64,000 nucleotides of DNA from Methanogenium organophilum (GTDB lineage Archaea; Halobacteriota; Methanomicrobia; Methanomicrobiales; Methanomicrobiaceae), in contig NZ_CP113361.1 of the NCBI RefSeq assembly GCF_026684035.1, positions 1,054,001-1,118,000 of the forward strand, given 5' to 3'. This document shows, in pieces, positions 1-64,000 of this stretch. Both the position numbers and the translations under genes were made by a program. Below the pieces are notes generated by a model. The model was not told the DNA's origin and ran no database searches. It saw only the letters and a list, made by a program, of their open reading frames with translations. Positions within the stretch are counted from its first letter, which is position 1, and every line of letters starts with the position of its first letter.

Positions 1-2946
1 CGCCCCTTTTTGAAGGAGAAAAAACAATACGACGAGACCCTGATCACCAAGGCCATCTTTGAGCTGAAGAGGGTGGCAGGCGATCAGAACCGCACCCTCT
101 ATGACATCAACAAGGATGTCTATAGTCTGCTCCGCTACGGGGTGAAGGTCAAGCCTGAGGCAGGCAAAAATATGCAGACTGTCTGGCTCATCGACTGGAT
201 GCACCCGGAGAACAACCACTTCGCAGTCGCAGAAGAGGTCACCGTAGTGGGCGAACACACCAAACGGCCCGACATTGTGCTCTATATAAATGGCATTGCA
301 CTGGGAGTCATCGAACTCAAGCGTTCCACCGTCTCCGTGGGCGAGGGTATTCGTCAGAACCTCGACAACCAGAAAAGCATCTTCATCCGTCCATTCTTCT
401 CTACCATACAGCTTGTCATGGCAGGCAACGACACACAGGGACTCCGCTATGCCACGACAGAAACCCCGGAAAAATACTACCTCACCTGGAAGGAGAAGAG
501 CGATACCGAAAACCTGCTCGACCGTCACCTGATGCAGGTCTGTGAGAAAACCCGGTTCCTGGAGATCGTCCACAATTTCATCGTCTTTGATGCAGGCACC
601 AAGAAGATCTGCCGTCCCAACCAGTACTTCGGTGTGAAAGCCGCACAGCCGTTTATCAAACGACGGGAGGGAGGCATCATCTGGCACACGCAGGGCAGTG
701 GTAAGAGCCTCACCATGGTCTGGCTTGCCAAATGGATACGTGAGAACGTCATGGATTCACGGGTTCTCATCATCACCGACCGCACTGAGCTCGATGAACA
801 GATTGAGAAGGTCTTCATGGGTGTTGATGAAGAAATATACCGGACCAAAAGTGGCGCTGACCTCATTGCAAAACTCAACGACACCAAACCATGGCTCATC
901 TGCTCGCTGATTCATAAATTCGGGAAAAAGGGAAAGGGTGGCGATGAGGCAGATGTGGACGGATTTGTCGAGGAAATCCACAAAGCTCTCCCGAGTAATT
1001 TCAGGGCAAAAGGGGACATCTTCGTCTTCGTAGACGAATGTCATCGCACCCAGTCCGGCAAACTCCACGATGCCATGAATGAGATCCTGCCACATGCTCT
1101 CTTGGTCGGTTTCACCGGCACCCCCCTTCTCAAGAAAGACAAAAAAACCAGCATGGAGATCTTCGGCCGCAATATTCACACCTACAAATATGATGAGGCA
1201 GTAGCAGACGGTGTGGTGCTCGATCTCCGCTATGAGGCCCGTGACATCGACCAGACCATCCGGTCACAGGACAAGATCGACCAATGGTTTGACGCAAAGA
1301 CCAGTGGTCTCAACGACATCGCCAAAGCCCAGCTCAAGAAACGATGGGGAACGATGCAGAAAGTCCTCTCCAGCAAATCGCGGCTGGATATGATCGTAAG
1401 TGACATCCTCTTCGACATGGAAACACGCGACAGGTTACAGAGCGGGCGGGGGAATGCTCTGCTTGTCACCAGCAGAATCCATGAAGCCTGCATCTGTTAC
1501 GAGCTCTTTGAAAAGACTCCTCTGGCAGGCAAATGTGCCATCGTCACCTCCTACCAGCCCTCAACAACAGACATCAAAGGCGAGGAGAGCGGCGAAGGAG
1601 ATACCGATCGGCTCCGGGATTATAAAATATACCAGAAAATGCTCGCTGATTACTTCCATATCCCCCCGGAAGAGGGGGTTACCAAGGCAGAAGAGTTTGA
1701 AAAGGCTGTCAAAAAGAAATTTATCGAAGAACCCGGCCAGATGAAGCTGCTTATCGTGGTAGACAAACTCCTGACCGGCTTTGATGCTCCCCCCGCCACA
1801 TATCTCTATATTGATAAGCAGATGCAGGATCATGGTCTTTTTCAGGCAATCTGCCGGGTCAACCGACTCGATGGTGAGGATAAGGAGTATGGATACATCA
1901 TCGATTACATGGACCTGTTCAAAAGCCTGGAGAAGTCGGTCCATGATTATACCTCAGAAGCCTTCGACGGATATGACAGGGAAGATGTTGACGGGCTGTT
2001 GACCGATCGCCTGACCAAAGGACGCGAACACCTCGAGGAAGTCCGCGAAGCCATCAAAGCACTCTGTGAACCGGTCAGGCCACCCTATGACTCACTGGCA
2101 TATCAGCACTACTTCTGCGCTGAGGATACAACCGATAAAGAAGCCCTGAAGGACAACGAGCCAAAGCGACTCACCCTCTACAAGACCACTGCGAAACTAC
2201 TTCGTGCCTATGCAAACCTCGCAAACGAAATGGAGGAAGCAGGCTACACAGCAGAAGAGACCAGACAAATACGAAGCGAAGTTGAGCACTATGAAAAGGT
2301 GCGAAACGAAGTGAAACTCGCCAGTGGTGACTATATCGACCTCAAGATGTATGAACCGGCCATGCGTCACCTGATTGACACGTACATTCGTGCCGAGGAG
2401 AGCGAGAAGATTTCCGCATTTGATGACATGTCTTTGGTTGAGCTCATCGTCGAACGAGGCACTGATGCAGTGGACCAGTTGCCAGAGAGTATCCGGAGAA
2501 ATCACGAAGCAGTGGCTGAAACCATTGATAACAACGTCCGTAAACTGATCATTGACAAATCCCCAATCAACCCGAAATATTATGAGAAAATGTCAGAACT
2601 GCTGGATGCACTGATCATTGAACGCAGAGCAGATGCACAGGGTTACAAAAAATACCTGGAAAGAATTGTTGATCTGACGAGGCAGATCAACGATCCTTCC
2701 AGAGCAACACAATATCCGGAAACCGTCGATACCCCGGCAAAACGTGCCCTGTATGACAATCTTGATCAAAATGAAATGCTGGTAAAAGAATTGGACTTGG
2801 CTGTTCGTTCCAATAAGCAGGACGATTGGCAGCAAAATCTCATCAAAACCAGAATGATCCGTTTGGCCATCAAAGGCGTGGTCGGGGATGATGAGAAAAC
2901 AGACACAATTCTGGAACTCGTCAAAAACCAACAGGAGTATACCTAG
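1..2946 (+). CDS. hsdR: Type I restriction endonuclease subunit R (5' end outside window)
   Basis: Motor and nuclease subunit of a type I restriction-modification complex: ATP-driven translocation followed by DNA cleavage. The frame is open to base 1 (reads R-P-F before a TTG at 10), so the true start probably lies upstream. Numbered from the TTG, the nuclease motif is P87-D88 with E102-L-K104, Walker A is GSGKS at 229-233, and the DEAD-type box is DECH at 342-345. These are followed by a motif III VGFTGTP and a motif VI-like QAICRVNRLDG. The 978 residues seen are close to the usual 1000 or so. The stop abuts the next ATG directly, so the two genes are almost certainly co-transcribed. HsdM and HsdS are not in the window and would be expected upstream. 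Confidence 0.95.
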   Translation, partial: RPFLKEKKQYDETLITKAIFELKRVAGDQNRTLYDINKDVYSLLRYGVKVKPEAGKNMQTVWLIDWMHPENNHFAVAEEVTVVGEHTKRPDIVLYINGIALGVIELKRSTVSVGEGIRQNLDNQKSIFIRPFFSTIQLVMAGNDTQGLRYATTETPEKYYLTWKEKSDTENLLDRHLMQVCEKTRFLEIVHNFIVFDAGTKKICRPNQYFGVKAAQPFIKRREGGIIWHTQGSGKSLTMVWLAKWIRENVMDSRVLIITDRTELDEQIEKVFMGVDEEIYRTKSGADLIAKLNDTKPWLICSLIHKFGKKGKGGDEADVDGFVEEIHKALPSNFRAKGDIFVFVDECHRTQSGKLHDAMNEILPHALLVGFTGTPLLKKDKKTSMEIFGRNIHTYKYDEAVADGVVLDLRYEARDIDQTIRSQDKIDQWFDAKTSGLNDIAKAQLKKRWGTMQKVLSSKSRLDMIVSDILFDMETRDRLQSGRGNALLVTSRIHEACICYELFEKTPLAGKCAIVTSYQPSTTDIKGEESGEGDTDRLRDYKIYQKMLADYFHIPPEEGVTKAEEFEKAVKKKFIEEPGQMKLLIVVDKLLTGFDAPPATYLYIDKQMQDHGLFQAICRVNRLDGEDKEYGYIIDYMDLFKSLEKSVHDYTSEAFDGYDREDVDGLLTDRLTKGREHLEEVREAIKALCEPVRPPYDSLAYQHYFCAEDTTDKEALKDNEPKRLTLYKTTAKLLRAYANLANEMEEAGYTAEETRQIRSEVEHYEKVRNEVKLASGDYIDLKMYEPAMRHLIDTYIRAEESEKISAFDDMSLVELIVERGTDAVDQLPESIRRNHEAVAETIDNNVRKLIIDKSPINPKYYEKMSELLDALIIERRADAQGYKKYLERIVDLTRQINDPSRATQYPETVDTPAKRALYDNLDQNEMLVKELDLAVRSNKQDDWQQNLIKTRMIRLAIKGVVGDDEKTDTILELVKNQQEYT

Positions 2947-3663
2947 ATGCACCAGATCTCCATTGGTGAGTTGACAGTTGATGTTGTTCGCAAGGATATC
3001 AAAAATCTACATCTGGCCGTCTATCCACCAGAAGGCAGGGTGCGGGTAGCAGCTCCCCTGCGGATTGATGACGAAGCGGTGCGGCTGGCTGTGATCTCGA
3101 AACTGCCTTGGATTAAACGTCAACAAAAGAAATTCCAGACACAAGAACGTCAGACTGCAAGAGAATATGTCTACCACGAGAGCCACTATTACTTCGGTCA
3201 GCGATATCTGTTGAATATCATCGAACAAAAGGGTCCTTCCCATGTCGAGGTTCACAACAAAACCAGCATTAACCTCTATATTCCGATAGGAAGCAACAAA
3301 TCAAGACGTGAACAGGTTCTTCAGGAATGGTACCGCAGGGAACTGAAGGCTCAGATCCCGCCACTGATCAAAAAGTGGGAGGAGATAATCGGTGTTACGG
3401 TGGACAACTGGGGAGTAAAAAAGATGAAAACCAAATGGGGAAGCTGCAATGTCGAAGCACGCCGTATCTGGCTGAATCTGGAACTCGCCAAGAAATCCAT
3501 CGAATGCCTTGAATACATAATCGTTCATGAGATGGTGCATCTGTTGGAGAGAAAACACAATGACCATTTCAGGGAACTGATGGATCAGTTCATGCCACAA
3601 TGGCGGTTATACCGTGATGAACTGAATCATGCACCATTAGGTCATGAGAATTGGAGTTATTGA
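2947..3663 (+). CDS. YgjP/DUF45-type M48-like zinc metallopeptidase
   Basis: 238-residue protein of the YgjP-like (DUF45) metallopeptidase family. The zinc motif H194-E-M-V-H198 is visible, with further histidines at 204 and 207 in the segment ERKHNDHF, and the family signature KTKWGSCN lies about 45 residues before it. The ATG follows the hsdR TAG without a spacer, so translation is probably coupled. This family often sits beside type I hsdR genes, but its role there is not established. I infer a restriction-locus accessory protein. No signal peptide or membrane segment is seen, so it should be cytoplasmic. Confidence 0.88.
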   Translation: MHQISIGELTVDVVRKDIKNLHLAVYPPEGRVRVAAPLRIDDEAVRLAVISKLPWIKRQQKKFQTQERQTAREYVYHESHYYFGQRYLLNIIEQKGPSHVEVHNKTSINLYIPIGSNKSRREQVLQEWYRRELKAQIPPLIKKWEEIIGVTVDNWGVKKMKTKWGSCNVEARRIWLNLELAKKSIECLEYIIVHEMVHLLERKHNDHFRELMDQFMPQWRLYRDELNHAPLGHENWSY

Positions 3664-4332
3664 ATATCTCTATCATTCCTTTTTAAAAAGCAGGGAACTA
3701 ATTGGTATTCTTCTCATTTTCAGCTTTTCAGAACGGACAGGCAGCAGCATAAGACCAAACCCTCTGAACAGGTCGATAAAACAGCTATTGATCACATATT
3801 ATTGCTAAAAATGCTAGTAATGCCAGAAGATCAATAAACGAACTGTCTCCATTACCGACCGTTTAAAAATTAGACTTCAATTAACACTATTGGAAAAATA
3901 TTCATACACATCAAACATAATCTCTCTAGGGTTGTGGCAGATACGCTGCTGTTAATTATTGGTGTACTTATCTGGATATGGGAGAACTTCAATTTAGGAG
4001 ATTTTTTCATGACATTTAAAGAAATAATAATCGGATTATTAGCAATGTTTGGTTGGGCGGGTCATGTGGAGGGCTGGATGCCCTCCCCTCCAATACCATT
4101 AGGATCACCAATTAATTGACATTAGTGTGAAGTCACATAGACCCTAAAATGGGGTTCAATTCCCCACCTCCACAACTCCAGTTTTCCTCGAAACCGATAT
4201 CAACACATTCAGATGAAAAAACATCAGAAAATCCCGATTTTCAACAGATATTTCATACCCACACCCCCCCAACACAAAAACCCATAAGTACCCCCAAAAC
4301 CATCAATCCCCCATACCAAGAGGGGATAAACA
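3664..4332. other. Intergenic region with no convincing protein gene; contains a tRNA-like relic
   Basis: 669 bases between the restriction genes and the aldo/keto reductase. A GTG-initiated 61-codon frame at 3934-4119 has a hydrophobic start but no clear ribosome site and overlaps the tRNA-like segment, so I do not call it. The base composition is more AT-rich than the flanks up to about 4050. Confidence 0.5.
4066..4174 (+). other. tRNA-like segment (T arm and acceptor strand), possible att remnant
   Basis: Bases 4150-4166 form a perfect T arm (5-bp stem, 7-base loop TTCAATT). The following seven bases, cctccac at 4167-4173, are the exact complement of gtggagg at 4066-4072, as in an acceptor stem. 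A 5-bp ttagg/cctaa pair (4099-4103 with 4143-4147) could be an anticodon stem enclosing an oversized loop. No proper D arm or variable loop fits, and 4068-4086 folds better as its own 7-bp hairpin. It may be a decayed tRNA, an integration-site remnant beside the restriction locus, or chance. Confidence 0.35.
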
Positions 4333-5526
4333 ATGCTCTACCGCACCATACCAAAAACCGGAGATAAACTCTCAATACTCGGCTACGGCTGCATGCGCCT
4401 TCCAGAGGTCGATGGCAAAATAGATGAGGAGCGGGCCACCCGCCAACTCCGGTATGCAATCGACCACGGGATGAATTATGTCGACACGGCCTGGAGTTAT
4501 CACATGGGAGAGAGCGAGCCCTTTGTCGGGCGTGCACTTGGTGACGGCTACCGGGAGAAGGTCCGCCTTGCAACAAAACTGCCGTCATGGCTGGTGAGGA
4601 CGCGGGGGGACATGGACCGGTTCCTTGACGCCCAGCTCACGAATCTGCAGACCGACCATATCGACTACTACCTCATCCATGTGTTAAACACCACCGAACG
4701 ACTCGCCCAGCTCGAGGCGTGCGGCCTCCGGGCGTTTCTTGACGAGGCAAAGAAAGCGGGGAAGATCGTGAACGCCGGCTTCTCCTTCCACGGGCCGGCA
4801 GATGACTTCGCCCCGATTGTGGACGCATACCCGTGGGAGTTCTGCCAGATCCAGTACAATATCCTCGATGAAGAGAATCAGGCAGGGACAAAAGGGCTGG
4901 AATACGCCGCCGGGAAGGGCCTTGGCGTCATCATCATGGAACCCCTGCGGGGCGGGAACCTCACGGACCCGGTGCCGCCCGAAGTCGGGGACATCTGGGA
5001 CCGTGCACCCGTCGAACGAACCCCCGCCGAGTGGGGACTGCGCTGGGTGTGGAATCACCCGGAGGTAACGGTCGTCCTCTCCGGCATGAACCGGGAGGAG
5101 GACATCGAAGAGAACATCCGGACAGCAGGCGAAGCATACCCCGGCTCCCTTTCGGAAACAGAACTCTCTCTCATCGCGAAGGCCACCGACACCTACCGTG
5201 AGTTGATGAAGGTCGGCTGCACCGGCTGTCAGTACTGCATGCCCTGCCCGGCAGGAGTAGACATCCCGCTCTGCTTTGAGCTCTACAACAACAAGTATAT
5301 GTTCAAAAACCCGGATGCGGAGATGTTCTATGTCGTCCGGCTCTCCGGTGTGCTGACAAGCGGCCCGGAGCAGTATGCCTCGCAGTGTGTGCAGTGCATG
5401 GAATGCCTCGATAAATGCCCACAGCACCTTGATATCCCGGCCTTGCTGGAAACGATCGTAGAAGAGATGGAAGGGGAAGGATTTGACGAGAAAAAACAGA
5501 TGGCACGGGAGATGTTTGCGGAGTAA
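4333..5526 (+). CDS. Aldo/keto reductase with C-terminal ferredoxin-type Fe-S domain
   Basis: 397 residues. The N-terminal three-quarters is an aldo/keto reductase TIM barrel (LGYGCMRLP start, VDTAWSY, and the FSFHG and EPLRGG stretches). The C-terminus carries two cysteine clusters, C296/C299/C302/C305 and C352/C355/C358/C362, the second in the C-x2-C-x2-C-x3-C order of a 4Fe-4S site. This architecture is common in anaerobes. The substrate is unknown; ferredoxin-linked carbonyl reduction is an inference. A close paralogue is encoded at 48666-49901. The ATG follows an AG-rich stretch, aagagggg. Monocistronic in appearance, convergent with the next gene. Confidence 0.92.
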   Translation: MLYRTIPKTGDKLSILGYGCMRLPEVDGKIDEERATRQLRYAIDHGMNYVDTAWSYHMGESEPFVGRALGDGYREKVRLATKLPSWLVRTRGDMDRFLDAQLTNLQTDHIDYYLIHVLNTTERLAQLEACGLRAFLDEAKKAGKIVNAGFSFHGPADDFAPIVDAYPWEFCQIQYNILDEENQAGTKGLEYAAGKGLGVIIMEPLRGGNLTDPVPPEVGDIWDRAPVERTPAEWGLRWVWNHPEVTVVLSGMNREEDIEENIRTAGEAYPGSLSETELSLIAKATDTYRELMKVGCTGCQYCMPCPAGVDIPLCFELYNNKYMFKNPDAEMFYVVRLSGVLTSGPEQYASQCVQCMECLDKCPQHLDIPALLETIVEEMEGEGFDEKKQMAREMFAE

Positions 5527-5567
5527 TCACCCTAAATCAGTTTCAGAGAGATTTTCCCCGACACCCG

Positions 5568-5975
5568 TCACATCTTCTCTTCCACATCCCTCAACACCCG
5601 CAGGGATTTGGTCATCACCGATGTCTTCCCTATAAGAGAGGCGATAAGAAGGGCGTCCAGCACCTGATCTCGGGAGACACCCTCCTCGAGTGCCACCCGG
5701 ATATGCATCTTCAGGCAGGCATCCGCACCCAGGGCAGCGGCAGCGGCAATCGTTGCAATCTCGGCCGTTTTCACGTCCATGCTCTTCGGGCGTGCGGTAT
5801 AAAAGTCGCCAAGGGTGCTCAACACAAACGATTCGGGCCGTTCGTTCAGGTAGGAAAAGATGAACGGCACCTTCCCCAGCATTTTTTCTGCCTCTGCAGT
5901 GATCTCATCTGATATTGCATCAGTATGGTCCAGAAATTCGCGAACGATACGTTCCGTCTCAGGGTTTGTTGCCAT
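5568..5975 (-). CDS. Carboxymuconolactone decarboxylase (AhpD-like) family protein
   Basis: About 135 residues from the ATG at 5975, where the protein begins MATNPETERIV and matches the start of its paralogue at 34086-34490. The frame continues upstream to 6110, but those residues look unlike the family. The core ALGADACLKMHIRVALEEG corresponds to the CMD helix that in AhpD-type members holds a C-x2-C/H redox site. Here there is a single Cys followed by a His, so peroxidase-type chemistry is uncertain. It is divergent from the MarR gene, which may control it. A TATA-like acatataaacg lies at 6107-6117. Confidence 0.85.
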   Translation of the reverse strand: MATNPETERIVREFLDHTDAISDEITAEAEKMLGKVPFIFSYLNERPESFVLSTLGDFYTARPKSMDVKTAEIATIAAAAALGADACLKMHIRVALEEGVSRDQVLDALLIASLIGKTSVMTKSLRVLRDVEEKM

Positions 5976-6122
5976 AATCTTCTCTTTGGCTGTGGCGGGG
6001 AAAAGCTTTTGACACGCAACCCATGATTCATCCCATTGGCCCTGAACACGAATCCGTTGCATCCCCACTGCCGAAAGACAGGCACAACCTTCAGATACCC
6101 GCCCCCACATATAAACGTATAC

Positions 6123-6650
6123 ATGCTAAACAATCCCTCTCAGACAGAGAACAGCATCACCGTCTCCGATCTGACAGACGCCTTCATCCGGGTGCTTAAC
6201 AAGGCGGTGGCAGTCGAGAAGGAGCCGGTTGACATCGGGCACGGCGTGCTCATCTATACCTCAGAAGTTCACCTGATAGAATTCATCGCCCGATACCCGG
6301 AGGAGAGCATCTCAGCACTCGCCACCCGTATCGGGGTAACAAAAGGGGCCGTATCACAGACAGCTACAAAACTTGAGAAGAAAGGTTATATCAAAAAATA
6401 CAGCAGATATGGCGATAAAAAGACGATTCTGCTCTGCCTCACAGAACGGGGAGAGGAGGCTCTCGCGTGGCACCGGCGCTACCACGAACAGATGGATCAT
6501 ATCCTCGCATCCCATCTCACCGCCCTCACCGGGACAGACCGTGAGCACCTCCTTACACTCCTCTCCGGGCTCGAGGAGATGTTTGACGCCTGCCCAAAGG
6601 TACGGGAGAAGATGTCCTGTGTCCCGCAGAATAACCCTGCCGACCCGTAG
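6123..6650 (+). CDS. MarR-family transcriptional regulator
   Basis: 175-residue winged-helix regulator. The central region IGVTKGAVSQTATKLEKKGYI is a typical MarR recognition helix and linker, followed by a wing with KKTILLCLTERG and a long C-terminal dimerisation helix. I take the ATG at 6123; an upstream extension to 6036 has no family-like content. It is divergent from the CMD-family gene (147-base gap) and upstream of the GNAT gene. A direct repeat at 6714-6747 before the GNAT gene is a candidate site for this regulator. The ligand is unknown. Confidence 0.88.
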   Translation: MLNNPSQTENSITVSDLTDAFIRVLNKAVAVEKEPVDIGHGVLIYTSEVHLIEFIARYPEESISALATRIGVTKGAVSQTATKLEKKGYIKKYSRYGDKKTILLCLTERGEEALAWHRRYHEQMDHILASHLTALTGTDREHLLTLLSGLEEMFDACPKVREKMSCVPQNNPADP

Positions 6651-6713
6651 CCATCGACATCCGGCACCACCGGACCATCAGCCGTTTTCCTCCTTTTCGT
6701 GGACATCACGGAT

Positions 6714-6747
6714 AAAATAGTATAGTACCTATTTCAAAATAGTATAG
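6714..6747. promoter_or_regulatory. Direct repeat aaaatagtatag x2, candidate operator/promoter
   Basis: The 12-mer aaaatagtatag occurs at 6714-6725 and again at 6736-6747, 22 bases apart, about two helical turns. It lies between the MarR gene and the GNAT start at 6805. The spacing suits a dimeric regulator binding one face of the helix, and the AT-rich copies could also act as the TATA element. Confidence 0.4.
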
Positions 6748-6804
6748 CAACTAAACAGTATTTAGATCGGCCATATTCACACCACCGACCGGAGAGGAAG
6801 ACTC

Positions 6805-7302
6805 ATGACAGAATATACCCTGGACGCGATACGCCCGAAAGACCGTACCGCCATCATCGACATCTTCAACCACTACATAGAGCATAGTTTCGCGGCATAC
6901 CCGGCAGAACCGGTGCCCTATGGAATGTTTGACCACCTCTGCTCCCTTGCCGATGGTTATCCCTCCTGCGTGGTCCGGGACGCCGCCGGCACTGCAGTTG
7001 GATTCGGGATGCTGCATTCCCATAATCCGATGCCCGCCTTTGCCCGCACCGCTGAGGTGACATACTTTATCCGAACGGATATGACCGGTCAGGGGCTGGG
7101 GAGCCGTATCCTGAACCACCTTGAAACAGGCGCACAGGAACGGGGCATAGCCTGCATTCTCGCGTCGATCTCCTCCAAAAACTCCGGCAGCATCCGGTTC
7201 CATGCCGCACACGGCTTCACGGAATGCGGCAGGTTCAGAAATATCGGCGAGAAGAACGGGATCATCTTTGACACCGTCTGGATGGAAAAAGAGATCGGAT
7301 AG
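6805..7302 (+). CDS. GNAT-family N-acetyltransferase
   Basis: 165 residues resembling the MnaT/phosphinothricin-type GNAT acetyltransferases, which acetylate free amino acids or analogues with acetyl-CoA. The sequence has the opening DAIRPKDRTAIIDIFNHYI, the acetyl-CoA motif A region TGQGLGSRILNHLE and the GGFxE-like HGFTECGRFRNIGEKNG. The ATG has gaggaag about 7 bases upstream. It stands alone on the plus strand with the direct repeat at 6714-6747 as its likely control region. Confidence 0.88.
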   Translation: MTEYTLDAIRPKDRTAIIDIFNHYIEHSFAAYPAEPVPYGMFDHLCSLADGYPSCVVRDAAGTAVGFGMLHSHNPMPAFARTAEVTYFIRTDMTGQGLGSRILNHLETGAQERGIACILASISSKNSGSIRFHAAHGFTECGRFRNIGEKNGIIFDTVWMEKEIG

Positions 7303-7409
7303 ACAGGCAGAATGAGTGATCTGTTATCCTGATCCTGTGCATGACGGACAACCCCTTTCTACCAGTCAATTTTAGAAATATATTTCCCCTGTCAGAATGA
7401 TGCTGACAC

Positions 7410-8564
7410 ATGGAACCGGGCAAAAAAATTGCAGTATCACAGGCATCAAAGTCAGGGCTCCCCCCCGGGACCCTGATCCATGTGGGTGAGCGGGATCCTG
7501 CACCAACCCACGTCCGGTATTTTGTCTATAACCAGAGTTTTGCGGAAGAAATCAGCCCGGATTCACCAGACACCATATCCCGTGATCCGGATACCTGTAC
7601 CTGGATAAAGGTATCCGGCCTCTCCAATCTTGAAGAGATCAAACGGATCGGAGAGCTCCTTTCCCTTCATCCCCTGACGCTTGAAGATATACTCAATACC
7701 AGCCAACGCCCAAAATACGAAGATTTTGACAATTACCTCTATCTGGTCCTGAAAATCATCCGCATAGATAATAAAGGGAACGCAGACACCAGAGACCCAT
7801 CTCCTGAGTTTAAAAAAGATATTTCCGGCACCATACCGGATACAACGGCACAATCTGAAGAAAACAATTCCATCGCATCCTCTCAGTTAAGCATAATCCT
7901 CACCGATCGGGTCGTCTGTTCATTTGAAGAAACCGACAGTGATATTTTTGACGCCATTATCAGGAGACTTTCAGACAAAAAAAGCCGGATTCGGAGATAC
8001 GGCCCGGATTATCTGATGTATGCCCTCACCGACTTTGTTGTTGACAACTACTTTTCGGTCTTTGAACGAATCGGGGAGGATATCGAGAACCTTGAAGAGC
8101 GGATCATTGACGGGGATAACAGGGATGTAATGGAAGATATCTACTCCCTCAAACGAAATCTCCTTAATATCAGAAAACAGGTATGGCCGGTTCGGGAGAC
8201 AATCTCAGGACTTATCAGGAATAAATCGAATTTCATATCCGAACAAACAGGGGTATTCCTCAACGATGTTTCGGATCATCTCTATCAGCTCAACGATATT
8301 CTTGAGTCATACCGGGAGATGTCAACCGGAATCTATGAGATTTACCTCTCAACCCTGAGCACCCGGATGAATGAGGTGATGAAGGTATTAACCATCATTG
8401 CAACCATCTTCATCCCATTGACGTTCATTGCAGGCATCTACGGGATGAACTTCGCATCCATGCCGGAACTCCAGTGGGAATATGGTTATCCGGCTGCCAT
8501 CCTGGCAATGGTTGTTACTGCCGCTATCATGGTGGTATACTTCAGAAGAAAGCAGTGGATCTGA
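7410..8564 (+). CDS. corA: CorA-type magnesium/cobalt transporter
   Basis: 384 residues. The long N-terminal cytoplasmic domain contains TLEDILNTSQRPKYEDFDNY and acidic loops, followed by the stalk helix and two C-terminal membrane segments. The CorA signature Y-G-M-N is present with G345-M346-N347 at the end of TM1. An insertion around residues 130-155 (GNADTRDPSPEFKKD and beyond) is low-complexity and polar. The gene begins with ATG about 30 bases after a TATA-like aaatatattt and stands alone. Family function is passive Mg2+ (or Co2+/Ni2+) uptake as a membrane pentamer. Confidence 0.93.
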   Translation: MEPGKKIAVSQASKSGLPPGTLIHVGERDPAPTHVRYFVYNQSFAEEISPDSPDTISRDPDTCTWIKVSGLSNLEEIKRIGELLSLHPLTLEDILNTSQRPKYEDFDNYLYLVLKIIRIDNKGNADTRDPSPEFKKDISGTIPDTTAQSEENNSIASSQLSIILTDRVVCSFEETDSDIFDAIIRRLSDKKSRIRRYGPDYLMYALTDFVVDNYFSVFERIGEDIENLEERIIDGDNRDVMEDIYSLKRNLLNIRKQVWPVRETISGLIRNKSNFISEQTGVFLNDVSDHLYQLNDILESYREMSTGIYEIYLSTLSTRMNEVMKVLTIIATIFIPLTFIAGIYGMNFASMPELQWEYGYPAAILAMVVTAAIMVVYFRRKQWI

Positions 8565-8755
8565 CAATAGTCAGGATACATCCTTTTTCCGACCAGATTC
8601 ACCCCCACAATTTAGACATCATCATTCGATTTCATAAGGTGGCCAACTCAGGAAATCATTTTTACTCTACCGGCGGTCGCAAAGGTGCAGGAGCTCTCAT
8701 CAAAACGCTCGTACTTCGCACCAACATTCATTATCGATCCGGTGGAGTAAGGCGT

Positions 8756-9322
8756 ATGAAGAAGATCCGAATCGGAACAAATGTCTTCCTCCCCATGCCC
8801 GTGGTCCTCGTAGGGACAGAGATCGCAGGAAGGCCGAATTTCCTCACGGTCGGCTGGGTTTCACGGGTGAATACAGACCCTCCGATGATTGCCATCGGAA
8901 TCAACCGGGCCAACGCTACGCCGGACGGTATCCAGGAGAACAAGACCTTCAGTGTCAACCTTCCCACGGCCGAAATGGTAACGGAAACCGACTACTGCGG
9001 CCTTGTATCCGGTAGGGACACTGACAAATCAGGCATATTCGACCTCTTCCGGGGCGTTCTCACCGGGGCGCCAATGATCCAGAACTGCCCGCTGACCATG
9101 GAATGCCGACTCACCGAGACCATTGAATTACCCACAAATCTGCTTTTTATCGGAGAAATCGTAGCGGGGTATGTAAATACAGGAATGGAAAGCGGGGGAA
9201 AACCGGACATGAAAGCAATAAATCCTCTCCTTCTTACGATGCCCGACAACAGTTACTGGACCCTGGGAGAGTATGCAGGGAAGGCGTGGGCGGAAGGAAA
9301 ACGCCTCAAAAACAAGAACTGA
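8756..9322 (+). CDS. Flavoredoxin-type flavin reductase family protein
   Basis: 188 residues from the ATG at 8756, which has ggtggag just upstream; the frame is open earlier but without family content. The fold is the FMN-binding split barrel of flavoredoxins, with RPNFLTVGWVSRVN, the flavin-contact DPPMIAIGI and ETDYCGLVSGRDTDKS. Members carry FMN and move electrons with no fixed partner. A paralogue with the same layout is at 56942-57562. The spacer to corA is about 190 bases, so it probably has its own promoter. Confidence 0.88.
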   Translation: MKKIRIGTNVFLPMPVVLVGTEIAGRPNFLTVGWVSRVNTDPPMIAIGINRANATPDGIQENKTFSVNLPTAEMVTETDYCGLVSGRDTDKSGIFDLFRGVLTGAPMIQNCPLTMECRLTETIELPTNLLFIGEIVAGYVNTGMESGGKPDMKAINPLLLTMPDNSYWTLGEYAGKAWAEGKRLKNKN

Positions 9323-9903
9323 AAAATCCTGTTTTGTATTCATCCCCCCTATACTCACCCTCTCAATCAGGTTTCACCCGGCGCGGTATACCTGACTCCG
9401 GAATCCAGATGGCATTCGCTATCCAAAACGTCCACCATGTACGAACAATCATTTCGACCCAAAATCCCAATATGCGACCGGAATCATCACCCAAAATAGC
9501 AGGTCACCATCCAGCCACTTTCGCACCACCCGGCATCCACTCATTAGGTGATACCCCTTCTCTTATCACACAGCCCAACAAACAGAATGAGACAATCCTC
9601 CCCGGCGCCATTACCACAAGAGCCTGAAGAAAATCAGATTACTGACCCCGATGGCCCACACCCTCCCGGAATCGGTATGCGGCCCTCCGTGATGGCATGC
9701 CAGCAGGGGGGAGCCCGGCAAAGAAAACCGACCAGAAAACGACCCCTCCCGTTCGATAACATCATCGACCGGATAAAGAGGAGGCCGCAGGAGAATATGG
9801 CCATCAATGGATGCACCACCGGTCGCCATGGATACCGGTATGACCCGCTATCAGGCAAACATCCATTGGATATTCTCTGCACCCTGAACGAAAGATCAGA
9901 CCC
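9323..9903. other. 581-base gap with no supported feature
   Basis: Open frames at 9286-9627 and 9548-9907 on the plus strand have proline- and basic-rich, low-complexity translations and no ribosome sites. I looked for a cobalamin-riboswitch-like core, because the next gene uses adenosylcobalamin, and did not see one. Possibly a long leader or decayed DNA. Confidence 0.5.
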
Positions 9904-12072
9904 ATGACAGATTCAATCACTAACAGTATCCTGAGTGCCCGCTATCTTCGCAGCGGCGAAACAACATTCGAAGATGTGTGCAGGCGTGTCGCTCGTGCCC
10001 TCGGGAAGGATGAGAGCGAAACCGCCGCATACTTCGAGGAGATGCGCTCACTCCGGTTCCTTCCAAACTCACCCACCCTGATGAACGCGGGCACCGACAT
10101 CAATCAACTCTCCGCCTGCTTCACCCTGCTGGTGGGGGACTCCCTCCCTGAGATCTTTGACGCCCTCAAGTGGGGCGCCCTGATCCACAAAAGCGGCGGC
10201 GGAACCGGCTATAACTTCTCAAATATCCGCCCGAAGGACGCACCGGTTCTCTCCACAGAGGGGGTCGCCTCCGGCCCGGTTTCCTTCATGAACATCTTCA
10301 ATGAAGCAACCGAGGTTATCAAACAGGGCGGCAGGCGCCGGGGAGCAAACATGGGGATACTCAATGTATGGCACCCGGATATTTTGGAATTTATCCGGTC
10401 GAAGACCGAGGAGGGGAGGGTCAAAAACTTCAACATCTCAGTCATGATGAATGATGCATTCATGGAAGCCGTCGACGCAGGCGAAATGGAGAAGGTCTGG
10501 ATGACCCACCCGTATTCCGGAGAGGAGGTCCGTGTCGGTGATATCTGGAACACAGTGATTGACGGAATCTGGAAGAATGGAGAGCCAGGAGTGCTCTTCT
10601 ATGACGAGATCAACCGGTACAACCCCACCCCACATCTCGGGGACATCGATACCACCAATCCGTGTGGGGAACAACCGCTTCTCCACTTCGAGAGCTGTGT
10701 TCTTGGATCAATTAATCTCTCGAAATTTGTTGAGAACGGAAAACTCAATGAAGAACGGCTGCGTGCGACCGCACGGATCGGCACACGATTCCTTGACGCG
10801 GTGATCGACAAGAACTCCTTCCCCATTCCTCAGATCAAAGAGGCCACGGAAAAGACCCGGAAGACAGGCCTTGGCCTCATGGGTGTCCACGACGCACTGC
10901 TCCTCCTGGGGATACCCTATGACACAGAGGAAGGGCGGGCATTCTGTGAACATGTGATGGAACTGGTCACTACAACAGCAGTAGACGAGTCACACCGCCT
11001 CGCAGAGGAACGCGGCGTCTTCCCCGCATGGGAGGGGAGTACCTGGGGTGACCGGACGATGCGCAACGCCGCTCTCACCACCATTGCGCCGACAGGCACC
11101 ATCTCCCTCATGGCAAACTGCTCCAGTGGTATCGAACCGGTCTTCTCCTTTGCCTACACCCGGAATAATACCGTGGATAAGTCGTTTGAGATCCTGCACC
11201 CGATATTTGCCGCTGAACTGAGAAGGGTTATTGCCACACCCGGTAAATCCACGGCCGAATGTGATCGCCAGGTCCGTGAAGTGATCGACCATGTCCATAA
11301 AACCGGGACCGTGCAGGACATCGAATGGCTTCCGGCATCGTTCCGTCAGGTCTTCCGGACTGCAATGGACATCGGGTGGAAGGACCACATCCTGATGCAG
11401 GCAGTATTCCAGAAGCATGTCCATGCCTCAATCTCAAAGACAATTAATATGCCTGAAGAGGCGACCAGAGACGACATGGCACAGGCCGTCATGATGGCAT
11501 GGAAGAACGGCATCAAGGGAATGACCATCTACCGCACAGGGAGCAGAAGCGAAGTTGTTCTGTCCCTCAGTGAGAAGGAACCGGCAGAACCCCAAATACA
11601 GGAGCGGTGCCGCCCGAAGGAACTCATAGGCAAGACCTACCTCTGCCAGTCCGGGTGCTGCCGCCTCTATGTGACCGTCAACCTTTTTGAGGGGACGCCT
11701 TGGGAAGTATTCATCCGGACCGTGGGGAGCGGCGGGTGCGAAGCAAACTCCAATGCTCTCGGCCGGGCGATATCAACAGGGCTGCAGAGCGGCGTTCCCT
11801 ATACAAAATATGTCAAACAGTTCCGGAAGGTGAACTGTCTCTCTGCGGTGAAAAAGGCAGAGTCTGAAGGATACTCCTGTGCTGACGTCGTCGGCAGATG
11901 CATCGACCTTGCGGCCCACATGGAGACTATTACCACTCTCGATGACTGGGCCATCACTGATGTCTCCGGGGAGGGAAAGAACCGTTGTCCCGAATGCGAC
12001 GCCGAACTGGACTTCGGGGAAGGCTGCAACCAGGGGATCTGCAAGAACTGCGGATGGAGCGGATGCTCATAA
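9904..12072 (+). CDS. nrdJ: Adenosylcobalamin-dependent (class II) ribonucleoside-diphosphate reductase
   Basis: 722 residues; reduces ribonucleotides to deoxyribonucleotides with a cobalamin-derived thiyl radical. The sequence shows LRFLPNSPTLMNAG, the first redox cysteine in LSACFTL, SGGGTGYNFS, and the active-site N252-P-C254-G-E256 loop, plus the late ATGTISLMA-like APTGTISLMANCSSG. Residues of about 550-655 form a TSCPD domain (GGCEANSNALGRAIS). The C-terminus (about 695-722) is a cysteine-rich zinc-ribbon-like tail with CPEC, CKNC and a final GCS that would re-reduce the active site. It appears to be the main ribonucleotide reductase here; compare the short paralogue at 22271-23989. Confidence 0.95.
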   Translation: MTDSITNSILSARYLRSGETTFEDVCRRVARALGKDESETAAYFEEMRSLRFLPNSPTLMNAGTDINQLSACFTLLVGDSLPEIFDALKWGALIHKSGGGTGYNFSNIRPKDAPVLSTEGVASGPVSFMNIFNEATEVIKQGGRRRGANMGILNVWHPDILEFIRSKTEEGRVKNFNISVMMNDAFMEAVDAGEMEKVWMTHPYSGEEVRVGDIWNTVIDGIWKNGEPGVLFYDEINRYNPTPHLGDIDTTNPCGEQPLLHFESCVLGSINLSKFVENGKLNEERLRATARIGTRFLDAVIDKNSFPIPQIKEATEKTRKTGLGLMGVHDALLLLGIPYDTEEGRAFCEHVMELVTTTAVDESHRLAEERGVFPAWEGSTWGDRTMRNAALTTIAPTGTISLMANCSSGIEPVFSFAYTRNNTVDKSFEILHPIFAAELRRVIATPGKSTAECDRQVREVIDHVHKTGTVQDIEWLPASFRQVFRTAMDIGWKDHILMQAVFQKHVHASISKTINMPEEATRDDMAQAVMMAWKNGIKGMTIYRTGSRSEVVLSLSEKEPAEPQIQERCRPKELIGKTYLCQSGCCRLYVTVNLFEGTPWEVFIRTVGSGGCEANSNALGRAISTGLQSGVPYTKYVKQFRKVNCLSAVKKAESEGYSCADVVGRCIDLAAHMETITTLDDWAITDVSGEGKNRCPECDAELDFGEGCNQGICKNCGWSGCS

Positions 12073-12294
12073 CTTTCTCTGCATCGTTTCGCATCGACAG
12101 TGCCCCGTTCAGGGCATACTGATCGGCATAAACCATCATGTAATTTTCAGACAGAACAGCATCCTCCCTGAGCCGAAGAACAGAACTGTGGAAGGTGCGT
12201 ATAATCCCCATACATAACCTTAATTGCGAATAGGAAGACTACTTTAGAATAATTCCTTTCCGCTGACATTAACCGGGTTATTACGTGATTTACG

Positions 12295-12909
12295 ATGGCA
12301 TTTACATTCTTTTTCAGGGATTTACAGACGCTGCAAACGATTATTGATTATATGCTCCCTTCATTCCGGTCGCGGCGATTCATTAACATCTGGAGTGCCG
12401 GGTGCGCAATGGGCCAGGAACCATATACCATCGCCCTCCTGCTCAGGGAGAATATGGGCCAGATGATCTTCAGGAACGTCAAAATATATGCAAGCGATAT
12501 CGATACTTACGAAACCTTTGGAAAAATAATCACAGAAGGTAGTTATCCGGAGAACGAACTCCAGAGAATGCCCAGAGATATCTTCGCGAAACACTTCTTT
12601 CCAGACGAAAATAAACCCGGGAATTATCAGGTTTCAGATGAGATAAAAAAACGTCTCGTGTTCCAGAAACATAATCTCCTCAGCTTCGAGCCATTCAGAA
12701 ACAACTTTTCATTAATAGTCTGCAAAAACGTGCTTCTCCATTTTACTGAAGAGGACAGGAGCAGGGTAATCAGGATGTTTCATGGTTCACTCGAGGAGGG
12801 CGGCTTCTTTTTAACAGAGCATACACAGAAAATGCCAGAAGACGTCGAACATCTCTTTGAACAGATTGTTCCCAATGCACATGTATACAGAAAAATTTCT
12901 GTCAAATAA
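12295..12909 (+). CDS. CheR-like protein methyltransferase lacking the N-terminal domain
   Basis: 204 residues of the CheR SAM-methyltransferase fold. Visible are FFRD at the start, the SAM-binding WSAGCAMGQEPYTIALLL, the acidic YASDID, and CKNVLLHF, equivalent to the CheR CRNVLIYF motif. CheR enzymes methylate glutamates on chemoreceptors. This one is shorter than the usual 270 or so residues because the N-terminal helical receptor-contact domain is absent. No good upstream start restores it. Its stop overlaps the ATG of the next gene (TAATG), so the two are coupled. The likely substrate is the soluble receptor encoded 1.7 kb away on the other strand; this is inference. Confidence 0.85.
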   Translation: MAFTFFFRDLQTLQTIIDYMLPSFRSRRFINIWSAGCAMGQEPYTIALLLRENMGQMIFRNVKIYASDIDTYETFGKIITEGSYPENELQRMPRDIFAKHFFPDENKPGNYQVSDEIKKRLVFQKHNLLSFEPFRNNFSLIVCKNVLLHFTEEDRSRVIRMFHGSLEEGGFFLTEHTQKMPEDVEHLFEQIVPNAHVYRKISVK

Positions 12910-13514
12910 TGAAGATCTCAAACCTGACCGAAGGCATCACCACCTATACATCGAATGTGTATCTGGTTACCGGCGTGTGGAACGCATTAAAGGATAAAAA
13001 TACGCTGATCGATGTCGGAAGAGCCCCCTCAATAGTGGACCGTATCAATCATGCATCAACCGGACTGGGCAAGCACAAGGTGGATCAGGTTATCCTCACC
13101 CACAGTCACTATGATCACACATCCCTTCTTCCACGCATCCGGGAGGTATATAAACCGGAAGTCTACGCCTTTTCGAAATATCTCAAAGATGTCGACACCG
13201 TGGTCAGGGACGGTGATCTGCTGAGGATCGGTGACGAAACAGCTGAAATAATCCATACACCTGGCCACAGTTCGGATTCAATATGCATTTATTGCAGAGA
13301 AAGCCATGCACTCTTTTCCGGAGACACGCCGTTGATTATCAGATCTGATGACGGCACCTATGACGAACAATTTGTCCTGGCACTTGAAAGGATCTGCAGA
13401 AAGGATATTTCCGCCATTTATCCAGGCCACGGTGATCCTCTGCGCCACAACTGCCAGGAAATCCTGCAAAAATCGCTTGATAATGTTCATTCGGCCATAC
13501 AGAGACATCATTGA
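12909..13514 (+). CDS. MBL-fold metallo-hydrolase
   Basis: 201 residues with the metallo-beta-lactamase metal site: THSHYDH (H-x-H-x-D-H), HTPGHSSDS, the bridging Asp in FSGDTP and the last His in YPGHGDP. The size and motifs resemble the glyoxalase II/MBL hydrolase group. Translationally coupled to the CheR-like gene through TAATG. Substrate unknown. An MBL partner for a CheR protein is not standard; one guess is a hydrolase acting in the same signalling route, but nothing in the sequence proves it. Confidence 0.88.
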   Translation: MKISNLTEGITTYTSNVYLVTGVWNALKDKNTLIDVGRAPSIVDRINHASTGLGKHKVDQVILTHSHYDHTSLLPRIREVYKPEVYAFSKYLKDVDTVVRDGDLLRIGDETAEIIHTPGHSSDSICIYCRESHALFSGDTPLIIRSDDGTYDEQFVLALERICRKDISAIYPGHGDPLRHNCQEILQKSLDNVHSAIQRHH

Positions 13515-14077
13515 TCCGGGAGTGGTGCAGACCACTTTCTTCCGACCAACAGGCCAGATCAAAACAAAGGGAAACAGAGACAGCATATTGTGATGCTGAG
13601 GTATGGTTCAATCTCATGCTTCAATTTCCCCTGGAAAAAATACGCTTCATTACCATCACCGGAATTTCAGGTGCTTTCGCAGAATATATTTCAGATCTTC
13701 CTGAACTGAGAATTTCCCGGTTTGTGTCTGTTGAATAAATTCTGACATACTGAACCTTTCTCTGCCGAAAGAGAAAAAATACCATAAGTGCAGGTTTGCA
13801 TGGTTCATCTCCTGCTGGGTAATCCCGTACTCAGATTCGGGGCCCATCAGTTACAATATACTAAATCCGGGAAGATCTCATGCAAATGGTAATCAAAACC
13901 ATCCAGAACACGATAAAATACGTAACATCTATAGCAATCGAATTCGGGAGCTATTTTCAACTCATTCCCGGTCTCCAGAAAAGAGAGTTATTATAAAATA
14001 ATTCATTCAATTCCGTTGCATGCACACAGCGCATCCGGGAAAGGATACGCCCCCGAATGATATTCTCTCCCCTAATT
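13515..14077. other. Gap between convergent genes, no supported gene
   Basis: About 560 bases between the MBL gene and the cheW terminator. Short frames on both strands (for example 13511-13738 plus and 13656-13847 minus) lack ribosome sites and recognisable content. Confidence 0.5.
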
Positions 14078-14112
14078 GGAGCATTGGATTAAGATTACAT
14101 CTCCAATGCTCC
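14078..14112 (-). terminator. 11-bp inverted repeat downstream of cheW
   Basis: ggagcattgga at 14078-14088 pairs perfectly with tccaatgctcc at 14102-14112 across a 13-base loop. It lies 36 bases beyond the cheW stop, at the end of the parA-receptor-cheW operon. It could terminate transcription or protect the 3' end of the mRNA. Confidence 0.55.
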
Positions 14113-14147
14113 GGATGGGGCACTGAAAATCTCCCAATTATGAAAGA

Positions 14148-14618
14148 CTATCTCTGATGGTTATATATGAGGTCCCCAAGGACTTTCTCCATATCGAGCC
14201 AGATCACCAACCCTTCTTTCTTAGTTTCACCCTTATTTACCTTAATGATCCCCTTGATAAATCCATTTGAATCATATGATAAATTCTCCTCCATCTGCTC
14301 GATATCATCTTCGGAAACTACATTGACGGAATGCACTTCATCGACAATGATCCCAACACCCGACCCTTCGTTCTCAGGAGGGATAAGGACAATGATTTTC
14401 TGGTCCTCAATAGCTTTCCCACTATTAAGTGAAAGGAGCCCATCGATCCTGATTATATTGGTAATCTCACCCCGGAGATTGATGATTCCTGCTATATACG
14501 GTGGTGCGCCGGGGACAGGGGTGATTGGAATCATCTCAACAATCTCCCTTGCAAGATGAATATCAAAGGCATAATTTTCACCCCCGATTTCAAATACCAC
14601 CACATCAATTGTTGCCAT
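14148..14618 (-). CDS. cheW: CheW chemotaxis coupling protein
   Basis: 156 residues with the CheW fold: the opening VVVFEIGGENYAFDI, the strongly conserved region IPITPVPGAPPYIAGIINLRG, then VIDGLLSL-type and IIVDEVHSV strands. It bridges chemoreceptors to the CheA kinase. It starts 18 bases after the receptor gene, so it is the last gene of a parA-mcp-cheW operon. No cheA, cheY or cheB is present in the window, so the kinase must be encoded elsewhere. Confidence 0.93.
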   Translation of the reverse strand: MATIDVVVFEIGGENYAFDIHLAREIVEMIPITPVPGAPPYIAGIINLRGEITNIIRIDGLLSLNSGKAIEDQKIIVLIPPENEGSGVGIIVDEVHSVNVVSEDDIEQMEENLSYDSNGFIKGIIKVNKGETKKEGLVIWLDMEKVLGDLIYNHQR

Positions 14619-14636
14619 CTTCTCCTCACTCCGGGT

Positions 14637-17600
14637 TTATACCTCAAATTTATCCATGGTCTGTTTCAGTCCCCCAGCCATGTTCTTCACTTCATAGATG
14701 GAGCTGCCAATCTCTTCGGTTGAGGCACTCGCCTCTTCAGCGAGTGAGGCAAGTTCTTCTACCTGTCTCTGATTCTCACGGGTCAGCCGGTTGCTCTCCT
14801 CCATCGCCTCAACGATGCGGTTTGCCATGTTCGCCTGTTCTTCAATCGCCTTGGCAATCTCATCGATGTTAATCCTCACATCACGAGACCCCTGCACAAT
14901 CTCGTTGAGAGCTTCAATTGTCGCGTTTACGCTCGCAACACCGGAGCCTATCTCATTGTGTGCCGAACCGATCGCCTCGGCCGTCTTTGCACTGATTGCC
15001 TGGACACCTGCGATGACCTGATCGATCCGGCCGGTTGCCTGCTTGGCCTCCTCTGCCAGGTTGCGAACTTCCCCTGCTACCACCGCAAAGCCACGACCGT
15101 GTTCACCTGCCCTAGCCGCCTCAATCGCCGCGTTGAGGGCAAGCAGGTTGATCTGGTTTGCGATGTCATTGACCTGTTTGACGACGTTATCGATCTCCTG
15201 CATCCGGCTGTTAAGATTCTGGATCTCGTCCACACTCTGCTTGGCGATTGTTTCGACGATATTCATCTTGCTGTTCGCCACGGCACCGAGCTCCTGGGCC
15301 TTCTCACCAATCTCGGCCGTCTGAACCGCATGCTCGTGCACCTCCTGCGAGGTGCTGGCAATCTCCTCATTACTTGCAGAGAGATCTGCAACCTGTCGGT
15401 CTACTGCTTCGATCTGCGTGATAAGCGAGTTGCTCAGATCCGCACAGAACTGACTTGTTACCGCAACCTGCTCGGCTGCCTTTGCGATCTCGTCTGCCCC
15501 ACGAGTTGTCTCATCGGCGGTGACATCCAGCTGGACAATCGCGGCATTCATTTCGCGGAACGGCTCGTTGATGATGTCAAGCGTCTGGTTGAGACCACCC
15601 ACAATCTTTGCATAGTCACCGGAATGCTGTGAGATATCGGCACGTGTAGTGAGTTTGCCTGCCGCAGCAGCGTCAGCCAGCATATTTGTGTCCTTAACCA
15701 GCAGGTTAACTGCATCAATACACCCATTGAGGTTGTTCTTGATCTCGTTGAAGTCACCTGCATAATCATCCATTATCTTGGCAGGGATGTTTCCTTTCGA
15801 GATACGGTCCACATATTCCGCCGTCACATTCAGCGGCCCAACCACCGCATCCAGACAGTTGTTGATGCCCCGGATTACCTCACCATATGCACCCGCGTGA
15901 CGGGTCGCATCAGCACGCACATCGAGCTGCCCTTTTACGCCGGCTTCTGCGAGCATCTCTGCATCGTTCACCACCGCCTCAAGCTTTTCCATCATGTCAA
16001 CAAATGATGGGATCATTTTGTCGTTTTCAGAACGCCGACCCACAGCCTTGTAGGCACTAAGATCACCCAGGTCACCTGCAGCAACATTCTGCACCGTATT
16101 CTGGATGTGAAGCAGCCGGTCTATAACTTCATTGAGGGAGGAGGCGACATCGGCATAGAGACCGACATAATTTCCTTCAACCTTCGCTGTGTAGTCATTT
16201 GCAGCAACTTTCTGCAGCACCAAGTCGGCTTCAACAAGTCCGCCAAGACCATCGATACACAGGTTCAGATTATTCTTGATCTCGTTGAAGTCACCGGCAT
16301 ACACATCCGTGATCTTTTCAGGAATATCTCCCTTGCCGATACGGTCCACATATTCGGCGGCCACGTTCAGCGGCCCAACCACTGCATCCAGACAATTGTT
16401 GATGCCCCGGATTACCTCACCATATGCTCCCGCGTGGTGGGTCGCATCAGCACGCACATCGAGCTGCCCTTTTACGCCGGCTTCTGCGAGCATCTCTGCA
16501 TCGTTTACCACCGCCTCAAGGTTTTCCATCATGTCAACAAATGATGGGATCATTTTGTCGTTTTCAGAACGCCGACCCACAGCCTTGTAGGCACTAAGAT
16601 CACCCAGGTCACCTGCAGCAACATTCTGCACCGTATTCTGGATGTGAAGCAGCCGGTCTATAACTTCATTGAGGGAGGAGGCGACATCGGCATAGAGACC
16701 AACATAATTTCCTTCAACCTTCGCTGTGTAGTCATTTGCAGCAACTTTCTGCAGCACCAAGTCGGCTTCAACAAGTCCGCCAAGACCATCGATACACAGG
16801 TTCAGATTATTCTTGATCTCGTTGAAGTCACCGGCATACACATCCGTGATCTTTTCAGGAATATCTCCCTTGCCGATACGGTCCACATATTCCGCCGTCA
16901 CATTCAGCGGCCCAACCACCGCATCCAGACAGTTGTTGATGCCCCGGATTACCTCACCATATGCACCCGCGTGACGGGTCGCATCAGCACGCACATCGAG
17001 CTGCCCTTTTACGCCGGCTTCTGCGAGCATCTCTGCATCGTTCACCACCGCCTCAAGCTTTTCCATCATGTCAACAAATGATGGGATCATTTTGTCGTTT
17101 TCAGAACGCCGACCCACAGCCTTGTAGGCACTAAGATCACCCAGGTCACCTGCAGCAACATTCTGTACCGTATTCTGGATGTGAAGCAGCCGGTCTATAA
17201 CTTCATTGAGGGAGGAGGCGACATCGGCATAGAGACCGACATAATTTCCTTCAACCTTCGCTGTGTAGTCATTTGCAGCAACTTTCTGCAGCACCAAGTC
17301 GGCTTCAACAAGTCCGCCAAGACCATCGATACACAGGTTCAGATTATTCTTGATCTCGTTGAAGTCACCGGCATACACATCTGTGATCTTTTCAGGAATC
17401 TCTCCCTTGCCAATACGGTCTACATATTCGGCGGCCACGTTCAGCGGGCCAACCACCGCATCAAGTGTGTCGTTGACACCTTCCACGATCTGACGGAAGT
17501 CACCCTGGTGCTTTGATGCGTCGACACGTGTATCAAGTTTCCCCTCAACACCGGCCACTGCAAGCGTACCCATATCTTTGACCACAGCACCAACGGCATC

Positions 17601-18332
17601 CCTCACCTCATCAATACTGCCATTGATCTGAGTGAATTTGTCACGTATCGCAGTAGTGTAATCATTGCCCACATCAACTACCGAGTTAAATTTCAGATCG
17701 CCGCGTGCGAACATTTCAAGGTTAACTTTCAGTCGCTCAACCTCATTATTGAGATAATTCTGTACCGAGAGGTCCTTCGTGCGGTCCTGATATATGTAAT
17801 AATTGACGAGGATGTCCCCATTATCATCAAGAACAGGTACCTGAGAGAGGGTGACATACGTTTTCTCGCCATTAGGCCACTTCAGCTCCATCTCGCTTAC
17901 CGCATGCCGTTTTGTTTCAAAGGAGGCGTACATATCATCGCCACCCGTGACCATGATGTCAAACTCGTAGAGCTTCTTGCGCATCAGCTCTTCATACCTT
18001 CCCCGCCAGACGCGCTCATACTCCCTGTTGATGTCAATACAGGATTTATTGGGACCAAGCACAGCAATAGCCAGAGGGTTTTCCCGGATGAACAATTCTG
18101 CCTTATTCTGGAGAAGGTCGACCTCCGCCATTATGTCCATTGCTATATTGAGTGTTTCACCAAGTGATTTCAGTGAACCGTCAACGATATCAAGATTTAT
18201 CCTCGCTGAGGTATCTCCCTTGATGGCGGATTTAAGAGTTTCCGCCCAATCATCCAGAATTCTATCCCCTACATTTTTTCCATCATTCGATGGATACGCC
18301 TCAAATAATGCTTTTCTCCCAATTGTTTCCAT
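14637..18332 (-). CDS. Soluble methyl-accepting chemotaxis protein with PAS and tandem HAMP repeats
   Basis: 1231 residues without any hydrophobic membrane segment, so a cytoplasmic receptor. A PAS domain spans about 76-188 ([21 protein letters not shown] and later). Then comes a long chain of HAMP-like modules with the recurring phrases [21 protein letters not shown] and [14 protein letters not shown]. Three 179-residue units of it are almost identical. The C-terminal third is the signalling domain; its tip [20 protein letters not shown] lies near residue 1060, and the [12 protein letters not shown] region may hold methylation sites. Preceded by parA (55-base gap) and followed by cheW (18 bases). 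The PAS ligand is unknown; poly-HAMP stacks usually relay signals from soluble sensors. Confidence 0.95.
15807..17417 (-). repeat. Three tandem 537-bp repeats inside the receptor gene
   Basis: Copies at 15807-16343, 16344-16880 and 16881-17417 keep an exact 537-base period (179 codons), as seen from the recurring gtccacatattc phase marks at 15807, 16344 and 16881 and the matching point at 17418. The copies differ at only a few scattered bases. Such near-identity suggests recent unequal recombination or gene conversion. It keeps the reading frame and would lengthen the HAMP stalk in fixed steps. Confidence 0.92.
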
Positions 18333-18387
18333 ATATACGCCTCATTAAATTATTATATGAATTTTGATGGTTTATCAGGCAATTCCA

Positions 18388-19245
18388 CTATGAATTAATC
18401 ATTTCCGCGATTTCACGATAGACACGGGCAGCCTCGCATTGAGGTGCAAACTGCGCCAGAGGAAGGCCATTCACTTGTGCAATCTGGACGTTTGTATCAA
18501 ACGGAACCGTGTATACCGTATCAAACGATTTTTTCACATCATTCTTAAATGCAGACAATCGTTTTGGTTCTACTTCTCTACCAGCCAGGTCAGCTTTTCC
18601 AAAAAAGAGCTGCTTTAACCTTGCTATAAATCCTTCATCTGAAAGAGAGATGACAGGGGCACTGTCCCACCGAGTAAGAACAGCCACATCAGCGACCACT
18701 TTTTCGCCAAGATATGCCTCAACATCACCCATGATAGCCGAGAGCGCCTCAGCCCCTTTCAGGGCAAAAATACCACTGTCAAATGTAACAAAAACCCGAT
18801 CTGCAGCAACAAGCCCGTTGAGGACGAACTGCCCCATACTCGGGGGAGTATCAATGAGAATGTAATCATACTCACTATGAATCTTTGATATCGCATCTTC
18901 CAGGATCATGGCGCGGTCGGTGATGCCATAGAGGTACGGCTCTGCACCAACAAGATCAAGCGATGAAGGCGCCAGAAAAATGCCGGATTTTGTATTTGTG
19001 ATTATATCCGTCAGGCCAACAGGAGCATAGTCTCCTGCATAGGACATGAACACATCATACATACTCAGGCGAACAGAACACGGGTCAATGCCAAGGCCCG
19101 ATGTTGCATTTGCCTGTGGATCACAGTCGATAACAAGCACACGCTTCCCACTTTCATGCAAAAATCCAGCTATATTTAAACATGATGTGGTTTTTCCAGT
19201 ACCACCCTTATGATGGGCAAACGTTACAATCAAAATTATTTGCAC
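18388..19245 (-). CDS. ParA/Soj-type ATPase linked to the chemoreceptor operon
   Basis: About 285 residues. The deviant Walker A KGGTGKTT (residues 13-20) follows almost at once from the start, then VIDCDPQANATSGLG (Walker A') and YILIDTPPS (Walker B), as in ParA/MinD ATPases. I chose the GTG at 19245, 23 bases past the start site expected from the TATA element; a TTG at 19233 also fits. Upstream codons to 19620 are AT-rich and not family-like. First gene of the parA-mcp-cheW operon. ParA relatives such as PpfA and ParC position soluble chemoreceptor clusters in bacteria, so a similar job is a reasonable inference; chromosome or plasmid partition is the alternative, but no ParB gene is seen. 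Confidence 0.9.
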   Translation of the reverse strand: MQIILIVTFAHHKGGTGKTTSCLNIAGFLHESGKRVLVIDCDPQANATSGLGIDPCSVRLSMYDVFMSYAGDYAPVGLTDIITNTKSGIFLAPSSLDLVGAEPYLYGITDRAMILEDAISKIHSEYDYILIDTPPSMGQFVLNGLVAADRVFVTFDSGIFALKGAEALSAIMGDVEAYLGEKVVADVAVLTRWDSAPVISLSDEGFIARLKQLFFGKADLAGREVEPKRLSAFKNDVKKSFDTVYTVPFDTNVQIAQVNGLPLAQFAPQCEAARVYREIAEMINS

Positions 19246-19289
19246 CCCAGTATAATCATCAAGTTTATCAATTAGATCTAGGAAATATA

Positions 19290-19300
19290 GTATATAAAAA
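19290..19300 (-). promoter_or_regulatory. TATA element for the parA-mcp-cheW operon
   Basis: Read on the minus strand, tttttatatacta forms a strong archaeal TATA box about 50 bases before the GTG at 19245. It is preceded by an A/G-rich BRE-like stretch. The expected start site, near 19268, leaves a leader of about 23 bases. Confidence 0.5.
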
Positions 19301-20330
19301 GATCCCTGAACAATTATTTTGATTTTAAAACAAGTTAATATAATTAACCGTATTAATTGCATAAATGCATTAAATCCGTGAATTTGGTTATTATTATTTC
19401 TCACCACATGCCTACCAAACAAATAATGATTAATGTTTTGGAACCATATTTCCATACATACATTATTTATATATTTTGAATTAAAATATGAGACATGCCA
19501 AGTACAATCACAGATATTAAAATTCAAAATACATAATAAAAATATATTCATGCACAATAATGCCAGTATTTTGAGACAATTCGGATGCGAATTCATGCAA
19601 AAATATTTAATGCTATACAATAGCGCATACTACAACAAATACATTCTAGAATATAAATATCATCCATTTTCCACAAAACAGATATAATATAGTTCATCAG
19701 GTAGCAGAAACATTCATCTAAAAATTGAGAATATTTCCTCGCCATAAAGAGCAGATTCAAGAAAACAAGATAAAAAAATTATCATATAACATTCAGATTT
19801 AAAAAATAAGTAATTTGATGGAATGAATTACAATAAAATGCTACAAATAACGCAAAATGAGAACAAATGACGTCCATATATGCACCTTCAGGCACCAAAA
19901 CCCAGCCCAAATGGCAATTATTCGGCCGTGTAGAAATACTCTAAGAAAATAGCAACCGAAAGAACGATAATACGGGAACCCCAATTTCATTTGACCACAA
20001 ATTAACAAGGGATTTCTCAAAGCAATGTCTGAGAACAGGTTCATCAATCTTGTGAAAACCCTCTCATCGTCATCAAAAATTCTCATTTTCCTCTCCATTC
20101 GTCCAAATTTATGAAGAGTAATTATACCAGGCATCAGCTTATGACCATGAAAATTTTTAGGAAGAAATAGCAATGAATTATCGTGATTTTACTGATCGAT
20201 ACAGATATAAACCCCAATAAGGAATGTCCTTGAATTGAAAAGCATCCCGCATTTTACTACTCTTCAAAAATTTATAACGCGCATACCCTCCCTATCTCTT
20301 AAAATCATTCTGAAATGTGCGATTTGACTA
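19301..20330. other. AT-rich gap with no supported gene
   Basis: Roughly 1 kb of clearly AT-rich DNA upstream of parA, unlike the GC-richer flanks. A minus-strand 110-codon frame at 19841-20173 has aromatic, cysteine-containing content with no recognisable motif, and I do not call it. The DNA may be decayed mobile material together with the IS relic that follows. Confidence 0.5.
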
Positions 20331-20860
20331 TTGCATGAAAACGGAGGGAAGATCAAAATTAAATTGATTTATCCAACGGGGTTTACCAGCTCCTATGCAA
20401 TCCACCACTATTCGAAAATGAACAATAAGACTCGAAGAAGTTTCATCAAGGCTTCAATTGCTGCGGATTCAGATAAAATGATATCATGGGTTAGTAGTTT
20501 TCAAAGCTGCCGGTGCGTGACTCTCAGCATGCAAAATCTCTGATTAATCAGGCCCAGAGGATAACCTCATCAGAGTGCTTTACGATGGACAAAGGGTATG
20601 ATTCTGAAGAGATACACAGATTCATTAGGGAGATTATTGGAACTGAATCAGCAATTCCGATTCGTGAATAGAATGGAAATGTTCACTCTGGAAAATATCG
20701 GATGGAGATGTTTGAGAATTATGATCAGGAAAACTATAGTCAGAGGAACATGGTTGAAACGGTATTTTCGATTCTAAAGAGGAAGATATTGAAATACCGT
20801 TCGAACGGGAAAATATTACAACCAGATTAAAGAAATCAAGATTAGAATGAAACCCCACCA
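20331..20860 (+). pseudogene. Decayed IS5-type transposase
   Basis: Fragments of a DDE transposase appear in order but in different frames. First TSSYAIHHYSK and TRRSFIKASIAADSDK from about 20385. After a frame change near 20490 come RDSQHAKSLINQAQR and FTMDKGYDSEEIHRFIREI, then a stop codon near 20668. The C-terminal signature NMVETVFSILKRK follows at about 20750, and NQIKEIKIRM is one more frame change on. At least two frameshifts and an in-frame stop make it non-functional. The family assignment (IS5-like) rests on the D-K-G-Y-D and Q-R-N-M-V-E-T phrases. Bases 20861-21164 after it hold nothing I can support, and terminal repeats were not identified. Confidence 0.78.
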
Positions 20861-21164
20861 TATGACTCATAAAATGGGGAGTAAGGGCTTTAAAGAGCCA
20901 ATCATTCCACATCTCAGAACGCCACATTTTACATTTATATTCCCACCAGCCCGATTCAGTCGGTCCATCAACAGATAGCATGCAGGGTAGACCCGCATTT
21001 CTGAACACGGCAGGTGGATTCTTGTTTCCATCCATACCTTACCCACGAAAAAAAGCGTCGTACCTGCGAGGCAGAAATACCAGAGCCTGCAACACATGAT
21101 ATCATCAGATCATCTCCGCATGAAACCGTAGATGCACGATCACATGAAGCACAGAAAAGAAGAA

Positions 21165-21569
21165 TTAGATCAGTTTTTCCCCGGCGCCCGGGCCCGGGGC
21201 GCACTGGAAGACTTCCCGGATCTTTACGATTAAAAGTCCCTTTGCCGGTGCCTTCGCCATCTTTGCACGGACGGTCTGCTGCATCTTCTCAAAATCCGCA
21301 CCAAATGTCTTCAGTTTGACGTCACCTTTTATCTGGAAACATCCTTTCGTCTCCGGGCCCCAGATATAGATAGAAACTTTCGGGTTTTCACTGATATTCG
21401 CGAGGGTCTTTTTCATAAAGTTGTCTGCGATCCATATTGTCTCGTCATCAACGAGCTCCACAAATCCAATGGGTACAACGTTCGGCCAGCCATCCTTTGC
21501 GGCAGTAGCAACCGGGAATGCCTTCATCGTCGCGAAGGCCTTTTTCATTTCTTCTGTAAGTGCTGCCAT
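21165..21569 (-). CDS. Pyridoxamine 5'-phosphate oxidase-like FMN-binding protein, copy 1
   Basis: 134-residue split-barrel protein: FPVATAAKDGWPNVVPIGFV, then IWIADNFMKKTLANI and VSIYIWGPETKGCFQIKG. Members bind FMN or F420 and reduce diverse substrates; size and sequence do not indicate true PdxH activity. Nearly the same protein is encoded at 25407-25811. A TATA-like acatataaacg at 21602-21612 lies 33-43 bases before the ATG on the reading strand. Divergent from the flavodoxin gene. Confidence 0.88.
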   Translation of the reverse strand: MAALTEEMKKAFATMKAFPVATAAKDGWPNVVPIGFVELVDDETIWIADNFMKKTLANISENPKVSIYIWGPETKGCFQIKGDVKLKTFGADFEKMQQTVRAKMAKAPAKGLLIVKIREVFQCAPGPGAGEKLI

Positions 21570-21724
21570 AGCTTTTCACCACTCCCCCCTCATACGTACA
21601 TACATATAAACGAAATGGTCATCCTGAGTCCCCGGTTCTCTGCGACTGCAACATGGTTCGGAGGAAAGCCCCCCGGCAATTCATTATATACCCCGGCGTG
21701 CTGATGAAGGGGTGAGGAACACCC

Positions 21725-22267
21725 ATGACACCGGATACCGATACGGCACCCGCCGAAACACCACCGGCGGTCGCCATCATCTACCACTCCGAAACCGGCC
21801 ATACACGGGCCATTGCCCGGAATGCCGCAGAAAAGACCGGAGCAACCCTGATAGAGGTACGGCCGGAGCGACATTACTGCAGAATGGGAAAATATCTCCG
21901 GGGAGGCATCAGGGCCGTAACCGGCCGGAAGGATGCTATCTATCCTGCCGAGATCAACATATCCCCCTTTGACATCATCATCATAGGCACCCCGGTCTGG
22001 TCACAACATCCGACACCCGTTATAACCGGGGCGGTTGCAGCATTGCGGGGGGTAAAGGAGGGTACCCGTGCAATTGTCTTCACCACCTGTATGGCCCATG
22101 CCGGGAGAGCCACCGCTCCGCTCAAAGAAGCACTACGGCAGGTGGGCATCCCGGTACAGCAGTCGTACACATTCCCCAACCGATACCCGGCAGGCGCGTG
22201 TGGCACAGTTCTTGCAAAGGGAGTGGAAACCCTGCGTACGGCAAAAACAGGAGAGAAACCTAACTGA
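21725..22267 (+). CDS. Flavodoxin family protein
   Basis: 180 residues. The P-loop for FMN phosphate is YHSETGHTRAIA, followed by a TPVWSQHPTPVI stretch that would cover the isoalloxazine ring, as in flavodoxins and WrbA-like proteins. A ggtgagg ribosome site precedes the ATG. It ends 3 bases before the short ribonucleotide reductase gene, so the two form an operon. I infer that this flavodoxin may supply electrons to that enzyme. Confidence 0.87.
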   Translation: MTPDTDTAPAETPPAVAIIYHSETGHTRAIARNAAEKTGATLIEVRPERHYCRMGKYLRGGIRAVTGRKDAIYPAEINISPFDIIIIGTPVWSQHPTPVITGAVAALRGVKEGTRAIVFTTCMAHAGRATAPLKEALRQVGIPVQQSYTFPNRYPAGACGTVLAKGVETLRTAKTGEKPN

Positions 22268-22270
22268 AAC

Positions 22271-23989
22271 ATGACCGGAAGCCTCACCACACACATCCTT
22301 GCAGCACGCTATCTTCGTGACGATGAGAACTCCTTTACGGACGTCTGTAGAAGGGTCGCAGACGCCATCGGAGAGACACAGCGTGAAAAAGAGACATTTT
22401 TTTCGGAGATGCACAGCCTCCGTTTTCTTCCGAACTCTCCCACCCTGATGAACGCGGGAACGGAGAACGGGCAGCTTGCCGCCTGTTTCACGCTTCCTAT
22501 CGGCGACTCTCTCCCAACAATATTTGATGCCCTCAAATGGGGAGCACTTATCCACCAGAGCGGGGGGGGCACCGGATATAACTTCTCAAAAATTCGCCCG
22601 AAGGCGTCCCCTGTCCGCGAGTTAGACGGCATGGCATCAGGGCCGGTCTCGTTCATGCAGATCTTTAACCAGGCGACCGAGATCATCCGGCAGGGAGGGA
22701 GGCGGCGGGGGGCAAACATGGGCATCCTCAATGCAGACCATCCCGACATCCTCACTTTCATCCACGCCAAGGAAAGAGAAGGGGATCTCGCAAACTTCAA
22801 CATCTCGGTGATGGTGACAGACGCATTCATGGCATGTATCCGTGACGGAAAACAGGATTCAGTCTGGACAACTCACCCTGCCACGGGGGATGAGGTAACG
22901 GTGGGCGACATCTGGGACGCGATCACAGGCGGCATCTGGAAAAACGGGGAACCCGGCGTCCTTTTTTATAATGAAATAAACCACCACAATCCCACGCCTC
23001 TCCTCGGGGAGATCGATGCCGTAAACCCCTGTGGGGAACAGCCGCTTCTCCCGTTTGAGAGTTGTGTCCTCGGTTCGGTGAACCTCACCCGGTTTGTCAA
23101 AGAGGACCATATCGATGAGGTCGGACTCAAACAAACGACCGGAATTGCGGTGCGGATGCTGGATCGGATCATCGACAAAAACACCTATCCGCTTTCCCGG
23201 ATTGAAACGGCAACGAAACGGACCCGAAAGGTTGGGCTTGGAGTAATGGGCGTCCACGACACCCTCCTTATGCTGGGGATACCATATGATTCAGCCAAAG
23301 GGCGTGTACTCTGCGGGCATGTTATGGAGTGCATCACCACAGCGGCGGTAGAGACTTCACATGTTATTGCCGTTGAATCCGACTCATTTCCGGCATGGGA
23401 CAATAGCAGATGGAATAAATGCCCAATGCGCAACGCCGCCCTCACCTGCATCGCCCCGACAGGCAGCATCTCTCTTCTCGCAGATTGTTCGCCGGGCATC
23501 GAACCAGTGTATTCCTATGCATATACCCGCAGGCATACCGCAGGATCTTCCTTTGCGATGCTGCACCCGCTCTTTGCGCAGGACCTCGCCACCGCCGCAC
23601 GGGACCGGTTCTCCTCACAACCGGAAGTAGATCAGGAGATCAATGCCGTCATCTCCCATCTCCGCCGCACGGGAACAGTGCAGGATATCAACTGGCTCCC
23701 GGCTTCCTTCCGAAGGCTCTACAAAACCGCGACCGACATCAGCTGGAAAGACCACATCAGGATGCAGGCAGTATTCCAGCCGCGTGTACACGCTGCCATC
23801 TCCAAGACCATCAACATGCCTCATTCAGCAACAGACGACGATATTGCGGCAGCCATTCTCTTTGCCTGGGGGAGCAATCTGAAAGGCATCACCTGTTACC
23901 GGACCGGAAGCAGGAGAGAAGTGGTTTATGCCATCGGAGAAGAGACAGAACCGTGGCCGTGCATCTGCTCACGCCCGCCGGAGGGCTGA
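22271..23989 (+). CDS. Class II ribonucleotide reductase paralogue lacking the C-terminal domains
   Basis: 572 residues, colinear with the enzyme at 9904-12072 through its whole catalytic barrel. It has LRFLPNSPTLMNAG, the redox cysteine in AACFTL and SGGGTGYNFS. The N252-P-C254-G-E256 site has identical numbering, and CIAPTGSISLLADCS follows. It stops just after the RTGSRREVVYAI segment, so the TSCPD domain and the cysteine-rich tail (about 150 residues) are missing. The last residues contain a Cys-Ile-Cys pair (PWPCICSRPPEG) that could replace the redox tail. No frameshift remnant of the missing part is visible downstream. It forms an operon with the flavodoxin gene. It may be active with another reductant or have a modified role. 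Confidence 0.9.
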   Translation: MTGSLTTHILAARYLRDDENSFTDVCRRVADAIGETQREKETFFSEMHSLRFLPNSPTLMNAGTENGQLAACFTLPIGDSLPTIFDALKWGALIHQSGGGTGYNFSKIRPKASPVRELDGMASGPVSFMQIFNQATEIIRQGGRRRGANMGILNADHPDILTFIHAKEREGDLANFNISVMVTDAFMACIRDGKQDSVWTTHPATGDEVTVGDIWDAITGGIWKNGEPGVLFYNEINHHNPTPLLGEIDAVNPCGEQPLLPFESCVLGSVNLTRFVKEDHIDEVGLKQTTGIAVRMLDRIIDKNTYPLSRIETATKRTRKVGLGVMGVHDTLLMLGIPYDSAKGRVLCGHVMECITTAAVETSHVIAVESDSFPAWDNSRWNKCPMRNAALTCIAPTGSISLLADCSPGIEPVYSYAYTRRHTAGSSFAMLHPLFAQDLATAARDRFSSQPEVDQEINAVISHLRRTGTVQDINWLPASFRRLYKTATDISWKDHIRMQAVFQPRVHAAISKTINMPHSATDDDIAAAILFAWGSNLKGITCYRTGSRREVVYAIGEETEPWPCICSRPPEG

Positions 23990-24006
23990 AGAGGGAAAAA
24001 CGGAGA

Positions 24007-24357
24007 TCAGGGGGTCCCGGAGACCATCTTCATCGTCTGGTCTCCAGACGAAATTTCTGTTAGTTCCAGCGGGGTGCCCCACTGCTGGATGGTCATGACA
24101 TCGGTCTTCGCAACGCCGGTGAAGGTGATGGAGAGGTTATCCTGTGCAAACTCATCGGGCAGGTTGAGAGGGAGATAGGGGGTGCCGTCATCGGTGACGA
24201 TGCCATAGAACCCGCCTTCGAGGTTCTGGTACACAATCGTTCCGTTGCCGCTCACGGCGTTTGGATCGGTCGGTTCGTCTCCTATGCAGCCGCATGCAAG
24301 AACCGCTGCCCCCAGACAGCAGCAGAGAAGTCCAATGAATAATCCATACCGTTTCAT
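24007..24357 (-). CDS. Small predicted lipoprotein
   Basis: 116 residues. The N-terminus has a Lys-Arg start, a hydrophobic stretch FIGLLCCCLGAAVL and a lipobox-like ACGC, after which a short Asp/Pro/Asn linker leads to a small mostly beta domain. I recognise no family; an OB-fold or barrel is possible from the strand pattern. It lies 68 bases after the prenyltransferase gene on the same strand, so possibly in its operon. Likely exported and membrane-anchored. Confidence 0.7.
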   Translation of the reverse strand: MKRYGLFIGLLCCCLGAAVLACGCIGDEPTDPNAVSGNGTIVYQNLEGGFYGIVTDDGTPYLPLNLPDEFAQDNLSITFTGVAKTDVMTIQQWGTPLELTEISSGDQTMKMVSGTP

Positions 24358-24425
24358 ATCAGTTCACAGCAGAATGATGGACGGATAACCGGATGAACCT
24401 TCCGTTGACACGGAAGGGAGACCGC

Positions 24426-25325
24426 TCAGACAAAGAACGCGAGAACAATGCCCCCTGCATAGACCGCCATCGCGGCATGAAAGAGCGGCAGTGCCCGCAA
24501 CCCTGCCTCCGGCGTCCCGCTGCTTTGTAATAGTATGCCGTTCGCCGCGATTACCAGCAGAAATCCAACAAATAGCGCCGCCTGAGCCACCGGATCCAGG
24601 ACACGGGCAAAGAGAAACGCCATGATGCCGTGCAGGACGGTGCATGCCACAATCCAGATGATCGTTCCCCGCACACCATAAAGCACAGGAACGGTCTTCA
24701 TGCCCCGGGCGATGTCATTTCTCAGGTCGGTGATGTCGTTTGCCGCGAGGTGTGCAAGGGCGTACGGGTAGAAGAAGAGGAAGTAGAGAAGCGCCGTCCC
24801 ATCCGGCATCCCAACCGCGAGATACCCCGCGACGGGGAAGAGGGCGAAGTCGGTCCTGCCCACAAGCTGGGCGACGGGAAATGTCTGCGAGCGCTTCTTC
24901 ACCTGATAGAACACCTCGACGGCATAGCTGTAGCCCATAATGAGGGCAACAAAGAGAGAATGCGGATAGGGAAGCGTAAGAGTCAGGACGAAGGCGGCAA
25001 CCGCAAGAAGGAGAACAACATTTCTGGCATGCCGGGCCGGGATGAGCCCTTCCGCGATGGGGCGGGTCCCGAACGGACGCCAGTATCCGGTCATCCGGCT
25101 CTCGACATCTCTCCGGTCATAGATGCGGTCCACGTAGTCGTTGAGGACCATTCCCGCCTCGAAGCCGAAGAGACCGATCAGTGCGATGGTGAAAAGATAC
25201 GACCACGAAAACCCGTCATAGGCCGCGAAGGCCAGAACCGCACCTGAACAGAAGAGGAGCGGCCATGCAAAGGCAAAGTGGAGCCGGAGGAGATCGCTGT
25301 ATGCCCGTAGGGTCCGACGATGCAT
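24426..25325 (-). CDS. UbiA-family membrane prenyltransferase
   Basis: 299 residues with about eight or nine membrane segments. The first aspartate-rich motif is N-D-Y-V-D-R-I-Y-D and the second is N-D-I-T-D-L-R-N-D, both typical of UbiA enzymes that bind Mg2+ and a prenyl diphosphate. In archaea such enzymes make ether lipids (digeranylgeranylglyceryl phosphate synthase) or prenylate quinone- or haem-like acceptors. The acceptor cannot be read from the sequence. The ATG at 25325 begins MHRRTLRAYSDLLRLH, a typical family opening. Same strand as the lipoprotein that follows. Confidence 0.88.
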   Translation of the reverse strand: MHRRTLRAYSDLLRLHFAFAWPLLFCSGAVLAFAAYDGFSWSYLFTIALIGLFGFEAGMVLNDYVDRIYDRRDVESRMTGYWRPFGTRPIAEGLIPARHARNVVLLLAVAAFVLTLTLPYPHSLFVALIMGYSYAVEVFYQVKKRSQTFPVAQLVGRTDFALFPVAGYLAVGMPDGTALLYFLFFYPYALAHLAANDITDLRNDIARGMKTVPVLYGVRGTIIWIVACTVLHGIMAFLFARVLDPVAQAALFVGFLLVIAANGILLQSSGTPEAGLRALPLFHAAMAVYAGGIVLAFFV

Positions 25326-25406
25326 CAGAAATCCTCACGCAATAATTATAGATATCTCTTCCTGCGGATAGCAGCCTGTGCGGTGCAGTCAGTCACCCAA
25401 AAAAAG

Positions 25407-25811
25407 TCAGAGGAGTCTGTCCCCTGCATCCGGGCCGGGACTGCAGGTGTAGACCTCGTGGATCTTCATGACCATGAGACCCTTTGCGGGCGCCTGTGCC
25501 ATCTTTGCACGAACGGTCTCCTGCATCTTGGCAAACTCCGGACCTTCGGTCTTCAGCTCCACCTCTCCTTTGATCTGGAAGCAGCCCTTCGTCTCCGGGC
25601 CCCAGACATAGACGGACATCTTCGGGTTTTCCCGGATATTGGCAAGCGTCTTTTTCATGAAATTGTCTGCGATCCATATCGTCTCGTCATCGACCAGTTC
25701 GACAAATCCAATCGGGACCACATTCGGCCACCCATCTGCTGATGCGGTGGCAACCGGAAATGCCTTCATCGTTGCAAGGGCGGTTTTCATCTCTTCTGTG
25801 AGTGCTACCAT
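25407..25811 (-). CDS. Pyridoxamine 5'-phosphate oxidase-like FMN-binding protein, copy 2
   Basis: 134 residues from the ATG at 25811 (MVALTEEM); the frame extends to 25877 without family content. It is very similar throughout to the protein at 21165-21569 (WPNVVPIGFVELVDDETIWI is identical), with differences mostly near the C-terminus, where this copy has VYTCSPGPDAGDRLL. It is divergent from the cysteine-rich regulator at 25932 with 120 bases between, an arrangement suggesting control by that regulator. Confidence 0.88.
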   Translation of the reverse strand: MVALTEEMKTALATMKAFPVATASADGWPNVVPIGFVELVDDETIWIADNFMKKTLANIRENPKMSVYVWGPETKGCFQIKGEVELKTEGPEFAKMQETVRAKMAQAPAKGLMVMKIHEVYTCSPGPDAGDRLL

Positions 25812-25931
25812 TGCTGTTTCACCATATACTCTGTCGGCGCATACAAATATATACAAAACCGTCAGAAAAATACACAAGAGCAGGAACCGGTACAGATTTC
25901 TGACCCGGCTATCCGAAGCAGATGGAGAAAC

Positions 25932-26672
25932 ATGAAACCGGAAACACTACCCGTTAACGAAATTCGCGAACTAAAATCAGAAATTTCTGCCCTCCGCTCC
26001 GACCTGAACCGCTACGCGGGGCAGGGGCCCGGCCTGCAGGGGACAGCCCTCCTTGCAGAACTTCGAAACAGCTGCGCCGATGCCATTGTGACCGGCTGCC
26101 GGGATATGGGGTGCGACGCCATCGGGAAAAAGGCAGGCGACTGCCCCCTCTGGGAGAAATGCCGCTCAACCTTTCAGATGCTCTTTGAAGGAGTCCTTGA
26201 GAGTATCCGCTCGGGACATCTCACCCCCGGGGAAATTACAGCTATTCGCACCAGAATGGCCGAAATGAAGGATCATGCGCCGTTCGACCGGTGCGCATCC
26301 TGCTTTGCCGAGTCGGAGCACCAGCTGAACCAGCAATTCAGGATGCTTGAGGCGATCGGGGCCTGTCATGAGGAGATGGATACCGCCGTTGCCGTACGAT
26401 CTCTTCCGGAGGAGGCCGCCACGCTCTTCAGCGATGCCCTGGGAAGTGCCGTCAGACTCCAGGTGCTCAAGGCCTGCTATGATGATGCAAAGACCTTCAC
26501 AGAACTTTCAAACCTGACCGGCCTGCGGGGCGGCAACCTCCTCTTCCACCTTGAAAAGCTGATAAAAAGTGATATCATCCGACAGAAAGGCGAACGTGGC
26601 GAATACCGGATCACCTTGCGCGGCTATGAACTGGCAGGGTCCATCGCAGAACTGTATCAGAAAATCCGGTAA
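25932..26672 (+). CDS. Winged-helix regulator with cysteine-rich N-terminal domain
   Basis: 246 residues. An N-terminal coiled coil (EIRELKSEISALRSDLNRY) is followed by a cysteine-bearing region with C-R-D-M-G-C, C-P-L-W-E-K-C and C-A-S-C (about residues 48-125). The C-terminal 75 residues form an ArsR-like winged helix (LGSAVRLQVLKACYDDAKTF, LLFHLEKLIKSDII, GEYRITLRGYEL). The cysteines could bind a metal or Fe-S cluster or sense redox state; none of this is proven. Divergent from the PNPOx copy 2 gene. The effector domain matches no family I recognise. Confidence 0.75.
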   Translation: MKPETLPVNEIRELKSEISALRSDLNRYAGQGPGLQGTALLAELRNSCADAIVTGCRDMGCDAIGKKAGDCPLWEKCRSTFQMLFEGVLESIRSGHLTPGEITAIRTRMAEMKDHAPFDRCASCFAESEHQLNQQFRMLEAIGACHEEMDTAVAVRSLPEEAATLFSDALGSAVRLQVLKACYDDAKTFTELSNLTGLRGGNLLFHLEKLIKSDIIRQKGERGEYRITLRGYELAGSIAELYQKIR

Positions 26673-26693
26673 AAAGGGGAAGTCGGGAACCCT

Positions 26694-27629
26694 CTACCGC
26701 GGCCGGTAAAAGATCCCGCGGGCCTCCCGCTCCTCGGTGATGTATCCATCCGCGAGGAGGGAGTCGATGTACTTGCGTACCTCATTTGGGTGCAGCCCGA
26801 GGATGCGGCTCAGATCGTCTATCGTGCAGGGGCGTCTCCTGATGGTTCCAAGGATAGAATCCCGGACATCCTGCGAGAACGAGGCGATATCTGAACGGGA
26901 AGGGAGCCCTTCCACGATCTCTGTCCCGGGAAAACCGAGTGCGCCTGCAATATGTTCCATCTCCTCTTTTGTGGGTGTCGTAATCCAGTCATAGAGGCCC
27001 GGCCGGTCCAGTGTATTGAGCTGCACGCGGTCAGGACGTATCTCTGCAATCGCATCGCGCAGGAAAAGCAGTTCCTCTTCGGAGTCATTCATACCGGGGA
27101 TGATGAAGATCTCAAGCCAGATTTCGCCTTTAAACTCCTTTCTGAAGGTGACAATACCTGAGAGGACATCTGCTGCGGTGATCGTGGAACAGGGCCGGTC
27201 GATCTTTTTGAATATACTCTCGGATACCGCATCCATCGATGGCACGACGACATGCATAAGAGCTGCCTCCGCACGCACCTCAGGGTCGGTGAGGAGACTC
27301 CCGTTTGTAAGAAGCGCCAAGCGGTACTCCGGGAAGTACTCCCGTATATGTTGGGCAATTTTCCCCATTCCGGAATGGAGCGTTGGCTCACCGGAGCCGG
27401 AAAACGTGATATAATCGAGATGCGGATGCGTTGAGAGATAGTCGTCAATTTCCCGGATTATCGCGTCTGTCGGATAAAATTCGGAACGAACGGTAGTCAT
27501 ATCCGTCGTCTTGCCGCACTCGCAGTAAATACAGTTGTAGCTGCATGTCTTGTGGGGCACAAGATCGATTCCAAGCGAGACTCCCAGACGCCGGGACGGC
27601 ACCGGGCCAAAGAGGTACTGGTAACCCAT
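26694..27629 (-). CDS. Radical SAM protein (COG0731-like) with C-terminal winged helix
   Basis: 311 residues from the ATG at 27629 (MGYQYLFGPVPSRRLG); the open frame reaches 27674. The cluster motif is C-S-Y-N-C-I-Y-C, followed by TFSGSGEPTLH and LLTNGSLL, typical radical SAM strands. The region EIWLEIFIIPGMNDSEEEL and the RPDRVQLNTLDRPG end match the family related to wyosine synthase TYW1, but this group has no settled reaction. The last 60 or so residues look like a winged helix (RRRPCTIDDLSRILG). Solitary on the minus strand. Confidence 0.85.
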   Translation of the reverse strand: MGYQYLFGPVPSRRLGVSLGIDLVPHKTCSYNCIYCECGKTTDMTTVRSEFYPTDAIIREIDDYLSTHPHLDYITFSGSGEPTLHSGMGKIAQHIREYFPEYRLALLTNGSLLTDPEVRAEAALMHVVVPSMDAVSESIFKKIDRPCSTITAADVLSGIVTFRKEFKGEIWLEIFIIPGMNDSEEELLFLRDAIAEIRPDRVQLNTLDRPGLYDWITTPTKEEMEHIAGALGFPGTEIVEGLPSRSDIASFSQDVRDSILGTIRRRPCTIDDLSRILGLHPNEVRKYIDSLLADGYITEEREARGIFYRPR

Positions 27630-27759
27630 AACTGAAGAATGAAATAGCAGGTGACACAGCATTAACCTGATCACTGTTACAACACACAGAACAGAGAAAA
27701 CACCTCAGAAGGTGGAACACTCAGACCCCCCACATGGCGCCGGAGTCCTGTGAAAATGA

Positions 27760-28209
27760 TTATTTCTTCAGTATCTGCTGCTCAATCTGTTGCTGAAGCT
27801 GGTGGCAGAAGGTAGGGTCTTTATCCATCGTCTCCAAAAAGAGGCGGATACGGCGCACTGTTTCTGGATTGAGCTCATGCTCCATAAAACAGGCATCCTG
27901 CTCGGCAACCTTATCCGATACACCTATCAACAGAAGAAACTTCTTCAGGGTATCGTGGCGGTACTTGATCACCTCGGCAATCCTGCGCCCCTCCGGGCGA
28001 AAGACCACCCCTTCATACCGCCGGTATTCAACAAGGCCCAGACTGTCCAGTTTGCGGAACATCTCGACCACACTGGAAGGGCTGAGCCCCAGCTGTTCGG
28101 CCACATCCTTCGTCCGGGCATAGCCTTTCTCAAGAGTCACATTAAGGATAGCTTCCAAGTAGTCCTCAGCCTTCCTGCTGAGGTGTTTTGCAATGTATCC
28201 TTCTTCCAT
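27760..28209 (-). CDS. DtxR/MntR-family metal-dependent regulator
   Basis: 149 residues. The N-terminal winged helix (SRKAEDYLEAILNVTLEKGYARTKDVAEQLGLSPSSVVEMFRKL, read in parts) and the metal-binding dimerisation helix with EQDACFMEHEL and H residues are typical. There is no SH3-like third domain, so it resembles MntR or short IdeR forms. It lies 75 bases downstream of the last feo-operon gene on the same strand and may be co-transcribed. It probably controls iron or manganese uptake, including the feo operon. Confidence 0.88.
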   Translation of the reverse strand: MEEGYIAKHLSRKAEDYLEAILNVTLEKGYARTKDVAEQLGLSPSSVVEMFRKLDSLGLVEYRRYEGVVFRPEGRRIAEVIKYRHDTLKKFLLLIGVSDKVAEQDACFMEHELNPETVRRIRLFLETMDKDPTFCHQLQQQIEQQILKK

Positions 28210-28283
28210 ACTCTTCCTATAATGATAATCATCTGCAAAAGATGATAAAATGGGTGATTCAAAAGGGGCCCGAACCCGTTGGT

Positions 28284-28775
28284 TCAGGAATCATCAGTGT
28301 CATGTATCCGAATCAGATACACAATACCCAGGGTGAACGGGAGCAGAAGCACCGCCGGCGTATAGGGCGGAGCAAACGCCGCCAGGAACCCGGATACGGA
28401 GTTAAAGAACGCAGGTGACGTTTCACCCGCAGGAATCGCCCCACAGAGCCGGGCAAAAATATCCGTGCCCGCAATAAGCCAGACAAGAACGCCACCCAGA
28501 ACCACCTTCGCGGACTGCTGGAGTGATGTGACGCGGGTGCACCCCGCAAGCATGAAGAGGCCGGCACAGACCACGATAAAGCCGCCCCATGCCCAGCGGA
28601 AGAAGTCATCACCGGCAATGGCAAGGATACCTACCTGAAAACCGGGGCTGACACCTGCCCATACAAGGATATCTGCCATGCCAAACGCAACTGTCACGAG
28701 ACCCAGCAGAGTGACATATATTCCGAGGGGAGTTATCTGACGGTCTTCCTCTGTTTTCATATCATTGTGTTCCAT
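28284..28775 (-). CDS. Small membrane protein at the end of the feo operon
   Basis: About 163 residues from the ATG at 28775 (MEHNDMKTEEDRQ), one base after the feoB-C stop; an internal ATG at 28760 also fits. Four membrane helices are visible: LGIYVTLLGLVTVAFGMADIL, WAWGGFIVVCAGLFMLAG, VVLGGVLVWLIAGTDIF and PAVLLLPFTLGIVYLI. I do not recognise the family. Tight coupling to feoB-C suggests a role in Fe2+ uptake or in forming the FeoB complex. Confidence 0.8.
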   Translation of the reverse strand: MEHNDMKTEEDRQITPLGIYVTLLGLVTVAFGMADILVWAGVSPGFQVGILAIAGDDFFRWAWGGFIVVCAGLFMLAGCTRVTSLQQSAKVVLGGVLVWLIAGTDIFARLCGAIPAGETSPAFFNSVSGFLAAFAPPYTPAVLLLPFTLGIVYLIRIHDTDDS

Positions 28776-28776
28776 A

Positions 28777-29991
28777 TTATGCGACCCCCAGGAGGATGCC
28801 GATGCCGTGGATAATTCCACCATAGATGAAGACGACCACGAAGAGCACCGCGATTGCGGCAAGTAGTTCTTTCCAGCCTTCCCGGAGCATCACCACAAAG
28901 GTGGCCACACACGGGAAGTAGATGGTGACGAGCACGACTGAGGCGACCATCTGATAGGTGGTCATCGGGATAGTCGAGAGCTGTGCAATGGCGAGGTCCT
29001 TTCTAAGGAATGCCGCAATGAGCGGCCCCACGGTCTCTTTGGGGACGCCAAACCAGGTGACAAAGACCGGTTCGAGCAGATTTGCAAGCCCCTGTATCAC
29101 ACCGCCAAGATAGAGGAGGTTGACGACCAGGATACCAAAGAGCACAAAAGGCACCGCCTCTTTCAGGAACCCCTTGGTCCGGTTCCAGAGTTTCTTTGCG
29201 ACATACTCCTTCACAGGCCAGTGGTAACGGGGCACATCCACAAGGATCTCGGGATTTTCTCCCGGTATCACCGTATGTAAGACAAACCCGAAGATGCCGA
29301 ATCCAACAATGAGGCAGAGCATCACCACTCCCACAAGGTCCGGGAGGACACTCATCATAATACCCAGCTGGGCCCCGCAGGGAATGAAGAGGGCAAGGAG
29401 GGTCATCATGATGAACCGCTGTTTTTTCGTCTCCAGAATCCGGGTGGCAGTCACCGCAGGCACATTGCACCCGAGGCCAAGAATGATAGGGACAATTGCA
29501 TATCCATGCAGCCCGATGCGGTGGAGTACCGAGTCCATAAGGACCGCGAGTCGTGGCAGGTACCCCGAGTCTTCCAGAATGGTCATCATCAGATAGAAGA
29601 CAAGGACCGCCGGCAGCACTACACCTATCGAGACAAATAGTCCGGACGTGAGCATCCCGAACGCCTCAAAGCAGGTATCTGCCGCAGGATTCCCCACAAA
29701 GAGGAAGTAGAGCCAGCTCTCGGGGTCGGGCCAGACGGACTGCATCCACGGCAGCCAGAAGCCGTCAAAGAACTTCACCATGAACCCGTCGGTCACGAGC
29801 GTCCCCGCAAACGAGGTGAAGACACTCCAGAATGCATAGAGTGCCGCAACAGCCACTGGTATCCCGGTGAGGGGTTTGACGGTCAGGTCTCCCAGCACAT
29901 CGCCAAGCGTCTGTTTATAGGTGCCATAGGTGACCGTCTGGCGGGTGATGGCGTCCACCATCTCCCAGCGGGCGTCAGAAGAGAATACCAT
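28777..29991 (-). CDS. feoB: FeoB transport domain encoded as a separate gene
   Basis: 404 residues covering the linker (SSDARWEMVDAITRQTVTYG) and the membrane part of FeoB with two gate regions. GLGCNVPAVTATR and LFIPCGAQLGIM carry the conserved G-C-N-V-P and P-C-x-A-Q motifs of the ion path. There is no GTPase domain; that is made by the gene just upstream. I start at the ATG at 29991, four bases after the feoB-N stop, with an excellent ggggggtg ribosome site overlapping the feoB-N end. A GTG at 30045 would overlap instead. Transports Fe2+ across the cytoplasmic membrane. Confidence 0.9.
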   Translation of the reverse strand: MVFSSDARWEMVDAITRQTVTYGTYKQTLGDVLGDLTVKPLTGIPVAVAALYAFWSVFTSFAGTLVTDGFMVKFFDGFWLPWMQSVWPDPESWLYFLFVGNPAADTCFEAFGMLTSGLFVSIGVVLPAVLVFYLMMTILEDSGYLPRLAVLMDSVLHRIGLHGYAIVPIILGLGCNVPAVTATRILETKKQRFIMMTLLALFIPCGAQLGIMMSVLPDLVGVVMLCLIVGFGIFGFVLHTVIPGENPEILVDVPRYHWPVKEYVAKKLWNRTKGFLKEAVPFVLFGILVVNLLYLGGVIQGLANLLEPVFVTWFGVPKETVGPLIAAFLRKDLAIAQLSTIPMTTYQMVASVVLVTIYFPCVATFVVMLREGWKELLAAIAVLFVVVFIYGGIIHGIGILLGVA

Positions 29992-29995
29992 GACG

Positions 29996-30613
29996 TCAGC
30001 ACCCCCCGCATCCGCCGCAGCCACCACAGCCGCGGATGGGGTCACGTTCCGGCTCTCCGCCCCGCAGGCGCTCTGCGATGGCCCCGATATCTGCGACCTG
30101 TGCCTTCCTCAGCATCTCTGCAAGGTCACGCACCCCTTCACCGCTCGTTGCGGTCGTCGAGACCACCGGGACACCCAGGATACGCTGGAGACCGGGAATG
30201 TCAACGGTGATCTTCTTTTCATGGGCGGCATCCATCATATTGACCGCCACAATACAGGGCATTCCCCGTTCCATCACCTCAAGGGCAATATAGAGGCCCC
30301 GGTCCGTCTTTGTGGCATCCAGCACTATCATCACCGTTGCATCCGGATAATCCCGGAGCATTTTGACTGCGACCTCTTCTGCTGCGTCCCGCGGTTCAAG
30401 GGAGTAGGTGCCTGGCACATCGATGATCGTATAGGTATGCCCACCCTCGATGAGGGTTCCGCTCGTGAAATCGACGGTTGTGCCGGGATAGTTGGATACG
30501 ATGGCGTTTGCCCCGGTCATCCGGTTAAAAAGCGCACTTTTGCCTACATTCGGGTTGCCGAGCATCAGGACGACCGTCCCTGCATCAGGACTACCCTCTC
30601 TCCCGTCAGTCAT
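29996..30613 (-). CDS. feoB: FeoB GTPase domain encoded as a separate gene, with Cys-Gly tail
   Basis: 205 residues. The G1 loop is G19-N-P-N-V-G-K-S26, G2 is NYPGTTVDF, G3 is DVPGTYSLEP and G4 is NMMD, as in the soluble part of FeoB. It ends with the helical GDI-like region and a tail of repeating Gly-Cys-Gly-Gly (GCGGCGGCGGC), four cysteines evenly spaced. Ordinary FeoB continues from here into the membrane domain. The ATG overlaps the feoA1 stop (ATGA), and the next gene starts 4 bases after this stop. The Cys tail could bind iron on its way to or from the pore, as FeoC-like proteins may do; this is inference. Confidence 0.9.
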   Translation of the reverse strand: MTDGREGSPDAGTVVLMLGNPNVGKSALFNRMTGANAIVSNYPGTTVDFTSGTLIEGGHTYTIIDVPGTYSLEPRDAAEEVAVKMLRDYPDATVMIVLDATKTDRGLYIALEVMERGMPCIVAVNMMDAAHEKKITVDIPGLQRILGVPVVSTTATSGEGVRDLAEMLRKAQVADIGAIAERLRGGEPERDPIRGCGGCGGCGGC

Positions 30614-30840
30614 GCACCTGTCCTGGTCTCTACCACAATCTGTTCAGCGGTCTCAATACCCATCGCGATCTCCAGTTCACCCAGAAGGACGACCACCGGC
30701 CCCTTGATGGGCTGTTTGGTAATCATTTTCAGTTCTTTGCCGATGCGGAGTCCCAGGCAGTTCAGGTCATGCGCCGAGGTCCGGATCTCCCGGACGACCG
30801 CCCTCTCGCCATACGGCAAATCTGAGAGTTTTATCTGCAT
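30610..30840 (-). CDS. feoA: FeoA domain protein, copy 1
   Basis: 76-residue SH3-like FeoA protein. It opens MQIKLSDLPYGERAVV and has the conserved LNCLGLRIGKELKMITKQP and GELEIAMG-like turns. FeoA supports FeoB in Fe2+ uptake, probably by docking to its GTPase domain. The ATG at 30840 overlaps the stop of feoA copy 2, and its own stop overlaps the feoB-N start, so three genes are translationally coupled. Confidence 0.88.
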   Translation of the reverse strand: MQIKLSDLPYGERAVVREIRTSAHDLNCLGLRIGKELKMITKQPIKGPVVVLLGELEIAMGIETAEQIVVETRTGA

Positions 30841-31061
30841 TATTCCACCTTCACAACCTGTATATGGCGGGCCATGCAGCGACCGAGGGCCACCGTGTTC
30901 CCCCGAAACTCCACCGCCACCGGCCCGCATGATGATGATACCATGGTAAGCGTACACCCTTCCGCAATACCCCGCAGGGCAAGTTTCTGCCGGACACAGT
31001 GTCCACCCGCAATCCCCGTGACACGGCCGCGTTCACCGGGATGTAACTCATTCAGGATCAT
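30840..31061 (-). CDS. feoA: FeoA domain protein, copy 2
   Basis: 73 residues, first gene of the feo operon. It has the FeoA pattern LHPGERGRVTGIAGG, KLALRGIAEG and GNTVALGRCMARHI. It keeps two cysteines (H-C and S-S-C) that copy 1 lacks at those places. Tandem FeoA genes ahead of FeoB are known in several prokaryotes. The likely promoter and regulator site lie within 31062-31172. Confidence 0.87.
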   Translation of the reverse strand: MILNELHPGERGRVTGIAGGHCVRQKLALRGIAEGCTLTMVSSSCGPVAVEFRGNTVALGRCMARHIQVVKVE

Positions 31062-31115
31062 AACTTTCTGCTATACTTTCTGCGGTTCGGTCGGTATCAA
31101 GAATAGCCCAAAGAA

Positions 31116-31172
31116 ATTCGGTTTTTTCCATATAACTGAGAAAAGTTTGGAAATTATTTGAAAAACCGAAAT
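31116..31172. promoter_or_regulatory. Long inverted repeat between feo operon and phosphoribosyltransferase gene
   Basis: attcggttttttc at 31116-31128 is mirrored by gaaaaaccgaaat at 31160-31172 (one mismatch, about 31 bases between). TATA-like elements sit at both ends: ttatatgg read on the minus strand towards feoA, and aaatatatc on the plus strand. The element could be bound by a dimeric regulator such as the DtxR-type protein of this locus. Confidence 0.5.
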
Positions 31173-31251
31173 ATATCCCGTCTGAGTGACAACTCCAACG
31201 TGTGCCATCCTCTCCAAAATCCTTTTGAACCACCACCACCAATCCACGCAT

Positions 31252-31929
31252 ATGTTGCCTGACACCTTCCCCTGCGAACTGATCACCTGGGAGCGCGCCG
31301 CAGCACTCGGCCGACGACTGGCACAGGTCGTCCGTGAATCCGGCTACCGCCCGGATCTGGCGGTTGCCATCGGGCGGGGCGGATATGTGCCGGCACGGGT
31401 GCTCTGTGACTATCTCCGCTATGAGATGCTCACAAGCATCAAAATTGAGCACTGGGGTGAAGCAGGGGAAGAGAAACCGGAGACCACAGTCCGGTTTCCG
31501 CTATCCATTGATGTCATCGGTTCGCGCCTGCTCGTCGTCGATGATGTCACCGATACCGGGGACACCCTGACCGCGGCCGTTTCCTACCTCAGGGATTGCG
31601 GGGCTGCAGAGATCAGGACGGCCGTCCTGCAGCACAAGGGGACATCAGGGTTTCTGCCGGACTACTACGCAGAGATAGTAACAGACTGGCGCTGGATCAT
31701 ATACCCATGGGCAGTATATGAAGATCTTTCCGGATTCGTGCTCCGTATTCTTAAAAAAGGCCCTGCCACACCGGAAGAAATTGTGGATGACCTCACAGAG
31801 GATTTCAGCATCACCGCAGACACCCGGATGTTCGCAGAGATCTGTGCAGACCTTTTCCAGCGGGGCGAAGCAGAGCTAAGGGACGGGAAGATTCAGATAT
31901 CCGGATGGGGCAACCTACACCACCAGTAA
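31252..31929 (+). CDS. Phosphoribosyltransferase family protein with C-terminal winged-helix-like region
   Basis: 225 residues from the ATG at 31252. The PRPP-binding motif LLVVDDVTDTGDTL and the early loop AIGRGGYVPARVL identify a type I phosphoribosyltransferase of the archaeal xanthine/guanine (Hpt-like) group. Residues from about 160 on (LRILKKGPATPEEIVDDL) look like a winged helix rather than the enzyme core. It could be a purine salvage enzyme or a nucleotide-sensing regulator. Divergent from the feo operon. Confidence 0.85.
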   Translation: MLPDTFPCELITWERAAALGRRLAQVVRESGYRPDLAVAIGRGGYVPARVLCDYLRYEMLTSIKIEHWGEAGEEKPETTVRFPLSIDVIGSRLLVVDDVTDTGDTLTAAVSYLRDCGAAEIRTAVLQHKGTSGFLPDYYAEIVTDWRWIIYPWAVYEDLSGFVLRILKKGPATPEEIVDDLTEDFSITADTRMFAEICADLFQRGEAELRDGKIQISGWGNLHHQ

Positions 31930-32028
31930 TAAAAAAATGAAAAAACGTAAGATTAAGGTGTGAGAACGGCGTTGATATGGTAAACGGATGTCCGGTACGG
32001 CCGTGAGGTCCAGCGTCCGAATGGAGCA

Positions 32029-32472
32029 ATGATGAACTCAGCAGATGTGTACCCCATAGGCATTGTCAGATCCCCGTACCAGAACCGCGGTGACGCCCCG
32101 CGACAGGGACGGTTCACACCAGACACTGAGATGGATATCGAGATCTTTGAAGAATATCAGGATGGCATCAGTGACTTTGGAGGTATCAGCCACCTCTTTG
32201 TCCTCCTCTGGTTTGATCGGTCCTCACGAACATCCCTCTCGGCACGCCCCTCATGGGCCAAGGGCATCCAGCCAGTCTTTACCACCCGGTCCCCGGACCG
32301 CCCCAACCCGATTGGCCTTGATATCGGGAAGATCATCAGCGTCACCGGCCGGACCATCCGGGTGGCAGGACTTGACGCACTGGACGGGACGCCGGTCCTC
32401 GATATCAAGCCCTATGCACCATCTATCGACGCCATACCTGATGCAGCAGAACCGTTCCGGCCCCACGAGTAA
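32029..32472 (+). CDS. trmO: tRNA (t6A37) N6-methyltransferase TrmO-like protein
   Basis: 147 residues of the TsaA/TrmO family, which methylates threonylcarbamoyl-adenosine 37 of certain tRNAs using SAM. The family marks are YPIGIVRSPYQNRGDAPRQG, the FGGISHLFVLLWFDRS region and the highly conserved R-S-P-D-R-P-N-P-I-G-L. Two ATGs in a row (32029 and 32032) follow gagcaatg. The bacterial enzyme has a longer C-terminal part; the short form seen here occurs in archaea. Confidence 0.88.
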   Translation: MMNSADVYPIGIVRSPYQNRGDAPRQGRFTPDTEMDIEIFEEYQDGISDFGGISHLFVLLWFDRSSRTSLSARPSWAKGIQPVFTTRSPDRPNPIGLDIGKIISVTGRTIRVAGLDALDGTPVLDIKPYAPSIDAIPDAAEPFRPHE

Positions 32473-32543
32473 GGTTTGACACTTCCGGCAGATACCCACC
32501 CTTTCCAAAGAGGGCAGAACAGCAATACCCATGACATGAAACC

Positions 32544-33494
32544 ATGAACACATTTTTTCAGGAGACCACCCTTCTTGCTCTCAGCCTCCTCGCCCGCACT
32601 ATCCCCATGATGGTGGCAGGCGTCATCGCAGCGGAACTGATACTCGCATTTAATGCAACAGAACGCCTTTCCCGGTACTCCCGGCCACTCACCGTCTGGT
32701 CCAACCTCCATCACGAATGCGGCATATCCTTCATGATGGCCTTTATATCACCCAAGGCTGCCAACGCCATGCTCGCGAAATACCACCGGGACGGAACCAT
32801 CACCCGCCGTGAGATGGTCATCGCGGCGCTGATGAACTCTTTTCCCAATGTGATGATGCACTGGCGCTATCTTTTGCCGGTGTATGTCCCTCTTCTCGGC
32901 CTCATCGGACTCATCTACTTCGCAATCCTTGTCGTAGTCGGGATCATCAAGACCATGATCGTGATGGTCGCCGGGCGGTGGATGCTGCCTGCGCCCCACG
33001 ACACAGAAAATAAAAGGAGGGGGCCGGTTCCGCGGCCCACATGGAAAGACGGGGTGCACACCGCACTAAAGGCTTCCGCCGCATCCCTTCGTCATATCCT
33101 GATCATCAGTGTGCCCACGATTCTTATCGTGGCGGTCTTCATCAACCTCGGATTCTTTGATCTGGTAGCCGATCAGATGCAGGGCATCGGCTCCTGGTTC
33201 CCGGTGCCCACTCCGGGATTTGCCATCATCGCCGCTCAGTTCGGGTCATTCATTGCCAGCGCAAGCGTTGCTTCCACATTGCTTGCAGCAGGGACTCTCA
33301 GCCCGCAGGAGATTATTATCACCCTCCTCGTGGGCAATATCCTGACAAGTGTCACCCGGGCCATTCGGTGGTACGGAACCTCATATGCAGCAATATTCGG
33401 TCCGCGAAACGGTGCCCTGATCCAGGGACTTTCAACCGGTCTCCGTGTTGTTGTTATGATTGGTGTCGTCGCCCTCCTCTCCCTTATCTGGTAA
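32544..33494 (+). CDS. Nucleoside-recognition (gate-domain) membrane protein
   Basis: 316 residues with about eight membrane segments. Two copies of the Gate (nucleoside recognition, Pfam Gate) pattern are visible: the first around NSFPNVMMHWRYLLPVYVPL and the second around FIASASVASTLLAAGTLSP with LLVGNILTSVTRAIRWYG. Proteins of this type are predicted transporters with unknown substrate. It sits 70 bases after trmO and may share its transcript. The start MNTFFQETTLLALSLLAR is a membrane helix. Confidence 0.82.
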   Translation: MNTFFQETTLLALSLLARTIPMMVAGVIAAELILAFNATERLSRYSRPLTVWSNLHHECGISFMMAFISPKAANAMLAKYHRDGTITRREMVIAALMNSFPNVMMHWRYLLPVYVPLLGLIGLIYFAILVVVGIIKTMIVMVAGRWMLPAPHDTENKRRGPVPRPTWKDGVHTALKASAASLRHILIISVPTILIVAVFINLGFFDLVADQMQGIGSWFPVPTPGFAIIAAQFGSFIASASVASTLLAAGTLSPQEIIITLLVGNILTSVTRAIRWYGTSYAAIFGPRNGALIQGLSTGLRVVVMIGVVALLSLIW

Positions 33495-33619
33495 AAACCA
33501 GGATACATCCACTTTTCTTGCACCATGCCCCCTGCACAAAGAGGAGCAGTGCCCGGCAAACCTGCATTAATATCCAGGTGCATTCATCTCCGGATACCCG
33601 CCACAAAGAGAGGAAAAAT

Positions 33620-33868
33620 ATGCCCTATAAAAAGACGAAAGAGTTACCCGGACAGGTACGTTCCCACCTGCCCGCACATGCACAGGAGATCTATCTCGCC
33701 GCATTCAACAGTGCATGGCTCAGCTACGAAGACCCGGAAAAACGGCACGGCAATGAGACCCGGGAAGAGACAGCCCACCGTGTTGCCTGGGCCGCGGTCA
33801 AAACGCACTACCGAAAGAATCCCCAGACCGGTGAATGGGAAGAGAAAATCCCAAAACAGATGAACTGA
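33620..33868 (+). CDS. ChaB family protein
   Basis: 82 residues from the ATG at 33620, with agagagg just upstream; the frame reaches back to 33368 without family content. The ChaB pattern is clear: LPGQVRSHLPAHAQEIYLAAFNSAW, the tandem acidic DPEKRHGNETRE and HRVAWAAVKTHYRKN. ChaB relates by name to cation transport, but the role of this small protein is unknown. It ends before a hairpin shared with the convergent CMD-family gene. Confidence 0.87.
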   Translation: MPYKKTKELPGQVRSHLPAHAQEIYLAAFNSAWLSYEDPEKRHGNETREETAHRVAWAAVKTHYRKNPQTGEWEEKIPKQMN

Positions 33869-34005
33869 ACAGAACATCAGGACAACACTGCACAATCATT
33901 CCCGGAGAATAGACCAGCGCTTCCGCTCAACACCGTCCGCACAGCATAACCGCATCGTCTGATAAACAAGTGTACGAGTGCTGCCGGGGACAGAAACCGA
34001 ATGAA

Positions 34006-34035
34006 TGGCCTGTCTGCCGGTATTCGAACAGGCCA
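34006..34035. terminator. 8-bp hairpin between convergent genes
   Basis: tggcctgt at 34006-34013 pairs with acaggcca at 34028-34035 around a 14-base loop. It lies in the 217-base space between the ends of the ChaB and CMD-family genes, a place where a bidirectional terminator is expected. No oligo-T run follows on either strand. Confidence 0.4.
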
Positions 34036-34085
34036 CACCCGCACGTATGCAATGATACTCACGAAAACAGCAAATATTCCCAGGA

Positions 34086-34490
34086 TTATTCGTCGTCGGG
34101 AATCGCCTTATTCATCACCCGGAACGATGCACCGAGGATACCAGTCTTACCGATGAGCCCTGCTATGCTGATGGTGTCGCGGATCTGTTCACGGGTGGCC
34201 CCCTCCTTCAGGGCGGCACCGATATGCACCTTCAGGCAGGCATCCGCACCGATTGCTGCTGCAGCAGAGACAGCAAGCAGTTCTGCTGTTTTGCGGTCCA
34301 TTGACTCCGGGTTGAATGTATATAAATCACCGAGCCCGTTGAACACAAAGGAATCGGGCCGCTCACGAAGAATCGGCAGGATAAAGGGGACAAGACCGAG
34401 TGTCTCTTTAAAGTCATCCATAATACCGTCGCACACGTCTTCTTTGTTGTCGAGGAAATCGTCAATGGTCTTCTGTGTCTCTGGATTCAT
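34086..34490 (-). CDS. Carboxymuconolactone decarboxylase family protein, copy 2
   Basis: 134 residues, colinear with the protein at 5568-5975. Start MNPETQKTIDDFLDN, core LGLVPFILPILRERPDSFVFNGLGD and the IGADACLKVHIGAALKEGAT helix. As in copy 1, the helix has one Cys with a His three residues on rather than the C-x2-C peroxidase site. Solitary on the minus strand. Confidence 0.86.
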   Translation of the reverse strand: MNPETQKTIDDFLDNKEDVCDGIMDDFKETLGLVPFILPILRERPDSFVFNGLGDLYTFNPESMDRKTAELLAVSAAAAIGADACLKVHIGAALKEGATREQIRDTISIAGLIGKTGILGASFRVMNKAIPDDE

Positions 34491-34674
34491 AGGATATCAC
34501 AGATCTGTATGTCAAACGCCACCATATATCCAACCTATTTTGCACCGCTCCCCGTGCGCCCTGTCCTGCAGCCCCCTCCAAATATCCAACCATGTTTCCC
34601 CGGATAAAAAAGAACGAACCGGCTATTTCAGAACAGGAAAAGAACCATTCATCTTTAGGAGAGAAAGGTAAGGT

Positions 34675-35004
34675 ATGGCAGTAAACGCATGGCTCTCCCT
34701 TTTGGTGGCAGGGATCATGGAGACAGGATGGGCCATCGGCCTTAAATATACCGAAGGATTTTCACAACTGGTACCATCTGTTGTGACCATCGCCCTGATG
34801 GGAGGCAGTTTTTATTTTCTCTCAAAATCCCTCGAAACTCTTCCCGTCGGCACCGCCTACGCCGTCTGGACGGGAATCGGTGCAGTGGGAACGGTCATCC
34901 TGGGTATTGCTCTTTTCGGGGAATCGCGAGATATGCTTCGCATCCTCTGCCTGCTCTTCATCGTTTCAGGCATCATCGGACTGAAGATTTTCAGTGTGGA
35001 TTAA
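34675..35004 (+). CDS. SMR-type (SugE/EmrE-like) multidrug efflux protein
   Basis: 109 residues with four membrane helices. The membrane-embedded E of helix 1 ([18 protein letters not shown]) and the [20 protein letters not shown] helix are typical of SugE/guanidinium exporters (Gdx) rather than EmrE. Proton-coupled export of guanidinium-like cations is the known SugE reaction, so a guanidinium role is likely. A ribosome site (ggtaagg) and a purine-rich leader precede the ATG. Confidence 0.9.
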
Positions 35005-35061
35005 TCGAAATAAAAATGTAATAATTGGAAAAAGAAAAAGCAAACCAACCCGAATACCCCC

Positions 35062-35208
35062 TCATTTCTTTTTCCTGTCCATATCATTGTCACGAAACAG
35101 GGATTCATTGAATGTGATCGGCTGGAGAAAATAAAGCACCATCCGCGGAAGGGTGATCACCGCTTTCAGCAGAAGAGAGCCGAATCTTTTCACTGCACCA
35201 TCCCTCAT
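35062..35208 (-). CDS. Small 48-residue hypothetical protein coupled to the upstream gene
   Basis: 48 codons from the ATG at 35208. A full-strength ribosome site gaggtgac ends 4 bases before it, and this site contains the stop (TGA) of the 67-residue gene. The translation begins MRDGAVKRFGSLLLKAV, has an amphipathic or membrane-associating middle (TLPRMVLYFLQPITF) and ends with basic residues. No family recognised. The strong ribosome site and tight coupling are my reasons for calling it. Confidence 0.6.
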   Translation of the reverse strand: MRDGAVKRFGSLLLKAVITLPRMVLYFLQPITFNESLFRDNDMDRKKK

Positions 35209-35211
35209 AGG

Positions 35212-35415
35212 TCACCTCTGTTTTGTAAACTGAAGATATTCAGAATAAAGGGCATCCGCATACGCATCTGACTTCTTTGTCGGGACATAGTTTGCCGCCT
35301 TCACCGCCAAGAGAAGGGCTTCTTTCACCTGCACCGGGCCGGACCATCTCTGCCACAGCCTCCAGTATCCGGTCAGCCCGCTTACGCCAACCTTTTTTCC
35401 ATCCACCAGAATCAC
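35212..35415 (-). CDS. 67-residue conserved-looking hypothetical protein
   Basis: 67 residues from a GTG at 35415 (MILVDGKKVGVSGLTGYW). It then has helices VKEALLLAVKAANYVPTKK and AYADALYSEYLQF. The pattern looks like a real small helical protein, although I cannot name a family. The frame extends upstream for about 18 more codons to a stop without a better start. Its stop codon forms part of the ribosome site of the downstream 48-residue gene. Confidence 0.6.
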   Translation of the reverse strand: MILVDGKKVGVSGLTGYWRLWQRWSGPVQVKEALLLAVKAANYVPTKKSDAYADALYSEYLQFTKQR

Positions 35416-35538
35416 CCCACATTCCCTGCCTTCGGAACCATTCCGCCGCAGATGGTGCAGTATCCCCCTTCATCGTCTGCCATATCTCTCTTCAGTCCTG
35501 CTATTCACTCAATTCTTAACACCGCAACGCCCCTGTAT

Positions 35539-35874
35539 CTATGCTCGGATCATCACCAGCATCATCTTAAACCGCTTGACGGCAGAGAGGGCATGCGGCG
35601 CATCCGCCGGGAAAATTATGGTATCGCCCGTTTTCATCTGATGCGTCTCCCCAGACAGCCATACCTCACACTCCCCGTCCAGAATCGTGACCACCACATC
35701 ATATGGCGCTGTATGTTCGCTCAGTTCCTCGTCTTCGTCAAACGAGAAGACAGTGATACTTCCCAACGGTTTGTTCACGATCATCCGGCTGGCAACCGCA
35801 CCCTCCTGGTAGTCCACGAGGTCTGCGAGATGCAAAATCTTCGCCTTTAGTTCATCCCGGTCATTTTCTCCCAT
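35539..35874 (-). CDS. Cupin-domain protein, copy 1
   Basis: 111 residues from the ATG at 35874 (MGENDRDELKAK); an upstream ATG at 35907 is possible. The cupin motifs are ELSEHTAPYDVVVTILDGE (motif 1) and DTIIFPADAPHALSAV (motif 2). Only the H of S-E-H and the H of A-P-H are clear metal ligand candidates, so it may bind a single metal. Function unknown; small cupins serve as enzymes or sensors. Confidence 0.82.
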   Translation of the reverse strand: MGENDRDELKAKILHLADLVDYQEGAVASRMIVNKPLGSITVFSFDEDEELSEHTAPYDVVVTILDGECEVWLSGETHQMKTGDTIIFPADAPHALSAVKRFKMMLVMIRA

Positions 35875-36006
35875 ATTTCTATCATACTCATGGCATGCAA
35901 TGTACATGCCCTGACACCTGTTATTTGGGAGATGGGTGCAATAAAGATTGCACAGGCCAAAATTAGCCCATCACAAATACGCCCTAAATTTCTCTTCGAT
36001 CCATTT

Positions 36007-36711
36007 TCACGGTTTTCTATAGCACGGGTACTGCGAAATTACATAGAATACTACCCATAAAAGGACAACGATGCCCAGCACCGGAAATAGCAGCCTTCCT
36101 GCCGGAATATGATACACATACTGCCCGGCAATCACCCCTGCCGCCATACAGACCAGACATTGTGCATATCTGACCGGCCGGTGGTCGCGATAATTACCTG
36201 TATTAATACCGCCTGAGAGGTGAAGAGAGAAAACTGGTAAAAACGGCCGCAGACCGGTTATCGTGCAGCAGTCACCTGCCAGATGGAGCAGGCCCCCGCA
36301 GAAGATGCCCGCATACACATAGAATACATTATATGACCACCAGCCCGCATCTTCAAAGAGAATACCGGTGAGTATGGCAATGACGATCGTGGCGACATAC
36401 ACCCCGCAGACAGTATGAAGAGACTTCCGGTGGCGCCCGTCAAAACGGCAGCCCGCCACCTGGTAGAGAAGTCGTACCATGCATATGACAGCAAGGCTTG
36501 CAGCAGAGAAGAGAAAACCCGAACAGGACCGCACATTCAGACCTTCTGTCGCGGCCACATCCATGTCCGGCAGATGACTACCAAAAAACAACCCGGTCAG
36601 AAAACAGACACCACACCAGAGACAGTCTGCAGTGAGATCTACCGTTACCCATGGTGACAGACAGAGAAATGCGGTTGCCATTGAGAGGACAACATGATCA
36701 TCCCCTCTCAC
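36007..36711 (-). CDS. YdjM-like membrane-bound metal-dependent hydrolase
   Basis: 234 residues. Opens MRGDDHVVLSMATAF (early H typical of the family) with LPDMD, H-R-K-S-L-H-T and LLHLAGDCCT, the putative metal-binding residues. Around six membrane helices follow. E. coli YdjM is LexA-controlled; the biochemical reaction of the family is not established. It runs on the minus strand alone, about 210 bases after the second cupin gene's end. Confidence 0.75.
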   Translation of the reverse strand: MRGDDHVVLSMATAFLCLSPWVTVDLTADCLWCGVCFLTGLFFGSHLPDMDVAATEGLNVRSCSGFLFSAASLAVICMVRLLYQVAGCRFDGRHRKSLHTVCGVYVATIVIAILTGILFEDAGWWSYNVFYVYAGIFCGGLLHLAGDCCTITGLRPFLPVFSLHLSGGINTGNYRDHRPVRYAQCLVCMAAGVIAGQYVYHIPAGRLLFPVLGIVVLLWVVFYVISQYPCYRKP

Positions 36712-36890
36712 CTGTATATCACCAAAACGTCAGACACATCACGTCCTCGTCCATCGAGCGGGACAAAATTATCCCCTTTTTGGGCAGACGCATACCATTG
36801 AGACAGGAAAAGAACCATTCCATCACGGTTGACATCATTTGAAGATAAATGCGAGGAGTGGAGCACGAAAGTGTTTGCGGGTATTTTTTA

Positions 36891-36910
36891 CAAAAAACAG
36901 ATAAAAAAGA
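36891..36910 (-). terminator. Oligo-T terminator of cupin copy 2 (minus strand)
   Basis: Read on the minus strand, two T6 runs (ttttttat and ctgttttttg) follow within 30 bases of the cupin stop at 36922. Oligo-T tracts are the usual intrinsic stop signal for archaeal RNA polymerase. Confidence 0.5.
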
Positions 36911-36921
36911 AATTTTTCATT

Positions 36922-37260
36922 TCAGAGAATCTGTGTACCTGTGGTGGGTTTCGGCACTTTCACGACGAGCACCCGGAAAACACTGTCGCTCCGGTTAAAC
37001 CAGCGATGGGGAATTTTTGCAGGACTCTCTACAAGCATATCCGGCCCAACCTCTTCTGTCTCATCCCCGATCTCAACGATCCCCATTCCTTCGAGGACAT
37101 AAAAAAAGACGTCAACCGGGGTGATGTGCTTTTTCAGTTCCTCACCCGGCTGCAGGGTGATGACGACCGCGACCGCATTGTCGGTGTCATACGCCACGCG
37201 GGCATCCACATTGTGCGGGTTTTTCCCGATTGGAAGGGAGGCAATATCTGTAATCTGCAT
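36922..37260 (-). CDS. Cupin-domain protein, copy 2
   Basis: 112 residues from the ATG at 37260, which has caggag 5 bases upstream. Motif 1 is LQPGEELKKHITPVDVFFYVLEG and motif 2 is DMLVESPAKIPHRWFN. It has the same spacing as copy 1 but is more divergent. The gene follows the flavoprotein gene by about 100 bases on the same strand, so it may form an operon with it. Substrate unknown. Confidence 0.82.
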   Translation of the reverse strand: MQITDIASLPIGKNPHNVDARVAYDTDNAVAVVITLQPGEELKKHITPVDVFFYVLEGMGIVEIGDETEEVGPDMLVESPAKIPHRWFNRSDSVFRVLVVKVPKPTTGTQIL

Positions 37261-37364
37261 ACTACTCCTGATGGTTTGCGAAGTAATAAAGATGACAGTA
37301 CCCGGCAGTACCCGGGTGGATACCTCCGGAATTTCTCCCCCTGTTTCAGTCTCCCGGAACAGGA

Positions 37365-38270
37365 TCACCCGCTACCACTGGCCCGTGTCTGCTCCAGTGC
37401 CCGGCGGACCTGCACCTGCACATCATCTGCAAAATCCGGCACCTCACGCACATCCTGTTTTCGGTCCATTCCGTCTGCCCATGCCGTGCCTCTGAGCGGG
37501 ATACCTGCGGTCGCAAAAAATCCTGCTGCAATCTCTTGCAGGGGTGCAAAATTCTCATCTCCTTCACGACCGCAGACACCAAAGAAAAGTCCCGCCTGAT
37601 GAGGTGCGGCGCCTCCCCCCATGACACGCCGGTGAGCGTCATAGGATAAAAATCGGTCTATAAGAATTTTCAGGGCACCGGGTACACTACAGGTATATAC
37701 CGGGGCACAGACAGCAAGCACCCTGCAGCGCTGTACCTGCCCGAATACCTCGTCCATATCGTCGGCAAAGGTGCAGAAACCCGAGTTATAGCACTGGTAA
37801 CACCCGATACAGGGGCGGATATCCATATCATCCGGATAGAGCACCCGCACGGTTCCCCCGAAGCGGACCGTCTCTTCTGCGATCCATTTGGCAATCTGTC
37901 CACAGTTGCCGTCCGGACGAGGGCTTCCCTGGATGACGACCACATCAACTGCTTCTACTGCCGGCAAACACCGGGGATGGATATTGCTGAAATACTCCAT
38001 CATCTCAAACGGTTTTGCGGACAACTCTTCTTCCCACTCATCAGCCATATGAAAAACCGTGGTTTTCGCATCCAGCCCCATTGCCGGCGTGTACTCATAG
38101 GTATTAGTGAAAAACTCCGAGAGCGTCCGTCCTTCAGCAGTCGTCACACGTATCCCATACCGTCCCATGCCGGGATAGAGATGCGTAAGACTGCTATAGA
38201 CAACCGTGATGGTGAAGTCACCCTCATGCGTCTGCACCGCCCGCTCTTCCAGCATCCGTTCCGGAATCAT
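37365..38270 (-). CDS. Iron-sulfur flavoprotein-type NAD(P)H-dependent FMN reductase with N-terminal extension
   Basis: 301 residues from the ATG at 38270 (aggtaggagc upstream). Residues from about 105 on are a flavodoxin-like fold: VVIQGSPRPDGNCGQIAKWI, then DIRPCIGCYQCYNSGFCTF with four cysteines like iron-sulfur flavoproteins, and APVYTCSVPGALKILIDRFL. The first 100 residues (FTITVVYSSLTHLYPGMGRYG) are a separate domain I cannot name. Probably moves electrons between ferredoxin and FMN-bound substrates. Sits upstream of cupin copy 2. Confidence 0.82.
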   Translation of the reverse strand: MIPERMLEERAVQTHEGDFTITVVYSSLTHLYPGMGRYGIRVTTAEGRTLSEFFTNTYEYTPAMGLDAKTTVFHMADEWEEELSAKPFEMMEYFSNIHPRCLPAVEAVDVVVIQGSPRPDGNCGQIAKWIAEETVRFGGTVRVLYPDDMDIRPCIGCYQCYNSGFCTFADDMDEVFGQVQRCRVLAVCAPVYTCSVPGALKILIDRFLSYDAHRRVMGGGAAPHQAGLFFGVCGREGDENFAPLQEIAAGFFATAGIPLRGTAWADGMDRKQDVREVPDFADDVQVQVRRALEQTRASGSG

Positions 38271-38353
38271 GCTCCTACCTTCTATTCCTGTCGCATACCA
38301 AAAAAAGACCACCGGTCAGCAGTGTTTGGAAAAATACAGCAGGGGGCGTATGA

Positions 38354-40582
38354 TCAGGCGTATCCATAACGCCAACCACCGGCCGGAATATGAATCGAAA
38401 AACAGGCACCCTCACCTTCGGTTCCCGTTTCAGCGATCGAGCACCCGGTGATGCCCAGTACTTCACGGATAATAAAGAGCCCGAGACCAGTATTTGACCC
38501 GATACCCCGTTCAAATATCTGCTCCTTCTGACCCTCAGGTACCCCAACACCATTATCAGTGACAAAAAGAGTTCCGGAACCATCCGATTCTTTCGTGAAG
38601 GAAATCTGTATCTCTGTAACGGTTGCCCCGTGGCGCTGTGCATTGTCAAAGAGATTATAGAAGACCTTCACCAGCATGGCATCTGCATAGACTTCCAGCG
38701 ACTCTGTTGTGCAGGAAACCTGAATCGCACTCCCCTCGATGGCATCGGCACCTTCTTTACAGACCGCCTCCACCATCTGCCACCGGGGGGCCTCAATCCC
38801 CAGATCCTGATAATCCCGGGTAAAGGAGATCTGCCGGTATATGCGCCGGGACGCATCTGACAGTTTCCTGATGTATTCACGGCCCTGGGCATCATCGGGT
38901 GTTGTCTCCTCTAAGAGTTCGGAATAGGAGAGCAGCACCTGTACCTGGTTTAGGATATCGTGCCGGGTGAGAGACGAAAGGATATTCAGTTTCTTGTTCG
39001 CCTCCTTTAGTGCGGTCCGGTAGCGCTGCATATCTGTGACATCCATAAACGAACATACGATATTCAGTGGTTCGTCATGGTCAGATGAGATGACTTTTGC
39101 CGACAAAAGCAGATCAATCGTATGTCCGTCCACTGTTTTTGCATGCTGCTCGCCAAACCACGCTTCGGTATGGACAAACTCATAGATCAGATCTTTTCCC
39201 AAATTTCCTCCATCACAAACATCGCTGATAGAACGACCGACCAGTCCTGTCGCATCCTCATATCCAAGCATCCGCACAAGTGCTGCATTCGCATACCGTA
39301 TTGTGCCATCCATAGAGAGCAGGGCAATTCCGCTCTGTGTCGACTCGATGGCAGCATTCTTCAGATGGAGATCGCGCTCAGCCTCATGGATCTCGGTGAC
39401 ATCTTCACCGGAACTCAGAGTCCCGGTGATCATGCCATCTGCATTCCGGATTACGGTATTATGCCAGAGCATTCTTCGGAATTCACCCTCCTTCGTGAGC
39501 ACAAGATTTTCGCCGGTCTCATCACCAGGCCGGACATTTCCGGCAAACATATGTCTAAAACGGTTGCTCACCTCGTCCCGGACCGGCGACGGAAGAAAGG
39601 TAGCATACCAGTTCTTTCCAATGATCTCCTCTGCAGGGTACCCCAGAATCTCTGCTCCTTTCCGGTTGATGAGCTGCACATCTCCATTCCGATCTATCAC
39701 GATGAACATGACCGGTGCGAGATCCAGGTACTGCTGAAGGCGATCCCGTTCGATTTTAACCATCTCTTTACTCTGCCGGAGTTCACGAAAGACCGTCTCG
39801 TATGGCCGCCTGAATGCAGAGACAACAAGAGCACGGTAAATCAATGCAAAGGAGACAAGCTTAAACAGATGCCCCACAACATTCGAGATCCCATATACGC
39901 TGACATAGAAGGTGAATGCCAGTTCGGCACAGATAGTGCAGATAATTGAGGCGACCACCAGCCAGAAAATATCATCTTCAAAGCGGTCACGGTGATACCA
40001 GAGAAGAACGATTGCACTCGCCAGCAGAAGGGAGATGACATACTCGCTCACGACCTTAAAGAGGGTGAGACCGGAACCCTCCACATAGCAGGCCGGGAAG
40101 AGACCGGGTACAAATACTGCTGTTACGAGCACAACGGACACCGCCGCATAGCTGCCCAACACCCGATACGGCCGCACGGTTCGGCCAAACATCAGAGGTG
40201 CGGCGACAAGGGTGATCGCTTCCATATAACGGGCAATGATCCAGAGCTGGGTGGGAAGGTCTGCATCATACCCGGTGAAGATACTCATTCCCGCATAGGC
40301 AAGCGTGTGAATAAAATCGAATCCCCCAATAAAGAGATAGGCAATTCCCAGTATGAGGAGATAGTTGTTTTCGAGATATTGCCGGGTATTCCATACAATA
40401 ATGAAAATGGCCCCTGCGATGAGAACGGAGAAAATCTCAATCGTCACATGAAAGAGAAGAAAACTGTAAAGTGAGGTGAGCATCACCCCTATAAGCATCA
40501 GCAGCAGGACGGCAAAAAATACCCGGTTCTCTGATAAAACCCTACTCCGGACACCTGAAGTATTTGTTCCTGACAAATCCAT
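38354..40582 (-). CDS. Membrane sensor histidine kinase with two PAS domains
   Basis: 742 residues from the ATG at 40582 (MDLSGTNTS, after gaagag). The first 270 residues form an MASE3-like region of about eight membrane helices (FDFIHTLAYAGMSIFTGYD is typical). Then come two PAS domains, one from YLDLAPVMFIVIDRNGDVQL and one from IESTQSGIALLSMDGTIRY. The kinase has an H-box LTRHDILNQ and an ATPase domain with N-box NLFDNAQRHG and DNGVGVP. This kinase class, with H-D-I-L-N, is common in Methanomicrobiales. No receiver protein is encoded beside it, so the partner is unknown. Confidence 0.9.
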   Translation of the reverse strand: MDLSGTNTSGVRSRVLSENRVFFAVLLLMLIGVMLTSLYSFLLFHVTIEIFSVLIAGAIFIIVWNTRQYLENNYLLILGIAYLFIGGFDFIHTLAYAGMSIFTGYDADLPTQLWIIARYMEAITLVAAPLMFGRTVRPYRVLGSYAAVSVVLVTAVFVPGLFPACYVEGSGLTLFKVVSEYVISLLLASAIVLLWYHRDRFEDDIFWLVVASIICTICAELAFTFYVSVYGISNVVGHLFKLVSFALIYRALVVSAFRRPYETVFRELRQSKEMVKIERDRLQQYLDLAPVMFIVIDRNGDVQLINRKGAEILGYPAEEIIGKNWYATFLPSPVRDEVSNRFRHMFAGNVRPGDETGENLVLTKEGEFRRMLWHNTVIRNADGMITGTLSSGEDVTEIHEAERDLHLKNAAIESTQSGIALLSMDGTIRYANAALVRMLGYEDATGLVGRSISDVCDGGNLGKDLIYEFVHTEAWFGEQHAKTVDGHTIDLLLSAKVISSDHDEPLNIVCSFMDVTDMQRYRTALKEANKKLNILSSLTRHDILNQVQVLLSYSELLEETTPDDAQGREYIRKLSDASRRIYRQISFTRDYQDLGIEAPRWQMVEAVCKEGADAIEGSAIQVSCTTESLEVYADAMLVKVFYNLFDNAQRHGATVTEIQISFTKESDGSGTLFVTDNGVGVPEGQKEQIFERGIGSNTGLGLFIIREVLGITGCSIAETGTEGEGACFSIHIPAGGWRYGYA

Positions 40583-40894
40583 CTCTTCATTCTCCTGTAC
40601 TATCAAATTTATTAACTGCAGTATGAATACCAAAACGATACTCATCGTAAAATATGATAATTTTACCTGAAATACAACCCATACTGTATCTCTCAAATAC
40701 AAGGATAATTGTCAATAGATTCGACATTATGCCAAAATTTAGTCTTAATTCAGGGCACAGGGATTATTATCGGGAGAAGATAACGGAATTGAACCCGAAG
40801 ACAGAGCAAGATATAAATATTTCCATGAAAAATAACTATCGTGGCGGATCATTCCCATAAATACATATAAATTGGTTCAGAAAACGGTGAAAAA
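40583..40894. other. Short AT-rich gap, possible promoter
   Basis: The kinase-gene leader lies on its left side. A TATA-like catataaatt at 40863-40872 sits about 26 bases before the small frame at 40895. No other feature seen. Confidence 0.4.
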
Positions 40895-40978
40895 ATGCAA
40901 AAATATATCCACTATATCCTAACCCTCATCCTATTGATATGCAGTGCCGCATACATCATACCGGCATTTGCTTTCTGA
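40895..40978 (+). CDS. Possible 27-residue hydrophobic peptide
   Basis: ATG at 40895, 8 bases after an aacggtga ribosome-like site and 26 bases after a TATA element. The peptide, starting MQKYIHYILTLILLIC, is an almost entirely hydrophobic signal- or membrane-type helix ending A-F-A-F. It would be one membrane segment. It is too short for confident coding analysis; the promoter and ribosome-site spacing are the only support. Confidence 0.35.
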   Translation: MQKYIHYILTLILLICSAAYIIPAFAF

Positions 40979-41023
40979 TATCGTTATCCACCAGCGCCCT
41001 TAACCGGGAAATACCGATATATT

Positions 41024-41824
41024 CTACCTTCGCCGGAGGTCATATACCCAGCGTGATACGCCGGGCGCTACATGACCACAACGGCGAATCCTGTTTACCA
41101 CACATCCCATCCCACGGAATTTTGCCGCAAGAATATCAGTCTCCTGGGGCACGGTGAAGGTATAGAAATGAATAACCCCACCCCGACGGATGAGCGGAAT
41201 GACTTCATCGAGTGCAGTATTCAGCCCATAGGGCGTGGGAACAATGGCCCGGTCATATTCGCCTCCGCATGACGCAAGAAGCTGCATCGCATCACCCTCA
41301 ATCAGCGTGACCATATCCTCCATATCGTTCTCCCGGACATTTTCCCGAAGATATCGGCAGGCATCCGGATTTATCTCAATTGCCGTCACCTGTCCCCCTC
41401 GTTTTGCCGCAGGGATCACAAAGGGGCCGACCCCCGCGAACGGAACCAGCACCCGCTCACCTTCCCGCACCTGCTTTGCCACCCGGTTACGTTCGGAAGC
41501 AAGCCGGGGATTGTAAAAGGCTTTTTTTACATCAAGGTGATACGGACAGCCATACTCCCGGTGAACAGTCTCAGTCCCCTCACGTCCAAAGATCACGGCA
41601 TAACCAGCCGTCCGGCGGGTGCCTGCCACAGGTGCTGTACGCATACAGACCGACCGGATGTTATGACGCTCCTCGGTGATGCACCGGCCAATAACCTCAC
41701 GGTAGGGCAGCAGGGCATCCGGCAGGGTGATGACAGCCACATCACCGATGACATCGTAGTGATCCGGCACGATGCGGGCAGCATCAGGGGGGAGACTACC
41801 AGCACAGCGGTTAGAGAGGGACAT
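41024..41824 (-). CDS. Trm5/Taw2-like class I SAM-dependent methyltransferase
   Basis: 266 residues from the ATG at 41824 (tggtgggg upstream). The SAM fold is VLVPFAGVGPFVIPAAKRGG and VTAIEINPDACRYLRENV; FYNPRLASERNRVA precedes it as in Trm5 (m1G37 tRNA methyltransferase) and Taw2. The usual N-L-P or D-L-P catalytic tripeptide is here P-T-P-Y in DRAIVPTPYGLNTAL, so the exact reaction is uncertain. The N-terminal D1 domain of Trm5 is reduced. It starts 76 bases after the HD gene on the same strand, so they may share a transcript. Confidence 0.8.
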   Translation of the reverse strand: MSLSNRCAGSLPPDAARIVPDHYDVIGDVAVITLPDALLPYREVIGRCITEERHNIRSVCMRTAPVAGTRRTAGYAVIFGREGTETVHREYGCPYHLDVKKAFYNPRLASERNRVAKQVREGERVLVPFAGVGPFVIPAAKRGGQVTAIEINPDACRYLRENVRENDMEDMVTLIEGDAMQLLASCGGEYDRAIVPTPYGLNTALDEVIPLIRRGGVIHFYTFTVPQETDILAAKFRGMGCVVNRIRRCGHVAPGVSRWVYDLRRR

Positions 41825-41900
41825 CAGAATATCCCCACCATATAACCACGGAAAGCGAATATAACCTCGGATATGCTGCGGAAGGGATGGATGCACGCAG

Positions 41901-42449
41901 TCATGTAAGTCCGAGATCTTCTTTGATGCCCTGTATGGCCGCAACTGAGAGCGTATAATATTCCGGCAGTTCCATATATGCCTCAATTCTCCGGATTCGG
42001 TCACGGTTGCACCCGGCGGCAAAGGATTTATCTTTGAACTTCTTTTTGACCGTTTTAGCCGTTACATCGCTTACAGACCCGCCCTTCACCATCGCACAGG
42101 CGATCACAAGACCGGAGATGTTGTCTGCCGCGGTAAGAGCAACATCCACCGGAGTGTCGGTGTCATCGTACTTCTGGAAATTGTGCCGGCGCACCGGCCC
42201 GGCCACCTCTTCCCCGAGACCGGCGGAAATGAGCATTCCAGCTCCTACGTCCCCATGGCGGTCCATATCTTCCCCGACCTCTTCAAAGTCGATATCATGC
42301 AGGATGCCGATCTTCTCCCAAAGGTCTGCGTCCTCCCCCAACGCTCCGGCTGTTGCCCGCATAATAGCTGCGGTTGCACGGCAGTGGGCGATGAGGCTTT
42401 CCTTGTGGACATGCTCCTGCAAAAGCAGGATGGCATCATCTCTCTTCAT
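41901..42449 (-). CDS. HD-domain (HDIG-type) phosphohydrolase
   Basis: 182 residues from the ATG at 42449 (MKRDDAILLLQEH). The metal site shows H-C-R-A-T-A early, HDIDFEEVG and R-H-N-F-Q-K, matching the small HDIG family (H...HD...H). The C-terminus has DRIRRIEAYMELPEYYTLSV. Probable nucleotide phosphohydrolase; the substrate is unknown. A TATA element at about 42515-42524 on the minus strand gives a leader of roughly 40 bases. Divergent from arcB. Confidence 0.84.
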   Translation of the reverse strand: MKRDDAILLLQEHVHKESLIAHCRATAAIMRATAGALGEDADLWEKIGILHDIDFEEVGEDMDRHGDVGAGMLISAGLGEEVAGPVRRHNFQKYDDTDTPVDVALTAADNISGLVIACAMVKGGSVSDVTAKTVKKKFKDKSFAAGCNRDRIRRIEAYMELPEYYTLSVAAIQGIKEDLGLT

Positions 42450-42514
42450 AAAGAATGGATTTGTGGCAGAAGAAATAAAACCCGCCATCCGGCCCGCACA
42501 GTGCCAGCAGAAAC

Positions 42515-42524
42515 CATATATAAT
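42515..42524. promoter_or_regulatory. Shared TATA element between HD gene and arc operon
   Basis: catatataat reads as a TATA box in both directions. On the plus strand it is about 115 bases before the arcB ATG, and on the minus strand about 70 bases before the HD gene ATG. Confidence 0.35.
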
Positions 42525-42637
42525 CACAGGAGTAATTTCGCATATCACGAGTATCCCGGTTTTCGCCGCACCATTTTCTTGCCGCCACCATCCTGGAAAG
42601 AAGAGAGACTCTGCGGAGAGACCGGAGGACCATTTTC

Positions 42638-43714
42638 ATGAAGCATACACTACGATCAGTATCCCGGCAGACTATTACCGATGTTGTCTGCCACCGGAAT
42701 TTTGTGAAACTTCTTGACTTTGAGCCGAAAGAACTGCAGGCACTGCTTACTCTTGCAGCACAGCTTAAAGCAGCCAAAAAAAACAAAAATGAACAGAAAT
42801 ATTTAGAAGGACGTCAAATTGCCCTCATATTCGAGAAGAATTCGACCCGGACCCGCTGCTCATTTGAGGTGGCGGCCCATGACCAGGGAGCACACGTCAC
42901 CTATATCGGTCCGGAAGGCTCCCAAATCGGCCATAAGGAATCGATCAAGGACACCGCCCGTGTCCTTGGACGCCTCTATGACGCAATAGAGTTCCGTGGA
43001 TACTCGCAGGAGAGTGTGGAGACCCTCGCCACATATGCCGGTGTGCCGGTATATAACGGCCTGACCGATGAGTTCCACCCCACCCAGATCCTCGCAGACA
43101 TCCTCACAATGACTGAATCCACCAGCCGCCCACCGGAGGAGATTTCTTTCTGCTACCTGGGAAACGGACGAAACAATGTGGCCAACTCCCTGATGGTCGG
43201 GGCCGCATTGCTCGGCATGGATATCCGGATCTGCGGGCCTTCCTCGCTCCGACCGGACAGGGAACTGACAGACACCTGCCGGGAAATCGCGGCCCGGACC
43301 GGCGCCTCCCTGACACTTACTGAATCAGTGCCGGAGGCTGTCACCGGCGTCGACGTAATCTACACCGACGTCTGGGTCTCGATGGGGGAACCTGCCACAG
43401 TCTGGAACGAACGCATCAGCCTGCTTCAACCCTATCAGGTAACGATGGACGTCATGCGGGAGGCAGGCAACCCGGACGTCCGTTTTATGCACTGTCTCCC
43501 CTCCTTCCATAACCGGAAGACCAAAGTGTCAGAAGAGATCTTCCGTGCGACTGGCCTTGCAGAACTGGAAGTGACCGATGAGGTCTTTGAATCGCCATAC
43601 TCCATCGTTTTTGACCAGGCAGAGAACCGGATGCACACCATCAAGGCCGTAATGGTCGCAACCCTTGCGGATGTTCCCTGTGGAGAGGCGCAAACCGGAG
43701 CGGAGAACCGATGA
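42638..43714 (+). CDS. arcB: Ornithine carbamoyltransferase of the arginine deiminase pathway
   Basis: 358 residues. The carbamoyl-phosphate loop is S69-T-R-T-R73 and the ornithine site H285-C-L-P288. [20 protein letters not shown], read in parts, and VMVATLADV near the end match the family. In this operon the reaction probably runs from citrulline plus phosphate to ornithine and carbamoyl phosphate. The start has cggagg upstream. Its end overlaps the carbamate kinase ATG (ATGA), and arginine deiminase follows. Sequence alone does not decide catabolic against biosynthetic direction; the neighbours do. Confidence 0.92.
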
Positions 43715-44694
43715 GAATCGTCATAGCCCTCGGGGGAAACGCCCTCCTCCGCCGGGGAGAACCGATGACCGCAGCAATACAACGAGAGAATGTCCGAACG
43801 GCAGCCGAGGCGATAGCTCCTGTCACGGCCGCCCATGAAGTCGTTCTCTCCCATGGAAATGGTCCGCAGGTGGGCCTCCTCGCTCTCCAGGCAGCGGCGG
43901 CCGTCACCAGTATCGGAACACAGGAAAACACGACCTTTCCGCTGGACGTCCTCGGCGCAGAGACCGAGGGAATGATCGGTTACCTCATTGAACAGGAACT
44001 GGGAAACCTCCTTCCGGAAGACCAGCCGATGGCGACCCTTCTCACGATGGTTGAAGTCGCAGCAGACGACCCGGCGTTTACCCGTCCCACCAAGTTCGTC
44101 GGCCCGCTCTATACCCGAGCAGAGGCAGATGTTCTCCAGAAAGTCCACGGGTGGTCATTCCGGGAAGATGGGGATTCCTGGCGGCGGGTTGTTCCTTCAC
44201 CAGAACCCCGGAGGATATTTGAGATACGCCCGATTCGATGGCTTCTGGACAAGGGCACTGTTGTCATCTGCACGGGAGGCGGGGGCATCCCTACCATGTT
44301 CACCCCAGACGGGAAACGGATTCTGACCGGTGTTGAGGGGGTCATCGACAAGGACCTCGCAAGCGCCCTCCTTGCACAGGAGACAGAGGCGGATCTTCTT
44401 ATTATGGCAACCGATGTGGAAGGCGTATACACGGAATGGGGCACGCCGGACGCCCAACACATCACCTCTGCTTCCCCTGACGCCATCAGTGCAGGGGACT
44501 TCCCCTCCGGATCAATGGGGCCAAAGGTGGAAGCAGCCTGTCGGTTTGCCCGCACTCCCGGAAAACGGGCGGTGATCGGTGCACTGACGGACATTTCTGC
44601 AATGGTTGCAGGGAGAGGGGGCACCCAAATATACACCGGCGCTTTATACCGGACAACAGCCGATACCACAAATGAGGAATATTTCCATGTCTGA
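43711..44694 (+). CDS. arcC: Carbamate kinase
   Basis: 327 residues, amino-acid-kinase fold. Opens [17 protein letters not shown], with [41 protein letters not shown] and [11 protein letters not shown]. It transfers phosphate from carbamoyl phosphate to ADP, giving ATP, CO2 and ammonia. The ATG overlaps the arcB stop by 4 bases and its end overlaps the arcA start by 8, so all three are coupled. Confidence 0.94.
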
Positions 44695-45961
44695 GATTGG
44701 AGTCCATTCCGAAACCGGCAGGCTCCGCTCCGTGCTTGTCCACCGCCCAGGTGATGAACTGCGCCGCCTCACCCCTTCAAACCGGCGTTCCCTCCTCTTT
44801 GACGATGTCCTCTGGGCTGAACGCGCCGCAGCCGAGCATGACGAGTTCACCCGCCTGATGGAATCAGAGGGGGTGCAGGTCTTCTGGCTTGCAGACCTCC
44901 TCTGTGAAAGTATCCGCCGGAGTCAGGCATGTCGTGAAGAACTGACGAACTCAGCCCTGCAGGCCGCCGGGACAAAAACACCGCTCAGAGACTCCCTGCA
45001 TACATTCCTCATGGAGAGCGAACCCGACGAACTGGTCCACCATCTCATCACAGGTCTGCGATTCACTGACCTCACCAACGCAGGCATACAAAATTTGCAG
45101 CGGTATTCCCTGGTCGCAGCCGCCGCTGATCCAGAGGGTTTCATCATTCCACCGCTCCCAAATACGATGTACACCAGAGATACATCCTCCTGGTTTGCGG
45201 GCGGTTATACCCTGAACCCAATGAACTGGCCCGTCCGGCGGCGGGAGACACAGAACGTCGCTGCAGTATACCTTCATCACCCCTTTTTTGCCGATCCAGA
45301 CATTCCCGTCTGGTATGGCAAAGATTCCACAGGCACCATCTCCACCCCGGAGTTCGGCGATACACCATCCCTGGAAGGGGGGGACATAATGCATGCCGGC
45401 AGGAGGACCATTCTCTTCGGAATGTCCAGACGCACCGGCCCGCAGGTCATCGAAACCATTGCATCCCGTCTCTTTGCAGCAGACGCCGCAGACCGCATCA
45501 TTGTCTGTTGCATCACTCCCGACAGGGCCCACATGCATCTCGACACCGTCTTCACATTCCTTGACCCGGCAACAGCCACCATATATCCACCGGTGATCAA
45601 AACCGCTCCTGCATTCTCCCTTTATCCCGGAGAACAGACGGATTCAGAAGAGGTGCCATTCACTGTGGAGACCGAAGAGAATTTCACAGACGCCGTGGCA
45701 GACGCCCTCGGGGAGAGACGGCTGACGCTCATTCCCACCGGCGGGGACCGGTATGAGGCGGAACGGGAACAGTGGGACGATGGCAACAATGTGGTTGCCC
45801 TCCGCCCTGGAGTGGTTGTCGCCTACGCACGCAATACCCACACCAACCGTAACATGGAGAGAGCAGGCATCGATGTTCTGGAGATTACCGGAGCTGAACT
45901 CTGCCGGGGACGGGGGGGTACGCACTGCATGACCTGCCCTCTGCAGCGGGATCCGATATGA
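44687..45961 (+). CDS. arcA: Arginine deiminase
   Basis: 424 residues from the ATG at 44687 (gagga upstream, inside the arcC end). Landmarks are [53 protein letters not shown] and the catalytic Cys414 in GGTHCMTC near the C-terminus. It converts arginine to citrulline and ammonia. With arcB and arcC this makes a complete ATP-producing route. No arginine/ornithine antiporter (ArcD) is seen nearby. Confidence 0.95.
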
Positions 45962-46082
45962 TTCCAGCAGATTTCCATCCCCATGTCTGGCATACTCCTA
46001 TATAGTCCGAGCGGATGATAGAGCGTACCACCTGGCCTCCGGGAGGGTGCCAGGCAGAATATCCATGGGGGGATACATTCTG

Positions 46083-47648
46083 ATGGAAGAGATTATGTAC
46101 ACTTCACGGTCCAGGGATCCTGACATAGACAGGAAATATGAAGAGGCCCTGGTCGCAGTAGAATCTGAACTGGGTCAGGTCCACCCGGCACGGGTGGCAG
46201 GAGAAGAGATATTTGCAGATGAGACCTTTACCGTCTGGTCGCCCATAGAGGACGGTCTGAAGATCGGTGTGTTCCAGCAGTGTGGGGAAATAACGGCAAA
46301 GGCTGCATTCAAGGCCGCATGTGATGCATACACGGCATGGTCGCAGACACCGTTCGAGGTCAGGTGCGCACATATTGAGGCAGCAGCCGATCAGATGGAA
46401 GAGGACTTCTTCCGGCTGGCAGCGACAATTACCCTTGAATGCGCAAAGACCAGAACCGAGGCACTGGCGGAGACCGGTGAGGCGGTGGCGCTTCTGCGTT
46501 ACTATTCATCTGTAATCCGTGAACAGAACGGATTTCGCCAGCCGATGCCTGCAGACACCGAAACCGACAGATATGAGAGCGTTTTGCGCCCGTATGGAGC
46601 ATTGGCAGTGATTTCGCCCTTCAATTTCCCTCTGGCACTGGGGGCGGGAGCGTCCGCCGCGGCTCTCATTACCGGCAACACAACCGTCATGAAACCTGCT
46701 TCTGCAGCGCCGCTGTCCATGCTTACCTTCTGCCAAATCCTGGAAGAGGCAGGGATGCCGGAGGGTGCGGCAAACTGCATCACCGGGAGTGGCCCGGTAT
46801 TTGGGGAGATAATATCCCGCTCGCCCGATTGTGCCGGAGTAACTTTCACCGGGTCCCGGGACGCTGGTAGGTGGCTGCAGCAAGAGTACACCACCTGGCA
46901 ACCATACCCGAAACCGATGATCCTTGAAATGGGAAGCAAGAATCCCTGTATAGTCACCGCACAGGCGGACCTGAAAAAAGCGGCAGAGAGCATCTGCCGG
47001 GGTGCCTTTGGATACAGTGGCCAGAAATGCAGTGCCACCTCACGAGTATATGTAGAAAAAACAGTCTTTGCATCCTTTGCAGAACTGCTCGCAAACCGAG
47101 CCGCGCACTGCACCGTTGGTGATCCGAGGGCAAAGGGGGTTTTCATGGGGCCGCTCATCAACACAGCAGCGCGGGAACGGTTTGATGCAGCTGTTGCATC
47201 CGTAATAGATGCAGGGGGAGAGGTCCTCTCAGGCGGGCAGAGTTACTCAGGGGAAGAGACACACGGTGCACAGTTTGCAGAACCCACCATCGTCGCAGGC
47301 ATACCGGATGACCATCCGGTGATAACAACCGAACTTTTTGCCCCTCTGGTGGCACTTGCTCCGTTCACCACAATGCAGGAGGCGCTGCATTTAGCCAATG
47401 ATACCGAATACGGTTTGACGGCAGGAATATTCTCACAAGATAAAGCAGAAGTAGAGGCATTCTTCTCGGGAATCCGTTTCGGTGTCTGTTATGCCAACCG
47501 GGAAGGCGGTGCGACAACCGGCGGATGGCCCGGCTACCAGTCATTTGGGGGATGGAACGGCAGCGGGTCTACCGGAAAAGGTGTTGGAGGGCCATATTAT
47601 CTTCTTTCCTACATGCGAGAACAGGCTCAGTCAAGACACGCCGGGTGA
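46083..47648 (+). CDS. 1-pyrroline-5-carboxylate dehydrogenase-type aldehyde dehydrogenase
   Basis: About 521 residues from the ATG at 46083; other starts at 46047 (GTG), 46065 and 46095 are possible. It has ISPFNFPLALGAG, the NAD-fold TFTGSRDAGRWLQ, the catalytic Glu in LEMGSKNPCIV and the catalytic Cys in GYSGQKCSATSRV. GQKCSA and the end GWNGSGSTGKGVGGPYYLLSY resemble glutamate-semialdehyde/P5C dehydrogenase (RocA, PutA C-part). It oxidises P5C to glutamate. The next gene is proline dehydrogenase. Confidence 0.88.
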   Translation: MEEIMYTSRSRDPDIDRKYEEALVAVESELGQVHPARVAGEEIFADETFTVWSPIEDGLKIGVFQQCGEITAKAAFKAACDAYTAWSQTPFEVRCAHIEAAADQMEEDFFRLAATITLECAKTRTEALAETGEAVALLRYYSSVIREQNGFRQPMPADTETDRYESVLRPYGALAVISPFNFPLALGAGASAAALITGNTTVMKPASAAPLSMLTFCQILEEAGMPEGAANCITGSGPVFGEIISRSPDCAGVTFTGSRDAGRWLQQEYTTWQPYPKPMILEMGSKNPCIVTAQADLKKAAESICRGAFGYSGQKCSATSRVYVEKTVFASFAELLANRAAHCTVGDPRAKGVFMGPLINTAARERFDAAVASVIDAGGEVLSGGQSYSGEETHGAQFAEPTIVAGIPDDHPVITTELFAPLVALAPFTTMQEALHLANDTEYGLTAGIFSQDKAEVEAFFSGIRFGVCYANREGGATTGGWPGYQSFGGWNGSGSTGKGVGGPYYLLSYMREQAQSRHAG

Positions 47649-47656
47649 TCACGGTG

Positions 47657-48475
47657 ATGAGAAGTATACGGCCTGTTACGGGCAGATGGCATCTCGCAGG
47701 TCTGAAGGAGGCCATATCCTGGTGCAGAGTATGTAATGAGCGGGGAATTTCGGGGATTATGCACCCACTGGGTGAATTTGCAGAAGACCAGGAAGCAGCT
47801 GAAGAATCCGGCCGCGCTTATGAGGACTGTATCTCTGCCATTCACCAGCATGGACTGAACGCGTCGGTGGCAGTGAAACCTTCCGCCATCGGGGCAGCCC
47901 TGCAACCGCAGACATTTCAGGAACTCCTTGAACAGATTATCTCCCAGGCAACGGCAAAACGGGTAGCTGTCGGTATCGACATGGAAGGGACGCCGCTGGT
48001 ACAGGACACTATTAAGGGAGCAATCCGGGCAGCAGAACAGGGATACGCCATAACTCTTACATTACAGGCATATCTGGAGCGGACACCAGCAGATATCAGC
48101 CTCATGGCGGACAAAGGGATCAGCGTCCGCCTCGTAAAGGGCACCTACATCGGCGATCTGCACCAGCGCGATGAGATTACCGAAGCATTCAAAAATCAGG
48201 CGTTCCTGCTTGCACGTATGCATCAGGATTTTGCTGTCGGCACCCAGGACATGGATTTGATCCAGTGGCTACAGGACTCCATACCGGAAGCACGATCACG
48301 CATAACCTTCGGATTTTTAAAAGGTCTCGGGACAGAGACAATGCTCGGAATGGCCAATGCCGGATGGAAGGTGCAGGAATATATACCCTACGGCGAAAAT
48401 CACGGGACATATGACCGGAGACGCGAGATCTATCTTGCTTCCCTCACAAGCTCTCGAATACGGCCGCTTCCCTGA
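47657..48475 (+). CDS. Proline dehydrogenase (PutA/PRODH family)
   Basis: 272 residues, FAD-dependent TIM barrel. Family marks: SGIMHPLGEFAED near the start, VGIDMEGTPLVQDT, the RLVKGTYIG strand, FGFLKGLGTETM and the final YIPYGENHGTYDRRREIY, where the paired Arg holds the proline carboxylate. It starts with the ATG at 47657, 8 bases after the dehydrogenase stop and with ggtgatc before it. Oxidises proline to P5C, which the preceding gene's product turns into glutamate. The electron acceptor in an anaerobe is unknown. Confidence 0.87.
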   Translation: MRSIRPVTGRWHLAGLKEAISWCRVCNERGISGIMHPLGEFAEDQEAAEESGRAYEDCISAIHQHGLNASVAVKPSAIGAALQPQTFQELLEQIISQATAKRVAVGIDMEGTPLVQDTIKGAIRAAEQGYAITLTLQAYLERTPADISLMADKGISVRLVKGTYIGDLHQRDEITEAFKNQAFLLARMHQDFAVGTQDMDLIQWLQDSIPEARSRITFGFLKGLGTETMLGMANAGWKVQEYIPYGENHGTYDRRREIYLASLTSSRIRPLP

Positions 48476-48665
48476 TATGATAGGGAAATACCCGCAGAAC
48501 GAATCCAATCCCACCCATTTCTTACGGTTACAAAAATCAGCGTCTATTTTTAACCAGGGATAGTAAAATCACCCAGAAAGTGCACGATTTGACCAGAAAA
48601 GGGCACAAAAATAGTTATTACTTAAAGAACAGAACATTCGTATGCACTCTGATGAGGAGACCGCC

Positions 48666-49901
48666 ATGCAGTACCGCACTGTCCCCAAAACAGGAGACCG
48701 TCTCTCGGTACTGGGATTCGGGGCGATGCGCCTTCCCATGAAGGGTCGTGCCATCGATGAGGAACGCGCTACGGCCCTCATTCGTGCAGCAACAGTCGGC
48801 GGGATAAATTATATCGACACCGCGGTGCCCTACCACATGGGAACTTCAGAAGCATTCGTCGGCCGTGCGCTTGCGGGAAAATACCGGGAACAGGTAAAGG
48901 TGGCAACCAAACTGCCGCCATGGACCACACACAGCCGGGCCGATATGGATGCAACCCTTGCCGCCCAGTGTTCCCGTCTGAAAACCCATTCTATAGACTA
49001 TTATCTATTGCACAGCCTGAACCGGGAGAACTGGGATAAACTGCTTACCCTCGGGGTGATGAACTTTCTGGATGAAGCAGAGAAGTCCGGTCGCATCAAG
49101 AATGCGGGGTTCTCCTTTCACGGCGACCCGGAAACCTTTCAGGAAATCGTGGATGCCCGTGACTGGGTCTTCTGCCAGATACAGTATAATATTCTCGATG
49201 AAGAACACCAGGCAGGAACCAGAGGGCTCCGGTATGCCGCAAAAAATGACCTTGCCGTGATGGTGATGGAACCACTGCGGGGCGGCATGCTCGCGAATAC
49301 TGTCCCGCCTGCGGCACAGGCGTGCTACGATGCGGCTCCTGTGCAGCGCAGCCCCGCCACGCACGCCCTGCGCTGGGTGATGAACCACCCGGATGTGACC
49401 GTTGTTCTCTCCGGGATGAGTGATGAAGCACAGCTCATCGAGAATCTGCAGACTGCCCGTGAGGCACGTCCCGAATCGCTCACACCGGATGAGGAAACGA
49501 TGATGAGGATGGCACGGGATGCCTGGCGACGGGCAATGCAGATTCCCTGCACGGGATGCGGGTATTGCATGCCATGCCCGTACGGGGTGAACATCCCGGA
49601 GTGTTTTAATCTCTGGAACAACCACTCTCTGAGGGAACAGAAGCGGGGTGCGAAGACTGAGTACGCAATTCGCCTCGGCGGCGGACTCGGAGACTCTCCC
49701 GGAAACGCCGGCCTCTGTCGGGACTGCGGGAGATGTAAGGTACGCTGTCCGCAGCAAATTCCGATTCCAAGCGCACTAAGGGAGATGCAACATATGTATG
49801 AAGGCCCGTTCTGGGGGGCTAAAAAGGTATTTATCTCCTATGCCGCCGGGATTGCCACCCGGATACTGGCACACCGGGCACACCAGGGACGTGACAAATA
49901 A
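48666..49901 (+). CDS. Aldo/keto reductase with Fe-S domain, copy 2
   Basis: 411 residues from the ATG at 48666, 7 bases after gaggag; an ATG at 48642 lies in frame but has no ribosome site. Colinear with the protein at 4333-5526 (YRTVPKTGDRLSVLGFGAMR against YRTIPKTGDKLSILGYGCMR). The C-terminal clusters C-T-G-C-G-Y-C-M-P-C and C-R-D-C-G-R-C-K-V-R-C show the same ferredoxin pattern. Its stop overlaps the next ATG (TAATG). Confidence 0.92.
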   Translation: MQYRTVPKTGDRLSVLGFGAMRLPMKGRAIDEERATALIRAATVGGINYIDTAVPYHMGTSEAFVGRALAGKYREQVKVATKLPPWTTHSRADMDATLAAQCSRLKTHSIDYYLLHSLNRENWDKLLTLGVMNFLDEAEKSGRIKNAGFSFHGDPETFQEIVDARDWVFCQIQYNILDEEHQAGTRGLRYAAKNDLAVMVMEPLRGGMLANTVPPAAQACYDAAPVQRSPATHALRWVMNHPDVTVVLSGMSDEAQLIENLQTAREARPESLTPDEETMMRMARDAWRRAMQIPCTGCGYCMPCPYGVNIPECFNLWNNHSLREQKRGAKTEYAIRLGGGLGDSPGNAGLCRDCGRCKVRCPQQIPIPSALREMQHMYEGPFWGAKKVFISYAAGIATRILAHRAHQGRDK

Positions 49902-50506
49902 TGCAGGAATTACAGATTGAATGGAACGGCAGAACCGTCACCGTGGACGGAAAAGCATCGACAGAGACTGACCGGTTTGTTGAGATGCTCGCAGATGAGA
50001 TATGGAAGTACAGCGGATATACCATAACAAGCGGATATGCAGCATCTCTCTTCGGTCATACCGGGCCGTGCGAAGAGGTTGAGTTCACCCTCCCCATCAT
50101 CTGCCGGGACCGCTTCTATGCCATGATCGAGTCCCTCTATGAGGCAGGATATCATGTGATGAATCCGGGGGAAGGTGAGGAATGGTTCCGCCTCTTTACT
50201 TCCGGTGCGGGTATCCGCATCGCACGGGAAGAGGGATATTTCCCGAATGTGCATATCCGGGCAAACCCACGTGACACTGACCGTTACGCCTACCTCAAAC
50301 GCCTGAAGGTGATGGTGAACGGGAAACGTTTCTTTGCAGCACCCCTCGAACTCCTCATACCCTTCATCCTGATGCCGGGTGACCGGGGTACCCCCGAACA
50401 GGCAGCATACCTCTATACCACCTGCAAAGACCATATCGACGAGACCGATATGCAGAACTGGATGGACCATCTCGGTGTCGAGCGTAGCCTCCTCCCGGTC
50501 CAATAA
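49901..50506 (+). CDS. Hypothetical protein, possible nucleotidyltransferase-like fold
   Basis: 201 residues, coupled to the aldo/keto reductase through TAATG. SGYAASLFGHTGPCEEVEFTLP resembles the G-x-A-A-x-L-x-G-x-x-R-x-T-x-D-x-D start of minimal nucleotidyltransferases, with E-x-E in place of the usual D-x-D. A later KVMVNGKRFFAAPLELLIPF is also like that superfamily. I cannot name the family with confidence, and the catalytic acids are changed. Expression with a ferredoxin-linked reductase gives no clear clue. Confidence 0.7.
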   Translation: MQELQIEWNGRTVTVDGKASTETDRFVEMLADEIWKYSGYTITSGYAASLFGHTGPCEEVEFTLPIICRDRFYAMIESLYEAGYHVMNPGEGEEWFRLFTSGAGIRIAREEGYFPNVHIRANPRDTDRYAYLKRLKVMVNGKRFFAAPLELLIPFILMPGDRGTPEQAAYLYTTCKDHIDETDMQNWMDHLGVERSLLPVQ

Positions 50507-50730
50507 CAATAATCCTTTTTTAATATCTTCTCCATCAGTAATTCTCAAATAATATCTGCTACAACAGGGTCGGAATTACAATATCGTCCGTTACAGGCCG
50601 GAGTTCTGCCTCCCAAGGTCCCGGACAGGAAAAGAGGTACGGAGGTACACTCTCATGTTTTCCCGTTCTTTACTGTCCATTTCCCAAATAACAACACATA
50701 TGTCCTTTTCACAGAATACGTAACATTAAT

Positions 50731-51801
50731 ATGCCCCGGACAAAGAGCATTCAGGAATACAAGGAATCGCCGTGGGGTCCTCTACGGTCACTTGTTGCAG
50801 GCGCCGCCATATTTGTGATTCTCGTCGGAATCACGATGTTTACCGATATCTTTTCCGTGATCCTGCTGGGGCTGGTGCTCGCCTTTCTCGCAGCACCCTT
50901 GCTCGTCTGGCTGGAGGGGAAGAAGATACCCATATGGGCAGGCACCGGCATCATCACCCTGTTCTATCTCCTTATCGGCATTGGACTCTTTTTACTCTCG
51001 GCTGCCTCACTCGTAGTCTTTGCCAATGAAATTCCGAAATATCAGGAAGAGCTAAGCGCAAATATCTCCAGTCTAATTGCGTTTCTGGGAAATTATGGCA
51101 TATCCCTCCACGATATTATCGGGCCGGACACCATTAAACTCCAGACCTTTGTGGAACCCGCGATGACACTTGCAGGCGATATCTCGGCAGTGGTCGTTAA
51201 CGGGTTCTTCGTTCTTGTAGTCACCGCCTTCATCCTCCTCGAACTACCAACCCTGCAGGAGAAACTGAACAGTTCATTCGGTCCGAAAAGCAGTGTCAGC
51301 CGCAACCTGCCCACTCTCATCCGCAACACCTACGATGTCATGATGGTGCGGACAAAGACCAATGTCGTCCTTGGCGGCTCAATCGGTGCATTTTTCTATG
51401 TGGTTGGCATTGATCTCGCAGTACTCTGGGGAGTTCTCACGATCATTCTCAGTTATATTCCCTATATTGGCCTCTTCATCGCCTGTGTACCCGCTGTGAT
51501 CCTCGCATGGCTGGAGTTCGGGTGGGGAGGCGTTCTTCTCGTCCTCGCAGGGATTGCCATCCTCAACTTCGTCATCGAAAACATCGTCTTTGCAAAAATT
51601 GCAGCAAACGATATGCGTCTCACCCCGCTTGCGGTCGTCATCGCCCTTTTAATCTGGACAGCGGTCCTTGGCATTGTCGGCATGTTCCTTGCAATACCAC
51701 TGACCGTCATTATGCGGACCCTGCTTGAAGGAGACGATCGCACCCGCTGGCTTGCCGTCCTGATGAGTGACGACGAGCCAGACGGAGAGCCTGAAAAATA
51801 G
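50731..51801 (+). CDS. AI-2E family (YdiK/PerM-like) membrane protein
   Basis: 356 residues with about seven membrane helices: FVILVGITMFTDIFSVILLG, AGTGIITLFYLLIGIGLFLL and the conserved end LAVVIALLIWTAVLGIVGMFLAIPLTVIMRTLLE, read in parts. The family contains AI-2 exporters and Na+/H+ or lactate permeases with little sequence to tell them apart. Start ATG at 50731, with only a short leader after a tacgtaacattaat stretch. Convergent with the soluble kinase gene. Confidence 0.87.
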   Translation: MPRTKSIQEYKESPWGPLRSLVAGAAIFVILVGITMFTDIFSVILLGLVLAFLAAPLLVWLEGKKIPIWAGTGIITLFYLLIGIGLFLLSAASLVVFANEIPKYQEELSANISSLIAFLGNYGISLHDIIGPDTIKLQTFVEPAMTLAGDISAVVVNGFFVLVVTAFILLELPTLQEKLNSSFGPKSSVSRNLPTLIRNTYDVMMVRTKTNVVLGGSIGAFFYVVGIDLAVLWGVLTIILSYIPYIGLFIACVPAVILAWLEFGWGGVLLVLAGIAILNFVIENIVFAKIAANDMRLTPLAVVIALLIWTAVLGIVGMFLAIPLTVIMRTLLEGDDRTRWLAVLMSDDEPDGEPEK

Positions 51802-51825
51802 GTTCCCGTACCTTTTCCCCTCTGT

Positions 51826-53268
51826 TCAGGAGGAAAACACGGAACTCCGTGAAATTTTCCAGTTTTCCGGAGGTACGGTAAGAGAAAAGACAGCACCCCT
51901 CCCTTCATTACCCGTTTCCTGGATAGTGATGCCGCTGACAGAAAGGATCTCCCGTGCGAGGTACAATCCATACCGGGTTTTTATTCCAACACCCCGTGAA
52001 AATATCTTGTTTTTCCGATCATCAGGGATACCGATGCCATCATCGGAGACAGTGATGACAGCACTGCCCTCTGGTGTAAGGGTGCAGGAGACCATGATTG
52101 TACTCACGTCACCCCCATGCCGGACCGCATTCGTAAAGAGTTCATGCATCACCCGCTCCAGCATTGGATCCGCATAGACACTGATATTCCGGCAGGTACA
52201 GGTTATCGTAAGAGAGGATAATTCATCAGACAAAGCGGCAACACGGTCCACCATCACTCCAATATCCTGCCAGGCATGGGGCTTCGAACCGAGATCTTCA
52301 TAGTCGCGGGTGAAGACGATCTGGTGTTCTATTGCGAGCGCAGCCTCATTGATCTTTGCGAGCTGAACCCAGGTATCGGAGTCCGGGTCCACCTCACCAG
52401 TCATTTCCATAATATCAAAGAGCATCCGGATGACCGTCACCTGATTGAGAATATCGTGCCGGGTCACTGATGAGAGCATTGCAATCTTCTTTTGCGCCTC
52501 ACGGATAGCCTCATCCTTCTTCACCGTATCCGTAATATCCTGATGGATTCCCACCACCCGGAGGACCGGCTTTGCATCCGGACTCCAGAATACCTGCCAT
52601 TGTGAACGGACCCATACCCAGCTGCCATTCCTATGTCGCAACCGCATTTTCAGGGAGCCAGTCGGTCGTTTGCCCCTGCTCCATCCTGAGAAAAGGCTGA
52701 GAAAGGTATCCCTGTCATCCGGATGCAGATACTCCAGGAACGCATCGACGGTAAGTGGGTTCAGCTTCTCGGGCAGATAGCCAATCATATTCGCCCAACG
52801 CCCATCAACTCTCATCTCACCGGACCGGACGTTCATATCCCAGGTCGCAAGGTCAGCACACTTGATAGCGAGATTGAGCCGTTCATCATTATGCTGCGGT
52901 GCATTCAACGTGCCCACGTTTTCAGAAACCGGAATGAGATGGAAAGAGTACCATTCTCCGTCATTTTCAGACCCGCAGGACACCATGACATCAAGGGGTC
53001 TGCCGGGATTCTTTCGTCCCGCGGGGATACCTGAATAGGTGAATGTTCCGGTTTTCCGGGTTTTGCAGGAGATATCTTCCCAACCACTGAGACCAACCGG
53101 GATAAGAAAAGAGATCGCTGGTTTACCGAACAATCCATCCGGCGATGCACACCCCAGAATCCGAGCTGCCACAGCATTGGCCCAGATAATCGCTCCATCC
53201 GGATCTGCGAACAGCAGACCATATGGTGCATTCTCACAGAATTCACGACACCTGTCCGCCAGGGGCAT
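51826..53268 (-). CDS. Soluble PAS-domain histidine kinase
   Basis: 480 residues from the ATG at 53268 (gaagga upstream); a TTG at 53286 would add six residues. The first PAS-like domain begins FCENAPYGLLFADPDG, and a PAC-bearing PAS domain (GEMRVDGRWANMIGY with LRHRNGSWVWVRSQW) follows. The H-box VTRHDILNQ, N-box ELFTNAVRHGG and G-box SDDGIGIPD complete the kinase. No membrane helix. Divergent from the transporter/binding-protein pair with 211 bases between, so control of that pair is possible. No response regulator neighbour. Confidence 0.9.
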   Translation of the reverse strand: MPLADRCREFCENAPYGLLFADPDGAIIWANAVAARILGCASPDGLFGKPAISFLIPVGLSGWEDISCKTRKTGTFTYSGIPAGRKNPGRPLDVMVSCGSENDGEWYSFHLIPVSENVGTLNAPQHNDERLNLAIKCADLATWDMNVRSGEMRVDGRWANMIGYLPEKLNPLTVDAFLEYLHPDDRDTFLSLFSGWSRGKRPTGSLKMRLRHRNGSWVWVRSQWQVFWSPDAKPVLRVVGIHQDITDTVKKDEAIREAQKKIAMLSSVTRHDILNQVTVIRMLFDIMEMTGEVDPDSDTWVQLAKINEAALAIEHQIVFTRDYEDLGSKPHAWQDIGVMVDRVAALSDELSSLTITCTCRNISVYADPMLERVMHELFTNAVRHGGDVSTIMVSCTLTPEGSAVITVSDDGIGIPDDRKNKIFSRGVGIKTRYGLYLAREILSVSGITIQETGNEGRGAVFSLTVPPENWKISRSSVFSS

Positions 53269-53479
53269 ATCTTTTCCTTCAGACAACTAGAACACCTTTT
53301 CAGGAGAAACAGGCATGGACCCATCACAGACCAGACCAATAAACATCCTCTATATTATTAGTACTATGGAATACAGACTAAAAAAAGTTCAGCATCATAC
53401 GCATGCGCCAAATGGTTTCATTATCAATAAATACTCACAATAAAAGACACTATCCATTATTCGAGAGAAATCCAGAGAA

Positions 53480-55390
53480 ATGACTGGAAAAATCCGTCAT
53501 AATATTAAATACAGGGCTCACGACTATATCCGATTTCTCGGCCCCGGCCTTCTGCTGGCAGTCGCTGCCGCAGGCGAGAGCGGTATAGCAGAGGCTGTCG
53601 AAATTGGCGCCCACTTCGGTTATGCCCTCATATGGGTCATTGCAATCACCCTCATCTATAAATTTGCATTCGTAAACGGCATTGCCCGCTACACAATGAT
53701 CACCGGAAAAACCATCTTCCAAGGTCTCATCTCCATTCCCGGCCCGAAAAACTGGGGAGGCATTCTTGTGATGGCTATCTATTTCCTTGAGATGTTTGCC
53801 TTTGCAGGGATGTTGCTTTTGGGTGGTATTTTTATTGATTACATCATCCCAGGCATCAACTCGACTGAGATGATCGTCTTCATCTCTCTTTCGGCTATCC
53901 TGATCCTGCTCTGGAAAGAGTCATACGAACGGCTGGAACACACAATTGTTGCAATTGCTCTCCTCCTCTTCATAGGAATTGCCTTCTCCCTCACACAGTT
54001 TCCCATCTCCCTGAGTGCGATGATTCCAGGACTGGTTCCCCATATCCCTCCCTCGTCTCTCCTCTCCATTATGGCTCTTATGGGTGCGGTTGGTTCATCC
54101 CTGAACCTTCTCTTATACTCCATCTGGCTTAAAGAGAAGATAGGCGATGAGAAGGGGCCGGCATTCTATCGGAAGGCAATTCAGGGGGTAAATCTGGACC
54201 TTATCATCGCCTTCCTCTTTGTGGGCATCATCACCGTTCTCTTTATTTCTCTTGGTGTCACCGGATTCTCCATCTCATACCTGGAACATGGAGAGGTATT
54301 CAGCGTTGACGCACTTATTGCTCAGGTGCTCTACGTCATATCCTCCATTCCATATGGACCACAAACCTTTCTTGCAACCGGCTACCTCATCATGTTTGGT
54401 GCTGTCCTCACGGGGATGGATGGCCGGGCACGAGCTATCTCTGAGGTTCTGCACACCGGATATGCGATGAAATGGGACGAGCGGACCACCTTCCGCCTCA
54501 TCCTTCTGCTCTTCACCATGATCATTGTGAGCGGCGTTCTTATCGGACAGCCGATGATGCTCGTCCACGGTGTATCAGCGATTGCCTCCGTGTTCTTTGC
54601 CGTGATGGGATTCATTATTATTTATCTTAATATGGAGATCAAAGAGCCGGAACGGCCCAACCGGCTCTGGACAGCGGTCATGACCATCGGTAGCCTGATC
54701 TTCCTCATGATGGCTCTCTTTATGGAAGAGGGCATCATAATGTTCGGCATTCCCCTTGCAGAACGCATGATCGTTGTTGCCTTTGTGGTCCTGATCTTTG
54801 CCGGTACCACCCTCTTCCGTGACCTCATCCAGGGAAACACGACCTGGATCGACCGATTTTGGACTGCCCTCATATTTGGAGCACTCTCCATCTACGGAAC
54901 CTTCCGGGGGATTCCATTTGAAGGGGTGATCATCAACTTCCGTGACTTGGGGCCAATACTTGCAGGAATTGTCGGAGGACCTGTCATCGGGGCAGCGGCG
55001 GGCATCATCGGTGCGGTATACCGCTACCAGATTCCCGGAATGGAGAAGACAGCCCTTGCCTGTGCTATCGCAACCATCGTGGCGGGTATTGTGGCAGGGT
55101 TTTTTACCCGAATGTTTCGTGGAGATATTACCTACCTTCGTGGATTCATTCTTATCGCCATTGTCGAAGCGATACACATCTTCATCATCGTGCCTCTCTT
55201 CTCTGACATTGGCACCTTTGCTGATTTTATGATCATCGTCCGGGCCACCCTACTGCCGATGATCTTCGCAAACACCCTCGGGGTAATACTCTTCTGCTAC
55301 ATCATCCAGATGAAAGGGTACTCTTTGACCACCCGGTTTACCAAAACACCTGAGGAGAAACCGCTACAGGAAACAGAGGGAGAGCAATGA
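53480..55390 (+). CDS. Nramp-like transporter fused to a 5TM-LYT (LytS-type) membrane domain
   Basis: 636 residues, nearly all membrane. Residues 1 to about 410 follow the Nramp layout: GPGLLLAVAAAGESGIAEAV aligns without gaps to the family's TM1, but the metal-binding D-P-G-N is replaced by G32-E-S-G35. The TM6 M-P-H region is S206-S-L208 followed by NLLLYS. From about 475 the sequence becomes a 5TMR-LYT domain (GIPFEGVIINFRDLGPILAG, GGPVIGAAAGIIGAVYRYQ), as in LytS-type sensors. Such a fusion and the altered sites make ordinary manganese or iron import unlikely. The gene overlaps the binding-protein gene by 4 bases (ATGA). Confidence 0.85.
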   Translation: MTGKIRHNIKYRAHDYIRFLGPGLLLAVAAAGESGIAEAVEIGAHFGYALIWVIAITLIYKFAFVNGIARYTMITGKTIFQGLISIPGPKNWGGILVMAIYFLEMFAFAGMLLLGGIFIDYIIPGINSTEMIVFISLSAILILLWKESYERLEHTIVAIALLLFIGIAFSLTQFPISLSAMIPGLVPHIPPSSLLSIMALMGAVGSSLNLLLYSIWLKEKIGDEKGPAFYRKAIQGVNLDLIIAFLFVGIITVLFISLGVTGFSISYLEHGEVFSVDALIAQVLYVISSIPYGPQTFLATGYLIMFGAVLTGMDGRARAISEVLHTGYAMKWDERTTFRLILLLFTMIIVSGVLIGQPMMLVHGVSAIASVFFAVMGFIIIYLNMEIKEPERPNRLWTAVMTIGSLIFLMMALFMEEGIIMFGIPLAERMIVVAFVVLIFAGTTLFRDLIQGNTTWIDRFWTALIFGALSIYGTFRGIPFEGVIINFRDLGPILAGIVGGPVIGAAAGIIGAVYRYQIPGMEKTALACAIATIVAGIVAGFFTRMFRGDITYLRGFILIAIVEAIHIFIIVPLFSDIGTFADFMIIVRATLLPMIFANTLGVILFCYIIQMKGYSLTTRFTKTPEEKPLQETEGEQ

Positions 55391-56550
55391 AGAAGATAGC
55401 CCTTGAATACCTACCTTTCATTATCACAGGCCTCATCTGCTGTTTTATATTCGCAAATGCAGTTATTAACACGCCTGATTACGGCGAAAATGAAACGATC
55501 AAAATCGGCATTATGGTTCCACTTTCTGGTGGTCTCGGGGAATATGGGATGGATGTAAAAATCGGCGTCGACATGGCGGTCGATGAAATCAATGCAAAGG
55601 GTGGTATCGGGGGTAAAATGGTTCAGGCGGTATATAAAAACACCTGGGGCCACCCGGAGCGTGATGCAACACTTATGAAAGAATGTGCAGACGAGGGCAT
55701 TCCTGTCGTCATTGGCGATATCACTAGTGCAGGTGCTCTGGCATGTGCAGAAATTGCTGAAGATGAAGGAATTGTCCTTATCTCCCAGGCGGCCACCACA
55801 CCGGAGCTGAGCGGGTACGGTCCATACGTCTTCCGCACCATCTCATCCGATACCTATCAGGGGAGAGGCATGGCAAGAATCTTCCAGATATTCCACCCCA
55901 ATGCAGACAATATCACCGTATTGTATATTGACAATGCTTATGGCACTGGTCTCGCAGAGGCATTTATGCATGCTAAAGAGGAGGGCGGATTCACCGTGCA
56001 GCAGTCTATTCCCTTTGAAGAGGGACAGCGCATCTTCACCCATGAAATTACGGCAATTCGTGAAGCAGATTCAGATGGTATCGCCCTTATCGCTCATGTC
56101 ACTGAGGCAAATTACATCCTAAAGGAAGCGGAGGCACAGGGACTCGACGTTGCCTGGGTTGGGTCAGACGGCATCGTCACCACCGAATTCTATTCCCATG
56201 TCGGCACCTATGCAGAGGGCTTCATTGCGACAATGCAGGCAAGCGAGGTTCAGGACCCGGCATTTATTAACGAGTACCGGATACGGGCCAAAGAGAGCAC
56301 CGTCAACTGGATGGCCCCCTATTCCTATGATACCATGATGGTCGTCGCCGAAGCCATTGAACATGGCGGATATTCAGCAGATGCGATTCGTTCATCGCTA
56401 GAAAATATCCGTCACCTTGGTGTATGCGGACCGAAGGTCTTTGAAGATAACGGCGACATCCCCCCCGCATATGATGTGATGCGGGTTGAAAACGGAATTT
56501 GGACACGGGTCTCATGGAAGGAGATCACATCTGAGACCTCGCTCCACTGA
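55387..56550 (+). CDS. LivJ-like extracellular ligand-binding protein, membrane-anchored
   Basis: 387 residues. The first hydrophobic stretch YLPFIITGLICCFIFANAV has no lipobox and no clear cleavage site, so it may stay as an anchor. The rest is a type I periplasmic-binding fold of the Leu/Ile/Val (LivJ) class: IKIGIMVPLSGGLGEYGMD, AVDEINAKGGIGG, VVIGDITSAGALA and ISQAATTPELS. The ligand is likely an amino acid or small organic acid. No ABC permease or ATPase genes occur nearby; it overlaps the Nramp/LYT gene instead, so the two probably work together. Confidence 0.9.
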   Translation: MKKIALEYLPFIITGLICCFIFANAVINTPDYGENETIKIGIMVPLSGGLGEYGMDVKIGVDMAVDEINAKGGIGGKMVQAVYKNTWGHPERDATLMKECADEGIPVVIGDITSAGALACAEIAEDEGIVLISQAATTPELSGYGPYVFRTISSDTYQGRGMARIFQIFHPNADNITVLYIDNAYGTGLAEAFMHAKEEGGFTVQQSIPFEEGQRIFTHEITAIREADSDGIALIAHVTEANYILKEAEAQGLDVAWVGSDGIVTTEFYSHVGTYAEGFIATMQASEVQDPAFINEYRIRAKESTVNWMAPYSYDTMMVVAEAIEHGGYSADAIRSSLENIRHLGVCGPKVFEDNGDIPPAYDVMRVENGIWTRVSWKEITSETSLH

Positions 56551-56941
56551 AAAGAGACCTGCCCCATGATATCTCGCACTGCGATGGACACAGCTGATCA
56601 TTCAGAAACATAATGCTTCACATTACTGCGAAAAAAGACAGACACATGGTAGTACTAAGAGAGGAGACACAACCATAATTCCTATGCATAAAGATACGCA
56701 TTATTGGTTTTTTTCTAGCAATGAGGCAAATTTAGGACATATTTTTTTAAAAAAATCCAAATAGAATAAATTAATCAAAATTAACCCCAAATATTATCCA
56801 ATATCGGAAACAGCCATAGAAAATACTGCATCCTGACAAATATATAAATATCAGCAAGACTATTCCGGAATTATCCGCGCCGGCAGGTCCATCGGGGGGC
56901 TTGGAAGGCATTTGCGCTGGAGATCACCAGGAGGCAAAGAA
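56551..56941. other. AT-rich intergenic region with promoter of the flavin reductase gene
   Basis: Contains a TATA-like tatataaata at 56841-56850. Downstream, caggaggcaaagaa gives a good ribosome site for the ATG at 56942. The remaining part, about 300 bases, is AT-rich and has no frames I can support. Confidence 0.5.
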
Positions 56942-57562
56942 ATGATGGCAGAAAAAATGCTACCCAAAACCCATAGAATAAAAGATTCCGCGACCGAAAA
57001 AATTCCCATTGGCAGAAACGTATTCATCTGCCCAATGCCGGTTACTATTGTGGGCACCCGTCTGAACAACCGCCCCAACTTTCTGACCGTCGGATGGGTG
57101 ACACGGGCAAATGTTGACCCCCCAATGATCGCTGTTTGCATTAATAAGTCAAATGCATCTGTGGATGGTATTATTATGCATAAGGTATTTTCCGTGAATT
57201 TTCCCGGCGCAAATCTCATTGAAGAAACAGATTATTGTGGACTTGTTTCCGGAAAAGATAAGGATAAATCCAGAATATTTGACATATTCTATGGTGAATT
57301 AAAGAATGCACCGATGATAAAAAACTGTCCGATAACACTTGAATGCCGCCTGACAGAGGCCATTGACCTTCCGAAAAATTTCCTTTTTATCGGTGAAATC
57401 GAGGGTGCATATGCCGACAAAACCAGTTTTTCGGAAGGGAAACCTGATATTACAGAGATAGACCCGCTTCTCTTAACCATGCCGGACAATTCATACTGGC
57501 AGATCGGCAAATACCTTGGTCATGCCTGCAAAATCGGCAGAGATCTGAAAACCGAAACCTGA
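56942..57562 (+). CDS. Flavoredoxin-type flavin reductase family protein, copy 2
   Basis: 206 residues from the ATG at 56942, with caggagg 8 bases upstream. It matches the protein at 8756-9322 along its length: RPNFLTVGWVTRANVDPPMI, EETDYCGLVSGKDKDKS and LLTMPDNSYWQIGKYLGHA. The extra N-terminal 16 or so residues (MLPKTHRIKDSATEK) are absent from copy 1. FMN-binding split barrel, probably an electron carrier. Confidence 0.88.
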   Translation: MMAEKMLPKTHRIKDSATEKIPIGRNVFICPMPVTIVGTRLNNRPNFLTVGWVTRANVDPPMIAVCINKSNASVDGIIMHKVFSVNFPGANLIEETDYCGLVSGKDKDKSRIFDIFYGELKNAPMIKNCPITLECRLTEAIDLPKNFLFIGEIEGAYADKTSFSEGKPDITEIDPLLLTMPDNSYWQIGKYLGHACKIGRDLKTET

Positions 57563-57596
57563 CACATCAAGCAGTATCAGGAGAATACCGACAGTT

Positions 57597-57618
57597 GTGC
57601 TTCTGCATAAAGAAGCAC
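57597..57618 (+). terminator. 7-bp hairpin after the flavin reductase gene
   Basis: gtgcttc at 57597-57603 pairs with gaagcac at 57612-57618 around an 8-base loop, 35 bases past the stop at 57562. No oligo-T run follows. Confidence 0.35.
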
Positions 57619-58468
57619 CTGTTGCCCCAGACAGTGGAAAACGGTTTCTGTACCGCGGACAAGTGCAACAGTGGAGCTTTGGGTTCGGAAAATGCCATAA
57701 TGATGTAGTCAGCGTGAAGATAACAGAGAGAGATAATCGGATCCAGAAATCTGCCCGTGCACATTCATCTGTCCAGATGATATAGCAGCAAACGATGCTG
57801 TTGGTATTGAAATTTTCTTCACCAGAGAGTCTCAGAGGGAAAGCCATTTGGGCATACTGGTTTTCAGGACGAAGACGACGCCACATTGGCACAGCGTGCA
57901 CCATCACACAATGGGTTACCATTTCGGGTGCAGCATGATATGCCAGAACAGGAAACCGGCTGTTCTTTTTCTTTTCTGTCCCCAGGCATCTTTGAGCATT
58001 TATTGAAAAGAATGACCGAAATGCATACATCTTCCCGGGATGGATGAGTAACAATATAGTTCTGGCGCCCTACGAGGCGATTGTGTACTGGACCCACCAC
58101 CTCTCAGATGAACCGTACACCGGATAGAGAAGTAGTCCGGGTGCACCCAATGACATAATTGCATAGTACTTTGCCAGACAGCCAGTATCGTGCAAAGAAA
58201 ACCAAATAATACTGCATACTTCCTTAAAAGCCAAAGCGATCCTCCTGCCTGCCCAGCCTTAGAGAGTATACGGAAAACAGAAAAGAGAGTCAGAAACTGA
58301 TGTTCATGGAACACCTCTCAATACAATAAACTCGAATACGGTTTATGAAGAAAATATGCACTCATACCGGGGAAAAGAAATATATATTGACTCCGGGAGA
58401 CGGCCCCACACGTCTCCCGGACGCATGCCACCCCGATTATTTCTACTCAGGAATGACGTATGCGTGAA
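57619..58468. other. 850-base gap without a supported gene
   Basis: Frames exist (for example minus 57491-58054 and 58000-58314), but they have unusual composition with many Cys, His and Trp, no ribosome sites and no motifs. Nothing else convincing was seen. Confidence 0.5.
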
Positions 58469-58657
58469 TCAGTCTGCTTCGTCGCGCTCTGAAACCATGA
58501 CACGTATATCATCGTGGCCATCCACATGCCACGATGACGCATAATCCAGACAGTAGACGTCAGAGACAGAGGAACAGACCAGTTCATCACGCTCTTCGAG
58601 ATCATACTCTCCTAATGGTTTCAGACACTCAATTCCGGTAATTCTCATGAACTCCAT
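58469..58657 (-). CDS. Small acidic hypothetical protein
   Basis: 62 residues, strongly acidic: EYDLEERDELVCSS, HVDGHDDIRVMVSERDEAD. A TATA-like gtatatatg lies about 45 bases before the ATG at 58657, leaving a leader of about 15 bases with tagagaaatc before it. A second in-frame ATG follows at 58648. No family recognised. The composition and promoter make it plausible. Confidence 0.55.
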   Translation of the reverse strand: MEFMRITGIECLKPLGEYDLEERDELVCSSVSDVYCLDYASSWHVDGHDDIRVMVSERDEAD

Positions 58658-59155
58658 GATTTCTCTACAAAATGATAGTCATAGTGCCTGACATATATAC
58701 TTTTTGCATGCTGCAACTTAAAATACGGGCGGCAATTTCCTAAAAAACATTTAAAAACAGGCAAATATTGATTTAAACAGACAAATGGCTGACGATGCTA
58801 AAAATACGTAACATTGATAGAGAAAATGATCAAAAAAACTCAAAATATTGATCCATTTGTAAATTCATACGATTTTTATCAGAATAACCTCAATGAGACA
58901 GAATCTACACCACCAGGAGGCATGCAGACGCGCAGAAAATGGTACCAAAAAATCGTGATAAATACTGACAGTGCCGCAGACAGGCATATAAATATCCGGG
59001 CAAACGCCATCATGTTCCACATGACCTATATATGAACATATCCCTACAGCTGTTGCAGATACCTTCCGGCAGGGACCCGCGGCAGCGTTATCCGCCCACT
59101 TGGCACGCACAGCAGAAAGACCATAAGTTCATACAAGTCCGATAGGCAATACCCT
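58658..59155. other. 498-base gap, AT-rich, no supported gene
   Basis: A plus-strand frame starting around 58814 (MIEKMIKKTQNIDPF) decays into low-complexity codons and lacks a ribosome site. The promoter of the acidic small protein lies on the left edge. Confidence 0.45.
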
Positions 59156-59590
59156 TCAGAGCTCAAATGTCCTGAGCAGGGCCGCCCGTATAGACTCCTT
59201 CGGATATGCACCAGTGAGTCGCCCTGCAGGATAGCCGCCAGCAAAGAAGAGCAGGGTCGGTATGGCAGAGATCTGGAAAGCCCGCATCACACCCGCGTTC
59301 ATGTCAGCATCACATTTCCCGAAGGTGACCACATCTGCAAACTCTCCTGCAAGTTCTTCAATGACCAGTGCGGTGTTCATGCATGGACCACACCACTCCG
59401 CCCAGCAGTCCACTAAAAGATATCGATGGGACTGAACAAGTTCTGTAAAATTCATGTCGGTCACTTCTATAATCTGAACATGAGAACGGGGGGAGAAGTT
59501 CGTCATCCCCCCCATCTCCATTTCCATCTCCCTGAGGCGTTTCTCGCGCAGGTGTGCAAGCTCATCATCGTCCGGAATATCATTGACCAT
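59156..59590 (-). CDS. Thioredoxin with acidic N-terminal extension
   Basis: 144 residues from the ATG at 59590. The thioredoxin active site is W-C-G-P-C in LLVDCWAEWCGPCMNTALV, with the cis-Pro loop SAIPTLLFF. The N-terminal 40 residues (DDDELAHLREKRLREMEMEM) form a charged helix like the start of the archaeal PDCD5-type DNA-binding proteins, not part of a normal thioredoxin. Probably a general disulfide reductase. Divergent from tRNA-iMet. Confidence 0.9.
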   Translation of the reverse strand: MVNDIPDDDELAHLREKRLREMEMEMGGMTNFSPRSHVQIIEVTDMNFTELVQSHRYLLVDCWAEWCGPCMNTALVIEELAGEFADVVTFGKCDADMNAGVMRAFQISAIPTLLFFAGGYPAGRLTGAYPKESIRAALLRTFEL

Positions 59591-59682
59591 GAAATGATGA
59601 TGTGACAATATTGCACTTAATGCTGCTGGAATCTGACAATTCGCATCAAAATACCCGTAACGTCTGTTGAACGGGATGAAAA

Positions 59683-59690
59683 CATATATC
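59683..59690 (+). promoter_or_regulatory. TATA element of tRNA-iMet
   Basis: catatatc lies about 45 bases before the tRNA, and start near 59712 gives a short 5' leader for RNase P. Confidence 0.45.
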
Positions 59691-59730
59691 ATGGTGTGAA
59701 CCATAGTAGTATGGCACACAGTCGATGTGG

Positions 59731-59805
59731 AGCGAGGTGGGGTAGTTAGGAAATCCCGACGGGCTCATAACCCGTAGATCGATGGTTCAAATCCATCCCT
59801 CGCTA
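59731..59805 (+). tRNA. Initiator tRNA-Met (CAT)
   Basis: 75-base cloverleaf. The acceptor stem agcgagg/cctcgct starts with A1 opposite U72, and the anticodon stem carries the three G-C pairs (acggg-ctcataa-cccgt) that mark archaeal initiator tRNAs. The anticodon is CAT, the T loop TTCAAAT, and the discriminator A is at 59805. CCA is not encoded. Confidence 0.97.
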
Positions 59806-60025
59806 TATCAAGTATTTTTGTGATTTTTAACATTCCAAAAACATTTTTTCTCCATAGTTCAAAGTAGGGAGTGGGAAGAGTCTGTCTCAGAGCAGAAGCT
59901 CAGTCCGGAAACTTCCATATCGGTAAAGAATTTTAGTTCCAAAACATCCATGTCCGGGCACTCATCCGTTACCCCCCACAGCCATAAACATGGCAGCCAG
60001 ACAATTTTAAAAAAGATACGCCGAA
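59806..60025 (-). terminator. purF downstream region with oligo-T
   Basis: 220 bases between tRNA-iMet and the purF stop, with no gene seen. Read on the minus strand, a T6 run (about 60009-60014) sits about 12 bases after the purF stop and probably ends the lsm-rpl37e-purF transcript. The rest is unassigned. Confidence 0.4.
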
Positions 60026-61450
60026 TCATTCACCGGAGAATGACTCAAGTCCCGCCTGATAGTGTTTCGCAACGCAGGTGACCTCACGTGGACAACAACG
60101 CTCTGAGCCGATGGCAAGAGGATACTCACCCGTAAGGCACCCGGTACAGAGATCCTCCTTCGGGATACCAATGGCACGGATCAGTGCCCCGATTGAGATA
60201 TGATGCAGCGATGTCGCCCCGATAGACGAACACACTTCCCCATTATCCAGATCACTTGCAATCAGTTCACCCCGGGTAGGCATATCAACACCCAGATAAC
60301 ACGGGGCCTTAATTGCAGGTGATCCAATACGCATGTGTACCTCTCTCGCTCCCGCATCACGAACAATGTTCACCAAGCGACGCGAGGTAGTCCCGCGGAC
60401 AATGGAATCATCGATCAGAATCAAAGACCGATCCTTCAGGTGACCCCGAACCGGATTCAGTTTCATCCTGACAGCAGCCTCACGTGCCTCCTGTGTTGGC
60501 ATGATGAAGGTCCTGCCCATATACCGGTTCTTGATGAGAGCCTCCCGGTACCGGATGCCAGATTCCTCCGCATACCCTGCGGCATGCGCCATCCCAGAAT
60601 CAGGGACTGGAGAAACAAGATCTGCCTCAACCGGCGCCTCTTCACAGAGCGAGTGGCCAATATTGCGCCGCACATCGTAGACAAGTCGCCCGTCGATGAC
60701 AGAATCCGGTCGTGCAAAATAGACATACTCAAAGATACAGTGCGCCCGGTGGGAGGCCTCTGCAATCTGATGAGACTCAATGCCGTTCCCCTTCAGACAG
60801 ACCAGTTCACCCGGACGGACGTCCCTGATGAATGAACCACCCAGTGCGTCAATTGCAACAGACTCCGACGCCACCATATAGCCACACTCTGTTCTTCCGA
60901 TACAGAGAGGACGGATACCAAGAGGGTCACGAAATGCCCAGACTTCATCGTCTAGCATCATCACAACCGAGTATGACCCCTGAAGACGGCGCATACACAT
61001 ACCAACCGCCTCCACAACATTCAGGGAAACCCGGTATTCATCAGCAATGATGTTGCCGATCACTTCTGTATCTGTCGTTGTGCAGAATATCTGCCCACGT
61101 TTTTCATATTCCTCCCTGAGATTGACAATATTGACAAGGTTCCCGTTGTGGGCCACTGCTACTTTCCGACCCCGGAAGGTAAAAGTGAAGGGCTGGATGT
61201 TCTCCGGAATCTTCTCACCAGTAGTTGGATACCGGACATGTCCGATACCCGCCCCGCCCTTCAGACCGCAGAGGATCTCCTTATCAAATACATCTGCAAC
61301 AAGGCCCTGACTCTTGTACTTATAGAGCGTCTGCCCATCATATGTTGCAATACCTGCGCTCTCCTGCCCCCTGTGCTGCAGGGCATAAAGCGCATAATAC
61401 AGGGGGAATGAGACATCGCCTGAATCGACGATGCCAACAATTCCGCACAT
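60026..61450 (-). CDS. purF: Amidophosphoribosyltransferase
   Basis: 474 residues; first committed step of purine synthesis, making phosphoribosylamine from PRPP and glutamine. M-C-G-I-V-G-I places the nucleophile Cys at position 2 with no propeptide. YALQHRGQESAGIATYDG and GHVRYPTTG lie in the glutaminase part, and LILIDDSIVRGTTSRRLV is the PRPP loop. Cysteines near the C-terminus (DLCTGCLTGEYPL, CCPREVTC) may bind an Fe-S cluster as in B. subtilis PurF. Third in a lsm-rpl37e-purF run of minus-strand genes. Confidence 0.96.
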   Translation of the reverse strand: MCGIVGIVDSGDVSFPLYYALYALQHRGQESAGIATYDGQTLYKYKSQGLVADVFDKEILCGLKGGAGIGHVRYPTTGEKIPENIQPFTFTFRGRKVAVAHNGNLVNIVNLREEYEKRGQIFCTTTDTEVIGNIIADEYRVSLNVVEAVGMCMRRLQGSYSVVMMLDDEVWAFRDPLGIRPLCIGRTECGYMVASESVAIDALGGSFIRDVRPGELVCLKGNGIESHQIAEASHRAHCIFEYVYFARPDSVIDGRLVYDVRRNIGHSLCEEAPVEADLVSPVPDSGMAHAAGYAEESGIRYREALIKNRYMGRTFIMPTQEAREAAVRMKLNPVRGHLKDRSLILIDDSIVRGTTSRRLVNIVRDAGAREVHMRIGSPAIKAPCYLGVDMPTRGELIASDLDNGEVCSSIGATSLHHISIGALIRAIGIPKEDLCTGCLTGEYPLAIGSERCCPREVTCVAKHYQAGLESFSGE

Positions 61451-61482
61451 AATAATCCCTAAAATTAAATAAATTCAGGTCT

Positions 61483-61647
61483 TTATTTCTTCGTCGTCCA
61501 GTTGTACTTCCGCAGGCGTGGAGACTTTCCAAACCCGCACGACGCACAGACTCCATGACGCTTGTGGAATGAAATCTTACCACAGCGTCTGCAGACTATA
61601 TGCGTTGTTTTTTGCCGTTTACCCATTGAGGGTGTACCTTTACTCAT
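61483..61647 (-). CDS. rpl37e: Ribosomal protein L37e
   Basis: 54 residues: starts [13 protein letters not shown] and has the zinc ribbon C19-R-R-C22 with C34-A-S-C37, then [14 protein letters not shown]. Matches archaeal L37e, a large-subunit protein. It is too short for many gene finders. It lies 26 bases after the lsm gene and 33 bases before purF, an arrangement common in archaea. Confidence 0.95.
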
Positions 61648-61673
61648 TTTATGTCACCAACCTGAATGATATC

Positions 61674-61901
61674 TTATTCCACGGACGGAGATATGTAGAT
61701 CACATTATCTCCGCGAACGATTAAAGTGCCGCGCTTCTCAGCCACACCGTCAATATCCTCCTCTGCATTATCAAGGACGAGGTTCATGTGAACATCATAG
61801 CCCTGGAGGATACCCCTGATCTCCCTTCCGCCTTTGAGACTGACAATAACCGGTTTCTGGTTAAGGGCCTTATCTAAAATTTCCAATGGTCTTCTGGTCA
61901 T
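61674..61901 (-). CDS. lsm: Sm-like archaeal protein (LSm)
   Basis: 75 residues with both Sm motifs: [31 protein letters not shown], read in parts, and [13 protein letters not shown]. Forms ring complexes that bind oligo-U RNA. First gene of the lsm-rpl37e-purF group. The 128-base space to the divergent PUA gene carries both promoters. Confidence 0.95.
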
Positions 61902-62029
61902 AAGACTCCCTGCTCTAATCGATGAGGATTAGTATAATTGCGCCAGTAACATAGATAAATATAGCGACCTGACCCACAGAGCAGGTGAAAAACAGAACAA
62001 AAGACGCAAATTGACGGTGAATTGTAAAA

Positions 62030-62527
62030 ATGGCTAAAATTAACTCGCGAAAAAGACATACGATACGAAAATCAGATCTCTCCCGCCTCTTTCGACAGCT
62101 GGAGGATGAAATTGGCCCAGATACCGATCTGTTCCGCTCAGCGAAGGTCGAAGTTGTCGACACCACCGGAGATATTTCCCTCTATCTCATCGAGAAAAAG
62201 CCCCATCTGATGGAGTACCAGGAGATGGTCTTTCCAACACTCAGGGGTGCCATCGCCCACCCGTTTTCGGCCCGGAATGTGGTTGTTGATGCCGGTGCCG
62301 TGCGATTCATGGCAAAGGGTGCGGATGTGATGCGCCCGGGCATAGTCCGCGTGACAGATGATGTCCGGGCGGGTCACCCTGTCCTCATTACCGAAGAGAC
62401 CTATGGCAAACCGCTGGCAGTGGGCATCGCAGCACTCGATGCAGCGGAGATAGACGCTGCAGAGACCGGCAAGATGGTTCGCACATTCCACTACGTTGGA
62501 GACGAACTATGGAACCTGGAAATCTAG
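62030..62527 (+). CDS. Archaeal PUA-domain RNA-binding protein
   Basis: 165 residues. The C-terminal PUA domain spans about 85-155 (VVVDAGAVRFMAKGADVMRPG, TEETYGKPLAVGIA). The N-terminal part (SRKRHTIRKSDLSRLFRQLEDEIG) belongs to the archaeal family related to eukaryotic MCT-1/Tma20, which bind tRNA or the ribosome at initiation. First in a plus-strand run with sepF and the ZPR1-type gene. Confidence 0.9.
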   Translation: MAKINSRKRHTIRKSDLSRLFRQLEDEIGPDTDLFRSAKVEVVDTTGDISLYLIEKKPHLMEYQEMVFPTLRGAIAHPFSARNVVVDAGAVRFMAKGADVMRPGIVRVTDDVRAGHPVLITEETYGKPLAVGIAALDAAEIDAAETGKMVRTFHYVGDELWNLEI

Positions 62528-62550
62528 ACAATGTCCGGAAAAAAGATACC

Positions 62551-62560
62551 ATTAAATAAA
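62551..62560 (+). promoter_or_regulatory. TATA element of sepF
   Basis: attaaataaa, 26 bases before the sepF ATG with no ribosome site between. This spacing implies a leaderless transcript. Confidence 0.5.
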
Positions 62561-62581
62561 ATTCACTCTAAAACGATTTTC

Positions 62582-62962
62582 ATGGCTAAATTTCTGGATT
62601 CCATCCTTGGCAGGGGCTCCTCATCTGCAGCAGAGTCAGATTATATGGAGCTTGACCTTGCATCGTTTGAATCCGTTTCAGGAGATGCGTCACCGGCCTC
62701 AATGTATGTCAGGATCGCAACAATAACCGACCTCAAAGATACGCCGCGTGTCAAAGACGAAATCTACAACGGAAACATCGTCATTGTTGATGTGTCCCGG
62801 CTGAAAATGGACAAGATCACCTATGAACGGGTCTTAAAAGACCTCCGTGCCGTTGCACACGACATCAACGGAGATATCGTCGGACTGGGCGACCAGAAGT
62901 ATGTTATCTTAACTCCGATGAGCGTGAAAATCTCCCGAGAGAAGATCGGTGGAGGGGTCTGA
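62582..62962 (+). CDS. sepF: SepF, archaeal cell-division FtsZ membrane anchor
   Basis: 126 residues from the ATG at 62582. The amphipathic N-terminal membrane-targeting helix MAKFLDSILGRG, a short linker and the C-terminal SepF domain (SMYVRIATITDLKDT to VILTPMSVKI) match archaeal SepF. It recruits FtsZ to the membrane. A frame-compatible ATG at 62531 exists, but the added residues have no family match; no Shine-Dalgarno site lies before 62582. Confidence 0.9.
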   Translation: MAKFLDSILGRGSSSAAESDYMELDLASFESVSGDASPASMYVRIATITDLKDTPRVKDEIYNGNIVIVDVSRLKMDKITYERVLKDLRAVAHDINGDIVGLGDQKYVILTPMSVKISREKIGGGV

Positions 62963-62964
62963 AG

Positions 62965-63495
62965 GTGGAACGGGTCATCCGTGCCCCATGCCTTCAATGT
63001 TCAGAAGAGATCGAATATCACTATAAAACCATAGAAATACCGTATTTTTCCGACGTTCTCATCACAACCGTCATCTGTGAATCCTGCGGATTCCATTCTG
63101 TTGATGTGATGATACTTGGAGAGAACGAGCCTGCGCGCTATACCCTCACGGTCTCCACACCAAAAGACATGGAGAGCCGTGTAATCCGTTCAACGACCGG
63201 CACCATAGAGATTCCCGAACTAGGTATTCTCGTGGAACCAGGGCCCATCTGTGATGGGTTTATCACCAATGTGGAAGGGGTGCTTGTCCGTGTTGAGGAT
63301 GTCATTGATCGTGTGATTACCTGGTCAGAAGGGGAGGAACTGGACCGTGCCCGGGAACTGAAGGGACGTATCGAGGAGATGCGCTCGGGCACCATTCCCT
63401 TTGTTCTTGTTGTGCAGGATGAAGACGGGAACAGTGCAATTATCCATCCGGATGTAGAGAAAAGCGCACCCATCCCATACGAAGACCGGACATAA
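62965..63495 (+). CDS. ZPR1-type zinc-finger protein
   Basis: 176 residues, GTG start at 62965 two bases after sepF. A zinc site C9-x2-C12 with C-E-S-C (VICESCGFHSVDV), as in the ZPR1 N-terminal zinc-finger domain, then an all-beta domain (TSTTGTIEIPELGILVEPG-like). Archaeal single-domain ZPR1 homologues have an unclear role; the eukaryotic protein binds the translation factor eEF1A. Co-transcribed with sepF and perhaps the PUA gene. Confidence 0.87.
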   Translation: MERVIRAPCLQCSEEIEYHYKTIEIPYFSDVLITTVICESCGFHSVDVMILGENEPARYTLTVSTPKDMESRVIRSTTGTIEIPELGILVEPGPICDGFITNVEGVLVRVEDVIDRVITWSEGEELDRARELKGRIEEMRSGTIPFVLVVQDEDGNSAIIHPDVEKSAPIPYEDRT

Positions 63496-63510
63496 TAACT
63501 GTCCCACCCA

Positions 63511-63517
63511 TTTTTTT
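63511..63517 (+). terminator. Oligo-T terminator after the ZPR1-type gene
   Basis: A T7 run 16 bases past the stop of the ZPR1-type gene at 63495, the expected stop signal for this plus-strand transcript. Confidence 0.55.
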
Positions 63518-63909
63518 ATCTCCGATCCCGATATCAGGCGAAGAAAACCCATCACGGATCGGGGACTGACAGGCAGTTAAAGGTGTTGCCGGGCGCGGGC
63601 ATCGTCTGCATTTTTTCCAGACGTGATCTCTATCAGGACAACATACATTTTTGTTATTTCGAGGTATTACGGTATTTTACAGCAGGATTCAGGAGAACAA
63701 TCCTGATTTTTCAAAAAAAAACGATCTACATGCATCCAATCCATAAGTGTGGTATGAAACACCGAATACTCAGTATGGAACCGGACGTCTCCCCGAACAT
63801 TCGGATACCGGAATCTACAAACAATAAATTCGGACATAATATTGGTAACAGACGATTTAAAGCCATAATCCTATCGTTTTTTTGATCTCAATTTTGAGTC
63901 CCGGAAAGG
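63518..63909. other. About 390-base gap without a supported gene
   Basis: A 100-codon plus-strand frame from 63583 has no ribosome site and looks random. The region may be a long upstream area for the gene beyond the window. Confidence 0.45.
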
Positions 63910-63958
63910 TTTATAACACCCTGCAGGGACTATGCATCACCTACCGGACAGGAGGTGA
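63910..63958 (+). promoter_or_regulatory. Strong promoter and ribosome site at the window edge
   Basis: tttataac at 63910-63917 with a purine-rich ccggaaagg just before it resembles a strong TATA/BRE promoter; start is expected near 63940. ggaggtga at 63951-63958 is a full anti-Shine-Dalgarno match. No ordinary start codon follows within 10 bases; candidates are a GTG inside the site itself or a later GTG at 63987. A gene must begin near or beyond the window end. Confidence 0.5.
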
Positions 63959-64000
63959 TAAGAGAAGGAAATAGACCTGGATTCATGTGAACGACAGATA

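Follow-up and report, generated by a model that had tools for sequence, protein, structure and literature searches.

A LivJ-like binding protein paired with an Nramp-like/5TM-5TMR_LYT fusion devoid of the SLC11 metal ligands: a candidate archaeal transceptor

We describe two overlapping genes of Methanogenium organophilum which we interpret, with moderate confidence, as encoding a transceptor that a binding protein supplies with a small organic solute, most likely an amino acid. Both lie in the window, meaning the whole 64,000-nucleotide stretch of DNA that was analysed, and belong to a complete 2.65-Mb genome. In the proposed mechanism, a membrane-anchored LivJ-like protein would capture an extracellular alpha-amino acid and pass it to an Nramp-like LeuT-fold domain which, being without the SLC11 metal site, would bind and probably import the organic solute. 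The LytS-type domain at the C-terminus of the same chain would sense a small carboxylate, pyruvate-like, at a conserved Arg pair, and would either set the state of the transporter or report to a histidine kinase. The predicted fold, the fusion, the operon, the pairing and the conserved or lost residues are observed, and transport, the identity of the ligand, the contact between fusion and binding protein and the signal output are elements that we infer.

We favour this reading because the metal site is absent from 40/40 aligned relatives, although its TM1 Asp is described as universal in SLC11 (PMC8806188), and because the 32 gene pairs form one clade, with an exact overlap in 16/32 and LIV permeases in 0/37 pair-bearing genomes versus 91/231 of the class search. 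It is further drawn from the conservation of the LivJ pocket residues and of the equivalents of BtsS R72, R99 and C110, from a predicted fold that matches Nramps and then APC amino-acid transporters, and from sister forms, as one clade sits behind REC-HisKA_2 kinases and the longest variant ends in a kinase-like predicted fold. Finally, growth on 5-oxoproline depends on PxpT, a protein of the NRAMP family (PMC13274462).

Results

The fusion gene is an open reading frame at 53480–55390 of the forward strand, encoding 636 residues, with coordinates that proved exact upon checking. It is followed on the same strand by the gene of the LivJ-like protein (55387–56550, 387 residues with a hydrophobic N-terminal segment; Peripla_BP_6 by Pfam, E 2e-42), and stop and start overlap by 4 nt (ATGA, 55387–55390), in agreement with the translational coupling claimed in an earlier note on this DNA. 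The divergent soluble PAS kinase which that note also reported is likewise present: a PAS-PAS-HATPase histidine kinase by Pfam, with 486 residues and a TTG start, it is encoded on the reverse strand at 51826–53286, 193 bp from the fusion gene. Scanning the fusion region for consensus promoters and terminators was uninformative.

The Nramp layout that had been attributed to the N-terminal half is supported by both profile and structure comparisons. The LeuT-fold domain spans residues about 14–415 (53519–54724, forward strand), with a Pfam Nramp match at residues 36–375 (E 8e-16; 58.5 bits, cut-off 29.8) and an NCBIfam Nramp_1 match of 67.3 bits (cut-off 50), and the two fusions of this genome are its sole Nramp matches by Pfam. 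An AF2 model of the whole chain, built on a 40-row alignment (mean pLDDT 79.8, pTM 0.69), retrieves Nramps first in Foldseek (8e60 and 10ky, TMt 0.82) and thereafter APC amino-acid transporters, including ApcT and y+LAT2. In this model TM6 is broken at 204–207 and TM1 is one unbroken helix.

The residues expected to coordinate the metal are nevertheless missing, as the earlier note had proposed, and the loss is family-wide. At the D-P-G-N of E. coli MntH, TM1 reads G32-E33-S34-G35 (53573–53584, forward strand), and Gly occupies both the Asp and the Asn position in all 40 aligned relatives, so that neither the DxxN motif of SLC11/NRAMP membership nor at least its Asp is present. The break of TM6, G205-S206-S207-L208-N209 (54092–54106, forward strand), replaces the region of the M-P-H motif, the other SLC11/NRAMP hallmark: a gapless HMMER alignment places S-S-L at the M-P-H of B. 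fragilis Nramp, a MAFFT alignment with E. coli MntH introduces a 2-residue gap and reads L-L-Y, and M-P-H is produced by neither and found in none of the 40 relatives. Homologues in which both motifs are intact were thus not found among them. For comparison, NRAT and NRMT have DxxN-AxxT and DxxG-TxxA/T, respectively, at these sites (PMC8806188), and Nramp-related proteins are known to vary at the metal-ligand positions (PMC12873925).

Other residues of this half are strictly kept. Across the 32 paired fusions G32, E33, G35 and E38 in TM1, E104 in TM3, G205 in TM6 and D314 and R316 in TM8 are invariant, and S206, L208 and N209 in TM6 nearly so. The conserved E33, E38, E104 and D314 could possibly form a cation site within the paired clade. 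The E33 equivalent is Arg in the 1152-residue form and Trp in stand-alone relatives, which indicates that this residue is no family-wide metal ligand. The earlier claim that the ligand is not a metal is likely, given the ligands lost in 40/40 relatives, if tempered by the four invariant acids of the paired clade. The stand-alone Nramp-like relatives (L067:9198-10448, L068:8552-9802, L069, L070, L071 and L090) read G-W-[VIL]-G in TM1 and have neither a LytS domain nor metal ligands.

The chain then enters a 5TM-5TMR_LYT domain (PF07694, S-component-like) at residues 444–611 (54809–55312, forward strand; E 2e-36, over the cut-off), as had been claimed, and carries the NxR motif of 5TMR_LYT receptor domains as N486-F-R488. 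Alignment with BtsS of E. coli K-12 places R488, R515, C528 and A531 (54941–55072, forward strand) at R72, R99, C110 and S113, so that three of the four pyruvate-contact residues are retained in this putative carboxylate site. Most paired fusions keep the equivalents of R72, R99 and C110, the fourth position being usually Ala or Gly. In BtsS all four are required for pyruvate binding and S113A kills the response, and Ala or Thr is found at this position in some other LytS proteins (PMC10653868). The Arg pair is lost in five paired fusions (L046–L050), which suggests that carboxylate sensing is dispensable for pairing there, and is half lost in the kinase-paired clade and in L054–L055. The chain ends ~25 residues past the LytS domain, with no C-terminal cytosolic output domain of the kind found in 5TMR_LYT sensor kinases. 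The genome has two 5TMR_LYT domains, both on Nramp-LYT fusions.

Relatives, full-length or partial, were found in 176/232 genomes of the class, many of these being LytS-domain-only matches. Several families of the class carry full-length fusions, which occur across Methanomicrobiales, and in the search of the phylum outside the class a single genome, G472, yielded a long relative (1126 residues, three LytS domains). The neighbouring pair predicted by the earlier note recurs in other archaeal genomes: at 32 of the fusion loci inspected a binding-protein gene is adjacent on the same strand, downstream in 31, and in half of the 32 the overlap is exactly 4 nt. Strong binding-protein matches beside a fusion, counted by eye from two tables, amount to ~36 genomes. 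In the phylogeny the 32 fusions with a binding-protein partner fall into a single clade (support 100/98) and five kinase-paired fusions into a separate one (100/99); a third comprises the long forms, with long branches meeting there. The tree label 'HKfus' also includes L115, in which Pfam finds three LytS domains but no kinase. Within the genus dN/dS is ~0.1 for both fusion and binding protein. Fusion and pairing are beyond chance, considering the class-wide recurrence, the single clade of 32 and this dN/dS.

As dozens of independent assemblies carry the fusion unbroken, and a paralogue lies in the same genome, a sequencing error or frame-fusion artefact joining two otherwise separate halves is rejected. 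In G015 and G019 (L072) the fusion appears as two neighbouring frames, by assembly error or real split. Lineage-specific neighbours include a phosphofructokinase, ADP-forming acyl-CoA ligases, an MCR glutamine methyltransferase and a xanthine/uracil permease, and no consistent ligand clue emerged from the metabolic neighbours of the fusion loci. The gene just upstream of one fusion, L044:7401-8771, matches methyl-coenzyme M reductase glutamine C-methyltransferase, and similarly sized genes adjoin fusions in L042–L049.

The binding protein was analysed by alignment with LivJ and LivK of E. coli K-12, the aligned positions being those which we take to be the amino-acid pocket. Virtually every complete paired binding protein retains residues equivalent to LivJ S79, T102, Y150, acidic 226 (E/D) and Y276; position 202 is variable. 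Judged by the Pfam match and these residues, respectively, the fold of the LivJ/HAAT family and its amino-acid pocket are maintained, and the pocket fits an amino acid, in line with the amino-acid-type protein that had been claimed.

The earlier note had also considered this protein an orphan without an ABC permease, and the survey agrees. The complete M. organophilum genome holds no BPD_transp_2 permease, and hence no LIV (HAAT) ABC system by that family, and no other Peripla_BP_6 protein. A LIV-type permease over the BPD_transp_2 cut-off is found in none of the 37 pair-bearing genomes and in 91 of the 231 of the class search (Fisher p 1e-9; the test makes no correction for shared ancestry, and family is a confounder). 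Ordinary LIV clusters do exist elsewhere in the order, and one was confirmed (L083), where a binding protein lies beside two LIV permeases; it is ~24% identical to the binding protein described here, and no close relative was found in such a position. The ABC-3 genes of L044, considered as a nearby ABC partner, belong to a different transporter class. Relatives of the binding protein of ~720 residues were considered as receptor kinases and dismissed, since the three scanned carry Peptidase_C13 instead. These proteins (L074:1433-3532, L079:2075-4204 and L080:372-2531) combine Peripla_BP_6 with this legumain/caspase-like peptidase in a single chain of ~700 residues, and several further class proteins of that size are candidates for the same fusion. 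Another variant, L075:2295-4580, is a tandem double binding protein (761 residues, two Peripla_BP_6) in a genome that also has a fusion pair.

Kinases accompany the sister forms. The second Nramp-LYT fusion of M. organophilum (42% identical; L034:7180-10559, genome position about 1.27 Mb) is preceded by a REC-HisKA_2-HATPase kinase, and in all five clade-B loci (L034, L040, L052, L120, L121) a REC-HisKA_2 kinase lies 15–135 bp upstream on the same strand. Signalling is thus well supported for sister clades. All Methanogenium clade-A loci examined have the divergent PAS kinase of the window (a contig end cuts two, and the frame is broken in L037), which is absent from the loci examined in other genera. 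Being conserved only within the genus, it is neither a general partner of the fusion nor a general part of the fusion/binding-protein unit, to which the earlier note had assigned it. Most binding-protein-paired fusions outside the genus have no kinase within 5 kb, and a signalling output is not evident there.

Four loci (L063:2685-6143, L064:7388-10846, L065:8875-12378, L066:1433-4876) encode a form of ~1150 residues that has an Nramp-like part and two LytS domains and ends in a histidine-kinase-like stretch; a phosphofructokinase-family gene follows in 4/4. The modelled C-terminus of the 1152-residue form (pLDDT 62.5) matches histidine-kinase DHp-CA structures (293 hits at E<=0.001), and its profile comparison with local kinases was not significant, so that it is the predicted fold which identifies it as kinase-like. 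In the weak profile alignment an Ala stands at the position of the phospho-acceptor His, and the typical N-box/G1 residues are apparently missing, which suggests that this C-terminus is probably a degenerate kinase. A relative outside the class (L115:6828-10208, L116) has three LytS domains in a row and lies beside a MASE3-PAS-HisKA_2 kinase; in the same genus group, G536 has a stop-ridden remnant only.

Discussion

Several observations count against a transceptor, namely the invariance of E33, E38, E104 and D314, the loss of the Arg pair in L046–L050, the few nearby kinases outside the genus, the Mn claim made for YcsG and the unbroken TM1 of the AF2 model, and other readings of the pair have to be weighed. 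Binding protein and Nramp-like domain could be a pure receptor that senses an amino acid without importing it, the LytS domain signalling to separate or fused histidine kinases. Such a function would be in keeping with the kinase operons of the sister clade, the kinase-like C-terminus predicted for the 1152-residue form, the divergent kinase of the genus and the role of LytS domains elsewhere as kinase inputs (PMC10653868, PMC11109136). However, most paired fusions have no neighbouring kinase, purifying selection acts on the whole Nramp-like core, and the fused kinase-like domain apparently lacks both the phospho-acceptor His, by the weak profile alignment, and the typical N-box/G1 residues; we consider a pure receptor unlikely.

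A cation transporter with a remodelled site under LytS regulation, which is how NRAMP-5TMR proteins have been interpreted in print, namely as combining divalent-metal transport with sensing, appears less probable still. The Pfam and NCBIfam matches, the conserved buried acids, the suggestion in PMC11109136 and the Mn claim for YcsG (PMC10448178) point in its direction, but Gly at both DxxN positions in every relative aligned, the missing MPH, the Arg or Trp in place of E33 in sister clades and a partner protein of the amino-acid-binding rather than metal-binding type argue against it. Very improbable, in our estimate, is that the binding protein works for a different permease and is merely co-transcribed with the fusion: binding proteins can indeed work with distant permeases, but here the pairs form a single clade in which the two genes are neighbours on one strand and often overlap by 4 nt, and no pair-bearing genome has a LIV permease over the cut-off. 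The amino-acid transceptor remains our preferred reading.

If this is correct, the widespread archaeal NRAMP-5TMR architecture would be understood as serving the uptake and sensing of organic solutes instead of metal transport, binding proteins would have another route for feeding non-ABC transporters, and a transporter fold and a receptor fold would be clearly combined in one chain. A bolder form of the proposal, which we advance tentatively and with less than even confidence, is that this is the first LeuT-fold transporter to depend on a binding protein. On this view the amino-acid transceptor would derive from Nramp, be metal-free and receive its substrate from a LivJ-type receptor; it would carry an S-component-like sensor of carboxylates within its own chain, and sister lineages would have related versions that act as kinase-coupled sensors.

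The unit is not undescribed as regards its domain architecture, contrary to the earlier note. NRAMP-like domains fused to 5TMR have been reported as prevalent in archaea and read as divalent-metal transporters with sensing (Commun Biol 2024, PMC11109136), and the window fusion, with PF01566 followed by PF07694, is a member, having the same two domains in the same order with the 5TMR C-terminal. The available part of that study of the S-component fold does not discuss lost metal ligands, a binding-protein partner or a kinase-paired clade, and in the limited open-access literature covered we found no prior report of these or of the absence of LIV permeases.

With SLC11/NRAMP proteins (MntH, BfraNramp, NRMT, NRAT), its best structural and sequence match, the fusion shares the LeuT fold, and it differs in having neither the TM1 Asp/Asn nor the TM6 Met/His motif and in its additional LytS domain and binding-protein partner. 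PxpT/YcsG also belong to the NRAMP family by TCDB (PMC13274462, PMC10448178), but are single-domain proteins encoded beside pxpABC, with no LytS domain or binding protein reported. That PxpT is needed to use 5-oxoproline, which resembles an amino acid, sets a precedent for organic substrates, though a disputed one, since the PxpT homologue YcsG is claimed to import Mn. As to the second half, the pyruvate receptors BtsS/LytS (PMC10653868) have a 5TMR_LYT domain with R72, R99 and C110, all of which have equivalents here, whereas S113 is Ala and the domain is C-terminal, with a ~25-residue tail and no kinase in the chain. CbrA (PMC13022988, PMC7096432) is likewise a LeuT-fold transporter domain chained to sensory parts, with an amino-acid substrate, and is an instance of such a transporter acting as a receptor (PMC13022988). 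It is an SLC5 protein with a STAC linker and a same-chain kinase and has no binding protein, while the window fusion is Nramp-like and yielded no SLC5, STAC or kinase domain in the Pfam scan. The working analogy for the pair as a whole is provided by the TRAP/TTT systems (PMC5812351), in which a binding protein feeds a non-ABC secondary transporter, although their membrane folds and binding-protein families differ from those of the pair described here.
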